From NCBI GenBank assembly GCA_019914995.1, contig CM034142.1:1612001-1676000 (forward strand): a DNA stretch of 64,000 nucleotides, in the 5' to 3' direction. Below, piece after piece: positions 1 to 64,000 of this stretch; the stretch's first letter is position 1, and each line of letters opens with the position of its first letter. This stretch comes from Acanthochlamys bracteata. Its lineage: Eukaryota; Streptophyta; Magnoliopsida; Pandanales; Velloziaceae. The position numbers were made by a program, and so were the translations under genes. The notes under the pieces are model-generated. The model made no database searches and had not been told where the DNA came from. It worked only from the letters and a program-made list of their open reading frames with translations.

Positions 1-136
1 CAGAGTACACTTTCGTCCTTGAGAATGTACCTTCTCATACTTGGATACTATTTACTTTTGAAATTTGTCATTCAAGTACTTCACTGACAATGCTACCTTT
101 TCCCTTGTCTATTTTCGAACTAAAAGGCTATTGCAG

Positions 137-1279
137 ATATTGAGAAAGCTGTCATTGATGCTTTGGAGAAGCAATATGCAGATGTATTGGCTCCATTGAA
201 AGAAAGCCTGGCTCCTAAGAAATTTGGACTGAAATATGTTAAGAAACTAACCAAGCGCAATCCAATTGCTCTGTACACCATCCCTGAAGAGGTTAGTTTT
301 TTAATATTCTTTTTTGAAAAATTCTTTTATTTCAAGAAAATTGACTTTCTTGCTTTTCAGCTGGGTATCCTCCTGAATACAATGAAGAGATTACTTGACG
401 TGCTACGCCCCAAGATAGAGATCCAACTAAAATCATGGGGATCTTGTTTGCCTGGCGGTGGAAATTTGAATGCTGGGGAACAGCTTAGTGAAGTAACAGT
501 GACACTGAGAACCAAGTTCAGAAACTATGTGCAAGCTGTTCTAGAAAAACTCGCAGAAAATGTAAGTATATTGAAGAAAAGAGACAGTTATGAGTATGAT
601 AATAACCATAAGTTAAGGAGTCATTCTTACACAACTGCACTGGGTTAATTTCATTTGGTATTGCTTGTTTTTAACTTTAGACCCGAGCTCAGAATGCAAC
701 AAAACTGAAGAAAATCATACAAGAATCAAAGGATGTTGTTGCAGAGTCTGACATTCGGAGCAGAATGCAGCCTTTGAAGGAACAGCTTGTCCAGACAATC
801 AATCACTTGCATACTGTTTTTGAGGTTCATGTCTTTGTAACGGTATGCAGAGGCTATTGGGATCGAATGGGACAGGTACCAGGCGCTTTCTTACAATGCA
901 ACATTTCTGTCATAAAAAGTTAATCATCTTTGGTTTGCTTTCTTATAGGATGTACTCGGTTTCTTAGAAAACCATAAAGAGAACAGGGTGTGGTATAAAG
1001 GTGCAAGAGTCACAGTATCTGTAAGTTACAAATGTTATTTATTAATCCTTCATTTAGATAATGTTGTATTAAATGCAAAAAGCATTCTTTTTTTCTAATC
1101 TTTGAGATTTTGCTGTAAACTTTTAGGTTTTGGATGACACATTTGCATCACAGATGCAACAGCTTGTTGGAAACGCACTGGAAGAGAAAGAGTTAGAACC
1201 TCCGCGATCTATAATGGAAGTACGCTCCGTGCTTTGCAAGGACATGCCGAGTCACAAAGACTCGCACTTCTATTATTGA
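137..1279 (+). CDS. PATROL1: C-terminal exons of a PATROL1-like MUN-domain (Munc13-like) protein, 5' part outside the window
   Basis: Five exons read in one continuous frame: 137-291, 361-561, 681-875, 949-1020 and 1127-1279. All introns have GT-AG borders. Together they give about 257 C-terminal residues ending in HFYY and a TGA at 1277-1279. The reading includes PIALYTIPEE, then LLDVLRPKIEIQLKSW, and near the end VLDDTFASQMQQL and LEPPRSIMEVRSVLCKDMP, which I recognise as the conserved C-terminus of the plant DUF810/MUN-domain family. In Arabidopsis PATROL1 acts in membrane traffic, including delivery of a plasma-membrane proton ATPase in guard cells (established knowledge). No stop or frameshift is seen, so this copy looks functional, but its N-terminal half lies before the window. 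A different family member rather than the PATROL1 orthologue remains possible. Confidence 0.85.
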
Positions 1280-1296
1280 TATAGATGTGTAAATAA

Positions 1297-1551
1297 TTGC
1301 CCAAAACAGTGGCTCCTCAGAGAGGTGAAGTTTCATCTGTGATTTGCAAAGGACACACTTCAGAATATTTAGCCTGGCATCTTGCTGACCTATTCTCCGA
1401 CAAATTTGTACAGACTGCCCCGAAAGATCTCAGGGACGAGGGACGAGGTTATGCCCGCAACCTAGAGGGAAAACCATTAGCTGAAATGGCAAGTATGGAA
1501 AGCTACTGCTTAGTGCTTGTATCATATCATACTATCATAGAACATAGATAG
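1297..1551 (+). other. Unassigned open frame just downstream of the PATROL1-like stop
   Basis: An 84-codon open frame begins 17 bases after the preceding stop and has no ATG at its start (first codon TTG). The peptide looks protein-like rather than random, with a stretch GHTSEYLAWHLADLFSDKF followed by charged residues and EGKPLAEM. A possible donor is not obvious. It may be 3' UTR of the upstream gene that happens to be open, an alternative terminal exon, or a remnant of another gene. I do not recognise the family. Confidence 0.3.
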
Positions 1552-1767
1552 ATTATAATCTTAGCGGCAAATTTTAAGATTTTTTGCTTTTCTTTTAATC
1601 TGACCTTTCAGATATATATACCTTGTACGAAAAAGAAAAACGAACTTTTTTCTCAGTGTATATTAGTTTTTGTAGTGATTATGTAATTAGCAGGTAAATG
1701 TGTTTATGGAAAGTAGCATGTTTGTGATGATAACGGATTCTTATTTAAAAGGTTGAATTTAGTATCA

Positions 1768-2306
1768 GAGCATGTTTGGCATTGCTTATTATTGCTTATC
1801 GATTTTGTTAATTTTTCAATAAAATTTTACTAATATTTTATAATTTTCTATTTTAAGAAGTACAGAGAAATTGTAGGTTATAAAATTTTTATGTATATAG
1901 ATTTTACCTTCTTTTTTAAATAGAAAAAGTCAAATTTATTTTAAAAAAATTTTAGAAAAGTTTTTTAATAGAAATGCTACGTATTTTAAGCACTAAAAAA
2001 CGTTCTCTAGTTTAGTGAATCTAATGTACTCAGAAGTCACTAAAATAAATTCGAATGCATTTAGAATTGCTTATAAAATAAAATTTTTTTAAAATAGAAA
2101 ATATTTTTATTTTTTAAAAAATAAGTTCTTTTTTTTTTACTTTCAAAAAATTAATAAAAATATACAATAAAAAAATTTCATTAAAATTTTTCTATATTAT
2201 CTAAATTTTTAAATAAATTTTTTAAATATTTATAAAATATGTATTAAAAAATATGAAATTAAAAAAATTAAAAAGTAGTTTTTGAAACGTGATGCCAAAC
2301 GCACTA
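1768..2306. repeat. MITE-like inverted-repeat element, GTTTGGCAT family
   Basis: The left end reads GCATGTTTGGCATTGC near 1770. The right end reads GATGCCAAACGCAC at 2291-2304, so the two ends are inverted copies around GTTTGGCAT. The 520 bases between them are almost pure A/T without coding potential. Related ends appear near 9870 (ACGTTTGGCATTG) and near 12120 (TGCCAAACGCA), so the motif recurs in the window. No clean target duplication could be assigned, so the superfamily is left open. Confidence 0.5.
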
Positions 2307-3081
2307 GCGTGTCAATTTTATTTTGTATTTCTTTGTTGTTGAGAAACTGTTTATGCTAATGTAAATGCATGAATCTTTTTTCTTTTCTCCTTTTTGTTAA
2401 GACTTCATTCTTTTGTTCGTGTAAATCGACTCTGGGGGATTTTGGCGTTACATTGGCAATGTTTCGATTGCTCTATTTTAATTTATATTTTTAATAATTT
2501 TTTTATAGTATTTATAATATTTATTTAAAAATTTAAAAACTATAAAAAAATTTATATTATAAATTTAATTATTATTGATTTTTATTATTTTAAATATTAA
2601 AATTTTTTATTTATCAAAGTAGTATAAAATATTTTTTTTATTTTATAAGTATCATCGAATACTTTTTCAAAAGATAGTTAAGTGGTCAAAACAAGATCCA
2701 CAATCGATTCATGAACTGGGCTGATTTATTTGTCCCAAATGATCCGAACATGAGTGTCTAGAACATAAATTATTGTGAAGTAATTTTGCAAAAGTAAACA
2801 TGAAAATTTACAACAAAACTCACTTTTTAACAGAAGAAAATGGATTACGATTAATGGTCTATGTTTTGGTTTTAAAGTGAGTTTTTTAAAAATATATTTT
2901 TATTAATATATTATTAGAAATAATATTGTTAGAAATAATGTATTTTTTTATATTAAAAAATAAATTAAAAATATTTTTTCATATTTTTTTAATAAAAATA
3001 AATTTTTAGTAGAAAAAAGTCATTTTAAAGTAGAATACATTCTTGTCTAACAACGAAATATAAGATAATTTTGAATGTCGA

Positions 3082-3622
3082 TTATGATGGCAAATTTTGA
3101 CCCGACTCAAAAAATCGACCCAAAAAAAGTCGGATTCGGGTCAAGTTTTATTCAAATTTGGATCGATTTTAGGTCGACCCGAAAATAATTCGAAAAATTT
3201 AAACGGGTTCAGATTGATCCGAAATTGATCCGTTTAATCCATATAACTATTTATATAGTATATATTACTTAATAATTAAAAAAAAGCAAAAATTTGAATT
3301 TAATTTGTATATATATATTTTTAATTTATTTTATTTTTAACTAATTTTTATTTAATTTATAAATTTTATCATAATTAATAATTTTCTTTTTAAATATATT
3401 ATAATTAATAATATATATATTATTATTAAAAAAATAATATTTATTATTTTTATTTAATAATTTAATTATTAAATGAGTCGATTCGAGTTTAATTCGATTA
3501 TAAATAAGTTGAATTAGAATTGACAATTTTGACCTATATAAATAAATAGATTGAGTTAGAATTAAACAATTTTGAGCTAATTATTATATAGATCGATCTA
3601 TTAATCTATATTGCCACAATTA
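3082..3622. repeat. MITE-like element of the TGGCAA / GGGTCGACCC family
   Basis: Starts with TGATGGCAAATTTTGACCC and ends with CTATATTGCCACAATTA, which reverse-complements to TAATTGTGGCAATATAG. Inside the ends are repeated GGGTC, GATCCG and GTCGACC words, then AT-rich filler and a second block with GATCG words. Other members in the window are at 25795-25941, 30251-30729, 35719-36530 and 43424-44277, with diverged pieces at 36785-37205 and 40682-40830. Non-coding; probably a non-autonomous DNA transposon. Confidence 0.5.
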
Positions 3623-6600
3623 ATGTTCATTTGAACGGAGACAATGTGAAGAGAAATCTATTATGTACATGCTTACTTAAATTCGAAAGTGACTATCTTT
3701 CAGATAATTTTATATTTGATTTACGTTCAGAAGTCACTTCCGATCGAATAAAACTCCTTTGTTTCGTTCTTACGAACATCATTGGAGAGTCACGTGAACT
3801 CCCAACCTTTTCATTGACTTCATAAAATTACCAAGTTCAAATATGGGCGGTTGCAATTAGTTACACTAATTTTTCAGCTACCATAAACTTTAATTTGAGC
3901 TGAGTTATTTTGGGTTACTAAACACTTACCAAGTAGTTTTATCTTATTTTGAGTTATAGTTATTTTGAGTTAACAAATAAATTTTTGTGTTTGATTGTGT
4001 TCACAACTAAGTCTAGAAATAACTTTTTGATAAAAAAAAATAAGTATTTAAATTTTAATTATATTTTAAATTATATTTTTATTTTTATATTAAATTTTAC
4101 TTTTATCAAAATTTAATTTTAAATTTAATTTTATTTGTTTTGAATGTAACTCGAATATTATTTCCATCGAATTTTTTTATTAAATTTTATTTTTATGAGA
4201 TTTATATTTAAAAATTTAATTATATGTATTTAAAATACGCTTTAAATAGTTATAATGGGTAGGGTCTTGGCAAATATTATATTTTCAGTGAATCAGATCA
4301 AATCAAATCAAATCCATGAAATAGTTTAGATTCGATGCCGACGACGCGGTTTAATTCATGAACATGAATGAGCATGTGAACCTGGTTCCAACCCACAACT
4401 GGGAGCCAAAAAATTCCAAGCACTGGATATTCAGTTGAATTGTGGTTCGAGACCTTTTGGGCCGAGTTGTTTTATTTATTCATAAATTTATAAAAATAAA
4501 TTATAAAATTTATTTAGAATTAAATTTTGTGGATATTTAAAATCACATAAAAGATTTAGTATCTGATTCATGGAGCACCAGAATGAACGGTTCAAATTGG
4601 CCTACGATATTAATAATCACATCAAGATTTTGTTTTGCGGTATCGAGCCTCAAAAATATCTTTTTCTAACCATCTCCTAAATCGGCAGAACTTAAAAAAT
4701 TTAAAACGCATATTTAATATAAATAAATACAGAATTTAAAATAAAAAATTTTTACTAAAACCTTTTTCAAAATTTTAATTTTTATTATTTTTAATACAAA
4801 ATTAATAATAAACTTTAATTTTTTAACCACACTTTAAAAAAAATTTTATTTTAAAATAAACACGCTCCAAATAAACAATCGCTAGTTTAGTTAGACCAAC
4901 AGTAGTTGCACGTTCCGATCACCTGAGAGGTTCCGGGTTTTAATTTTATAGCTTTATGTAGTTGCCATACGTTCGGATTGCAATTCTTTTATGATAAATA
5001 ATTTATTAAAATTGACTTACTATATTATAGATTATTACAACTAATATAACTTTATATTTTTAATAACGGAAGATGAGTCATAACTGAATTTTTAATAAAA
5101 ATAAAATAAGACGTAAAAAAATCCACACTTGGTAAACTAGTAAAAAATAGATGAAGATTATGAGCGCGTTTTTTTAATCATAAACTTTATATTTTTAAAT
5201 TATTTTTAATATAAATAAAACAAAATTCAAAATAATTATTTATTAATAAAAAGTTTTAATTTTAAAACTTAGTACAATAAAATTAATATAAAAATTTATT
5301 TTTTATTAAATATTTTAATTATAATTATAATTATAATTATAATTTTAAATTCAAGTTTTATAATTTAAATCCAAAGTAAACACGTTATATGTTTCGATTG
5401 CACCAAATTTTACCTTTTTTCTGATTTTTAAATTTAGTTGTTTATATAAATCAGTTATCATATTAAATTTTATTTTCTATCAAATTTTATTTCCATAAAA
5501 AGAGTTATAAAAGATTTATATTATTTATTTTAATTATTATTTCAAATTTATTTCTATTAAATTATATTTTTATAAATTCAAATTCAAACACTGGCAGGAA
5601 GCAAGTAGTCCCGAAGCTTAAAGCACAAAATAAGAAACCAATTGGTTAAAATTTTGAAACCTACCCAAACAGTTGATAACTGGGGAAGGCTCTTGTTCTT
5701 CTTTCCAGAAGGGAAGTACACACAAGCGCAGGTTTTGGTTTGGTATTGTTCATTGATTGATTGATTGATTCATTCATTCATTTCAAATTTATAAAAATTC
5801 ACTGTCATGAATTGAATTGCTACCAATTTATTTCATATTTAAAGATATTTGAAAGTTTTTGAGGTCGGGTTATATGATACTTGTACTTGGTTTTTATTTA
5901 TAGTTTAGATTTCAATATAAAGTTTGTTCAATAAAAATAAATCACACATCATCAAGATGCACAAGATAGAGATACTTTTAAAACATTTTATATAATTTAG
6001 TTAGTATTTAAATTTTAGTTTATTAAATTTTTATTTAAAATATTTTATATATTCAGTGATTTGAATTCTATTTCGCTGAGTTTTGTTTTTCTTCAAAATT
6101 TATTTTTAGATAATTAAAATTAACAAGTGTTTTTTGAGAGCGTAAAATAAAGAATAAATTCGAATCCTTACGTAATCCATTTTGTTTGTTTTTTGTTAAC
6201 GTGTGTGTGAACTTGTGATGTACTAATTTAACTTCTAGCTTCCAAATACTTTATTATTATTATTATCAAACAAAAATAATAAAAAATAATTGATTATTAT
6301 TTTTTATTACTCTAAATATACCATAAGTCAAAAGATGAAAAGGCAAAATTGAGAAGTAATTACAATTAACTTAACTTTCTTTTTAGTCAAAAAGAAAAAT
6401 ATAAAAAAAGGAAAACAAAAGAAAGAAAGTTGTGTAGTTGATAGCTGGGGGAGGTCCTTGAAATGGAATCGTATGAACGGCTTTTTTTTAGCCACTTAAT
6501 TAAAGTAGAGGAGATAATTAACACTAACTACTGAAAAAACCTTCATCGTTCACATGCATTTGGTTAAAAATGAATAACAGCGTGGATTTTATCAAAACGT

Positions 6601-7724
6601 GTTTCTGAAATAATTCTTCAAATTCATCGTTCTTGCGAGTTTTAGGCGTCTTTACGTCGAGATAAATTTATTTTTTTAGAATAAGTTTCAAAAAACTTAA
6701 ATACAAATTAAAATATTTTTATAGTAACTTTATATTAAAAGTAAACTTTTAATTTTTATACTTATTTTATATTAAAATTAAATTTAAAATAAAATTTGAA
6801 TGGTTGTAATCGCAGCCTTTTAACACCTCATAAAACTAGGTCCTGACAAGCATTTGCGGAAAATAGCGGTCTCAAACGATTCTTTTTGTTTGTTATTTTT
6901 TAATTTAAAATATAAATACTATATTATATAATTATTTTAAATTAATGTTTTCAATAAATGACTTTTTTTCAAAAGTGTTATTTCTCTAATAAAACCTAAG
7001 GACGCATTTCAAATGCTTAAAATTTCAATTTTTTTCATTAAAATTTAAAATTTGAATAATGTTTATATTTTAAATATTTTCTGAATTCAAAATTATATTT
7101 GAAAATTTATTATATTTTATTAAAAACCTATTCTAATAAATAAACTAAAATTTTACTCAACCTATTTCTAAAATATAAAAGATAAAAGTTAAACTTTAAT
7201 TTAAAAAAAAATATTTTTTTATTTTTCACTTATATGTAACTCAATAATGCGCGATTGAAATACGCACTCAACCATCGATTCTATTTTCTTAAATTAGTAA
7301 ATCCCAAACAACTCCTTCATTATGAAATTAAATAACTATTTCATACAAAAAGTCAAATTAGTTTTAAATTTTCAAAAGATTAAGAAAACAACAGAATGAT
7401 GAAAGCTGCTTCCAAAATTTTCGGAAGAAAAATTCCAATGCTACCGTGTGCTTCCGCGCATTCCTGAATTCAATATTAATTTTCTAACTCGAACACAATT
7501 CAATTTCATGCATATAACTCGATTAAAATCTTAGTCCATAATATAATAATGTTTCTCCAGAACTAAAACACCTCTTTTCACCCTCCCAACAACAAACAGA
7601 ACCCATTCTTTCTTCTCCGAATCACTCAACAATTTCTAAGCAAATTCTGACAATAATTTTAACCTAACTCTTTCAACTTATCATCATCATCATCATCAAT
7701 CAACTAGAGATTTCAATCTTTGAA

Positions 7725-8693
7725 TCAGAAATCTTTGAGCAGTTTGCGAACCTGCTCGAGTGTAACGAACAGAACAACAGTGAACGGTCCTTGCCTTGAG
7801 ACAGTAGGAATAAAACCTTTGTACAGCGACATCGGTCCTTCAGCCTTCACGGTCTTCAACGCGCAATCTATCGCGCCGGCATACGGCGGCGGAACGCCGG
7901 GTTCAACCTTCATATTCATCACCCTTGTCTTCACCACATCAATCGGATTCGAAGCCACTGCGGCTACCAATCCGGCAGTAAAGCTAGCTCCAACATGTGT
8001 ACCGAGCCCGTCCGCAGCGCCGGCGTTGATCATCGTCTCTTTAGCTTGATCGTAAGTAGCCAGCTGCGCAGCAGTAACGATCATAGCGCGATTGACGGTG
8101 AGTGAAGATCCACGCCATAAGCTAGCAATCCCTTCGTCTTTTGCCATTCGAGAGATCGCATCGACGACGCTCTTGTAATTCCGGCGTTGATTCACCGGTA
8201 ATCTTCCGTCAGCTTGCATTCGAACCATAGCAACATCAGCAGGGTTCCCTACGGCCGCACCGACGCCTCCGGCGAGCAAACCAGCACATATCTTCTTTTG
8301 CAGGGGCAACGAATTGTTCGAATTCGACCACTTGGTTTTCAGAATATCGTATAAGCCCATTCGAGTAGTCGAGTAAAGAGTTTGCCGGAGAACCGTCGCT
8401 GAGACGCCGGAGAACAGAGCAGCAACACCTTCAGATCTCAGAATCTGTGCTCCGACAGCGATAGGCCCAGGCCGGCGAACGACGACTGTAGTTGCCGGGA
8501 TTTCCATTGTAGCGTTTACTGTTGCGGAGTTTTGAAAAGCTAATGCCGGTCGTAAAGCCGCCGTCGCCGGCGCCGGAACTGGTGAAATTTCTCCTTGCAG
8601 CTGCATACGAACTTTGATTAGATCTAGTGGGTGCGTTGAACACCCTGCAACGATCGATGCGATCCCTCCTTCAACAAATCCCTTCATCCCCAT
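7725..8693 (-). CDS. DIC1: Mitochondrial dicarboxylate carrier (uncoupling-protein 5 type), 322 aa, intronless
   Basis: A single-exon member of the mitochondrial carrier family, expected in the inner mitochondrial membrane exchanging dicarboxylates such as malate for phosphate or other dicarboxylates (established for plant DIC/UCP5 proteins). Start chosen at the ATG at 8693, giving MGMKGFVEGGIASIVAGC. The longer open frame upstream begins with TTG, and plant homologues begin with MG(L/M)KGF. The three carrier repeats each show the signature: THPLDLIKVRMQLQGE near residue 20, NPADVAMVRMQADGR mid-protein and NPIDVVKTRVMNMKV in the third repeat. Conserved LRQTLYSTTRMGLYD and a C-terminal TVVLFVTLEQVRKLLKDF are present. 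Length and end match the family, and no defects are seen. A leader and promoter are expected just above 8693 on the minus strand. Confidence 0.95.
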   Translation of the reverse strand: MGMKGFVEGGIASIVAGCSTHPLDLIKVRMQLQGEISPVPAPATAALRPALAFQNSATVNATMEIPATTVVVRRPGPIAVGAQILRSEGVAALFSGVSATVLRQTLYSTTRMGLYDILKTKWSNSNNSLPLQKKICAGLLAGGVGAAVGNPADVAMVRMQADGRLPVNQRRNYKSVVDAISRMAKDEGIASLWRGSSLTVNRAMIVTAAQLATYDQAKETMINAGAADGLGTHVGASFTAGLVAAVASNPIDVVKTRVMNMKVEPGVPPPYAGAIDCALKTVKAEGPMSLYKGFIPTVSRQGPFTVVLFVTLEQVRKLLKDF

Positions 8694-11600
8694 TATTCCA
8701 AATTTATTTCGATTCAAAAACTGAAATCAATCAAATTAAAAAAGAACGAAAGAAAACAAAATTGTTCAATCGATCAACTAATTTATTGGTCGATCGATTG
8801 AGGAACAACTAGAACTAATAAAACTGCTAATACCAGTTGGAATTAGAGTTCATCTCAGAGGAAACCAAGAGATGAGAATGAATGCCAAAGGCGATAGAAG
8901 ATGAATGGGGAGCGATTGATCTCTGAGACATAAACAAGGTCGAAGATTTCTATTAAAAGAAATAATAATCAATTTGTTGATGTTCAAGAAGAGGGATTGT
9001 GAAGGTACTTATAGGGTTTGCAGAAGTGAATCAGATTCATGAAGGAAAGAAGAAGGAAAGATGGAAAGAGTTCGGGTCTGGGGAAGGTTTGATTCGAATT
9101 CGCTTTTCCTGCTTAGTTTCTTTCCGAATTCATTCACCGAATTGTACCATCCGATACTTTACCTAACATACAAAATGGCATAGCAGTAAATATGTAGAAT
9201 TAATTGTCTGTGTTTGTTCGGTTTAGTTTCGGGATGGTTACGTCGGGAGTAATTAAAGAGACTGACAGCGTCAGTAGCGCGGCGGTGAAGTAAAACGCGG
9301 AGGAAGACCAGGGTTTTGCCCTAACCGACGGAAACGTATAAAACAACGTTGGATTATAAGAAAGAGGAAATGGACGGATAGGATTGAGCCGGAATTGCAT
9401 TGTATTTTTGTTTTATTTAATTATAGGGCTTTCATGAAATTATGGAGAGTTTGAAAGGTGGAGGCGTATGGTTGGATGTCTGGAAGGAATAGTTTGCAAT
9501 ATTGATCTATGTAGATAACTTTATTGCATGATAAAGCATATAATATTGGTTTAGCATGCTAATAATACTTTTGGCGTAACAACCTACGCAACAATACTAG
9601 TTCATATTCTTTAAGAAAAGTTGTATTAAAGTATTTTCCACGAGGTCAGAGGGGGTGGTAATTAATATTTTTTAACTCATTTCTTTTTCAAAAATTTTGT
9701 TTTTAACGTAATTTTAAATAAAATTAAATACAATTAATAATCAATTTTTGTAAATTTTAACTTTTATTTAACAAATTACTTTTAGTAATAAATAAATATA
9801 AAAAATGATATTTTTAAATTTTTTTCTTTTAAATAATTTATTTTTAAAATTTTAGTAAAAGTTCAACGTTTGGCATTGATTTTTAGTAAAGTAAGTTCTT
9901 TATTTTTTATTTGATTTTGTTAAATACATTTTTTATAAATATATGAAAAGTTTATTTAAAAATTTAAAAATATATAAAAATTTAATATAGTAAAATTTAA
10001 TAAAGTCTTACTTTAAAATTTTATTTTAAAATTAATTGGAAAAGTTCGAAGTGGACTTATTCAACTTTTTTTATATAGAAATTTAATTCAACAAATTAAA
10101 CTAACGACCGTACACTTCCTCTTTGTAAACGTGTACATTTAAAAATTGTAGAAGTTGTTTTGAAGAAAGTATCAAAGCTGGAGATGTTTATATTATTTTC
10201 ACACTTTCGTCATTGAATTGAGTAAGAATTTAGTTGACTATTCTGAAGTGAAGTTTTGAAAAATAATTTTTATAGAAAACAGATTTAAAAATAAGTTCAA
10301 ATTTATATATATGTCATCGTATTTGAAAAACTAAATAAAGAAATAATTTTATTTATAGAAAAAGTGAAGTTGAAATTAATTAAAATAAAACGTTTTTGTA
10401 AGGATGATTTATCACGCGTTGCGCTGTTGGTGACAACAATGCAACAGCTACGTATTGAAGCCACCAAGAAATGTGGGGCGTTTAGAAGAATTTATAAAAA
10501 ATAATTTTATTTTATTTTAAAAAACAAATACGTTTTATAATAATACTAAGTTTTATTGGAAATTGTTTTATATTTTTAAATTATAAATAAATTTTATAAA
10601 ATATTTTAAAAATCATTAAAAAATAAAATTTAAAAAAATAAAAAGTATTTTTAGAATCGCACTCCGAAACGCCGCATCATGAATGGAACTGAACTTTGAG
10701 AAAGTAAAATACATTGCTGATCAATGCGTTTACTTCACGGCTAAATTAAATTGCTTAAAACGCGTTCTTTTTCTTTTTCTTTTCTTACTTAAAGCAGAGC
10801 TGACAAATTTTGAAAATTAAAGTAATCACTTTTTGAGAAGAAAGAGCTGGCGACAACTAATAACTTCTTTTATTTAACTAATTGGGTTTTAAAAATTAGT
10901 TCTTAATATGCGGTAGCAGTATTTATAAGAAAATATATCATTTTTAGAGAAATTATTCGATACAAAATGAATTAAATTAGTCTCGCGTAAAATAAAAAAA
11001 ATTTATATTCAAGAATTTTATTGACATAATTCGAAACGATCACTCCAAGAATCATTAAGTAAGGGATGTCACGGAAAATTTCTCCCAGTAACTATAGATA
11101 ATATGTACTTTTTAAGGTTGTCGTCACATTTTGTTTCTCATAAAATTCTTAAAATAATCATCTTACGAAAATTAATGTACATAATCTTATGTTAATAGTA
11201 CTCTAGCAATGTCTTTACTTCGGAATAAAAAGTGAGTTTCACATAAACTTTTATCTTAACAAATTACTTTCGAATATTTCACTTTTGAATCAATTCCTGC
11301 AAGTAAATAAGTTCTAAAGAAAAAAAATAACAAAAAGAGTATGTTTAAGAGAATATTTAGTGGCACTCATTTTTTATTCACCAAAAGTTTTTACTTTTAT
11401 AATAACTTTTTTATAGAATATTGTAAAATTTTTTAAAATTTGAAATATATAGGTGACTTATATATCTTATATTATTTACATGTATAATTTTATTATTTTT
11501 AAAAACAATTAAACGCGTTTTCAGAATAAATTTCTAAAATATGTTTATTAATAATTTTTTTTGTCATAACCAGTCCTATCTCGTAAAATACTCTCTGGCG

Positions 11601-13706
11601 CTTGCTAAGATATCCTTAAATAGATCATGTTCATAAATCAAGCCCAAAAGAGAGTTGACTGTTCGAAGGCTCGTACACTTGTTGGAGTTTAAAAAGTGAG
11701 TTTACTAAATAAAAATTTTTGTATTTATTTTATAATATAAGTGGTTTAAAAAGTGAAAATTTTAATTTTAAAATTTGAATTTTGAAAATAGAGTTTTTTA
11801 CTTAAGTTTAGTTTTTGTGTCTATTTTTGTAAACTCTAAAATCATAAATTCTAAATCCTAAATTCTCCATCTTAAATCCTAAGTCTAAAAGTGAAGTTTT
11901 TATTTAAAAAAAATAAGTATATAGTTAGAAGTGTTTTTAAAATAGCGCTTTTATAAAATATAAATATTTTTATTTTTTAAAAAATAAATTTTATTTCTTT
12001 AATTAAAAAATAAAAATAAAAAATTTACTATATAATTTTTTTTATATTTTTTAAATTTTTAAATATTTATAAAATTATATTAAAAAATATGAATTAAAAA
12101 ATTAATTTTTGAGAAATCTATGCCAAACGCATTATTAGAGCGAACATCAAAACAATGGTTTTTGAAAGCAAAAGTACATGCAATGTGGGTTTGTTTCATT
12201 CGCTTTAAATTGAGTTTGTGAAAGCGATTTTCTAAAAAATAAGTTACTTAAATAATAGAGTTTAGAAACGAATTTAATTTTTGTATTTAAGTTTTGTTAA
12301 AAAGTGAGTTTCGAAGTAAAATTTTTATAATGTGGTTTTTATTAGTGAATGTTGTGGCAAAACAAAATGAGTTTAATTTTTTGTTTATTTTTTTAAAAAC
12401 AAGTTAAAAGTGGAGCTTTTTGCGGAAAAAAATAAAATACAAACAAGCCCTTTATATTGGTGCTTTTTTGAGATAACAAATAAACTAAAACAATATAAAA
12501 ATTTATATTATTAGTTCGTGTATATGTTCAACGTATATAAAACATACATATATAGGTAAACATAATATTAAAATATTTTTTAATATACAAATTTATATTT
12601 TATTGATATTTATTAGTATTTCTAGTTAGTTAGATTTTATAAAATTTTTAATTATTTGAATTTTTATACTTTCATTACTTAATAGTGTATTATTTACTTA
12701 TAATATGGTAAACACTAACAAGACTTACTCGTTAGGGCATGTTTCAATTGTATTCGTCTTTTATATATTGAGTTTGGTTAGTTTATATATTTCACTTATC
12801 ATTATGAACTACAATTTCATCCTTACAATTCACTTCACTAAAAAGTCACTTCAAATCCCATTTTTACTTATACAAAGAACACAATAAGTCACTTTTAATT
12901 TATTTTTTCTAAAAAAATATAAAAATAAATCCACTATTAATAATAATTCAATTTCAGTAACTCATATTCAAATAACTCACTTCTAACTTAAAAAGACATA
13001 CCTGAAGGTGTGGTTTAATTACATGATATTAAAGTGCAGTGAGAAATGGAGTGTTTTCGTCTTTCCCATCCTCTTCGTTAGAAATAAAGTTCAAAATAGT
13101 AATTAAAATACGTAACATAAAGTTTGTTTTAAAATTTAATAAAAGTGGAATTTGATATGGAAGAGAAAATAAAGTTTGAAATGAAAACTGAAATATGTGA
13201 AGTAGTCGAATTCAAAAATAGAGGAAGTAAAGTTTCTTATAATTGATACATGCCCTAAAGTTTGACTCCAAATTTGAAACTTCACTTCAGCGTGTTTTAA
13301 TTACTATTCCAAACTCTTTTTTATTTAATTTCACCATCGAACTTTACTTTCAAGAGAGTCACTTCCGAAAAATTCACATTCATGTGACTCATATACGTCC
13401 TAATGTAGTATAAAACTTTGACCTTGTTTTTGTCTTGGGGTTAATTGAACTTGATGATAGGTTAGAAGGTTTAGGGTATGTTTTTACCAAAACAAAATGC
13501 ATATATTTTAAAAATTTTAAGTTAAATTATAAAAATTAAATATTATAAAATATTAAAATTATATAAAATATTTTTTGGATAGAAGAAATTATTTTCATAT
13601 ACAGAAACACAAACATTAGTCTCTTAATTTAAGGATCATTTGGGATTGATTAACAAAATTTTAAAAAATTAATAATAATAAGATCTTACTACATATAATT
13701 TTTTAT
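8694..13706. other. Leader of the carrier gene, then AT-rich intergenic region with MITE remnants
   Basis: The first 300-400 bases (8694 to about 9100) are less AT-rich and probably hold the 5' leader and promoter of the minus-strand carrier gene. Beyond that the DNA is AT-rich with MITE-like motifs. An end with GTTTGGCAT lies near 9870, an inverted pair GGGGCGTTTAGAAG near 10475 / CACTCCGAAACGCC near 10662, a right end near 12120 (TGCCAAACGCA), and AAAGTGAGTTT-type words around 11690 and 12300. No coding region is convincing. Confidence 0.5.
12724..13012. repeat. MITE-like element with GGGCATGTTTCAATTG ends and AACTCACTT subterminal words
   Basis: The left end is GGGCATGTTTCAATTGTATT near 12735. 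The right end is AAAAAGACATACCTGAAG near 12995, which reads in reverse as a diverged copy of CATGTTT. Inside are repeated CACTT, AACTCACTTCTAAC and TTTCACTTATCA words. Similar word sets occur at about 13245-13400, 32172-32540, 42700-42965, 59870-60050 and 63640-63845, indicating a dispersed family. The short open frame across it is not coding. Confidence 0.4.
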
Positions 13707-13715
13707 ATTTTTAAA

Positions 13716-15007
13716 GGAGCTGGATACGCATACTCCAGTTACTATGCGCGTACTCCGGCACTCCAAATATGTAATCAGACGGCTCACAATCAACCTCAAA
13801 ATTTTTCTTACGGAGTCACTATGAGGGAGAAGAGAGTTATTTTGCATGCATGTGTACAATGATCCCGTAAGGGGTTTCTTTCTCATTGCGTTATTTCTCC
13901 CCTCGTATTCTCTCTCTTTCGTTCTCTCCCTTCCGATCGCTCTCTTCGAGCCCTCCCAATCGCTCTCTCCGTCTCCAATTCCACCATTGCCGCCATACTT
14001 TCGCCTCTCTTCTCCTTCTTTCTTTTCTCTCACAAAAATCTATCCCGATACCGGAGTCATTCGAAAACCCTACCATGGCAGAACTTTCTATCGCCGGCAG
14101 GTGATCTTCAATTTGAAACCGGAGCCGTTTTTTCTATGCTCCTCCTCCTTCTCTGACATTCTTCTTGGCCTCCGTCGATGTTGCTAACTCCTCGCCATCG
14201 CTCGGGTGGATCGAGCGCGCCCGAATGGGACTGCAGCGGCAATTGGTGAAAATTTATTTTGATTATTATTTCGTTATGATTTATTTATATGTGTTATTAT
14301 CTGATATTTTGATTGTGTGATTTGATTTTTGTTGGAACCGTAGGATTCCTATGCGGCCGGTTGCTTCTGTCGGTTCACTCCGGTGAATTCGTTGATGAAC
14401 AAGGATGTATATGTAAGTCTTTCTTTTGATTTTTATTATTTTTTGTAGTTGGTGATGAGATTGCCGGTGCACTTGGTTGAGCCGGGCCGGTGCCGAAGAA
14501 GAAAGAATACTCTGCTGCTGGAGCCTGGAGCACCACAGTAAGATTCTTCAATGTTAATGGAGCACGATGATTGCCATATTTGATTCTTCTTCTTCTTCTT
14601 CTTCTTCTTCTTTTTTTGTAATGAATGGCGATTCTTCAGCGAGAGTGGAGCTCTCTGTAGGTGCTGTGAATGTCAAAAAAGATGCTATAAATGTAATGCC
14701 ATAGTACTGTGAATGTAATTCGAAATTGTTTGTCAAAACTTGTGAATGTAATGATCTGATCAATATAATGGATGTTGATGTATCCGGCTAGCTTGATGAA
14801 ATAAAACAAAAAAAATATGTTCTTCTTCAACTCAGAAAATATTTGGAGATTATATATAGCTGTGAATGGAATGAATTGATGAGATTGTAATGTATTTTTG
14901 AACGGAATGAATTCTACATGTCGTTCTTCCAGAAAATAAAAATGCTGAAAAATACTTCCAAATAAGAAAGCAGAAAAATCAAGTGAGATAAAAGAACTTT
15001 TAGAGGA
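13716..15007. repeat. Left terminal inverted repeat of MULE-1
   Basis: About 1.29 kb matching 17996-19300 in inverted orientation. From the outer end it holds the terminal GGAGCTGGATACGCATACTC, a pyrimidine-rich block with CTCTCTTTCGTTCTC words, a GC-richer block with a CCTACCATGGCAGAAC start-like context, a TTC microsatellite at about 14583-14612, and an inner stretch with repeated GTGAATGTAAT words. Open frames across it (for example 13846-14187) exist in both arms but differ by indels and are not likely proteins. By analogy with MuDR, TIRs carry promoters. Confidence 0.85.
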
Positions 15008-15257
15008 TGTAGATGATGACAACGATGTTGAATACTTAGCTGTTCATTTAGAGTAGGATGATGAAATTATTTTGGCATTTTTTGGGCAAGCATGTAGATG
15101 TTGTACACAATCTTTTTAAGTTGCATTGTGTAAATAAAAAAAAACAGTTTGTTATGTTGAATTTGTTTAAACATCATGTTACAGCTGTTATTAACAGAAA
15201 ATAAAATAAAATTTATTATTGCCAAATACCAGTGAGCTCACTGGCAGCTTCTAGCAG

Positions 15258-17769
15258 CTAACCATTATCGTCTTCACTTGTGTCTTCGTCTTCCGCATCA
15301 TCTGTACCGGTAACTGTAAAGTAAAAAGAGTAATGACCAATGTCAAGAAAAATGTTTGAATTCCTCTATGAAAGTTAGTAAACAATGAATCAAAACTAAG
15401 TAAATAACTATACTTACTTGTCTTTTTTTTGTATTTGAATCTTCAGGACAATTTTGTTTGTCATGTTTAACACCGGACTTATTACAGTAAGCACATCTTC
15501 TATCTGTTTTCGCTTTCGCTCTCGCAGTGGCTTTTTCCAAACCTTCTTTTATTCGAGTACTACTCTTGCAAACCCTCCCTTCTTTGTTTCTTCCCTTTGT
15601 TTGTGAGATGTTGGGATTCAAAAGTAAAACCTGAGAGGTCTCAATATGATCTCCTAAGCTCTCATCGATAGTACATGGATTGTCAACTGAAATCTTATCC
15701 TGATCGTTAGTCTTTCTTACTTCTTTGAGCCCTTGTGAAGCCTCTTGTAATTTTTGCAACATCAATTGGTATCCATCGTTGGTTTCCGCCGCTTCATAAA
15801 CCAATTGGTTGAAGACCATTTGGAGATGAGTAGTTCTCAGTAGCTCCGCATTCTCATGGCTATTTATAGGTCCACTCATACTTAGCTCTATATTTATTAG
15901 CTCCATTCCTCCACCGCTGAAGAATAAAATGATTTGGTATCTCTAAATCTCAACTTGAAAAATCTTCATCAGGTGTCCACAAGGAATTCCCATAAATTTA
16001 AAAAGTTTACATTCACAATTACCTTCCTTTGTGACTGAGTTAAACTTCACCTTCCACTCACGCTGATCACCTTCAACTCGAGACTTATAAATATAAGTTG
16101 TATATCTATCACTACCCCTTTCATCATCATGCAAAACATACTCAGATTGAGCTTTCTCAAATTCTTTTTTGAACTTATCCTACACATTTCTTGTATATGC
16201 ATTTGCTGCACTTTCAAGACATGAATTTCCTTCTACAATGCGGGACAAATGTTCACTAGTGTAATCCTCTTTCTTTTTATTTTTAACAAGTTTCTTCAAA
16301 CACTTGTCATTATTCACGACAAACTCTCAAAGAGTTGTTGTTGGTTTGAAAAAACTTCTATAAATAGCATTCATACCTTCGAATCGCCCTGTAGTATTCA
16401 TACCGGCATAGAAAGTATTCAAGTGATAGACTGGTGCCCATTTTTCTCGAATCTCATATATTCCTTTAAGCCATTCATTATCTTGCAACTCATATGTAGA
16501 CATCAATTTCTCCCACTTTGATTCAAAAGTGTTAGAAATATAACTTTTCCGAATACACCTCTTGATGTCCCTTTTGAATTTAGAGCTCTTGAAATAAACA
16601 TGGGAAAGTTTCTCAGGTAATTTCTTCAATATATGCCATAGACAAAATCTATGTCGGTTATTTGAAAATACCTTCGCAACAGCTGCAGTAATAGCTTTGT
16701 CTTGATCTGTAATGATTGAAAATAGAACACGCCCGTCCATAGCTGCAAGCCATGTCTCAAACAGTCATTCAAAAGACTCTTCAGTCTCATCTAAAAGTAG
16801 TGCACAACCAAATTGGATTGACTGCATATGATGGTTAATCCTAGTAAATAGCGCAAATGGCATTGCATATATATTCTTGCGGTAGGTGGTATCAAAAAAT
16901 ATTACATCACCAAAATACTGAAATTGAGTACGCGAACGACCATCTACCCAGAAAAAATTTATTGCTCTAGCGTTGCTGTCCATTTGTATTGCATAAAAAA
17001 AATTTGAATCTTCTATACTCTTCTTTTCAAAAAACTTAAGCGCTACTGTAGCATCACCACTAATAGATCTCTTGTACTCTTTCGAGGAACACAAGTGGTT
17101 CCAGCAATCTCTGCTATCAAAACTATTTTGCGATCTTTCAAATATATCTGCAACCTTACTCACAGGTATGTCTTCTTCTCGAAACGAGTCAATCAAACTC
17201 TTAACTGTAATAGGAATATTTCTGCAAACAAGCATGCGCATTCTTTTTGCAAGACTAACTAGGACGTGATTGTGATCACCTTTATAACCTACCACTTTCC
17301 ACAATCCACTAGCTTGTCTTTTCACTCTCATTCTTGCAGGACAGCCACATTTCGATGTACTTGTGCTTATCTTCTTCTGTACTTTTTTTTCGAAATCGTT
17401 GTCTGTCTTTTGTGATGAATGACCTCTGTGATTTCCAAAATGGGAACAAATCATTTCACAAGTACTCACTTGATATGAATGAGCAATTTTTTTTTGTGTA
17501 TTTCGAGTAACGGCCCTAAATTCTTCCGCTTTTTCATAATTTATGTAAAATTTTTTTGCAGCTTTGAGACATACAAATGTCATCCCTAAATAAGGTGATT
17601 TGAGATTCTCTTCTACTACGTTTGGAGTTGGAGAAGAAGGACCGACCTCGAAATCTAAAAGATGCACCAAAATAAAAAATAAGCAACAAAAATTAAATCC
17701 AATATTGAATTGAAAAGAACACCATAAATTTGATGCCTAAAAAAAAAAACCTCTAAACTCTTGAACCAT
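15258..17769 (-). pseudogene. MULE-1 transposase (FAR1 DNA-binding, MULE DDE, SWIM and zinc-knuckle domains), interrupted
   Basis: Cut-and-paste transposase of the FHY3/FAR1-related MULE group. Exon 1 is tiny: ATG at 17769 to the donor at 17750 (MVQEFR). A GT-AG intron leads to exon 2 from 17654 down to about 15418, and exon 3 (15313-15258) encodes an acidic tail. Domains in order are a FAR1-type N-terminus (GMTFVCLKAAKKFYINY, then CGCPARMRVKR and GDHNHVLV), the DDE catalytic core (FFDTTYRKN, ITDQDKAI, GRFEGMNAIYR), a SWIM zinc finger (CECKLFKFMGIPCGHL) and a zinc knuckle (CAYCNKSGVKHDKQNC). Breaks are TGA at 16765-16767 in place of the TGG kept in MULE-2, TGA at 16327-16329, TAG at 16180-16182, and a stop plus frame change around 15905-15945. 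Otherwise nearly complete. Confidence 0.85.
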
Positions 17770-17995
17770 AATGTGGGAGTTTGAGGGATCAACGATTGTG
17801 AGAGAAATGTAGAGCACTTGAGCTATTTGGAATAAGAAGAGAAGAAGAATAGTGCAACAGAAAATTACTAGAGTAAAGAGGAATGGATGATACAGAATTT
17901 CCCCTGAGTAGAATAGGAAGCTTCTCCCGCGTAAAGCAGAATGCTGGCGCAGAACAGAGCGGGAAAGAATGGATGCATAAAAATGACAAAATTGT

Positions 17996-19300
17996 CCTCT
18001 AAAAGTTCTTTTATCTCACTTGATTTTTCTGCTTTCTTATTTGGAAGTTTTTTTCAGCATTTTTATTTTCTGGAAGAACGACATGTAGAATTCATTCCGT
18101 TCAAAAATACATTACAATCTCATCAATCCATTCCATTCACAGATATATATAATCTCCAAATATTTTCTTAGTTGAAGAAGAACATATTTTTTTGTTTTAT
18201 TTCATCAAGCTAGCCGGATATATCAACATTCATTACATTCACCAGATCATTACATTCATAAGTTCTGACAAACAATTTCGAATTACATTCACAATACTAT
18301 GGCATTACATTTACAGCATCTTTTTTGACATTCACAGCACCTACAGAGAGCTCCACTCTCGCTGAAGAATCGCCATTCACTACCAAAAAAAAAAAAAAAG
18401 AAGAAGAATCAAATATGGCAATCGTCGTACTCCATCAACACTGAAGAATCTTACTATGGTGCTCCAGGCTCCAGCAGCAGAGCATTCTTTCTTCTTTGGC
18501 ACTGGTCCGGCTCAACTAAGTGCACCGGCAATCTCATCACCAATTGCAAAAAATAATAAAAATCAAAAGAAAGACTTACATATACATTCTTGTTCATCAA
18601 CGAATTCACTGGAGTGAACCGACAGAAGCAACCGGCCGCATAGGAATCCTACGGTTCCAACAAAAATCAAATCACACAATCAAAAAAATCAAATAATAAC
18701 ACATACAAATAAATCATAACGAAATCGTAATCAAAATAAATTTTCACCAATTGCCGAGACTCGCCGCAGTCCCATTCAGGCGTGCTCGATCCACCCGAGC
18801 GACGGCGAGGAGTCAGCAACATCGACGGAGGCCCAAAAGAATGTCAGAGAAGGAGGAGGAGCATAGAAGAAACGGCTTCGATTCCGAATTGAAGATCACC
18901 GGCCGGCGATAGAAGGTTCGGCCGTGGTAGGGTTTTCGAATGACTCCGGTATCAGGGATAGATTTTTGTGAGAGAAAAGAAAGAAGGAGAAGAGAGGCGG
19001 AAGTATGGCGGCAATTGGTGGAATTGGAGACAGAGAGAGCGATTGTGAGGGCTCGGGGAGAGCGATCGGGAGGGAGAGAATGAAAGCGGGAGAACACGGG
19101 GGGAGAAACAACGTAGCGAGAAAGAAATCCCTTACGGGATCACTATACACATGCACACAAAATGACTTTCTTCTCCCTCATAGTGACTCCGTAAGAAAAA
19201 TTTTGAGGTTAATTGTGAGCGGTCTGATCTGCAATCAGACGGCTCATATTTGGAGTGCCGGAGTACGCGCACAGTAACTGGAGTGTGCGTATCCGGCTCC
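17996..19300. repeat. Right terminal inverted repeat of MULE-1 (transposase promoter side)
   Basis: Inverted copy of 13716-15007, about 1.3 kb. The match starts at CCTCTAAAAGTTC near 17996 and runs to GTATCCGGCTCC at 19289-19300. Differences from the left arm are scattered substitutions and small indels, for example an A-tract in place of most of the TTC repeat near 18390. It lies just upstream of the transposase start at 17769 on the minus strand, so it is the likely transposase promoter (inference). Confidence 0.85.
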
Positions 19301-19309
19301 ATGTTTAAA

Positions 19310-21400
19310 ATTTTAAATAAATTATGTAAAATATTTTAAAAAGTTTATTAAAAAATAAGAAATAAAAAATTATAATATAGTAGATTTAAAATATTGTAAA
19401 AAGTTTATTAAAATTATTTAAAAAAAATTTTAGAAATAAATTTTATCTATTAATTTAAAATAAAAATTAGTAAATTAAAAATTTTATAATAATATAACTT
19501 TTATATTTTAAAAAATATTTAAATAAAATTTATGAAATATTATAAATCATAAACTAAGAAATTAAACAAAGATAAAATCCAAACTCACTGCCAAAACAAT
19601 GACTAAAGTGGAGGCCATTACGTTAGGATTTGTTTACCAATACATCAAACTTATTTTTTTAAAACTCATTTTTTAATAAAATAAATTAAAAACTTTAATA
19701 TTTTTATCAAAAAATTATTTTTAAAATTAAAATTTAATTTTAATTTATATAAAATAAATAAGAAAATTTATTTTTTATTTTTAATAACTTTCATAAAAGT
19801 AAATTTATTTGCGTAGTAAATACAGACTTTAGTCAAACTAAGAGACTATGCTACATTTTCTGTAAGCCTTATTTTATCAACAGAAGATTATAAAGCGATT
19901 GTCTATATGTGCATTCTTTGGCACGGCCGACCTTTTTTATTGGGGTGTTTCTTTTGTACAGAAAATAATTGTTAAATAAGTTAGCTTTTAAAAAATATTT
20001 TATCAAATAAAAATATATAAAAAGTTACTTTTAATATAAAACAAACTCTAAATTTCAATAAAAAAGAAACAATAAAGAACAAACACGAACAAGGATTTTA
20101 TTTAGAGGAGATATCTTAAAAACTATAGTTTTAAAACCGAACCCGATGTATGACTCGAAAAAGTTACCGGATCACCGATTAATCAGATGGGTCATCGAAT
20201 CGACCCACTGGATTAATATATAAATACAATTATATGTATTATATATCTTCTATAACAACTATTAAAAAAATAATTGTATACGAAAAATATTGAATATATT
20301 TTTAAAATTATATTTTTTCAGCTACAGTACTTAACACAATAGTCAAAAAGTCTAACATATATACAAAAAATAAATTATCTACACTATATTTTATTTATCT
20401 ACTACTTTATAAAAATATAAAAAATGAGAAAATAAATTAGTAACCGGAGAGTATCCGATAAAGTGCATATTTTATAGTGCTAATAAAAGTATTTTTTTAT
20501 TTTAAATAAACATATATATATATATTCTTTTTTTTTAAATTCTAAAATTGGGTCAACCCGTCCAACCGAGTCACCGAGTTGATTCAGGTTTGCACAACCC
20601 GATTTTATGTTAACTCGGCCCGTAATCGATGCTGGGTCGCCGGTTTTCGATCCGACTCGGCCGGTCCGGGCCAAATTTTAAACCTATGTTAAAAACTACT
20701 TCAAAAGAAAAAATTCGTAAAAATTTATCGAACAAAAATTCTTATAGAAAAGCAGCTAGTACAAGCACAAGGAATCTAATGCATTTAATTTGGGACTACG
20801 CAAATATTAGATGCTAAATGCGCGTTTCAATTATATAGAAGTCAACTTTATTTCTTTAGATTTTGAATCCTACAACTTTACGTATTTTAATTGTCCTTCC
20901 CAATTTTATCGAATTCAATTTCCATCATCGCTTTAATTCAAATTTTATTTTAAATATTTTAGTTATCATTTCGAATTCTACTTTTATTAAATTTTATTTT
21001 TACAAAACTTATTTTTATGCAATTAAAAAAACGTCCCTAACAGTTTATGCATTTAATATTAGGCAAGAAGATTCATCTGTTGATTTGTCATCACTAAAAT
21101 CCGTGAAAGAACTAAAATAAAATCTCTTTTCAACATTGATGATTATAAACACAAAGGAATCTTATCGAATTACTAAAGAAATCGAAAGAAATAACACAAT
21201 GCTGATTACCAAGCTCACACCAGTCCCAACAATAAGGAAACTTAAACAACACTCACAAGCACTTGGTTTCACAAGAAAACCTTATTGAAATTCAAACAAG
21301 AACTTTGCAACTTACAACTTAACACCAAGAAAACCTTCCAGAAATTCTGCATGTCTGAAATTTCTCAGGAAGTTCAATTCAGTAACTTCCAATGAAGTTT
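19310..21400. other. AT-rich intergenic region right of MULE-1
   Basis: Gene-free and strongly AT-rich. It holds one well-bounded MITE-like repeat (20123-20689, listed separately) and poly-A/poly-T filler around 19310-19800. The last 250 bases (about 21130-21400) are less AT-rich and probably include the 3' UTR of the minus-strand gene ending at 21412. Open frames at 20480-20674, 20629-20817 and 20863-21120 overlap repeats and are not convincing. Confidence 0.5.
20123..20689. repeat. MITE-like element with TAGTTTTAAAACCGAACCCG ends
   Basis: The left end TATAGTTTTAAAACCGAACC at about 20124 is matched in inverted orientation by GGCCAAATTTTAAACCTATG at about 20670-20688. Both ends continue into GC-rich words (ACTCG, GGGTC, CCGAGTC) that flank a 350-base AT-rich interior. 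Non-coding. The outer TTTTAAAACCG motif separates this family from the TGGCAA family. Confidence 0.55.
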
Positions 21401-21411
21401 CCGTTTTGTTC

Positions 21412-22275
21412 TTAACGGAACCTGATAGCTATTTCGTTCACCAACTCAGAAGCATTTTCAGCATTCAACATCTTTATCACAAATTCTCCTTGATCAGTTC
21501 TTCCCTGAGAGTTGTTTCCATCATCAAGCGAATTATAATTCATGAACAACAAGCAGAATAACTCAGCCGTAATATTTGAAATGTGTTTCATCTTATTCCA
21601 TTGCTTCACAGACTGATCACGAAATAAATCTACAATGCTGTTTTGTTGCTTTCTCTCATCCTCTTCCACTACTGTGAGAAGTCTCCGACCCACATTGCCT
21701 CCTGCAATCTTCTTCAACGCAACGATTGTAGGTCCAAGCTTTTGTACATAAACAATCCTGTAGTTCGACGGAATGTGCAACAGTTCTTGACCAAGGCAAA
21801 CGGCAACAATTCCACCGACCTTGAGCACCTGCTCGATAAATCCAAATCCATAACTTGCCCCAGGTTCACCAGCCATGAAAACAAAGTCAACCATTTGGTC
21901 AGGAAACTTAATTTTGGTGCCTTCCTTCACAAGTTCCATACATTCTCCATCAAAGAACTCCATGTCCCAACCAAATTTACCGAGCAGCAAGGCATGATCA
22001 CCAGGCTTAATAAGCCCATAGCGCCGCATATCGACCGTCATCTCCTTTGAAAACAACCTCCCGGCTGCTGAACCGTCTAAACTATCAACCAAATCATCAG
22101 ACAATACAAACGCATTTCTTTCAACAGCCGCAAGGATCCATGGGAAAGAAATCACCGCCGCAAACAGTAGCACCGATCGTGCGACGAGCCGGAGCAGCCG
22201 GCCTTCAGGAAACCGAATCACTACACGCCCGGCGCTTACTTCGATCGAACCAATCAAGGCACTAGCCAAATCCAT
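21412..22275 (-). CDS. Plant methyltransferase-like protein with N-terminal membrane segment (At3g53400/At5g03190-like), 287 aa
   Basis: Start chosen at ATG 22275 (MDLASALIGSIEVSAGRVV). The longer open frame above it begins with TTG. A hydrophobic segment (LLRLVARSVLLFAAVISFPW) around residues 27-46 predicts one membrane anchor. The soluble part has LLLGKFGWDMEFFDGECMEL, FPDQMVDFVFMAGEPGASYG and VLKVGGIVAVCLG, which look like a diverged SAM-methyltransferase fold (glycine loop, acidic strand, VLKPGG-type strand). I associate it from memory with the Arabidopsis loci whose leaders carry a conserved peptide uORF (CPuORF46/47 group). The enzymatic substrate is unknown. The leader carries the uORF at 22501-22611, so translation is probably repressed by it. 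No defects are seen. Confidence 0.65.
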   Translation of the reverse strand: MDLASALIGSIEVSAGRVVIRFPEGRLLRLVARSVLLFAAVISFPWILAAVERNAFVLSDDLVDSLDGSAAGRLFSKEMTVDMRRYGLIKPGDHALLLGKFGWDMEFFDGECMELVKEGTKIKFPDQMVDFVFMAGEPGASYGFGFIEQVLKVGGIVAVCLGQELLHIPSNYRIVYVQKLGPTIVALKKIAGGNVGRRLLTVVEEDERKQQNSIVDLFRDQSVKQWNKMKHISNITAELFCLLFMNYNSLDDGNNSQGRTDQGEFVIKMLNAENASELVNEIAIRFR

Positions 22276-22500
22276 CTTCCAAAATCGATGAAATATGCAA
22301 CCTTTCAACACCCCTTTCTTGTTGCAAAGTACCAATCTTTCGAAGGCTCGAATCAATTATGTGAATTCTTGCGTGCCGAGAACAGTTTTGTTTGTTGCGA
22401 TTTGCAACCCTCGAATTGTTCGCAGAGGGATTGAAAATTTTCAATCCGAGTAAGAATTGACTGAAAAATATTCAACAACAACGAGATAAAGTGAAGAAAT

Positions 22501-22611
22501 TTAGCGAGTGCAGAACCTGGCAGCGGTGTGGTTGCCGCCGACGAGAGCAGAGCGCGTAGAACGTGTTCTTGTCCAGAGAAGAAGCAGATCTAACATTCTC
22601 CGGCGATCCAT
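22501..22611 (-). CDS. Candidate conserved peptide upstream ORF in the leader of the methyltransferase-like gene, 36 aa
   Basis: ATG at 22611-22609, stop TAA at 22503-22501, 226 bases before the main start at 22275. The peptide starts MDRRRMLDLLLLW and ends with SALVGGNHTAARFCTR just before the stop. A C-terminal block ending at the stop is typical of ribosome-stalling uORFs. The family to which I assign the main ORF is known for a conserved uORF, but I have not compared residues. A potential donor (CAG/GTTCTG) lies inside its last codons, with an acceptor TTTTTCAG near 22473. Splicing there would replace the end and run the frame past the main ATG, so alternative splicing could switch the regulation. 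Confidence 0.5.
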   Translation of the reverse strand: MDRRRMLDLLLLWTRTRSTRSALVGGNHTAARFCTR

Positions 22612-22619
22612 TATTTTCA

Positions 22620-23770
22620 CTCGCCCAAATTCCAATCAGCAGAAGTAGAGCAACATGAACCAGATCTAGCACAACAAGAAGAAGAGATCACATTAACAAT
22701 TTTTCTTGTTTCTAGGGAGAATTTTTTGTTGAATGTTTCTTGAGAAATTTTTGAGAGAAGATTAGATTTTTGTTTGATGTACGGGTTTCAGAAAGCGTGA
22801 ATTTAGTGTGTAGTACTGGGTTTTAAAGGAGGAAGTAAGTGTAGAACTGAAAGAAAATAGGATTGGAATTTAAAAATTTTTTTAGAAGTAAGTTTGAAAA
22901 ATAAAGTTAATAAAAAATAAGTTATAAAATTAGTTATCGAAAGTGAGTCTGTTTACTCTTAAGAAAAACTTTAGCATATTATTCGGCACAAATACCATAC
23001 AAATTACAATAATAATTGGACGCTTGATTAATTACGCCATTAATTTTAAGAAATCTTCGATTAAGTATAGTTAAATCGATTTTTATGAGTGTTTATAAAA
23101 TATATTTTTTAAAAATAAAAGTACTTTATTTTATTTTAAAAATTATTTTTAAAAATAATATAATTAAATATAAATAAACGTCAATATTTATATTAATAAT
23201 AAATTTTATAAGTTATTATAAAAATTTTATTATAAAATAAATTGAAAACGCGGCATCTAAAAAATATTTGTGAATCTTTTTAAATCGCTCGAATTAGAAA
23301 TGCATTTACAATACAAATCCTTAATTTATTATTATTTATTGGTTATAGTAGCCTTGTTTCTCTTGCGGACTAATGCAATTAGGCAGTAGGCTTTTTCGGC
23401 CATACTGTAAAACCATACAATGAAATTTAATTTGGGATCATATTTTACTTTAAAAGTTGTACAAACGTTTTATATTAATGAATCGAGATCCAAACACTTG
23501 AATTAATAAAAAATTATTCTTACAATTATAATATATTCTAACATGTACTTCTTTTATAAATCTATATATTTGATCCAAATACGAGATTTACCATATAAGA
23601 GCTATTACAACAGTACAGCACATCACATTGAACGAAGTAATAGAACAATGAATTTGGAAGAACATCGTCACGAGGCAGAAGGTACCCAATTTGTTTCCAT
23701 CCATCAAATTAAACATTCAATCAGTGAAACCAACTTTTCCAATTCTAGCGAAGAAGAAGATTGAGAGCAG
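22620..23770. other. Promoter side of the methyltransferase-like gene and AT-rich spacer
   Basis: From 22620 to about 22870 lies the rest of the minus-strand leader and proximal promoter. Beyond that the DNA is AT-rich with poly-A/poly-T tracts typical of decayed MITEs. The open frame at 23543-23764 starts without a recognisable context and has no domain. Its 3' half abuts the last exon of the minus-strand gene ending at 23775 and may be antisense 3' UTR. Confidence 0.45.
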
Positions 23771-23774
23771 ACAG

Positions 23775-25328
23775 CTAAGCTGGAATCAGTACAACAATAA
23801 TGCGCGATCGATAATGATTCTTCTTTCTTCCAAGACCAAAAACGTGCAAAATCATAAACGATCCTGTTAATGATAACAGCATGACTAGGTTCTCTTGTTT
23901 CTCAGGTTTTCTCCTTTCCTGCTTGATACTGAAGCTCCTGTTTCTGTTTTCTGTCTGCTGCAATGTTTAAGAATAAAACGCACAGAAGATTAATCCTGTT
24001 TAGTCAGTGAGTAATGTTTAAGAATAAAACGCAAACTTTAGGATCTGAAATTGAACTACTGGATCCAAATGTAAGCTACCTATTTGGTCATAGACAAAGA
24101 TCATAAAAGTTAAAAAACTTATGAGTACTACTACACAAGCAAAAATATGTTCATGTCAAAAACAAATCCATTATGCATTTTGTAATCAAAACAACCTGAA
24201 CTACCATATCTTTCAAATAATTTTAGATTTTTTGTCTTATGTAGTAGTATCACAATGTGTTGAGTTGAATAATAAATTTTGCAGTCCTTTTCTGTGATAA
24301 AGACGAGAAACATTTCTGCAGTTGAGATATCTAAGAGGAGATCACATAGCTAATTGTGTCAAGCCTGTCTAGAAAATATCACTTGAATTCACCTCATCTA
24401 ATAAAAAGTATCCCTCGATTGTGTATGGGTTTTGGAGTTGCCTTGAATGCACAAAGGTCCCGTCTCTTTCAGTGTTGTCACAACTTGTCCTGATTTCACA
24501 TGGAAACAGCTAAATGAGAACTTTGAATGCATTTGATGATATATAAACTAATGTTCAAAATCATGGTAAATAGATGCTAATCTGAAAACTTCTCAATCAT
24601 TTTGATATTCAACATATTCAACTTTGTTACTGTTCTAACAATTCGAGAAAGAGAAGCTTTATAACAGAGACTAAACTACTGTTAGTGTTCAGCATGAAGT
24701 CTACTCGATGCTAGCAAGAGTGGTATAACTCAAAGATGAGATGAACCTAGCTGAGTGCTTGAAATTGGAAGTTTCACATGTACAAATTATTCTTAGAAAA
24801 CAGATGTATAGTATCTCTCAATTTTGTAGGTTAGGATTAGAAAAGCATAAAGAAACGCATCTACATATCTGAAACTCAAAACTTAGAAGTGCATAAAAAC
24901 CATCATCTTTCTGAAGAACCAACAATCTATAACATTCTAATAGCGGCAGAAAGAAGAAAAGCATTTCTTATACTCTCTATATGTAGCAGATTTGGGTTAT
25001 CTTCTTCATGAAACAAGGAAACAAAACCCGAGGGGAACCAAAGAGCATGGTCATGTTTTATACATGATGGTTTCAATATTGACATGCATATAAGTAAAGA
25101 AAATTGCAACTTACTCAAACCAACAGAAAAGCCTTGAGCAAACTGATGACAAAATAATTAAAAGAAAAAATTAAGAATTCTGCAACAATAACTAAGGTCA
25201 TAAGTGCAGAAAAAACAATTCATAGACTACATAGTTCAGAAAGATAAAGCCCAAATCAAATCAACAAGGCAGTAAGGTTCATCTCTAAACCTTCTCAGAT
25301 ATATACGTGCCAGATGGATTGTTGAGAA
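23775..25328 (-). CDS. Partial minus-strand gene of unknown function: three exons including a 38-nt exon
   Basis: Three segments join in one frame with GT-AG borders. Exon 25328-25291 (38 nt) reads LNNPSGTYISEK after a split codon. Exon 24509-24393 (39 codons, open) includes CEIRTSCDNTERDGTFVH and LQNPYTIEGYFLLDE. The last exon, 23957-23775, begins QTENRNRSFSIKQERR, contains a hydrophobic stretch NLVMLLSLTGSFMILHVFG and ends LIPA-stop. The hydrophobic segment near the C-terminus followed by GRKK suggests a tail-anchored membrane protein (inference). Upstream exons above 25328 were not identified with confidence. I do not recognise the family. The phase agreement of three borders is the main support. 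Confidence 0.45.
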
Positions 25329-28300
25329 CTGAAACCATCCAGCCAAAAGAAATAAAATTACATTAGGATTCTATTCTGCAACGTACATATATTAACTATG
25401 AAATGCTCCAAAGAGTGTCTCTATTGCTCGGACTTGTTTATGAGTATCAGGTGTTGTTTTTGATTCCTCAATCGTCCTCTATCGTGGATTACAGGGACAA
25501 CAAGAGGGCACAGAAATTAGATAACATTGCAAATTACATCACTGTGTAGCTCACTTCTATTGGATTGAATATATAATTATAAAGTTTTGTAATTGTTTTG
25601 ATAACAAACTTAAATTTCTAATAACATTTCTTTCTAAACCTAAAATCTGTATCCAATCCTATGTCCAGAAATTCCTTTATAAATGAGGTGCTACACTGAT
25701 GTAACAAATAAGTCACAATGACAACCATTTGCTACAGACATCAAAATCAAGTTCAAGGATGCCACACACTAATACAAGTTAGATGGATCAATTTAGGTGA
25801 AACTGAATCATTTAATTTATCGGTTCAATTTCAGGTTAATTTTAAACTGATCCGAACCAATCTAAGATCAAACTAAATCCGATTTAAATGGATCGATTTC
25901 GAATTGGATTTGCAGGTCCGGTCATATATTGTCACCCCTAGAAAAACTAGTTCTTCATGAACACCTTCTCAAACGAGAACACCATGTTCACATCTTTACT
26001 TAGCCTTCATATTCTGTATTCTACTTATCCCATTTCCATGCTATTCCGATACAAACTGTTGTTCTTTGTAAAATAACATGAAATAGTGACATAAAAAAGA
26101 TAGCAAGGATAAGTAAGATAGGGGTGAGGATGATGCCCAATGAGAAAGGTAAGTACAAATGGTAGTCTCATGTGGAAACTTATACTTATTTGGATTAGTT
26201 CTTTTAAAAAATAAGAGAATAAGCACAAGAACAGGGAATTGATGTAGATGTTATATTAAAATAACTGAATAAGGAGGACAATTTTTTTAAGTGCTATTTT
26301 ACCCAAAACATGTAAAAGGTTTTGCTGGCGATTATGATGGATAAATGTAATCTTTAATAAAAGAAAAGGTTTTGTTTCCTCACGATTATCCTCATTGGTA
26401 TTCTCATAAACTTATCCCCATCTTCTTTAGAAATGAGGAGAAAAAGTATGGAATAAGAAAAGATATCCTAAGAAAATTTCCAAAATAAAAGGCCCTAAGA
26501 GAAAAAGTAATTAGAGGTTGAAACTCACAAAAAATACCTTTCAGAGTTGTAAATTTGTATGTTCCGAATAACAAATTCTTTAAAATTGTTTGTGATATCG
26601 ACCTGTACATTCAATATAGTGAGTGATGATAACATCCGCCTCAAAGTGAATAATTTGATGCTTCATGCAATACTTTATAACCATCCTTACAATAAGCGTA
26701 CACCCATTTGCTAGTGAAGGATGTAGGCTAATTAATTAGTCTATTGAAAGGCAGACGGGTCAACTTTCCATCTAGTTTATTCCAACTTACTATAATCTTT
26801 TGTCGGAACATCATATGCACTAAATAACTACAAAGTTCGACTATAAAACAACATCATTTCTTCTAACATGGACTGAATAAATTAGATCATTAAGAAAAAA
26901 AACCCATCTTTCGATAGATCAAAGAGCATTCAACTTTACCATACTATGTAAGAGTTCGAATAATGAACTCTCGCGAACTCATACTACCTTTCTCGGCAAG
27001 ATCTCTTGCTAGTGAATAATGAACCCTTAATAGAAGCAGATTACTAGGTTAATTCTAAGATATAATCCTAGATAAAGGCATAGTGATGACTCCATTGCAT
27101 ATATATACCCACTTTAAGCCAATACTCTAACTCATTCTCACATTATTAAGAATTTGTAATATATTTTAGTAAGTCTCTTGATAGTAAGCACCTCTTTAAT
27201 AATACGTAAGCTCTTTAAGCTCTTGCTAGCTTTTAGTAAGTTACTATCGTTTCTATGAATGCTTCACCGGTACTTTCACATTGTGAATCTCTATTACTAA
27301 TGCAACCTTAACAGTCATGATAGGAAGAACTTCATGTCCTACAAAACTCATGAATTTGAATTAAAAGTCTTGTTGGCTCCTATGAGGAGCAATATCAGAA
27401 TTGGTTAACCGTCACTCTTATAGGCTTCTAGCTCAATTAGAACAGCGACATCGGTGAATCTGTGATTCGTAAGGACAATCCATTGTGCTACAAAGGGCTT
27501 GGATAAGAGCTAAGGCATCAGTTAATTGGTTAGAATTTAATCCACAATGAATACCCAAGTAGGAGATGCGATTAAAGTTGTTGATGTAGCTTCGAATTGA
27601 AGAACTTCGAGTTGAGATGAAAAGGTGAGAGGTTTAATGGGATTTAGGTAGAAGAGTATTGTCGGATTTACACCAAAATTCTTGAGGCTTACTTGTAAGG
27701 AAAATTCACAATAAGGGATGAATCAAAGGCAGTCCTAGTTTTTTTCTCAACAGGGTCAAGTTATTCCCTTAAAATTTTCAATCCACCTTTCTGTGTACAT
27801 TTGTCTTAAAAGTTCTTTTGGCCCTACCTGGCCATATTTATTCACTTTCAACCCAAACCCCTTAGTTCCTTGGTGCAAAATGTAAACTATTCGCAATTTT
27901 CAAACGAACTTTTAGCCTGAGCCTTACTTTGGATCCACATCTAAATCTGACTATGTGCTTAGCACAAGCGTCAAGCTCTTTAGTCCATGGTCCACATTAG
28001 ATCATCGCTTCACTGGCATTCATACTGGTCCAGGCAAAGATGCCAGTCAATCCCAACATACTACAATCCAATCAATCATATAGTAGAATGGTGGATCTTG
28101 AAACATGCTGCTCTTTGGTTCAGGCTAGAGACTAGACCTTATGCTCTACAGTCACCTAGAAGTGATCAGCTTCAAAAATCATAATGCGATCTACCAACAA
28201 GTAATTGTTCAAATTACCAGTATATGTTATGATACTCTAGGTTTCCAGGATAATTTTTCTCTTGTCATAATTATTGTTGTTCAAATAATCTTTCCCTAAG

Positions 28301-28840
28301 GTATAAAACAACAAATGGACTATGGAGCAGTCACTCGTTACTAAATTATGAAAATTTGGAATATATCAGGTGATAGGAAATCAGGATTCTGCCGGAGGAG
28401 GTGTTTGTTGGTCATATTCTCTAAAAGGAGGTTGTTGTAGTTTAGTGTATAGGAAAGAGCTTGTGAGAAAAGTTGAGAGATTCGATGGGAATGGAAACAA
28501 CAAGAGATGAAATTGCGGTGAGGAGTTTTGTTGGATCTGAAAAAATCTTCTTCTTCAATTGAAGCAGAAACCAAGTTCAATCTGCTAAAGATGTATCATG
28601 GTAGAAGTACATTAACAAATTTGAACAGTTGTGATTGGATGAATATATTAGTTGGAAGTTAACTTCAGATAAAAACATGGCTAAAAACTATCTTATACAA
28701 AATTTACGGAGAAACTGTAGAAACACATTCCTTAAGTAAATTCCAAGCCTTTGACATAATTTGCAAAATATCACAGAGATTGCAGATAAAGTACAAAAAA
28801 CATACCTAGAAAGCAGGAAGAATCATGCCCTGAAGATGGC
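25329..28840. other. Region without a clear gene; possible upstream exons, repeats
   Basis: Moderately AT-rich. It may be intron or upstream sequence of the minus-strand gene ending at 23775. A minus-strand segment at about 28580-28380 has open frames in two registers (one reading PPFREYDQQTPPPAES before a stop), but no start or splice support. The part at about 26640-27760 has a texture like retrotransposon LTR DNA, including a TATATATACCCAC core-promoter-like site near 27097, but no ends could be paired. A MITE-like piece lies at 25795-25941. The 3' UTR of the mTERF gene occupies roughly 28600-28854. Confidence 0.35.
25795..25941. repeat. Short member of the TGGCAA-type MITE family
   Basis: Contains GGTTCAATTTCAGGTTAA, GATCCG and GGATCGATTTCG words and ends with TATATTGTCACCCCTAG, which reverse-complements to CTAGGGGTGACAATATA, the typical end of this family. 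The left end is not clear, so this is probably truncated or a short derivative. Confidence 0.45.
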
Positions 28841-28854
28841 ATTTCTAGTTGCAC

Positions 28855-30018
28855 CTAATTTGCAAACTTCCCTGAACAAGCAGAAACATAAAATTCTTCA
28901 AGTTCAGGAAGCACTTCCTTATGTGGGCGTATAAACTTCTCAATGAACTTCTCATTTTTCATGTTAATGGCAGAAGACAAGATCCTTTCTGAGAGCATAT
29001 TGGCAATTTTCAAAACATAGACACGTGGAATTAACCGACTCTTTAAGCTGTAGGTAAAAAGATGTCCATGAGAAGCTACATAAGAGATGCTCAAACCAGC
29101 TTCTTTAGTCAAGAAATCAATAGTTCTCCGCAACTTTTCTTCTGATAACCTTATAATGATAGGGTTCTTGCAAATTGCAGCGAGAGCCTCATCCTCCGAC
29201 AACCCATAGCTCCTCCACAGCTGCAGCTGAGACTTGAGTTTGGCCACACTAGTGCATGATATGGACGCCAATGCCTGGAAATACATGCTAGACCCAGGAG
29301 GGAGCCGCAATGCTTCGACTCGCTTGATAACAACTTTAACATTGTCCGTGCTCCTCGTAAGAAGATTGGGACGTGCCACGAGCAAGCTTTGAAGCTTACG
29401 ATCACAGATTCCACAATTCCTTAGTAACGAGACATTCGGCAATATCTTGTTACTAAGACTGCTGGTGAAGAGATACCTACACCTTCCACTAGCTTTCAAT
29501 ATGTTTTTGTTGCTTCCAAAAATGTCTTTAAAAGATTCCATCTTGGACCTCGAGTCTACCCTAAGAATGCATGGGCTTGCTGCGACCAGCTCAATGATCT
29601 CTGATGCCGAGTACCCCATTTCCTCCAGAACATTGAATTTTGGCTTCAGAGTCCTTTCAATTCCCTTGCAGAGAATCTTGGGGTTATCAAGAATAACTCT
29701 AGCAATATTCGCATCCCTGAATCCATAATCCTTCAAGAAACCAAGAACGGCATCTGGTTTCAAAGGGGATTGAATGTGGGCAATCAGCTTACTGGCCTTG
29801 AGAGCTTCTTGTGAAGACAACCCACAAGAATTAATCAAGTAATTCGCTATATTGAAATCGGAGCTGGGAATTAGGGTTTGCTCTGTTTTTGCTAATTTTC
29901 TTGTTGTGGAAGTGGAGAAGGTGAGAATGCTTCTGATCCAATGGTGTGAAGAAGACGAAGAAGAACAAAGAATAGATTGTGTTCTTGAACACAGCTTGTT
30001 CTTCACAAGAAAGAACAT
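28855..30018 (-). CDS. mTERF-domain organellar protein, 387 aa, intact, intronless
   Basis: Mitochondrial transcription termination factor family protein, expected in mitochondria or plastids to bind nucleic acid and affect organelle gene expression (family knowledge). ATG at 30018. The first 45 or so residues are serine-rich and basic with few acids (SILCSSSSSSHHWIRSILTF), as in an organelle transit peptide. The body from about residue 53 has repeated helical mTERF motifs: SPLKPDAVLGFLKDYGF, then NPKILCKGIERTLKPKFNVL, ARPNLLTRSTDNV, and near the end KEAGLSISYVASHGHLF and LIPRVYVLKI, the usual C-terminal signature. No stops. It is a paralogue of 44754-45938 and of the pseudogenes between them, but in the opposite orientation. 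Confidence 0.93.
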   Translation of the reverse strand: MFFLVKNKLCSRTQSILCSSSSSSHHWIRSILTFSTSTTRKLAKTEQTLIPSSDFNIANYLINSCGLSSQEALKASKLIAHIQSPLKPDAVLGFLKDYGFRDANIARVILDNPKILCKGIERTLKPKFNVLEEMGYSASEIIELVAASPCILRVDSRSKMESFKDIFGSNKNILKASGRCRYLFTSSLSNKILPNVSLLRNCGICDRKLQSLLVARPNLLTRSTDNVKVVIKRVEALRLPPGSSMYFQALASISCTSVAKLKSQLQLWRSYGLSEDEALAAICKNPIIIRLSEEKLRRTIDFLTKEAGLSISYVASHGHLFTYSLKSRLIPRVYVLKIANMLSERILSSAINMKNEKFIEKFIRPHKEVLPELEEFYVSACSGKFAN

Positions 30019-31470
30019 CTTGGATTAGATTCTAAAAAACAGTTTCCACCACAGTAGAAGAAATTGTTGATACCTGCACCGGAGAATGGATTTCCATTAC
30101 CACAAGAAGCATTTATTAACTTCAGAGCGATCAATCAATTCTGTCTCTGCTTGAAAGCAATGGAATAATGAAACTTACAAATTTCTTCAAATGAATGATT
30201 GAAACACAAATTTGGGTTGAGGGTTTTGCAATAGGTTGTAATCATTTTTTGGGGGGTTGGCAATTGGGTTAACAAGTTTGAGTATGAATCGATTTATTAT
30301 TGATTATTCGGTTCAAAATTATTTTAATTATAAATATTTATATAGAATAAAATTATTAATTCTAATCTAATTTATTTATAAATTTGATGAATCTATTTAA
30401 TAATTAAAATTATTAGAATAAAATATAAAATTAATTTTTAATTAGGTATTATATATTAAAAAATTAATTTTGATAAATTTTATAAATTAAATTAGAAATT
30501 AATAAAAATATGATAAACTAAAAAAATATATTTTTAATAAACTTAAATGCAATGTCATTATTTTTAATATTTTTAATATTAGATAACATATATTACACAA
30601 ATAATTATATAAATTAAATGGATTAATTTAGGACGATCCGAACCTGATTAAAATCAAGTTCGAATTCAATTTAAGTAGGTCAATTTCGGTTCGTATTCGA
30701 AAGTCGGATCAAATATTGCTAACTCTAATTTTGTTCAAAAAGGTCTCATTCTCTCAAAAAATTTATTAAAATAATATTTAAATTAAAAGATAATATATAT
30801 ATATATGAAAAAATATATAATTTATATATCGTTTATTATATTAAAGATTAACATATTTATTTTAGTTTATAAATCGTTCTACTATCCTTAAATGTGTTAA
30901 AATAATTATTTTATTGAAATATACGTATAAAATATTTATTAAAAATATATTTTTTATTTTTTATTTTTTATTTTAGGAAACAGATTTTTTAGTTTACTAA
31001 TTTTTAAATCATCAAAACGAGCTTTTATCCAGAAGAGATAAAGAATAGATAGATGTTCGAAGTTTTATTAGCTCGTCCTGTGTCTAAACTCAAACACGAT
31101 ATTTCATTCCAATAGCCTAGTCCTTGTCGGTTTAGTACCTACGGAATTTAATTTTACACCCAGATTGTAGAGACTACTACGTTTGAGCCCATTATTAAGG
31201 ATCGGACCCGGTCCCAACTCTTTTTTACTCTTCTACCTAAGTGGGGAAGCAAGCCTGTGTTCAAATTTCAAATTCAACTGATAATTTTCTAAACCAGTAG
31301 GTACAAAAGTTCATTTAATTCATAGATGGATTGATAGTCATTGAGTATTAGTGGTTCCTTTCATAGTTTCTTCTTTGTTCGATTCGAGAATCTATAATTT
31401 GTTCTTATCATTAAAGATGAGAATTGTGCTTCTTCCATAGTTTTAGGTTTTCCATTTTTCTCAAGAATCG
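30019..31470. other. mTERF promoter side and AT-rich spacer
   Basis: About 200 bases above the ATG at 30018 probably form the leader and promoter of the minus-strand mTERF gene. Then follow a TGGCAA-family repeat (30251-30729), AT-rich filler with a (TA)n tract near 30790, and a GC-richer stretch at about 31060-31300 that I cannot assign. From about 31380 the sequence begins to resemble the upstream flank of an mTERF copy. Confidence 0.45.
30251..30729. repeat. TGGCAA-family MITE-like element upstream of the mTERF gene
   Basis: The left end GGGGGGTTGGCAATTGGGTT lies at about 30251 and the right end ATCAAATATTGCTAACTCTAA at about 30709-30729. The right end reverse-complements to TTAGAGTTAGCAATATTTGA, an inverted partner of the left end. 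The interior shows the same order as other members: GATCG/GGTTC words at both sides and AT-rich middle. It sits about 230 bases upstream of the mTERF ATG. Confidence 0.5.
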
Positions 31471-31473
31471 AAA

Positions 31474-31860
31474 ATGTCATTGTTATATCTAAAGAAGAAG
31501 CTCTTTGCAAATTCCACCACAATTTTCAATCTCTTTTCCTCACTAACTAATTAAGACCCTTCATTGATCTCCACTTCAACTACAATAAAATCAACAACAT
31601 CAAAATAAACCCTAATTTCCAACTCCGATTTTGATACTATAGAATTACTTGATTAATTCTTGTGGGCTGTCTCAGAACGAGCTCTAAAAGGCCAGCAAAT
31701 ATATTTCCCACATTCAATCCCCTCGAAGCCTGATCTAGTTCTCAGTTTCTTGAAGGATTCTAGATCAATGATGCTAACATCAAGGAAATCATTCAAAAGG
31801 ATCCTAGAGTGCTCCTCGTGGATATTGACAAGAATGGTTGCTTCGTGCTACAATTGATGA
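31474..31860 (+). pseudogene. mTERF pseudogene, N-terminal fragment
   Basis: ATG at 31474 starts MSLLYLKKKLFANSTT, similar to the start of the intact gene at 44754. A stop follows within about 20 codons, then frame changes. The matching continues through ACAACAACATC-like Thr codons, the segment corresponding to YLINSCGLSS (CTTGATTAATTCTTGTGGGC), and a part reading FPHSIPSKPDLVLSFLKDS. Homology fades near 31860, so only the first third is left. Confidence 0.7.
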
Positions 31861-33700
31861 ACTACTATTTTAGATTCTTTTCTCCAACTAAAATGATCCT
31901 ATTTTCATCCAACACAAAATATAATTTCAATCATACAAGTTTTCCTCATTCTAAAACAGCTCATGTTCTTCCAAGGCTTAGTAATAACAACTCTTGGTGG
32001 TAGATGCACTTGCTCAAAATTTATGGCAACAGAAATGACAACTTTGCATGGCACTACCTTATATTTGTTCCATAATTTTATGAATTTGTGTACCGTGACA
32101 TGCGGCTTTGAGACATTGTCTAGATCATGTTCAATTTTTTAAGCTAAAGCAGGATATGTTGGCTAAAGTTGAACTTAGATTATGTTTCAATTGCAAGGAA
32201 TTCTACTTTCTCCCTTCAGATTTTGAGTTTGGATACTTAATATGTTTCACTTATCACTCCGAACTCCTCTTCACTTCCACAGCAAACTCCACTTCTATTA
32301 AAATTTAACTCCAAACTTCATGAAGTTTAGTTCTCACAAAACTAAACTTTAGTTCCATCTAACTTTAGTTCCATTAAATTATAAAGTTTGATCACTTCAC
32401 GTGTTTCAGTTATCACTCTGAACTTTACTTCCATCAAACTTTAGTTCTCACAAAACTTCACTTTCACGAAATATTTTCATAAAACTTACTTTTCTATAAT
32501 GAAAATAGCCCTTACTTTGTTATTTATAGCCATAACGAAGTGTTATCCAGAGATTTAGCGTTTGTTTTAGTTTCAGCAAACTCGCTTTCTCTCATAACTC
32601 ACTTCTTATGTTTTTAGTTTACTTTGAATCCAATGAACTCACTTCTAATCCATTTCTTACTAAACGCAATTCTACCGAACTTAGTTTTACTGAACATATT
32701 TTCACAAACTAAAATAAGCTCTTAACTTTCGAAAAGCAAGTTGAACTTTAGATTAAAATGTTGTATATGATCTGCAGTGCATTTCATGGGGGCAAAGTAG
32801 TCTTTCTTTTTTATAAGACTAATGTTTCTAAATTATTTATTGAAGATCAGTCTAAGATTTCTTGATATTTCATAACTAATAAATCAGTTAATTTGCTTTT
32901 TTGAAATTTTTTTATTTTGTGCTTCAATGTTGATTTCTTGCTGCACTAATTCTTCAAGATCTGATTATGACATGATTTTGCTAGAGGAGTTTGTATTTAA
33001 CATCAAGCAAACTAATATGTTGCATCTAAATTTATTTTTAAGCAACAATAAATTATATATTCTTGTTTTTTTCGCACGCTAAAAATTTCGAGTTAGTAGA
33101 CTAAGTTGGCAGAATTAACGCTAGTATGCTATAGTGCATCCATGGTTTTATTCCACAAATTTGTTTACTTCAATCTAAGTAATCTAAATAACTTTTTTGT
33201 AAAAAATTACTATTAAACAATTTTTGTTCAAATAAAATTCATCCGAATATAGTGAGACACAATCTTAACGGTAGGGTTATGTTCAAGCTTTATTAGTTGG
33301 ATTCTTATGTTTCAACTACTAAATCAAGATTTATAAAATATGGTCTACAACATAGCTCTATTACCAAATTAAAAAATGCAAGTAATTTAAATATATTTTA
33401 TACATTATTTTATATGAAAAGATATATGTTAAATAATCTGAACTATTTGTTAGTCTAATAGTTACATATTTTTCACCATTATAAAAGTTATAGGTTTAGC
33501 TCAGAGGGTCTACAACGGTTGAGTCATTTATAGAGTCAATATTGTGAGCCCCTAAGTTAGTGTTCCAACTCTCCCAAATTTGAATCAATTTAGAGAAGCA
33601 TAGAGAATTGATGATTTTTTCGACTGGTTGTAGAGTTGAGGTCTAATTCCGTATATAGTATTAAGAATCTCACTTCTACTTTAATGATACAAGCATTTAT
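31861..33700. other. AT-rich spacer between mTERF pseudogenes
   Basis: No gene seen. The segment 32172-32540 carries dense CACTT, AACTTTA and TTTCACTTATCAC words and looks like a member of the AACTCACTT MITE family. Short open frames (31809-32003 and 32108-32308) fall in these repeats. The rest is AT-rich single-copy-looking DNA. Confidence 0.4.
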
Positions 33701-35718
33701 CAAGATGTTGCTTTTCTTGTGAAGAAGAACAAGCTATTGCTTCAAGAAAAGTCGCAATTCTTCTTAGGGTCTGTTTAAATAGGAGAGTAATAAGTAAGAG
33801 TAACAAAGAGAAAGAGTAAACAGTAGAATACTAGAATGGAGATAAAAATAAGAGTAGTAATTTATTCTCTTACTGTTTGAATATATTAATAAGAGCGATA
33901 AAAAGTAAATAGTTACTATTATTTGGTAACTAGAGAATACGTAAGATTAATTTTTATAAAAAGTTTGACATATTTTTTTGTATTTATTGGCAAACTAGAA
34001 TGATTTCTAGATTAACCATATATGTATTTGTGTTTTTTGGTGAAGCAAGCAGATTTGCTGAAGCTTGCTTCCAAATTCACCAATTTGCTTCCATCGTAAT
34101 ACTCCTGATGATTGTGAAGATAAGACTAGCTCTATGCTCAAAAGAAGATCTTGACATGTTTGTACTATAGTTCCATTGAGTTTTATTTCATATAGTTGCT
34201 TGTCGCAAACATACAGACTAGAAGCAAAGAAGAGGAAGCAAAAATTGTGTGAAAATAGTTGATTGTTGTTTCCTACACCTCTTTGAAGATTATGATTTGA
34301 TTCGTTTCTTATGTTTATGTTGCAAAAAGAAAAAAAAAGTTGAATATGAAGATACATCTTCCAAGTGCATTTAGAACATACAAAAGTAGAAAAAAACGTA
34401 TAACTATAAAATAGAGTACACATTTCTATGACTATAAACAACTCTAATACAATTTTTACAATTTTTAGCGAAAAAGAGTGTACTTGTACTTTACAAAGTG
34501 ACAATAATAGGAAACAATATTATGCCTCTAACAAAGTAGAAAGTCGAAAGAACTTCTCCGGTTGATAGTTATTGGTGTAATCTCTTGTTTTGAGGTTTTA
34601 TTAGAGTTTGTCCCTAAGTTCTAACAAAGGTAATACATCCTTCTACGATAATAAAGCTAAACTAAATAATACACGAAACCATCAACAGTTAGTGTGTAAT
34701 AGCTACAACATAACAGCTCATTCTATAATGATACAACTACAGCAAACATATTTAAACATTTAATTTCATATTTTAGTACAATTCACTCTACACTTATACA
34801 TCATTTACTACTCCACATAAATCAAAAGAATAAAAACATTATCAAACCTAAGCTTCCTATGCTAACATTATATATCCTAAAAGACATAAAAGACATATGA
34901 TCTTGCAAACTATCAAGTCCAATCAAAATGTCCTCTTTATCCATAAGAAACACATGAATTACATACTTGAGCCTCAAGTCCAGTATGATGCATAGGTTCA
35001 TGCCACATTGGTTCTTAAATATTCTGGCATTAGCTTGCTAACAAGCTCTAGACATCAAGACATCAAAGTTTTAGAAAGCAAAATTCTAATCTTGATGTTC
35101 TTGTTTGACAATAGAGTTACATCTTATAGCAAAAAAAAAATCTATTTCTCCCCCATATTAGATTTTCAAGACTCACATAAAGATTATAATTTAGTAAAAT
35201 TTCTAGTTCAAAAGTTTGCCTTTCTGTTTGAAAACTTCATACAATCAAAGGAATACTAACAACCTATTTCAAAAATATCATTATTTTTTTAGCAAATACA
35301 GTCATTTTCTAAAAACGAAGAAATTCATAAATAAAAATCACAACCTACAAAGCTTATAAGCTCGCTTAGCTGTAGCCATATTGAAAAATCATTAAGAGCA
35401 GCAGTAACACCACAAGCCAGTTGAAGCTGAATGATTTCTTCAACTCTACTCTTCTTCTTCTCTATAGAAACGCTACAAGAGATCAATTCAAATATGGTTT
35501 CTCTCATATTCAACACCAGCACCACTAGATCTCGCATTATCCAAACACCACAATCATGTTTTTCTTTCAACGGTGCTCGGATGAGGTCTATGGGAGAAAG
35601 AGCCGAAAGAACAAACAAAGACTAAAGTTGAAAGGGAAAATGACGACGAAGGCCGAAGAAAGAAAAGGCAAAAATCGGCATCGAACTGCAGCAACGGGAA
35701 GAACGGACCGCGAGGAGA

Positions 35719-36530
35719 TTAGGGGTGGCAATTTGAGTTACTGGGTCAATTTCAAATCGATCTATTTAATAATTGTGTCAAATTTATTCAATTTTAATTC
35801 AATTCATGAATTTATACGGGTCAAAATTATCAAATATAACTCAGCCAATTTAATAATTAGATCAAATTCAGGTCGATCTATTTAATAATTAAAATTTTTA
35901 AATTTTAATTCTATACTTTTATGCTTTGAGTGAAATTATAAAATTAGTTGAAATAAATATGTACGATGTCCTTAGTGAAGAGATATAGTAAGTGTTCGTC
36001 AAAGTGTACATGTCTTAGTATTTTTATCGGTCCTTAGAATGTTCTAAAAATATTTATTATTTTTATTTTTTGAAATATATGGTGACAGCTAAAATTTTAT
36101 GATTATAATATAGTAATATTTTTTACAAATCTAAATTCGTCATTAAAGAAATACTTCTATAGTAATACTTTCGATAATATTATAATTCTCATGTTACACT
36201 ATTTTTCTAATACATGAAAATAAACGATTAATTATAAATACAATATAATCTAATAATTTATAAATTATTATTATTGATTCTATCTTGTTGTTAAAATTTA
36301 TTATACAGTAAGAAAAACTAGAAAAAAATTTCTCTTTAAGAGGTAACAATTCAGATTAGTGGGTTAATATCAGTCGACCTCGATCGACCCATTTAATAAT
36401 CGGATCAAATTCGTCCAATTCTAATCCAACTCATATATTTATACAAGTCAAATTTTTCAACCTTAAATCGAATTATATAGATCGGTTCCGCATTGAATTT
36501 TCGGAGTGGGTCATATATTACCATCCCTAG
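35719..36530. repeat. TGGCAA-family MITE-like element nested in the PIF-like transposon
   Basis: The left end TAGGGGTGGCAATTTGAG at 35719 pairs with the right end ATATTACCATCCCTA at about 36515-36529 (reverse TAGGGATGGTAATAT). The interior has GATCGATCTATTTAATAATT words near both sides and an AT-rich centre. This is the best-bounded full-length member of the family in the window. It sits beside a purine-rich leader-like sequence of the host transposon. Confidence 0.6.
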
Positions 36531-36784
36531 AGGGGATGAAATAGAGAGGAGAGAGCGAAGAAGAATTAGGGATTGAAAAAGTGCACAGATAATGAAACGA
36601 GATAAAATGATATATAAATAGCATATTTTTTTTAACTTATCAATGGCAGAAATGACGTTTTACCTTTTCAACGTAAGATCAACTAATATTCTTTATATAA
36701 AAGTAATGGACAGAAATTTTAAACTCCATTACTCTTATAATTTGTTGCCAAATAAAAATAGTGCAAAGTAATTGATTCACTACT

Positions 36785-37205
36785 CTCTATCAAAGATAAA
36801 TATATGGGTCAAGTCGGCCCGATAAACAGTTTGGATAACAACCCGCATGGCTCATGAACAGTGATCCGATTGAGCCTATAACCCGCTCTATCAGACAGTA
36901 TAAAACGCTTTGTCGACCCAACGAGCAATTTGCCTGTTTAGTTATTGTACAAGTTAATCGATTAATATTGATCAGAACTGTTGCTTTGATCAATATTAGT
37001 AGTTGATCATTCAGCATAAATAAAAAAATTAAGATAATTTTTTTTTCAAAAATATAAAATAATGGTCATGATTACATTAGCATGCTCATTGAGTCTTTTG
37101 TTATTATAAAAAAAAACAAAACTGAGGTAGACAAACAGTTACGACCGGATAAAAAAGTTAGCGATTGAGCCAAATCGTTTCAATCCGATTTGCAGGGCCG
37201 TCCGT
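36785..37205. repeat. Diverged repeat nested near the right end of the PIF-like transposon
   Basis: GC-richer words such as GGGTCAAGTCGGCCCG, CCGATTGAGCC and CAATCCGATTTGCAGGGCCG appear abruptly inside the AT-rich transposon end. On both sides CACTACTCTC and TTACTCTCCAATTCCATTACTC are adjoining parts of the PIF-like end, so this is a secondary insertion. Exact ends are uncertain. Confidence 0.35.
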
Positions 37206-38319
37206 TTTTGCACTTTTATTACTCTCCAATTCCATTACTCTTGTATCTCAGTACAAATAGAGTCTTATCGTCCTTCTCAGCCTTTGATCAAAACCCTTCT
37301 CTCATTCTTAACCACCACAACAACAAAAGCAACAAAATCAAAGAAAACCCTAATTATAAATTTTGATTTTAATATAGTGAATTACTTGATACATTCTTCT
37401 AGGTTGTCTTTACAACAAGCTCTCAGGCTAGTAGACCAATTTCCCACATTAAATCCCCTTTCAAGCCCAACACTGTTCTCAATTTCTCGAGATTCGGATC
37501 GATCCAAAAGAACTCTGGAGTGATCTGCATGGATCCTGACAAGAGCCTCAAGATATAGATATATTGAGTAAATGGGATTCTAATTCGCAGGTTCTCGATG
37601 TGGTTACGGTGAACCTTTTTGCTATCAGGATGAAAATCAGGCCCAAGATTGAGTTTTGGAGAAGCATTCTCAGAAGCAATGCGAATATACTGAATCATAC
37701 AGAAGGAATAGTTATATCTTTCCTGTAATCTCAGTGAGCGATTAATGCCAAGTTTAACAGTTTTGAGGCAGTGTGGATTCTCTGCTTCCTAGATTTATAT
37801 GGTCTTGGCAAGCTCCAGGCTCATTACTAGGAAAACGGAGGTTATCAAGGCATTGCATTAGGTCTAAGATGTTCCCCCTTGCTCTGATGGGCCCGATTGG
37901 CAGTAGTAAGTCTAGTATCAATTCTAAGTTGCAGGTTGGAAGAATCTTGGGTTTCCGAGGCCGATGTTATGTCTGCAATTTGCAAGCACCCCACTCTTCT
38001 TGGGCTGTTAAATGAAGAATCCATAGAAAGGTGAAATTCTTAATGGAAGAAGGTGGTTGCAGCCAAACTTATATAGCTTCTCATCCAACTATGATTACTT
38101 ACAACCTAGAGAGGCGTGATTCCTCGCCTTCATGGTTTGAGAATCCCCAAATCAAAGAAGTTGGTGTTTGTGGAGATTAGTTTGTTACCTGTCATGTGTT
38201 TAAAAGAGCAGGAGTGCTTAGAGAAGTTTGTCCTCCCGCATAAAGAAACTATTCCTGGCCTTGAAGAGTTATATTGTGCTTCTTGTACTGCGAATGTTGC
38301 GAATCATGTGCCAATCTAA

Positions 38320-40460
38320 ATGTGGTAGTGCACATAAACTTCTGGGTCGTAGTCTTTTGGAATTCTTACCAGCCTTCATTTTGTTATTTAACCGCAATAT
38401 CTTTGCGCTTTTTTTTCTTTTACATCAGTCAAAGCTCTTAAGACTTTTTTATGTATGATATTTACCACTAATAGAAGTATTATTCTGCTCAGACTTTTTG
38501 TCTCCCCATTCTTATGATTTGTACTTTGATGACAGAGATATGATATTGTTAACTTGTGTTAGATTTTGCCACAAAGTAGAAACAGCAGTATAAGGAAAAT
38601 GTCATTAGCCAGTGAGCATTCTACCTGAAAGCAAAACACTAAGAAGTCTTGTGGATTCCGTGATAGAATAGAGGTTACGTGTAGTATTGACATAAAATTG
38701 ATACACCAAGTTAGAAGCTTAGACTTACTACATTCATGATCATAGATAAAAGACATGCATGTCTTCTTTTACTTCTTATATGTGAAGGTGTGTGGTAAGA
38801 TGGAGGCCTCTACCTTGATGCGTGTGCTAATTGTGGACCTGTTCAACCAATATCCTGTGATTCTAAGGAGGTATAGATGGTAAGCTACAGCTCCCCATGG
38901 CTGAAATGATTTCTTTTTTATTTGCAATAACTCTTTGTTTCGAGTTGGTTACAACTGCTAAGTACTATTCATGCTCCAGTTGGTTACATACAAGGGTTGA
39001 TGAAACAAACATATGCTATGGGTTTTGATGCTCAAATCACTCATCTTGCTTTCCATGAGATGATTCTTTAGATTATTAGATTAAAAGTTGAATAAAAAGT
39101 ATGGTTTTAATCATTTTGGTAATGTCCATTACTCTTGATATAGAAGTTTATAGGTAAGGGTGTATAAACTTTTAAGCTTGCTTTGGGTAGCTTTATATAT
39201 TTGAATCTGCAGATGCTTGTCAAACATGGGGTCCTTTTGTTACTCAATAAAACGTATGCAAAGTGAAGCTAGAATTGGAGAAGTGGCCGTCAGATATTCT
39301 CCAATGATGAATGTTATAACATAGTCGCAAAATTTGTTTACAGTAATCTTATCAGTAACTCTATGCTAATAATTGTTCCTTTGTCTATGATGGTTTCCTT
39401 TGGCATGGTGGTAACTTTTCAGAATTGTTGATTTACAATATGATATACATGACTTGTTTAGGTCATTTCCAAATTGTAGAATTTGTTCCTCTGGATAGAA
39501 GGCAGAGTTATTCGTTTAGGTAATGTGTTATGCGGTTGTTAGAGTTTCAACCGTATTTTGAACTGTGACTTGGTTTCCTATTGCTGCTGTTGACGAACTT
39601 CAGCTTGTGATTTTGCTTCTACGCCTGAGATGCTGCTTGTTTCATAATTATAGATTGCTTGTTCAAGAATAGCTATGTTCTACGGGCCTCAAGTGAAGCA
39701 GCTCTGAATGGAATGTTGCAATGTGATTGACAACTCTTGCAGCAGTATCACCTGAAGATGAATGGTTGATTTAAAAAGAGTTTGTGCAATACTTGAGAGG
39801 CTCCAGCAATTTGGTTTATATTTCCTATTGGAGTCATGCATTATGTTACAAACATAATATTTTTCCTTTTGTGCTTTCAAAATTGAAATTTTAAAACTAA
39901 AAATTTTATTTCAAACTTATTTTTTATAACAACTAAACACAAAAACTGAACTCACTTTCGAACCTCAAAGTAATTCACTTTTTAAAACTCAGTTTCGCAT
40001 TCAGAGAAAAAAAAAATATGTCCTTTTTCAAAAGCACTGAATTGGTGGTTTTATTTTCAACTGTGTAAAGCCACTTATAAACAGATACATCCAAATACAT
40101 TTCTTACCGTAATGTGTGTATTTTGGACTTAAAGATCAAAGTAAGCACATCTAAATGGGGTCTAGCTATTGTGTTGCTCAAAGCTCTCAGTCTTTGTTCT
40201 TTCTTCGGAGACATTTAGGAGCACTTAAACTAAGAAGTTTTCCTAGAAAGACTTTATTTGAGACACTTTGGATAACAAAATTGACTTCTTTTATCTAATA
40301 AAAATTATAAATATAAAAATTTTATAACATAGAATTTATCTGTACTTTTCAAATAATTAATTTTTTTTAAAATATTGTAAAAACTTTATCAAGAAATGAG
40401 AAGTTGAAGTGAAGTTTTAAAAAACAGTGATAAACACAAGCAAACAAGTCTTCATATTCA
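38320..40460. other. 3' flank of the mTERF pseudogene, no gene seen
   Basis: The first few hundred bases match the 3' flank of the intact mTERF gene at 45938. After that the DNA is moderately AT-rich with no open frame showing a domain. A stretch at about 39880-40080 contains AACTCACTTT words of the dispersed MITE family. The last 60 bases approach the next mTERF pseudogene. Confidence 0.4.
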
Positions 40461-40465
40461 CATCA

Positions 40466-41762
40466 ATTGATCAAAATCCTTCTTTTCAACTCTCTCCTAC
40501 TGCAACAACAAAATCAACAAAAGCTAAGCAAACCCTAATTCCATTCTAATTTTAATTTTGTGAATTACTTGATTAATTTTTATAGATTGTCTCCATAACT
40601 CCAGCTCTGAAGGCTAGTATAAACATTGTCCACATTCAATCCCCATTAAAGTTCACCACAACCAACAGAGATATAATTACATACGGGTGGGGCCGACCTA
40701 GTTCTACCTATTTGGATCAAATAAGACAACCGGGTCCGAGCCGATCCGACCTAATTTTGTGACCCAAGCTGAGTTGCCTGATTTGATGATATAAATTATA
40801 ATCGATCTGACTCGTTGACCTGATTTTAATTTAATTTATTAGTTTTATTAATAATTTTAAATTTTCAATAATTTTACCATATTGATCGGTTAAAGTTGAC
40901 TAGTAAATGCTTATTTTTTTATCAAATCAATGATCTAATGTTGACTTCTTGTGAACAATCAAACTTTGACCAAGCAGGTGGGCCACCTATCCAGCCAAAT
41001 TCATAGCTCTGGTTCTCACCAAACAAGATAATTGATTTGGTTTTTATAAGTCCGACTATCTCAGGTTGAATGCCTAGCCTTGAATTGAATTTTGGAGAGG
41101 CATTTTTGGAAAGTAATGTGACTGAAAGCATTCAAAATTGAATAGTAAATTATTTTCAAGCAGTCTTCATAGAAAAGTTACTCCCCAAAGTAACATTCTT
41201 AAGGCAATTCATAATTTCTGATCACTAGATTGACAAAATCTTGGTAAGCTCCATACTTATCACTAAAAAAACAGAGGCTGTCGAGGCAATTACCAGCAGA
41301 GTGGAGCATTAGGTATTCATATTGGGTATGTTTAAGCTAAGTTTCATCGATTTCTAAGGCTTCCACTTATGCGGCAACTTTTGAGCTAAGTTGCAGTTTT
41401 GGTGGAGTTTGGGAGGCCAAAGTGATCTTTACCTTTTATAAGAATTATTTATTTATAATGATATCGAAAGAGGGGATCCAAAAAAGAAAAAAATTGTTGA
41501 TAAAAGATGCTACTTATAGCCTATAATAGTAGCTTATCATGTAGTGATATTGATATAAATCTTATGGGGACCCGTGATTTCTCATATCTATGTTTTGGGA
41601 ATCCTCAAATCAAAAAGTTAGTGCTAAAGTGTAATTTGTTTGAATAATGAGAAATTAATAAAAAAGTTTGCCTTGCACATAAAATAGCTGTACCCAGTCC
41701 GAGAAAAATCTTATTTTTCTATTTGTGCTGAGAATATTGCAACTTCTATGCCTCTCTAGCTA
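40466..41762 (+). pseudogene. mTERF pseudogene with repeat insertion
   Basis: Begins with TGATCAAAATCCTTCTTTTC, matching the transit-peptide part of the intact gene, then GTGAATTACTTGATTAA (NYLI) and AAGGCTAGTATAAACATTG (KASKNIAH). At about 40682 it is broken by GC-richer repeat words (GGGCCGACC, GGGTCCGAGCCGATCCGACC). It resumes at about 41085 with TTGAATTTTGGAGAGG, then parts of the LLPNLLFMRQCG and AEAL segments and a C-terminal stretch to about 41762. Many stops and frame changes leave no useful open frame. Confidence 0.65.
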
Positions 41763-41834
41763 GATGCAGTAGCTTGTAGAAACTCATGAGGCCCTACTCT
41801 CTATGGCTTCTATTAGTAAGGCCACTTTATACCT

Positions 41835-42195
41835 AAATTGCAACTTTCAGGAGAATTTTTCATGAGGTTTTCAGAGCTAAGTTTCGTGCCTTTAAGAAGG
41901 TATCAGAAAAGAAGCTCTAGGGAATGATAATTTTGATGGGAGAAAATTTGTTGCAGCCAATAATATATAGCTTTTCATGCTATGATTTTCACATACAGGG
42001 AGGTGGGTCTATTCCTCGTTCCCATGTTTTGAGAATTCTGAAATCAAAGGTGTCACTGTTTATGGACAATAGAAGTTTCGAACCTGCCATTAGTTTTAGT
42101 AATGAGACATTCACGAAGAAGTTTGTCCTCCACAAAGAAAGTTGTTCTTAGCCAAGTTTTGTGTTCCTTTTTGTATTGAATGTTGCACCGTGGAT
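41835..42195 (+). pseudogene. mTERF C-terminal fragment
   Basis: A second C-terminal segment directly downstream of the previous pseudogene. It matches AGAAGAGAAGCTCCA-type (SEEKLQ), GGTTGCAGCC, GGTCTATTCCTCGT (LIPRV), TTTTGAGAATTCTGAAATCAAA (VLKILKSK) and AAGTTTGTCCTCC (KFVLP). The open frame at 41924-42151 covers only its middle. Because the preceding pseudogene already has its own C-terminal part at about 41560-41720, this is a separate partial duplicate. Confidence 0.6.
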
Positions 42196-42199
42196 CAAC

Positions 42200-43420
42200 T
42201 CCAAATACAATAGCTTGTTGAAACTTTGGGCTCTTCGCCTCTTACTTTTAATTGGCCTACTTCTGCTCTTCATTTGCTATTTTTTATTGCCTCTTTTAAT
42301 TTCATCCATGTTTTGGACTTTTGGTAGATTAAATTTTGTCATTTACTAAATAATACTTTGTGGACTAGTTAACGATTTTACAGGGACTTCATTTGCTGAT
42401 ATAATTTTATTATTAATGTTTAGTAACTTCTAAACAAAGCCTCAACATTCTAGCTATCTTCTAAGCTTTAATAAAATCATCTGAACAGTTTTGTGGAACT
42501 TTTAGTGTAAATGAGTTGAAAATAATTTATGTTATACATGGTGTTTCCTTTTTCTTTTATGGAGAGCTCTTCATCTATTTGTTGGTTATCCTAAATTTTT
42601 TTGATGTGGTTGCTTTTGGCTTTCTGATTCTAACAGGAGAAGAATTTCTTGTATGCAGGTTTTGCTTGTCAAGGAGTGTTTTGAGTAAAGACGTGTTAGT
42701 TATACGAAAGTGAGAATATAAAAATAAGTTTTAAAAAGTGAGTTTTATGAGAAGCGGTTGAAAAAAAATTAAGTAGAGTTTTATATGGTTGTAATTGAGA
42801 AAGTGCTTACTTTCAAGGAACTCATTTTTTTTTTTCATAATTTGACTAGAACTCAATTTTTTTTTTGAATTTGCTTCAAGACCGACATAACTTACCTCTT
42901 AACTCACTTACCAAATAACTCAGTTTACGGAACTCATGTATGTGAAACTAAATATGCCTTAAAAGTGAGTCATAAAGTGTATTTTTTGTGAGTTTAGACT
43001 TTTGTAAGTTGGAAGTTGAATTTATGTTGGACGAAATTGATACAGGAGAAATAACTCTGAATTTAATTTTTGGACAAAAAGACTTGAGTTTTAGCAACTG
43101 AAACAAGCCAAAGCCTAACGACAGCAACTCGTTACAGATTTATTACAATATGCTGCAGTTGTTAAAATTTTGTTAGTTGCTACATAAGATTATTTTGCAA
43201 ACCATTGACTGAGGTTCATGAAAAATGTTGACATGCTTATAGCTTGCATTACTTGCAATCCCATGTCTCCACTTCTGATTATTTTGGTTGCATGACATTA
43301 AATTTTGTTTCTTGTCGTGTTTCTGTTGTAGTTAGTAAAGAAAATCTTTTCCCGTTAATTATCGATGTTGAATCCATTCCAACAAATCTCTCTTCTGCTA
43401 TGAATTGGCAAGCTATTGCC
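42200..43420. other. Spacer after mTERF fragments
   Basis: No supported gene. Short open frames (42161-42349, 42516-42713, 43244-43483) are hydrophobic or low-complexity and have no domain. The stretch 42700-42965 has repeated AAGTGAG / CTCACTT words like the dispersed MITE family. Confidence 0.4.
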
Positions 43421-43423
43421 AGT

Positions 43424-44277
43424 AAGGGTGTCAATATATTACCAAATCCGAAAATGCGATTCGAGATCGACTCATTTAATTAGGGTTATGGTTAGAAAAT
43501 TTGATCCATATAAATATATGAGTTGGGTTAGGGTTGAGCGAATTTGACCTGATTATTAAATAAGTCAACCCCGGTTAATCCAAAATTGACCCAACAATTC
43601 GAATTACCATTTCTTGAAGAAATAATATTTGATTTTTTCTTTCCGTTTATTAAAATATTAACAATAAAAATAATCAATAATAGTAATTTATAAATTATTA
43701 AATTATATAGTATTTATAATTAATTATTATTTTAATATTTTAGTAAAGTAGTGTAATATGAGAATTATAATATTATCGAAAGTATTACTATAGAGGTATT
43801 TCTGTAATGACGAATTTGAATTGTGTGTAAAAATTTTTATCAAAATTTTGTTAGATAGCTATGTTTGTTAAAATTTTTATCGAAATTATTAGTATGTATT
43901 TATAATCATAAAATTTCAGCTATAATCAAATATTTTTTAAAAATAAAAATAATTTTGTTTTTAAATATTTTTAAAACGATAAAGATATTAAAGAAAGCAA
44001 ATTTTAACGGATATTTACTATATCTCGTCACTAAAAATATCATATATTTTGTTACAACTAATATTATAAATTCGCTAAAGCTTAATAATATACAATTAAA
44101 AATTATAATTATTTAGTGGGTCGATCCGAATTTGATCTGATTATTAATAAATTATATTAGCTTTGATAATTTGATCCGTATAAATTTATAAATTAAGCTA
44201 AAAATAAATAAAAATTTAACCTAATTATTAAATCAGTCGATCTAAACGGATCTATCAAATCAAATTGCCGCAACTAA
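43424..44277. repeat. Long TGGCAA-family MITE-like element upstream of the intact mTERF gene
   Basis: The left end TAAGGGTGTCAATATATTAC at about 43425 and the right end CAAATTGCCGCAACTA at about 44262-44277 (reverse TAGTTGCGGCAATTTG) are inverted partners. Near both ends are GATCGACTCATTTAATTAG-like and GATCCG words. The interior is extremely AT-rich. It ends about 75 bases before the duplicated leader of the mTERF gene. Confidence 0.5.
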
Positions 44278-44351
44278 TTGCCGACCATTAGCTTGTCAGA
44301 AATCGAAGCAAAATCTTGGAGAGAGAACTAATAAGAAAACCCTCAGCGGGC

Positions 44352-44594
44352 CCTACTGTAAAACCGTAAGCCCTAAACGGTCAAAGATCCAAACTTTTTA
44401 AATCAAAAGAGAACTCAATCAGTAAGTTTTGAAAAATTGGTTCTTGTGCGGTGCTGGATATCGATAAGCCCTCCTGTAAAACCCTAGCCCTAAATTACCA
44501 GTTGTTTCAAAGATCCAAATATCTTTAATCAAAAGGAGAACTCAGTCAGTAGGTTATGAAAAATTGCTTCTTGTGTGGTGCTGGATATCGATAA
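44352..44594 (+). promoter_or_regulatory. Tandemly duplicated leader/promoter module of the mTERF gene, with a telo-box-like site
   Basis: Two direct copies lie head to tail: 44352-44468 and 44469-44594. Shared landmarks are CCTnCTGTAAAACC, CAAAGATCCAAA, AATCAAAAG, GAGAACTCA, TATGAAAAATTG-like and GGTGCTGGATATCGATAA. The second copy has AAAACCCTAGCCCTAAA, which contains the plant telo-box core AAACCCTA; the first copy has AAACCGTAAGCCCTAAA and has lost it. The pair lies 160-400 bases before the ATG at 44754, so it is in the leader or core promoter. Telo-boxes are common in promoters of organelle- and translation-related genes (established knowledge). Function here is inferred. Confidence 0.55.
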
Positions 44595-44753
44595 TCCCAA
44601 TCCAGGTTTTGCATTGTCTCGACCAGTTCTTTGTTTTTGCAAATTTACAATTTCCAGAACTCAATCCATCACCAGGTAAAACTGAAGTTGAAATTTTGCT
44701 TCTGTGTTGGAAATTTGCGATCTCTTCTATTTTTCGGTCACTCCAAATTCAAG

Positions 44754-45938
44754 ATGCTGTTGTTTCTTGTGAAGAAGAACAAGCTATTTTTTTCAAACCG
44801 CGCAACAATTTCAATTTCTTCTTCTTCTGCTTGTTCTTCACGCCAATTGATCAAAACACTTCTCTCATTCTCTACCACCACAACAACAAAAGCAACAAAA
44901 ACAGAGCAAATACTAGTTCTCAATTCAGATTTCAATATTATGAATTACTTGATTAATTCTTGCGGGTTGTCTTCAGAACAAGCTCTCAAGGCCAGTAAAA
45001 ACATTGCTCACCTTCAATCCCCTTCCAAGCCCGATGCCGTGATCAGTTTCCTTAAGGAACGTGGGTTTGGTGAAGCCGACATTGCCCAGTTCATTTGCAA
45101 GGTGCCCAAATTGCTATGCGTGGAGACTGAGAGAACTCTCAAGCCTAAATTCATGGTTCTGCAAGAAATGGGGTTCTCCCGTGATGAGATTGTCAAGCTG
45201 GTTTCAGCAAACCCGACTGTTGTCAAGACCAATTCCAGAGCCAAGATTGAATTTTGGAGAGGGATTCTTGGAAGTAATGAGAATTTACTGAGAGCCAATA
45301 GAAGAAATCATCATCTATACTCCAGCAGTATTGACGAGAGGCTGTTGCCGAATCTGTTGTTCATGAGGCAATGTGGAATCTCAGATAACCAGCTCAGACA
45401 TTTGCTCGTTGGAAGCCCTTGGTTTCTTACCCGGAGCATGGATAACATAAAAGCAATTGTTAAGCGAGCAGAAGCATTGGGAGTTCCTGTTGGGTCTAAA
45501 ATGTTCCACCAAGCCCTGTTGACCATGTCTTGCACTAGTGTGACCACATTTGATAATAAGATCCGATTCTGGAAGAGTTTAGGGTTTTCAGAGGCAGAGG
45601 TGCTCAATGCAATTCGTGGGAACCCTGTCCTTCTAAGGTTGTCAGAAGAGAAGCTCCAAAGGGTGGTAGAATACTTGATGAAAGAAGCTGGTTGCAGCCT
45701 AACGTATATAGCTTCTCATACTGGGCTCTTCCAATATAGCTTAGAGAGACGGTTGATTCCTCGTGTCTGTGTTTTGAAGATTCTCAAATCAAAGAATTTG
45801 CTACCTCGAGAATATAGTTTACTTCCTCTGATCTGTATGAGTAGTGCAAAATTCCTGAATAAGTTTGTCCTCCCACATAAAGAGAATGTAGCTGGTCTTG
45901 AAGAGTTATATCTTTCTGCTTGTTCAGGGGAAAGCTGA
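44754..45938 (+). CDS. mTERF-domain organellar protein, 394 aa, intact, intronless
   Basis: Start chosen at ATG 44754 (MLLFLVKKNKLFFSNRA), because the pseudogenes at 31474 and 33705 and the intact gene at 30018 begin in the same way (M followed by FFLVKNKL / LLFL). The longer open frame to 44631 would add residues not shared with paralogues. A Ser/Thr-rich, basic transit peptide of about 50 residues includes a run of five Thr. The mTERF repeats follow: PSKPDAVISFLKERGF, VPKLLCVETERTLKPKFMVL, GSPWFLTRSMDNIKAI, KEAGCSLTYIASHTGLF and LIPRVCVLKILKSKNLL, ending in LEELYLSACSGES. No defects. It is likely organelle-targeted and acts on organelle transcripts (family knowledge). It is the plus-strand parent-like copy for the pseudogenes to its left. 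Confidence 0.93.
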   Translation: MLLFLVKKNKLFFSNRATISISSSSACSSRQLIKTLLSFSTTTTTKATKTEQILVLNSDFNIMNYLINSCGLSSEQALKASKNIAHLQSPSKPDAVISFLKERGFGEADIAQFICKVPKLLCVETERTLKPKFMVLQEMGFSRDEIVKLVSANPTVVKTNSRAKIEFWRGILGSNENLLRANRRNHHLYSSSIDERLLPNLLFMRQCGISDNQLRHLLVGSPWFLTRSMDNIKAIVKRAEALGVPVGSKMFHQALLTMSCTSVTTFDNKIRFWKSLGFSEAEVLNAIRGNPVLLRLSEEKLQRVVEYLMKEAGCSLTYIASHTGLFQYSLERRLIPRVCVLKILKSKNLLPREYSLLPLICMSSAKFLNKFVLPHKENVAGLEELYLSACSGES

Positions 45939-48235
45939 CAGTTACATGGCACTATAAGCAAGGTACATTGCAATATCTTCGGGGTCCTATTCTTTGTGAG
46001 TTCCAGCTGACCTGCATTTTGTTCTTTAACGCAATATCTTTGCATTTTTTTTAAATACAAGTTTTTTGGATTTTGATTGATTATAATTGGCATGGTTACA
46101 AACTGTCATATTATATATAGCTAGATTAGAAATATTTATCACGCTTGCACCTAAACATGTGATTCTTTTCTTTTTTTAAACAGATGCATGATTTATGTTT
46201 GCATTGTCTTTTGGAAGGCTTCATGAAGTCAAAATCTGTAAGGGTTCAGCCTTCAGCCGAAAGCAAGATTATTATGTAACTTTTTTGAAGGATACGACAG
46301 AACACTGTTGATGCAAATTTTTTGAATTGAGAAGAGTAGGAACTAGCTAAGAGTTAACTAAAGTGAGTAAGTGAGTTTGTGTCTCAGAATAACAAATGAG
46401 AACTGCTTTATTAAGAACATATTTGAATTATTATTTGAAAGTGTGAGGAGGGGGGATTTCAGAGAAATTTTGTACCAGATATGCAATAACCTATACTTTA
46501 CCATAAGAACAGTAGACTGTTTTATGGAGGAAAGTTGATTTTTGTGTTGTACTAGTTAAAGGCTTTTGACTCTGATGTTATGCTATTGCTAACACTACTT
46601 ACTCCAGCCAAATGTGAATAGTTAACTTATTCTACAATTTAGATTAGATGTATGATATGGAGGGCTTGCGAAGCTGAAATGCATGAAACCCTTCATGTAA
46701 AATGAAATTTGGTGATGGAGAATCCAGATATGTGGCAATTCCCAAAATTGTTTCTTCTTACAGAGAGTAGAATGCTAAATAAATAAGAAGCATTTGTATT
46801 GGCTTTTCAAATTACTTTTGTTTTTGGATTTCTTTTTTCTTTTAGCAAATGGCCCACTGGAGGAGAGAAACATCCATTACTAGAATCTTGAAAGTAACTA
46901 AGACGGTGCTATCCTGGAACAAAACTTCCTGAGAACACAAATTTATCATAAGTTGATGACATAAATATAAAATATTTTGTATATAGATAAAATAAAACTT
47001 CGTAGTTGAGATAATTGAGTAGCACCATGAATTTGTTGATTTCTTATTGGAGAGGTAAAAGCTTAGTTCATTGCTGTTGAACGGAAATTGTAGAATGTTT
47101 AAGTAAAGCCTCATAAGAAGTTGAATGTTTAAGGAAAAGCATATATGAAGCATAACTTCTAGACTGTATAAACTACTTCATGTGAATATGATTAGCTATT
47201 GTATTATATCATAGTCTGGGCATGCATATTTTTCATGCTTTATTTGAAATCTTCGTACTTGGAGAGGCTCCATAAGATCTCTAGAAGCTCAAAGTTCAAT
47301 TTTGGGGAAGCCATATGCCAAAGTTTGACTATCATGCAGGTATGGTGTTTATTGTCATTCCAACACATGTTATGCCATTTACAGTGTGCTCAGCATTAGG
47401 AGCAATCCAATTAAGCGCAAACTTGAAGAATTTTTTGTAGTAAAAGACCAATTTTAGGAAGAAATTTGCATTGAAACAAATCTTTTATTAGAGAAAAGTG
47501 GGCGTTGTCTTCTCGCATAGGGCTTGCAACTTGTGACCTCAATATCTTACAGGTTAGTTCATCCTGGATTTGATGTTTTAGAGTCAAAAGGTTTCCCCTA
47601 AAGAGTCTCAAGTTTGTCTTGTGCTTAGATTGAGCCGGACGGAGATGTACATTGTGTCAGATAATGGTGGATCATTTGGAATTGCCCATTACTACTATTT
47701 TAGCATAATATATAAGAGGTAACTCATACAACTCAAATTCAAACTAATTAAACTAGAGCTTAAGCTTCTATGCAAACAAGTTCTAAAAAGTATAAGAGAA
47801 GGAAAATATGAATATAAAACTTATGAGGAACTAACCATGCTTATGCATTTAAATATGACAAAATATCCAAGACCAAGTTTTTAATCCATTTGTTACATGC
47901 AAATTCAAACCTCTCATATAGACTCTAGAAGAGGCTTGGCTCATAGGTCGAGCTCAAATTCAGCTTCCCAGTTAGCATCAGATAATTATTTTCTAATTGG
48001 AAGTATGCCTTCATTATATGGAGAGAGATTGGAGGTAATCTTCTTAAGACCTTGAATAGGCTATCGTATTTGGTTTAAGCTTACCGTGACAAATGATAGG
48101 AACCTTGATACCCCGAACCTTTTCTTCATATGTTGCACCCATACAAAGTCATCTTTTTTGAATGGTGCGGGCCTACAATACTTGTTAGGACATTTCTATA
48201 ACTCTCACTTAAATGCACATTGTCTTCTTTCTATT
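45939..48235. other. 3' flank of the mTERF gene and gene-poor spacer
   Basis: The first 150 bases are the 3' flank of the mTERF gene (AACGCAATATCTTTGC near 46028 is also found after the pseudogene at 38392). The rest is AT-rich without a supported gene. A minus-strand stretch at about 48210-47930 contains short protein-like runs in two frames (VRGIKVPIICHG and LKKITSNLSPYNEG), which may be a decayed coding remnant, but I cannot name it. Confidence 0.4.
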
Positions 48236-48239
48236 ATTT

Positions 48240-49215
48240 TGGTTAAGAAGTCGGATAAAAATTGATCTGGTCCGATTGAGATAAAAATTTATCAGCATGT
48301 TTTGAATTCATAATTCTTCGTATACAATGGTGGATATCGAATTTGCAATTTTTGTATTAGCAGGATAATGTTGATATGCGATGATGTGCATTATATATAT
48401 ATATATATAGAGGATAAAGAAACATGGTGTACATGCTGGTAAAAAATGGCCGGCAAGATTTTCAAATTCAATCTTCACTATTGGATATGAAGAATCATGA
48501 GTTGTTAGCATATTGATAAAATCTCATCTCACTTTGAATACAAATCAACCTCCATTGAAACTTTTGATCAATGACACAAAAATTTAAAAATTGACAAAAA
48601 ATACATACATATTTCGTTTTTATGTCATTTTGATCAAGAGTTTCGATGGAAGTCGTATTCCGATTGAGTTAAAATTTTCTCAATATATTCCCAACTAATA
48701 GTTTTTAATATCCGACGGTGGAGATTAAATTTAGAGATCTCGTCGGTCACTTTTGGCCGGCATGTGCACCATATGTCCATATGTCAGCAAAAAGTGATCG
48801 ACGAGATTTTCAAATTCAGTATCTACGTTGAATATGAAGAATCATGAGTTGCGAACATATGATAAAATTTCAATTCAATTGGAATACGAATTGACCTCTA
48901 TCGAAATTTCTGATCAAAATGACACAAAATAGGTTAAATTGACAAAATATATATATTTTATTTTTGTGTTATTTTGATCAAGACTACAGATGGAGGTCGA
49001 TTCGTATTCATATTAAGCTAAAATTTTGCCCACATATTTCTAATTCATAATTTTTCATATCTAACAGGAAAGATTGGATTTGGAGATTTCGCCAGTCACT
49101 TTTGGCCGGCATGTGCACCATTGTGCATATATTATAGTTATTCAATCTCTACCCTTATATGAAGTGAGCATGTTGATAAAAATTTCAGCTCAATCGAACT
49201 ATTGAACGATCTTCA
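48240..49215. repeat. Chain of alternating inverted arms (two adjacent palindromes plus flanking half-copies)
   Basis: A roughly 160-base arm alternates in orientation six times: 48240-48400 (+), 48427-48600 (-), 48610-48767 (+), 48775-48950 (-), 48960-49130 (+) and 49140-49210 (-, short). Plus arms read TTTTGATCAAGA, GATGGAGGTCG, GATTGAG, TTTTTCATATCTAAC and GTCACTTTTGGCCGGCATGTGCACCAT; minus arms are reverse complements (GGTGTACATGCTGG, GGCCGGC, GAATCATGAGTTG, GATCAATGACAC). Two complete palindromes are 48427-48767 and about 48775-49130. This resembles fold-back or palindromic MITEs inserted into or recombined with one another. A related arm is part of the element at 60226-62919 (62713-62900). 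Confidence 0.65.
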
Positions 49216-49249
49216 TCCGGTCTATATATATATATAGATATATATGTAT

Positions 49250-51228
49250 CGGGTGGGATATCAGCACATCCCACCCTGTAGGCACTCATCAGCGACTATA
49301 AACACTCACTCAACGGAAGGTTCTGATGCAGCCACGTCGCTAAAATCAACGGTGCAGCAACAACACACTCTAATAAACAGATGAGTTTACGTATTCTCTC
49401 ACCATTCTCATTCTCAAACTTCTCATCTTCAAAAAATCACTCTCCCACACCGGTCGAGCTCCTTGCTCGATTCCGGCTCAATCTCGTCGGTTCCGGCTAG
49501 ATCCCGTTGATTCCGGCTAGATCTCGTCGCCTGCTTCGATTCCGGACAAAATCCGGCTCGACTGCGGCGCGTGCTTCGACTCCGGCCAAAATTAGGGCTC
49601 GGTTCCGGTTCGATTCCGGCGTTATGGGGCTCGATTCTGTCAAATCCGGCTTTATTTGCTCGGCTTTATCCCAGTCAGGCTTGATTGCGGCTTGAATTCG
49701 TCGGCTACTTCGGTTTCGGCTCAAATTCCGGCTCGATTCCGGCGATTTGGGGCTCGGTTCCGTCGATTTCGGCTCAATTTGCTCGCCTTGGTCCCACTCC
49801 GGCTCGATTGTGGCGTGAATTGCCGCCGCCGATTCGCTCGAATTCGGCTCGGATTCGGCGTGAATTGTCGCCGCTTCTTGATTCGCTCGATTCCGGCTCG
49901 ATTCCGGCGATTCGGGCTCGGTTTCGTTGATTCCGGCTCGAATTCGTTGCCTGTTTCGCTTTCGGCTTGATGCCGCGATTACGCTCGGTGCGCGCTGCTT
50001 GATTTACGGACAAATTTCGGTCCTATGCTTCGACTCCGATGAAATGCCGGTTGATTTGTATTAATTTGGATTTATTGGTTTTAGTTTTGATTGATTTGTT
50101 TTGTTTTTTGCTGATTTAATTTCTGGTTAATTTTATTTGATTTTTGGTTAATTTTATTTGATTTCTGGTGTATTGGTTTTGATTTCTGATGTATTGGTTT
50201 TGATTTTTGGTGTATTGGCTTGATTTCTGAATGGAAGGAGAAGTACGTAATGTCTTCTGCTTGCATCACAGAAGACAATCGAGTGAGTGCCTACACGTGG
50301 GAATGATGTGTTGAATGCATGGTTGGTTAGACTGTGTAGGCAGGTTGGTCCTGCATCACAGCCATTTTATATCGAGGTAATGACGAGTCAGGAAAAAAAT
50401 TTACTTGTTGTTCTTTCTTTCTGTCTTGGCGCTGCCTCTCTAAGTACGCAGCATAGCAATAAGGAGGGCCACTGGCAAAGCCAGTCGGCAACCACTGCAG
50501 CTGCAATTAGAGAAGGCAGTGCAAAGAGAGAAACAATAGTAAATGTTGATGTTGTTATGGAAAGAATGCTGGAAATGTATCTCATATACGCTGGAAATGT
50601 AGCTCTGAGTCTCTCTTCCTTTCTCTATTTCTTTTTTGCTGTTGCTTGAAGCATGCTGGAAATGTAACTCATGTACACTAGAGATTGTAACATACTGTTA
50701 TCAGCTTGAATGTAACACTACAAATGTATTCCATTCTTTTGTTGTAATCGGCTCCTCGCTCACGCAAGTGAAAGCTGCATGTATATAGCTTACTGTGTAA
50801 TACAACACACGCTCTTGTAATCTTCATAGTTTAATTAATGAAATTAATTTTTTTTAATAATTTTTAAATTGTGATTAGTGTGGAATTCATATGTGGTTGT
50901 TATTTTTTTCACGCCTGCCGCGTGCTTCCATGCTTGCCTGCTCCAGACAGCTCTGCTTCTCCATTCACTCTCTTTCTCCGAACAGCACCCATTAAACGGA
51001 TAACAAAAAATTTTACAACAATCAAAGAAAATAAAATCAAAATCAAAAATGAAAACCACATCTCTCCTCTGAAGAACAGCATCCATTAATCACCAATAAA
51101 AAAATTATAACAACTCTTTACAACATAATCTCTCCTTACTGAAATTAATTATTCTTTTAATTAATTTTTCAACACAGTGATTAGTGTGGTTAAGTATGTT
51201 TCTATTATATTTTTTTCGCGCCTAATAG
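49250..51228. repeat. Left terminal inverted repeat of MULE-2
   Basis: From the outer end: the terminal CGGGTGGGATATCAGC, the 49445-50030 GC-rich minisatellite, a T-rich tandem stretch with GGTGTATTGGTTTTGATTTC words at 50060-50230, a block with ACTGCAGCTGCAATTAGAGA, GAAATGTAACTC-type words at 50560-50760, and an inner part ending in TTCGCGCCTAATAG. Open frames in it (49656-49970, 50287-50649 and others) lie within the repeat, and the corresponding frames of the right arm are not conserved. Confidence 0.8.
49445..50030. repeat. GC-rich degenerate minisatellite in the left TIR of MULE-2
   Basis: Many imperfect copies of short words TTCCGGCTCGATTCCGG, GGGCTCGGTTCCGTCGATT and TTCGTCGCCTGCTTCGATT, in units of roughly 20 bases organised into a longer pattern. 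It contrasts strongly with the AT-rich surroundings. Long open frames on both strands arise from the repeat and are not likely proteins. The partner array is at 55540-56075. Confidence 0.75.
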
Positions 51229-51443
51229 GTATTCTACGCGCATAGCAGGTAATCTCGCGCGCTTTTCATCTTTTTCTTCGCCTACTCTGCTTCTCATTCT
51301 CGGCTTACTTTTCTGCTCCAATTTTCGTTCTTCCTTATTCTCCACTTTCACTGCAAATTTCCTTTCTTTCTACCGAAGAATTCTTCAACATCAGTGCAGC
51401 AATATTTTTACGTTCATCGTAAGCTACTCTGTTTTTTATCTCT

Positions 51444-53904
51444 ATGGCCGAAACAGAGGAGATTGGCTGTTCTGTTTCTACAACTCCGAACGTAATTATC
51501 GAAAAGGAAAAATCATTGTGCTTAAATATGATTTTTCCAAATCTTGAACAAGCAAAAGAAGCGTATATATATTATGGTAGAGCAACAGGATTTAGTGCGG
51601 TTATTCGAAGTACGCAAAAAAAAAAAGGATCGAATGAAATGATCAAATGTCTAATGACTTGTCAGCGTTTTGGAAGTTATAGAGATCATACAAGAAAGAA
51701 AACAGATGGAGAACCTGAGATACAAATTAATCCAAAAAGAAATAGAAATACAGTAAATGCGGGTGTCCAGCGAGCATAAAAGTGGCAAAATAACCAACTG
51801 GTCTTTGGAAGGTGATTCAGTATACCGACGAGCATAATCACAACATAATTAGTCCGTCAAAAAGAATGTGTATGTCCGTTTGTAGAAATATGCCCGCTGC
51901 TGCTAAAATATTGGTTGATTTATTTCGTGACGAAGGTATACCCGTTAACAAAGTTGTAGATATACTCGATGGATCACAATATCGTTTTGATGATAGAGAT
52001 TGCTGGAATCATTTGGGACCTTCGAAGGAATATAAGAAACCATTGTCAGGTGATGCAACCGCAGCTCTTGAATTTTTTTAAAAAAAGAGTATAGAAGATC
52101 CAAATTTTTTTTATATAATTTAGATGGACAGTGAAGCAAGGGCAATAAATTTTTTCTGGATAGACGGTCGATCACGCTTGTAGTATCAATATTTTGGTGA
52201 TGTGGTATTTTTCGACACAACATATCGTAAGAATGTGTATGAAATGTCTTTTGCACCGTTTACAGGAGTTAACCACCATATGCAATCGATTCAATTTGGC
52301 TGTGCTTTACTTCTGGATGAAACAGAGGAGTCATTTTATTGGGTTTTCGAGACCTGGCTTGCAGCAATGGATGGACGTGCCCTATCTTCTCTTATGACAG
52401 ATCAAGATAGAGCTATGATTGCAGCAATTGAGAAGGTATTTCCGAACACACGACATCGATTTTGCTTGTGGCAGGTGTTGAAAAAGTTTTCTGAAAAACT
52501 TCCACACATATATTTCAAGAAATCACGATTCAAAAAAGATATGAAAATATGTATTCGGGAAACTTATACGCCGAGTTTCTTTGAGATGAGATGGAAGGAA
52601 TTGCTATGTACATACAACTTGCAGGAGAACGAGTGGCTTCAAGGGATGTATGAAATTCGAAAAAAATGGATTCCAGCTTATCATTTCGACACTTTTTATG
52701 CCGGTATGAATACTACAGAACGCTCCGAAGTATGAATTCTATTTACGGTAATTTTTTTCACTCTACTACAACTCTTCGGAAGTTTGTAGTAAAAAATGAT
52801 AAATATTTGGCTAAAATTATCGAAAAAAAAAAAAAAGAGGATTATATTAATGAACATTCTAACCGTATTGTCAACAATCATGAATTCCTTCTGAAAAGTG
52901 CAGCAAAAGTATACATGAGAAATGTGTATGATAAGTTTAAAAAAGAATTCGAAAAAGCCTCAAGCTGAATATATGTTATATGATGATGTTAAGAGTAACG
53001 ATGGTTACACGACTTATATTTATAAGTCTCGGGTGCTGGGTGATGAGCGTAGGTGTACGGTGAAATTCAACCACGCCACAGAAGAAGGTTATTGTGAATG
53101 CAAACTGTTTGAGTTTGTAGAGATTTCTTGTGGACACCTTATAAAGATTTTTCAATCCCGTGATATGGAATTACCTAATCACTTCATTCTTAAAAGGTGG
53201 ATGAAAGGGGCTAATAAATATAGAGCTGAGTATGATGGTGGAGCAATATCAGGCCACGCAAATTCTGAGTTATTGAGGACTACCCAACTTTTGAAAATTT
53301 CCACACAGATATCGTATGAAGCTGGTGAAACAGATGCATCTTTTCAACTGATGTTGTAAACGTTACAAAAATTATCACTACAGATAAAGGAATTAAAGAA
53401 GACAAATGAAAGCACAGAAGACTATTTATGCATTGCCAAAGATAGCTCACAACTAACTGCCAATGCATCTCAAGTGCTACTCTTGAATCCCAACATTTCT
53501 CAAACAAAGGGAAGAAAAAAAGTTTGCAAGAATAGCGGTCGAATAAAAGGCGGCTTAGCAAAAACTATCGAAAAAGCCAAAGCAAAAATATGGAGGAGAT
53601 GTGCTTGTTGCTTGTTGTAAAAAAGTTGGTGTTAAATACGACAAACGGAATTGTCCTGACAATCCAAATAGAAAAAAGAAGATAAGTAAGTATACCGCTA
53701 CTGAATTTTTGATTTATAATGAACTTTCTTATAATAATTTATGTTAGTGTTTACATTCGTTAAATTTTTTTCTTGACAGTTATCGATAGTGATGCTGTTG
53801 AAGATAACGATGGAAACGATATTGAATCTATAAATACCACTGAAGACAAAGATAGCGATGATGAATTATCAACTGGTGATGATTTTGTACATGAATTTGT
53901 ATGA
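51444..53904 (+). pseudogene. MULE-2 transposase (FAR1-type, DDE, SWIM), decayed
   Basis: Homologue of the MULE-1 transposase. ATG at 51444 (MAETEEIGC). The FAR1-like N-terminus (LEQAKEAYIYYGRATGFSAV) is followed by a frameshift near 51755-51780. The frame resumes with DEHNHNI and CWNHLGPSKEYKKPLSGDA, a stop at about 52080, and stops at about 52123 and 52181. The DDE core follows: FFDTTYRKNVYEM, ESFYWVFETWLAAMDGRAL (intact where MULE-1 has a stop), MTDQDRAMI and NTTERSE, where a frameshift follows. The SWIM finger reads CECKLFEFVEISCGHL. Stop at 53357-53359; the zinc knuckle is degraded near 53600. A small last exon (53780-53904) after a GT-AG intron encodes an acidic tail. More damaged than MULE-1, so probably older or long silent. 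Confidence 0.8.
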
Positions 53905-54189
53905 ACTGAAAGGTGTTTGTTGTAATATACATGCTATATTTTAGATATTCAATTGTCTTTTTTTTTTTGTTCTCTGTAATTTTGGTCTTTGTTGTTTAAC
54001 AGAGTAAAAAATGTCTCTGTTCTTCTACTATTCTCAGCTGCTTATTTGAAAAGAGATCTTTGTTATTTTCTTCATTCTCTGTTTATGCTATGTTGTTTTT
54101 CTATTTTCCGTGATGTGGTGTTATTTTTTTGTTCTCCACTTGCTCTGTTTTGAATGGAACAAGAGAATCCTCTGTTTTAAGCATTTCAT

Positions 54190-54745
54190 TAAGCTGATAT
54201 TATTCTAAAGAGCTGTTATAATTTTTTTGTTGGTGCTTAATAGATACTGTTCGGAGTAGAAGAGATGTGGTTTTGATTTTATATTTTTTTTCTCTAATTG
54301 TTATAATGTTTTTGTTATTTAATGGGTGCTGTTTGGAGGAGAAGCGTTTAATGGAGCAGCGGTCTAGAGTAGACGAGCCGAGCATAAAAAGATGGAAGCA
54401 AGCTATTAGGCGCGAAAATAATAACAAGCATGATATAATAGAAACATACTTAACCACACTAATCACTGTGTTGAAAAATTAATTAAAAAATAATTAATTT
54501 CAGTAAGGAGAGATTATGTTGTAAAGAGTTGTTATAATTTTTTTGTTGGTGATTAATGGATGCTGTTCTTCGGAGGAGAGATGTGGTTTTGATTTTTGAT
54601 TTTGATTTTATTTTCTTTGATTGTTGTAAAATTTTTTGTTATCCGTTTAATGGGTGCTGCTCGGAGGAAGAGAGTGAATGGAGAAGCAGAGCTATTTCGA
54701 GCAGGCGAGCATGGAAGCACGCGGCAGGTGTGAAAAAAATAACAA
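54190..54745. repeat. Direct duplication beside the right TIR of MULE-2
   Basis: Two direct copies about 310 bases apart. Both begin near AGTTGTTATAATTTTTTTGT / AGCTGTTATAATTTTTTTGT, continue TTGGTG-TTAAT-GAT-CTGTTC, GGAG-AGATGTGG, then AATGGGTGCTGnT and end in GGAAG-type sequence (54190-54420 and 54525-54745). Only the outer copy has a partner in the left arm, so the inner copy arose in the right arm alone. Confidence 0.5.
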
Positions 54746-56289
54746 CCACATATGAATTCCACACTAATCACAATTTAAAAATTATTAAAAAAAATTAATT
54801 TCATTAATTAAACTATGAAGATTACAAGAGCGTGCGTTATATTACACAGTAAGCTATATACATGCAGCTTTCACTCAAGACGTGAGGCGAGGAGCCGATC
54901 ACAACAGTAAAGAATGGAATACATTTGTAGTGTTACATTCAAGCTGATAACAGTATGTTACAATCTCTAGAGTACATGAGTTACATTTCCAGCAATGCTT
55001 CAAGCAATAGCAAAAAAAAAATAGAGAGAGGAAGAGAGGCTCAGAGCTACATTTCCAGCATTCTTTCCATAACAACATCAACATTCACTGTTGTTTCTCT
55101 CTTTGCACTGCCTTCTCTAATCTGCATTGCAGTGGTTCTTGATCGCTTTGCTAGTGGCCCTCCCATCTTTGCTATCTTTGCGTACTTAGAGAGGCGTAAG
55201 CGCAAGAAAGACAAAGAAAGAAGAAGTAAATTTTTTTCCTAACTCGTCATTGCCTCGATATAAAATGGCTGTGATGCAGGACCAACCTGCCTACACAGTC
55301 TAACCAACTATGCATTCAACACATCATTCCCACGTGTAGGCACTCACTCGATTGTCTTCTGTGATGCAGGCAGAAGATATTACATACTTCTCCTTCCATT
55401 TAGAAATCAAGCCAATACATCAGAAATCAAATAAAATTAACCAAAAATCAAATAAAATTAACCAGAAATTAAATCAGCAAAAAACAAAACAAATCAATCA
55501 AAACTAAAACCAATAAATCCAAATTAATACAAATCAACCGGCATTTCGTCGGAGTCGAAGCACGGGACCGAAATTTGTCCGGAACCGAAGCAGGCTGCAG
55601 AATCGAGCCAGAATCGCCGGCATCGAGCCGAAAGCGAAATAGGTAACGAATTCGAGCCGCAATCGAGCCAGAATCAACGAAACCGAGCCCGAATCGCCGG
55701 AATCGAGCCGGAACTGAAGCAGGCGACGAATTCACGTCGCAATCGAGCCGGAGTGGGACTAAGGCGAGCAAATTGAGCCGAAATCGACGGAACCGAGCCC
55801 CAAATCGCCGGAATCGAGCCGAAATTTTAGCCGGAACCGAAGCAGCCGACGAATTCAAGTCGCAATCGAGCCTGAGTGGGACAAAGCCGAGCAAAAATAG
55901 GCGGTTGTGATCGAATCCCATAACGCCGGAATCGGCTAACCGAGCCCTAATTTTGGCGGAGTCGGCGCGCGCCGCGATGAGGTCGATTTTTTGTCGGAAT
56001 CGAAGCGGCGGCGAGATCTGCATTGGAATCAACGGGATCTAGCCGGAACCGACGGGATTGAGCCAGAATCGAGCAAGGAGCTCGACCAGTGTGGGAGAGC
56101 GATTTTTTGAAGATGAGAAGTTTGAGAATGAGAATGGTAAGAGAATACGTAAACTCATCTGTTTATTAGAGTGTGTTGTTGCTGCACCGTTGATTTTAGC
56201 GACGTGGCTGCATCAGAACCTTCCGTTGAGTGAGTGTCTACAGTCGCTGATAAGTACCTACATGATGGAATGTGCTGATATTTCACCCG
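54403..56289. repeat. Right terminal inverted repeat of MULE-2
   Basis: Inverted copy of 49250-51228. The match starts at CTATTAGGCGCGAAAAT near 54403 and runs to GATATTTCACCCG at 56289. It has its own copy of the minisatellite (55540-56075), shorter than the left one. Just inside it (54190-54400) lies an extra, diverged direct copy of 54525-54740, which the left arm lacks. Confidence 0.8.
55540..56075. repeat. GC-rich degenerate minisatellite in the right TIR of MULE-2
   Basis: Inverted partner of 49445-50030 with words CGGAATCGAGCCGGAA, GAATCGAGCCAGAATC and GGAACCGAGCC. It is about 50 bases shorter than the left array and the units are not in the same number, so the two arms have diverged by gain or loss of units while the non-repeat parts remain similar. 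Confidence 0.7.
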
Positions 56290-57520
56290 TATATATATAT
56301 ATATATGTACACAAACACACACATAACTCTTTCGCGCATATAAAATCGAATCATTCGATCGCTAACCGACGGCTTAGATTGAAAACACTGCAAACGCTTA
56401 GGGGATCCCTGTGGAGGGTAGCAGTGTTAATTCGCATTCCATATAGGATCTTTGTAGCTTTCTCTTCCTTCTTTCCTTTCTTTTCTTCATCCTCCCAGTG
56501 AGCGAGTTCCCTTGCCTCTCCCAGCCTCTACTTCAATTCCTCCCCTCTTCCTTTTTTTCCTTTTCTTCTCACTTTTTTTTCTGCTTCCTCTCTTCTCGCC
56601 GCCTCTCCGAGCGAGCGATGCGATCCGATCACTGGTCCCGCTGGTTTAGCCTCTCTGCACCGCCACTTCCATACGTCTCTCTCTCTCTCCCTCTCTCTCT
56701 GTCTCATTCTTTTTTCTTTATGTTTTTTCTGATTCCTGCTCATCAGTTTCTCTTGGATTTCAAGGCACTAATCAGTTCTTTTGGATTCACTTTCAGTGTA
56801 AGTTTTCTTTTTTGTTTTTTCCCTTTTTGATTCGTGTTGGAATTCGTGAGGATGTTTGATTGTTGTAATATGCAAGTAGATCTGGAAGTGTTTAGGAGTG
56901 AGGAAAGCATGTGTATGTTGTGATTTTCAGCAGAAGACTGTGCTGGTTCTTCGATAAAGGTGGCAGAGTTTATTTGTATGATCTATGTTTGGTGGGCTGT
57001 AGATTTTTTTGTGTACACAAATGGAAACTCTTATTAGATTCTGTGATTGGTGTTTGATTTTCTGATTTGGTATTGTGTTGGGTTTGGAGTGTTGTCCTGG
57101 CATGAACGTTCATATGCATGAATTTGTTTGCAAATTTCACGTTTTGATGACGGTACACAGCTCATCATATATCATTTACAAACTTTAGCTTAGCAACAAT
57201 CATTCACACTCAAAAAAGAGAGACTATTATGGAATTCTTGTCAGTGGGATGAAACATCTAACTATCAGTATTGAAAATTCTTTTCTTGAAACTTCAACCT
57301 GTTTGAGAAGTAAAACAGGCTAATCCAATTACTCTGAGGTTGATTTGATGTTTGCATAGTATCTCAATATACAAGCTTTCACTCTTTATCAGTGTACTTT
57401 ATTCTTGTGTGTTGTTAGATTATACTAATCTTTCACGGCCACCTTTATGGCTTCACCTAGCGCTTCATCTCTAAGCATTGTCAGCATTATTGATGTTGCT
57501 CTTTTCTATACGTTGCAGCA

Positions 57521-57745
57521 ACCATCCTAACAAGCTGGCATCTTCCTGTGACCTGCGGGAAACATAAACTCAAGCCTTATGAAACAGTGACTCTTGTGGT
57601 TTGTCAAACTTTGAGAAAAAGAAAGCAACCATTTTTTTGGAGCAAGGAAAAGGAAGCTTTTGATTTTTTAAGTAGTACTCTTTGTGGATGTAAAATGTTC
57701 CAAATGCTTGGTTTGTTGGATCTTGAGGATTCTTTGGTAGTGTAG
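57521..57745 (+). other. Exon-like open segment inside the non-autonomous element
   Basis: After a pyrimidine-rich tract and acceptor ACGTTGCAG, a 74-codon open frame runs to TAG at 57745. It includes TSWHLPVTCGKHKLKPYE and CQTLRKRKQPFFWSKEKEAF, which look protein-like, with several Cys and basic residues. It has no ATG in context, so it could be a terminal exon of a captured gene fragment. I do not recognise it. Confidence 0.3.
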
Positions 57746-59387
57746 TACATCAAAATCAAAATGATTGAGTTTTTGATTGATAAATTATTCGATTGGATTT
57801 TTATTAGTTGAGAATTCTTACTGTGTGTATGTATGACAACCACAAGGACAGATGTAAGACTTTGGAATGATAAGAAGTGTTTGATTTGGTAAAGCTGCTT
57901 TCTTATTGGTTTCTTGTTTGGTTCTGCTAATGACTATTTGCTCCTACATATGAATATAATCAAATAGCTAACGACTGGTTTGCTTTGTTTCACCACCAGT
58001 TAAAATAATACAATCTTCTTTTTGTGAAAATACTGGTAAGCTGTAAGCTACTAGGGTCTTTAACGTCATGCAAAAGAAGCCACAGAAAATTTGCCTTAGT
58101 TAAAGAAACCTTTTCATTCTCAAGACATTTGAGCTCCTGCATGCTTGACTCTTGTCTGATGCTAGTATTCTTGGAACTATTCAATCAACAATATATTTGC
58201 TCCCAAGTAACAAGTAGAGAAGCAAACTTGAAGTAAACAATGTGTAGCAGGTAATTACCACGAAAAGATACAGGTATTATACAGTCACATGAAAGACCAC
58301 TCGTCCAACAAAAGAACTTCCTTTTCAAGCTTAGAAGATCATCACAAATACAAAGCTTAGAGCATATGGAAGCTTTTCTCTCCCAACTTTTAATATTACG
58401 TTTTTCAATAAAATTTTTAAAATATTTTACAAAATTATTAAAATTTTAAAAAAAATTTAATAGTACAAAAAGATTTTACATCGTAAAATCTTTTTATTAT
58501 TTATTTTAAGTGAAAAAAATATGGCTCATTTTTTAAAAAATTTTAAAATATCTCTGTTTTTTTAAAAGCTTCTTTTCAATAAGAACTCCCAAACATCTCC
58601 TTAAAAAGATATATAGAAGATAATATTAATGATCATTCTTCTTCATCTTCGCCATAAGAGATTATAAGAGTAACACTCGACTGTACAATCTCTCTTCCTT
58701 ATGATACATAACAGCTCAATGGTGCAGGGCCACCACAAGCCTGCGATGTTTGATTCGGCATAAAACATACTCGAATACAGGTAGCAAAAGCGAACCTTCA
58801 TCATGTTTCAACTTTCGTCACTTGCCCAGCCATTAAACTATTGACAAAACCAAATACTACAGTTGTATAAGAAGATTGTTTTGTATCTGATAACTAAGCA
58901 TCAACATTTCATCATCTTCTATTTCCTACGAGAGATTTTTCCTCAGTAGATTAAGTGAGCACTGAGGCAAGGAACACAGGCTTAGGATTCTAGGTTCACA
59001 GTAGAACTACCTCCTTCTCTGAAAAGCAAATCAAATATGCAGATAATTAGCACCTACACGATGGTTAGCTAAAGTAAATTCAAAAAAATTCACAATGAAA
59101 TTACATTACTAGTCTGGTTTTAAAAGGAAGGGGAAGAAAAACAAACCCAAATCTTTTCAACAGTTAGGTTAGCTAATTCACTTCAGAAAATATGATAATT
59201 TGCAAGTGATTACGAATTTCACACAACAGAAACTAATTATAACTACCAAAATCGAATAATACAAACAACATTTTTCTAAAGCGAAAGCCGGTACCTCCAA
59301 TTCACTTAAGAAAATATGATAATTCACGAGTGTTCACGAATTTAAAACATCAAAATCCAACTATTCTAAGAACTCGAAATAAACTAA

Positions 59388-59576
59388 CTAACTTGAGAAA
59401 GTAATCATAAACTTCAATCGCCCACTCTTTTCTTCACCAAATCTTTCATGGCTAGTTTCATCACCACACAACTCTGTCAGTGACTTAACATAACCCAGAA
59501 ACTGCTCAATCGAGTAATCGAACGCCTCCGTCATTATTCTTTTGATATCCTTGTCTATTATTTTCAAATCAATCAA
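59388..59576 (-). other. Short ORF next to the right TIR of the non-autonomous element
   Basis: A 62-codon open frame reading inward from the right TIR, with IDKDIKRIMTEAFDYSIEQ and LTELCGDETSHERFGEEK. Acidic/basic balance and lack of low complexity suggest a former exon, and its position behind the TIR would let the TIR act as promoter. No family recognised. Just to its left two 45-base direct repeats occur (about 59167-59222 and 59300-59345). Confidence 0.3.
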
Positions 59577-60626
59577 TTCAAAATCAAAGATTTAATGTTG
59601 GAGTTGGTGAGAGGAAATTAGAAAAAATGGAAAGAAAGAATGAGAGAAAGAGGAAGAACGGAAGCAACAATGCGAAGAGGCTAAAGCAGCGGGAGGAGTT
59701 ATTTGATCGCATTTCGGAGAGGCGGCGGGAAGAGAGGATGAAGAAAAAATAAGAGAGAAGAAAAGAAAAAGAAGGAAGAGAAGAGGAATTGAAGCAGCGG
59801 TTCGGAGAGGCGAGGGAGCTCGCTCGTTGCGAGGATGAAGAGAAAAACGAACGGTGTTGTAGAGATCGAAATAAATTATTTAAAAATAAATTAGTATAAA
59901 TAATATTATTGAAAATGAGTTTATATTTTATATTTTTTATAAAATAATTAAATTCAAAAGTCATATTTTGTGTTATGTAGCTGAAAGTGGACCGAAAATA
60001 AATTTTTAGTAAAAAAAGTGAGTTGTAAGGGTGAGCATAACACACTCGAAAAAGAAGAAAAGTGAAAGCTACAAGGATCCCATGCGAATTAATACAACTA
60101 CCCTTCACAGGGTTCTTATAGCGGGTGACAGTGTTTTCTTAAGCTATTAGATCCGCGGTTTAGATTTGATGTGTATAGATGTACGTGAAAAAATAATATA
60201 CGCATATTTTGACCCATATATATATGTGGAGAATGATGTGTGTACATCATTTCTCCGGCACATCGTGCACGTTTTTTTGTGGCCGATGGATGTTTTGATC
60301 CGTCGGTCAGATTTCGTGCACGATCTGAGGCGCTTACAAAGCTTTCGGAGTTACTATAGAAGGGTAATTTTTGTCAATTATGTTTTTGTCTTTTGTCTGC
60401 TTCACACTTTCTTCTTCTTCTTGTTGCAGCTGATCTTCGGTCCCACTCCCGCTCGTGATGAGCATCTCCTTGCGCTTCTTTTCTCCGCAATGTCTCCTAT
60501 TCTTCTTCCTTCTTCTTTCTTCAATTCTTTCTCAAATTCTCTCCTTTCCCTGAGCACCCAACCGCTGGTGATCTAAATTGACACTACTACTTGTTAATCT
60601 CTCTTCTTCTCCTTCTTTAATATCTT

Positions 60627-60989
60627 ATGCTATCTTCAATTTCATTATTCGGTATCGTTGCCTTATCGTCGTTCGTCGCGGCCATGGAGTTCGATCGCCG
60701 GTCGAAGATCGAAATTGGCACTAGCATATGTTTAATTTCTCTGCTCCTCTTATACGCATTGTATCGTATTCAATTTATCATTCGCCATCGTTACTTTACT
60801 GCTTCGTTCGTCGCTATTTCTCGATTTATTATTTCTTTTGTTAAATGGACTAAATTAAACAGGATTTGCATCTATTGTGATATGTTGATTAATTTTGGTC
60901 TCTTCTTCATATCGCATTCGCGTTCTAGTCGAAGTCGGAGAAGATTATGCACATTGAGCTCTGCAGGCTTACAAAGTAAGCTTCACTAA
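60627..60989 (+). other. ORF of 120 codons in the left part of MULE-4
   Basis: ATG at 60627 opens MLSSISLFGIVALSSFVAAM, continues with a charged stretch and a hydrophobic stretch ICLISLLLLYALYR, and ends at 60989. It could encode a small protein with two membrane-like segments, but the composition (TTC/TCG-rich leader of a MULE terminus) also fits a chance open frame or captured exon. Downstream at about 61143-61240 a possible exon follows an AG acceptor. No family recognised. Confidence 0.25.
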
Positions 60990-62039
60990 AGTTTTGGAGC
61001 AAGACTGAATTGCTAGCTTCTATTTAAATTTTATATGTAAAGAGTTCAATGTGAGTTTCATAACAAACGCTCTAATTTTTATTTATCAGTTCCTAATTAA
61101 TTCACTAATTTTTGTTGATCTTATTTTTCTCTTTTACTGTTAGGGGTGTTTCAATTCAGTATAGAGCCAAGAAGACAGTGATGATCAGAACAATTCGGTT
61201 GCTAGTGTTGCTTAGCATCATTGGATCAGTGCTTGCTTAAAGAGATTTGGCGACTTTCTGATTTTAGACAAATTTCGCAAAGGCCTAGACATCTAAGCTT
61301 CTAAAGTGGTCATTAGGAAGCTAGAACCCTTATGGTGAGAAGTGACAACATATCTTCTTTTGGTTTAAGTAGTAATGGTTTTGTAACCTATATGCAATGT
61401 TTAAGTGAAATATGAACTGAGTGCGAATGTTTTTTGTCATTGACATTTGTATGTGATTTTTTTTTTTTTTTTTGGTAAAATGTAATGTGAATGTCTAAAA
61501 TGAAAACGTGAATGTCCAAATAGAATGTAGATGTCCAAATAAAATGTGAATTTGAATGAAAGTGAATATCATCGATTGGCGAATGGAATATGAATACAAT
61601 TGATAGTAAACGGATTATATGGAACGCCACATGATTGCGTTATATGAAATGCATCGATAATGAATGAACGTGAATGGAATGTGATTTTTTTAATGTGATG
61701 CTGCAATTCTGTAATGTAATACTGTCTTCTTACAATGTGCATATGATGCTGCCCTCCTGCGATCTAATGTCATCCTCTTGCAAGTGAATATTTTTTTCCC
61801 ATCTTTGTTAATAGATATGGAAACGCAAATAGTCAAACGCTTACCCAATCCTCCTTATACAATGTAACTTATGAAGATTGCAAAAAGTAGTTGCACATTA
61901 ACAATTATACATAAGTGCTGTACATACCAATAATAGTTATACAAAGACAAAATAAGTTGTAGCTAACTCTTCATCATTCTACTGTAAATGAATAGTTAAC
62001 TCTTCATCAAAACTGTCTTCATTTTCACTCGTATTTTTG

Positions 62040-62690
62040 TCTCTTCAATTTCGTCATCTCTATCAATAACTATCAAATAAGAAAGTGGTGACAAATATTA
62101 ATTTCAAATTGAGTTAAAATAACGAGTTAATATATTATAATCAATGCTAAGTAATGTTTGCAATACTTACCTATCCTTTTCTTTCTATTTAAATTTTTAG
62201 GATAATTTCGTTTGTCATTTTTAACACCATACTTGTTTCAATAAGCATATTTTCTGATTGTCTTTGCTTTGGCTCTTATAGAGACTTTCTCCAAATCTCA
62301 TTTTATTCTACTATTACCATTATAGATATTTCTTTTTTTTTCCTTCTCTTGGTTTATCAGATGTGGGGATTCAATAGTAAAACTTCGATATGCATCACTT
62401 GGGACTTGTAAGCTCTTATTGATAGTATGGCAACTAGAATCTCATGGCCACATACTAGCCAACCGTCGTACTAAGCTCTATAATTATTTGTCCAATTTAT
62501 GTACCTTTCAAAAATAAAGTGATTTGGTATCTTTATATCCAAATTCTGAAATACTTTTATAAAGTGTTCATAAAGAATCCCCATAAACTAAAAAAAATTG
62601 CATTCACAGTTATTTTTTTTTTGTAGTTAGATTGAACTTTACCTTTCACTTATACCGATTAACTTCTACTTGAAACTCGTAAATGTATAT
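62040..62690 (-). pseudogene. MULE-4 transposase remnant (C-terminal part)
   Basis: Read on the minus strand from 62690: a segment like YKWKVKFNLTTKKK matches the EWKVKFNSVTKEG part of MULE-1. A degraded SWIM region follows, then a part matching LLLNPNISQTKGR, then a degraded zinc-knuckle region (KNDKRNYPKN against KHDKQNCPED), and finally an acidic tail exon near 62040-62080. Stops are frequent, and the N-terminal and DDE parts are missing; the remaining sequence stops at the (TA)n tract at 62686. Confidence 0.6.
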
Positions 62691-62711
62691 ATATATATAT
62701 ATATATATATA
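62686..62711. repeat. (TA)n microsatellite at the break of the MULE-4 transposase
   Basis: About 13 TA units. To its left is transposase-derived DNA, and to its right starts an arm of the palindrome family (TTTGATTTTATT, GATGGAGGTTGATTCG). Similar TA tracts lie at 48389-48411, 49221-49248, 56290-56307, 60216-60225 and 62919-62928. Confidence 0.8.
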
Positions 62712-62929
62712 TTTGATTTTATTATTTTTTTGTCATATTAATCAAGAAGTTGGATGGAGGTTGATTCGTGGTCCGATTGAGCTGAATTTTGTCAACATAT
62801 TATTAACTTATAATTTTTTATATCTAACGGTGAAGATCACATTTGAAGCTTTATACCGGTAGAATCGAACCGATGTGCGGCGATATGCCCTTAAGAAATG
62901 ATGTGCCTACTTTTCCACATATATATATT

Positions 62930-64000
62930 AGTGATTATAATTGGCGTGGTTATAAAATAAGTCACACTATATTATTATGTTACAAACTATTGTAGATGTG
63001 CATAATCAAGCGATTTTTCTCATTTTAAAGACAATAAATGATGTTTAGCATTCACATTTGCTTTCTAAAAAGCTTCATAGAATTTTTTTGGAATAGCTAA
63101 AAAGAGCTTTTTGAAAAAAAAAGAATTTTTAAGAAAATTTTTTCAAGGTTTTTTAAAAAAGAGCTTATACATATAATTATCTATAATCATCCAATTCATC
63201 TATATTTTTTAAAATTTTGAAAAGTTTTGTATAAGACTTTGTGGAACTTAAAAGCTCAAAAGCTTCGAAAAAAGCCACGCCAAAACATGGCTATAATCCA
63301 GTATAAGTTTAACCTTTTATCCTAAGAGCAAAATTAGTAATATCTTTTTGATGAATGTGTCGACTACTATCGATGAGAGTTCTTTGAGTACTTGAGACGC
63401 GTAGGAAGTAAGTAACTAGGTAGGAGTTACATATCTTTTATAATGATTTTTTTTGTAACTTGAAAAAATAAAAAAAATTTATACATATAATGATTCTATA
63501 ACGTACAATTTATCGTTACCTTTTTAGATTTTTTAAAAAATACTTATAAAGTACTACAGAAAGTTTCTTAGATAACAAAAAATTAAGAAAACATAAAAAA
63601 ATTTTAATTAATTTTTAACTTTTTAGCAGAATTAAGTTACATGAAGAGCATATTTCAATTATTACGAACTCTATTTTTTTCCTTTAGATATTGAGTTCGG
63701 CACTTCATGTATTCCACCACTCTAAACTTTACTTTCGCTTCTAAAGTAAATTCTACTTCTATCGAAATTCACTTCTCACTGAATTCTATTTTTATAAAAT
63801 TTATTTACGTGGGACTCACTTTCATGTAATTGAACACGCCATAAGAAAATAAGGTTTAAGGGTAATATTAAGGTATTAATTTATATCACTTTTGGGATCG
63901 CAAAAATAAGAAATTTTTTAGAAAAAATAACTTATTTTGATATTTTTTTAGAAAATAAGCTTATCTTTATTTAGCTAAAAAATAATAATTATTATATATA
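62930..64000. other. AT-rich end of the window with MITE-like remnants
   Basis: No gene. At about 63070-63300 inverted AGCTTTTTGAAAA / AAAAGCTTCGAAAAA words suggest a decayed fold-back MITE. At 63640-63845 CACTTCATGT, AATTCACTTCTCACT and CTCACTTTCATG words belong to the AACTCACTT family. The last 150 bases are nearly pure A/T. Confidence 0.4.

Follow-up and report, generated by a model that had tools for sequence, protein, structure and literature searches.

A probable HG17-type conserved-peptide uORF in the leader of a DUF7870-related gene of Acanthochlamys bracteata

Results

A 36-codon uORF precedes a 287-aa main ORF

The window analysed here is a stretch of 64,000 nucleotides of Acanthochlamys bracteata (contig CM034142.1, positions 1,612,001 to 1,676,000, assembly GCA_019914995.1). 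On its minus strand a short upstream open reading frame (uORF) precedes a main ORF, with the following features in window coordinates; paralogues are named by their contigs (C6, C8, C11, C9).

22501..22611, minus strand: probable conserved-peptide uORF (CPuORF) of HG17 type, 36 codons plus TAA; a related uORF is found in three more intact paralogues
22504..22548, minus strand: conserved C-terminal block ALVGGNHTAARFCTR, the proposed stall-inducing part; all 15 residues match those of C6
22276..22500, minus strand: spacer from the uORF stop to the main AUG, 225 nt, free of ATG
21412..22275, minus strand: 287-aa main ORF, akin to a DUF7870 protein but itself with no detectable DUF7870 domain
22132..22188, minus strand: most hydrophobic stretch, main ORF residues 30-48, a possible membrane anchor (Kyte-Doolittle mean 2.06 over 19 residues)
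22688..22693, minus strand: start-stop AUG-UGA 5' of the uORF, relevant only if the transcript extends that far
22636..22656, minus strand: six-codon uORF MLLYFC 5' of the CPuORF, relevant only if the transcript extends that far
22515..22519, minus strand: weak donor-like CAG/GT in the R-F codons of the uORF; AG/GT present in one of four intact paralogues
22461..22468, minus strand: acceptor-like TTTTTCAG in the spacer, which would give a 56-nt intron
22082..22083, minus strand: weak in-frame AG inside the main ORF, picked for its frame, which would give a hypothetical 254-aa fusion

An earlier note on this DNA had described a 36-codon leader ORF ending in a compact block, and this ORF is real: read from the window on the minus strand (22611-22501), upstream of the 287-aa ORF, it encodes MDRRRMLDLLLLWTRTRSTRSALVGGNHTAARFCTR followed by a TAA stop, its C-terminus being the block SALVGGNHTAARFC, two further residues and the stop. 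The context of the upstream AUG (AAAATAATGG) is favourable, with A at –3 and G at +4; that of the main AUG is TGGAAGATGG. The first AUG after the uORF stop is the AUG of the 287-codon main ORF, and the corresponding spacers of the C6, C8 and C11 copies (137, 100 and 86 nt) are all free of ATG as well. The AUG-UGA and MLLYFC elements have no counterpart in the 250 nt that precede each of the other three uORFs, where the upstream AUGs are different ones. As a guess, a TTTAAA at 22827 would suit a leader long enough to hold both elements.

Taking 22800-22276 as the leader, an assumption from which the true transcript start may differ, we obtained an ORF of at least 36 codons in 951 of 2000 mononucleotide shuffles. 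The length of the uORF is therefore unremarkable, and its reality rests on conservation.

Elsewhere in the window we observed a mitochondrial carrier gene at 7728-8726 (minus strand; one open frame with three Mito_carr stretches, E 1.2e-62), two mTERF-family genes (PF02536) at 28858-30024 (minus strand, E 6.8e-35) and 44595-45935 (plus strand, E 3.2e-32), and a shorter mTERF-similar stretch, recognised by eye, near 37131-37523. MULE transposase pieces at 16330-17736 (minus strand) and 52184-52732 (plus strand), the first with a FAR1 DNA-binding domain, appear to be FAR1-like or Mutator-like copies.

Related uORFs precede related genes elsewhere in the genome

We searched the whole assembly (195.5 Mb, 557 contigs) with the main protein, with the uORF peptide and with the DUF7870 domain. 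The main protein recovered the window copy and a relative on C6 (33% identity over residues 9-220, E 3.7e-19). The places listed for the peptide were the window, C6 (E 3.7e-9), C9 (E 1.3e-4) and C8 (E 0.018), the C9 copy carrying an internal stop. DUF7870 gave at least ten matches at six places, corresponding to intact genes on C6, C8 and C11 and to fragments at three places on C9 and C17, the contig of the window. A fourth intact uORF, absent among the peptide matches listed, was recognised in the ORF list of the C11 leader. Because only the best candidates are scored in such searches, the family count is a lower bound.

In all four intact members found (window, C6, C8 and C11) the uORF precedes the main ORF and carries the signature L-x-G-x-NHT-x-ARFC-x-R-stop. 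The uORFs are 36, 36, 35 and 35 aa long, respectively, and end in ALVGGNHTAARFCTR (window and C6), SLIGANHTSARFCSR (C8) and PLIGANHTSARFCCR (C11), with TAA next in each. Counted by eye, 10 of the 15 C-terminal positions are invariant across the four, including three of the last four residues, which read FCTR in the window and C6, FCSR in C8 and FCCR in C11. TAA directly follows the conserved R in the four intact copies and also in the C9 relic (match C9:5051359-5051463). The relic has a stop at codon 4 of its uORF and at codon 13 of its main ORF, and of the ten positions that never vary among the intact copies it has changed two (T to I and C to F). The sequence behind it appears mobile-element-like by its motifs. 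A DUF7870 fragment with stops follows the relic at C9:5055730.

The main ORF lacks a recognisable domain

The proteins of the family differ in domain content. The C6 protein matches the Pfam family DUF7870 (E 2.9e-67), and the first 465 residues of the C8 protein match DUF7870 in two stretches (E 5.9e-21), FkbM (PF05050, E 1.3e-5) and Methyltransf_11 (E 2.8e-5). The window protein aligns to that of C6 over residues 10-220; its last 67 residues (21412-21615) have no significant C6 counterpart, one fragment scoring –3.0 bits. Judged by these profile comparisons, the DUF7870 domain of the window main ORF is absent or beyond recognition. Against Pfam the window protein gave no methyltransferase match, only a sub-threshold LolA hit (E 0.057). 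It had no match in NCBIfam, where C8 and C11 reach fkbM_fam below its cut-off, and nothing credible among PDB sequences (best E 1.5). The label 'methyltransferase-like' given to the gene by the earlier note is thus right for its relatives but unproven for the window copy, for which the support is indirect: the window protein is kin to C6, and C8 has the domains. The peak of hydrophobicity over 19 residues falls close to the N-terminus in each of the four proteins.

DUF7870 fragments also occur at C17:1682010-1682310 on the minus strand. They share contig and strand with the window gene, lie about 47 kb upstream of it, and follow sequence that appears retrotransposon-like by its motifs. They are perhaps the remains of a tandem copy, and may bear on the missing DUF7870 domain of the window gene.

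The C-terminus of the peptide is under purifying selection

We calculated Ka/Ks among the paralogues with Nei-Gojobori counts from our own script (30 comparisons, p values uncorrected). Between the window and C6, none of the last 15 residues is changed while eight of the 15 codons differ synonymously (pS 0.66, pN 0.03, Fisher p 1.9e-5), the single non-synonymous step in this comparison being an artefact of path averaging from AGG to CGT. C8 and C11 give a Ka/Ks of 0.13 over the whole uORF (p 4.7e-5). Over the last 15 codons, where sites are few, the ratios of the window to C8 (0.47, p 0.42) and to C11 (0.39, p 0.25) are not significant, and C6 compared with the same two copies gives lower ratios than the window does (p 0.0003 and 0.0017). 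The N-terminal 21 codons are constrained within the window/C6 pair and within the C8/C11 pair, and show no constraint between the two pairs.

We also compared the DNA of the leader regions with 200 shuffles for each of the six pairs of intact copies. The uORF exceeded all 200 shuffles in six of six pairs. The 150 nt upstream of it did so in none (C8-C11 came closest, with 1 of 200 shuffles reaching the observed value), and the spacer in one (C8-C11, three others being marginal with 5 or 6 of 200). C8-C11 was also the one pair in which the opening 300 nt of the main ORF did so. Except between C8 and C11, then, DNA conservation is higher in the uORF than at the start of the protein that it precedes.

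These results bear on whether the uORF is a chance ORF, or a segment conserved as DNA or RNA rather than as a peptide. Frames of this length are common in shuffled leaders, as seen above, but the residues are kept through synonymous changes, the same stop is used in four copies, and the flanks are mostly unconserved; in addition, the window holds no Rfam match at the gathering threshold. We consider this explanation extremely unlikely. Purifying selection among four intact paralogues, together with the features shared with HG17 that are set out below, supports the earlier note's view of a regulatory peptide uORF.

A second alternative is that the window copy is a recent pseudogene, with a uORF that has not yet decayed and a shortened main ORF that is useless. 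The missing DUF7870 domain means that the regulated gene may be decaying, and the DUF7870 fragments 47 kb away on the same contig point the same way. So does the broken C9 relative, which keeps a C-terminal uORF block much like that of the window (Ka/Ks 0.11, p 0.0028). The low ratio of this relic, which counts against the CPuORF reading, indicates that its decay is probably recent; the relic is a weak neutral control. Against a dying gene, 287 codons are open and align to C6 over residues 10-220, and the window uORF is intact with its last 15 residues identical to those of C6, whereas in the relic the uORF stops early and two invariant residues are gone. On balance we find a dying gene unlikely.

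The proposed splice switch in the leader has a weak donor

The earlier note had also proposed that an alternative intron within the leader removes the C-terminus of the peptide and so changes translational control. In the version that the signals allow, removal of a 56-nt intron (22516-22461) would drop the proposed stalling C-terminus and extend the uORF out of frame across the main AUG, shutting off the main ORF. Both signals are present, but the junctions fall at 22517 rather than 22528 and at 22460 rather than 22473, 11 and 13 nt away from where they had been placed. CAG/GT and a T-rich CAG exist. Among the 41 GTs from 250 nt 5' of the uORF to position 200 of the main ORF the donor comes third, and no acceptor in its region outscores the one proposed. 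The spliced frame does overrun the main ATG, as had been claimed: the joined ORF runs for 97 codons and ends at 22262, out of frame with the main ORF.

Several observations argue against this switch. The intron would be shorter than the reported plant minimum of 70-73 nt, although that lower limit is debated (PMC1626468, citing Goodall and Filipowicz 1990). The donor GTTCTG scores 0.8 of a possible 8.1 and has no consensus base at +3 to +6; the matrices behind these scores are approximate plant consensus frequencies, and serve only to rank sites. Of the four intact copies, one has AG/GT, and two have any GT within the R codon or where R meets F: C6 has CC/GT one base earlier than the window donor, and C8 and C11 have no GT there. 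A splice site can be read into the peptide itself, half of the synonymous codings of A-R-F-C (48 of 96) creating GT at that point and 16 of 96 AG/GT, so the donor could easily be a by-product of the peptide. The frame stayed open to the main AUG in 209 of 2000 dinucleotide shuffles of the spacer, and constitutive splicing is hard to reconcile with conservation of the last uORF residues. As drawn, with its 56-nt intron and a weak donor seen as AG/GT in one intact copy of four, the switch does not hold up; we judge it very unlikely, the leader signal being most likely a by-product of the R-F codons.

A fusion of uORF and main ORF has a precedent in the group

Another use of the same GT deserves consideration. 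In Arabidopsis, an EST of At5g03190 (DR353698) lacks the last four uORF residues and joins the rest of the uORF to the middle of the main ORF (PMC2075485), through a putative acceptor inside the main ORF (PMC9305500). The group was reclassified as aNT25 by Jorgensen and Dorantes-Acosta in 2012 (PMC3426882), while Takahashi et al. (2020) count At5g01710 and At5g03190 among genuine CPuORF genes with fused variants in addition (PMC7106846). By analogy, a minor transcript of the window gene could join the uORF minus its last four residues in frame to the body of the main ORF, replacing the hydrophobic N-terminus.

Beyond this precedent, the GT at 22516 would drop exactly FCTR, and the AG at 22083-22082 would give a fusion of 254 aa with a terminal stop only and the hydrophobic segment gone. 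The C6 gene could do the same, losing FCTR and fusing in frame, by way of a GT within its R codon and an acceptor that lies at main AUG +185 (score 4.6). However, the donors are weak (0.8 in the window, –4.3 in C6), as is the window acceptor (–1.1), and in-frame AGs are common by chance, that of the window having been selected because of its frame. Neither C8 nor C11 has a GT here, and a fused protein would not explain why the last residues and the stop are conserved. With such weak donors and an AG picked for its frame, the fusion is only a possibility in the window gene, and an improbable one. An aNT25-type fusion would nevertheless be compatible with the CPuORF reading.

Discussion

Our analysis identifies, in the leader of a DUF7870-related gene, an ORF with conservation at the peptide level, a stop position common to its paralogues and an AUG-free spacer before the main ORF. 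We conclude that it is very probably a conserved-peptide uORF of HG17 type, which would repress the main ORF through stalling by its C-terminus. According to the mechanism that we propose, scanning ribosomes would initiate at the uORF AUG, and the nascent C-terminus ALVGGNHTAARFCTR would slow or stall them at the uORF stop codon, so that few would reinitiate at the main AUG 225 nt downstream. The stalled mRNA may be exposed to nonsense-mediated decay, and certain stresses might ease the block and allow the main protein to be made, as in some Arabidopsis relatives. Repression, stop-codon stalling, decay and stress response are carried over to this gene from published work on Arabidopsis HG17. 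Splicing is dispensable for this mechanism and most likely has no regular part in the window gene.

The published work comprises the following. HG17 consists of CPuORF45-48 of Arabidopsis (At1g58120, At3g53400, At5g03190 and At5g01710) and OsCPuORF38 of rice (PMC2075485, PMC9305500), with uORFs of 36-45 aa and a conserved C-terminus. HG17 CPuORFs that are translated repress a reporter: in a cell-free system its output rises when the upstream AUG of the members examined is mutated, and C-terminal mutations of CPuORF47 relieve repression in vitro and show a non-significant trend in plants (PMC9305500). In the same report, the positions of PARE reads on CPuORF46 and CPuORF47 (–16 and –46) are consistent with ribosomes halted at the stop codon. 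Mannitol raises reporter output about 10-fold for CPuORF47 and about 1.7-fold for CPuORF46, heat raises that of CPuORF46 about 8.9-fold and not that of CPuORF47, and the rice member is described as responding to neither treatment (PMC9305500). At5g03190 expressed without its leader confers drought tolerance together with growth retardation (PMC9305500, Causier et al., 2022), At3g53400 has served as a model NMD target (PMC4417159), and the domains listed for At5g01710 are a type-11 methyltransferase and FkbM (PMC3426882). Since the CPuORF47 effect is only a trend in plants and unaccompanied by a heat response, and since the rice member is unresponsive, a stress response cannot be assumed for the window gene.

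A more speculative model would use the same peptide twice: as a stalling uORF in the unspliced mRNA, and as the N-terminus of a soluble, unrepressed, anchor-less isoform in a stress- or tissue-dependent transcript, the cassette now driving a protein that lacks DUF7870. We regard this combination as slightly less probable still than the fusion itself. If it were true, a dual-use switch would have persisted after the loss of part of its target.

Drought-like or heat stress is reported to lift the translational block exerted by some plant leader peptides, HG17 uORFs among them (PMC9305500). For such work, the four intact copies and the broken one described here are natural variants of the proposed stalling block, NHT-x-ARFC-x-R being kept in the intact copies while the relic has neither the T nor the C.

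The earlier note had pointed to this group by way of At3g53400 and At5g03190, and this assignment agrees with the length of the uORF, its conserved C-terminus and the purifying selection on it. The window uORF fits most of the testable features of HG17, a likeness judged from the published verbal descriptions of the group. Its 36 aa fall within the range of 36-45 aa, the C8 and C11 uORFs, at 35, being one below. HG17 follows the class I pattern of a conserved C-terminus of about 14 aa and a divergent N-terminus, and the window family is alike; the conserved uORF stop of HG17 is likewise common to the four intact copies here. The last four residues of the At5g03190 uORF were found to be perfectly conserved among group members (Hayden and Jorgensen, 2007, PMC2075485), whereas one of the four varies in our family. 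The methyltransferase and FkbM domains of At5g01710 are matched by the C8 relative of the window gene and not by the window protein. The window gene also departs from HG17 in its main ORF, which has no detectable DUF7870, and its spacer of 225 nt compares with 86-137 nt in its three relatives. As in the aNT25 of At5g03190.2 (PMC2075485, PMC3426882), the weak window GT lies where it would drop the last four uORF residues; in that transcript the acceptor lies in the main ORF and in frame, whereas the one put forward in the earlier note lies in the leader and shifts the frame. What is new here is likely a further HG17-type member in this plant, the class itself being already known, and what might go beyond the known systems is the shortened main ORF, together with the possible fusion that would remove the anchor.
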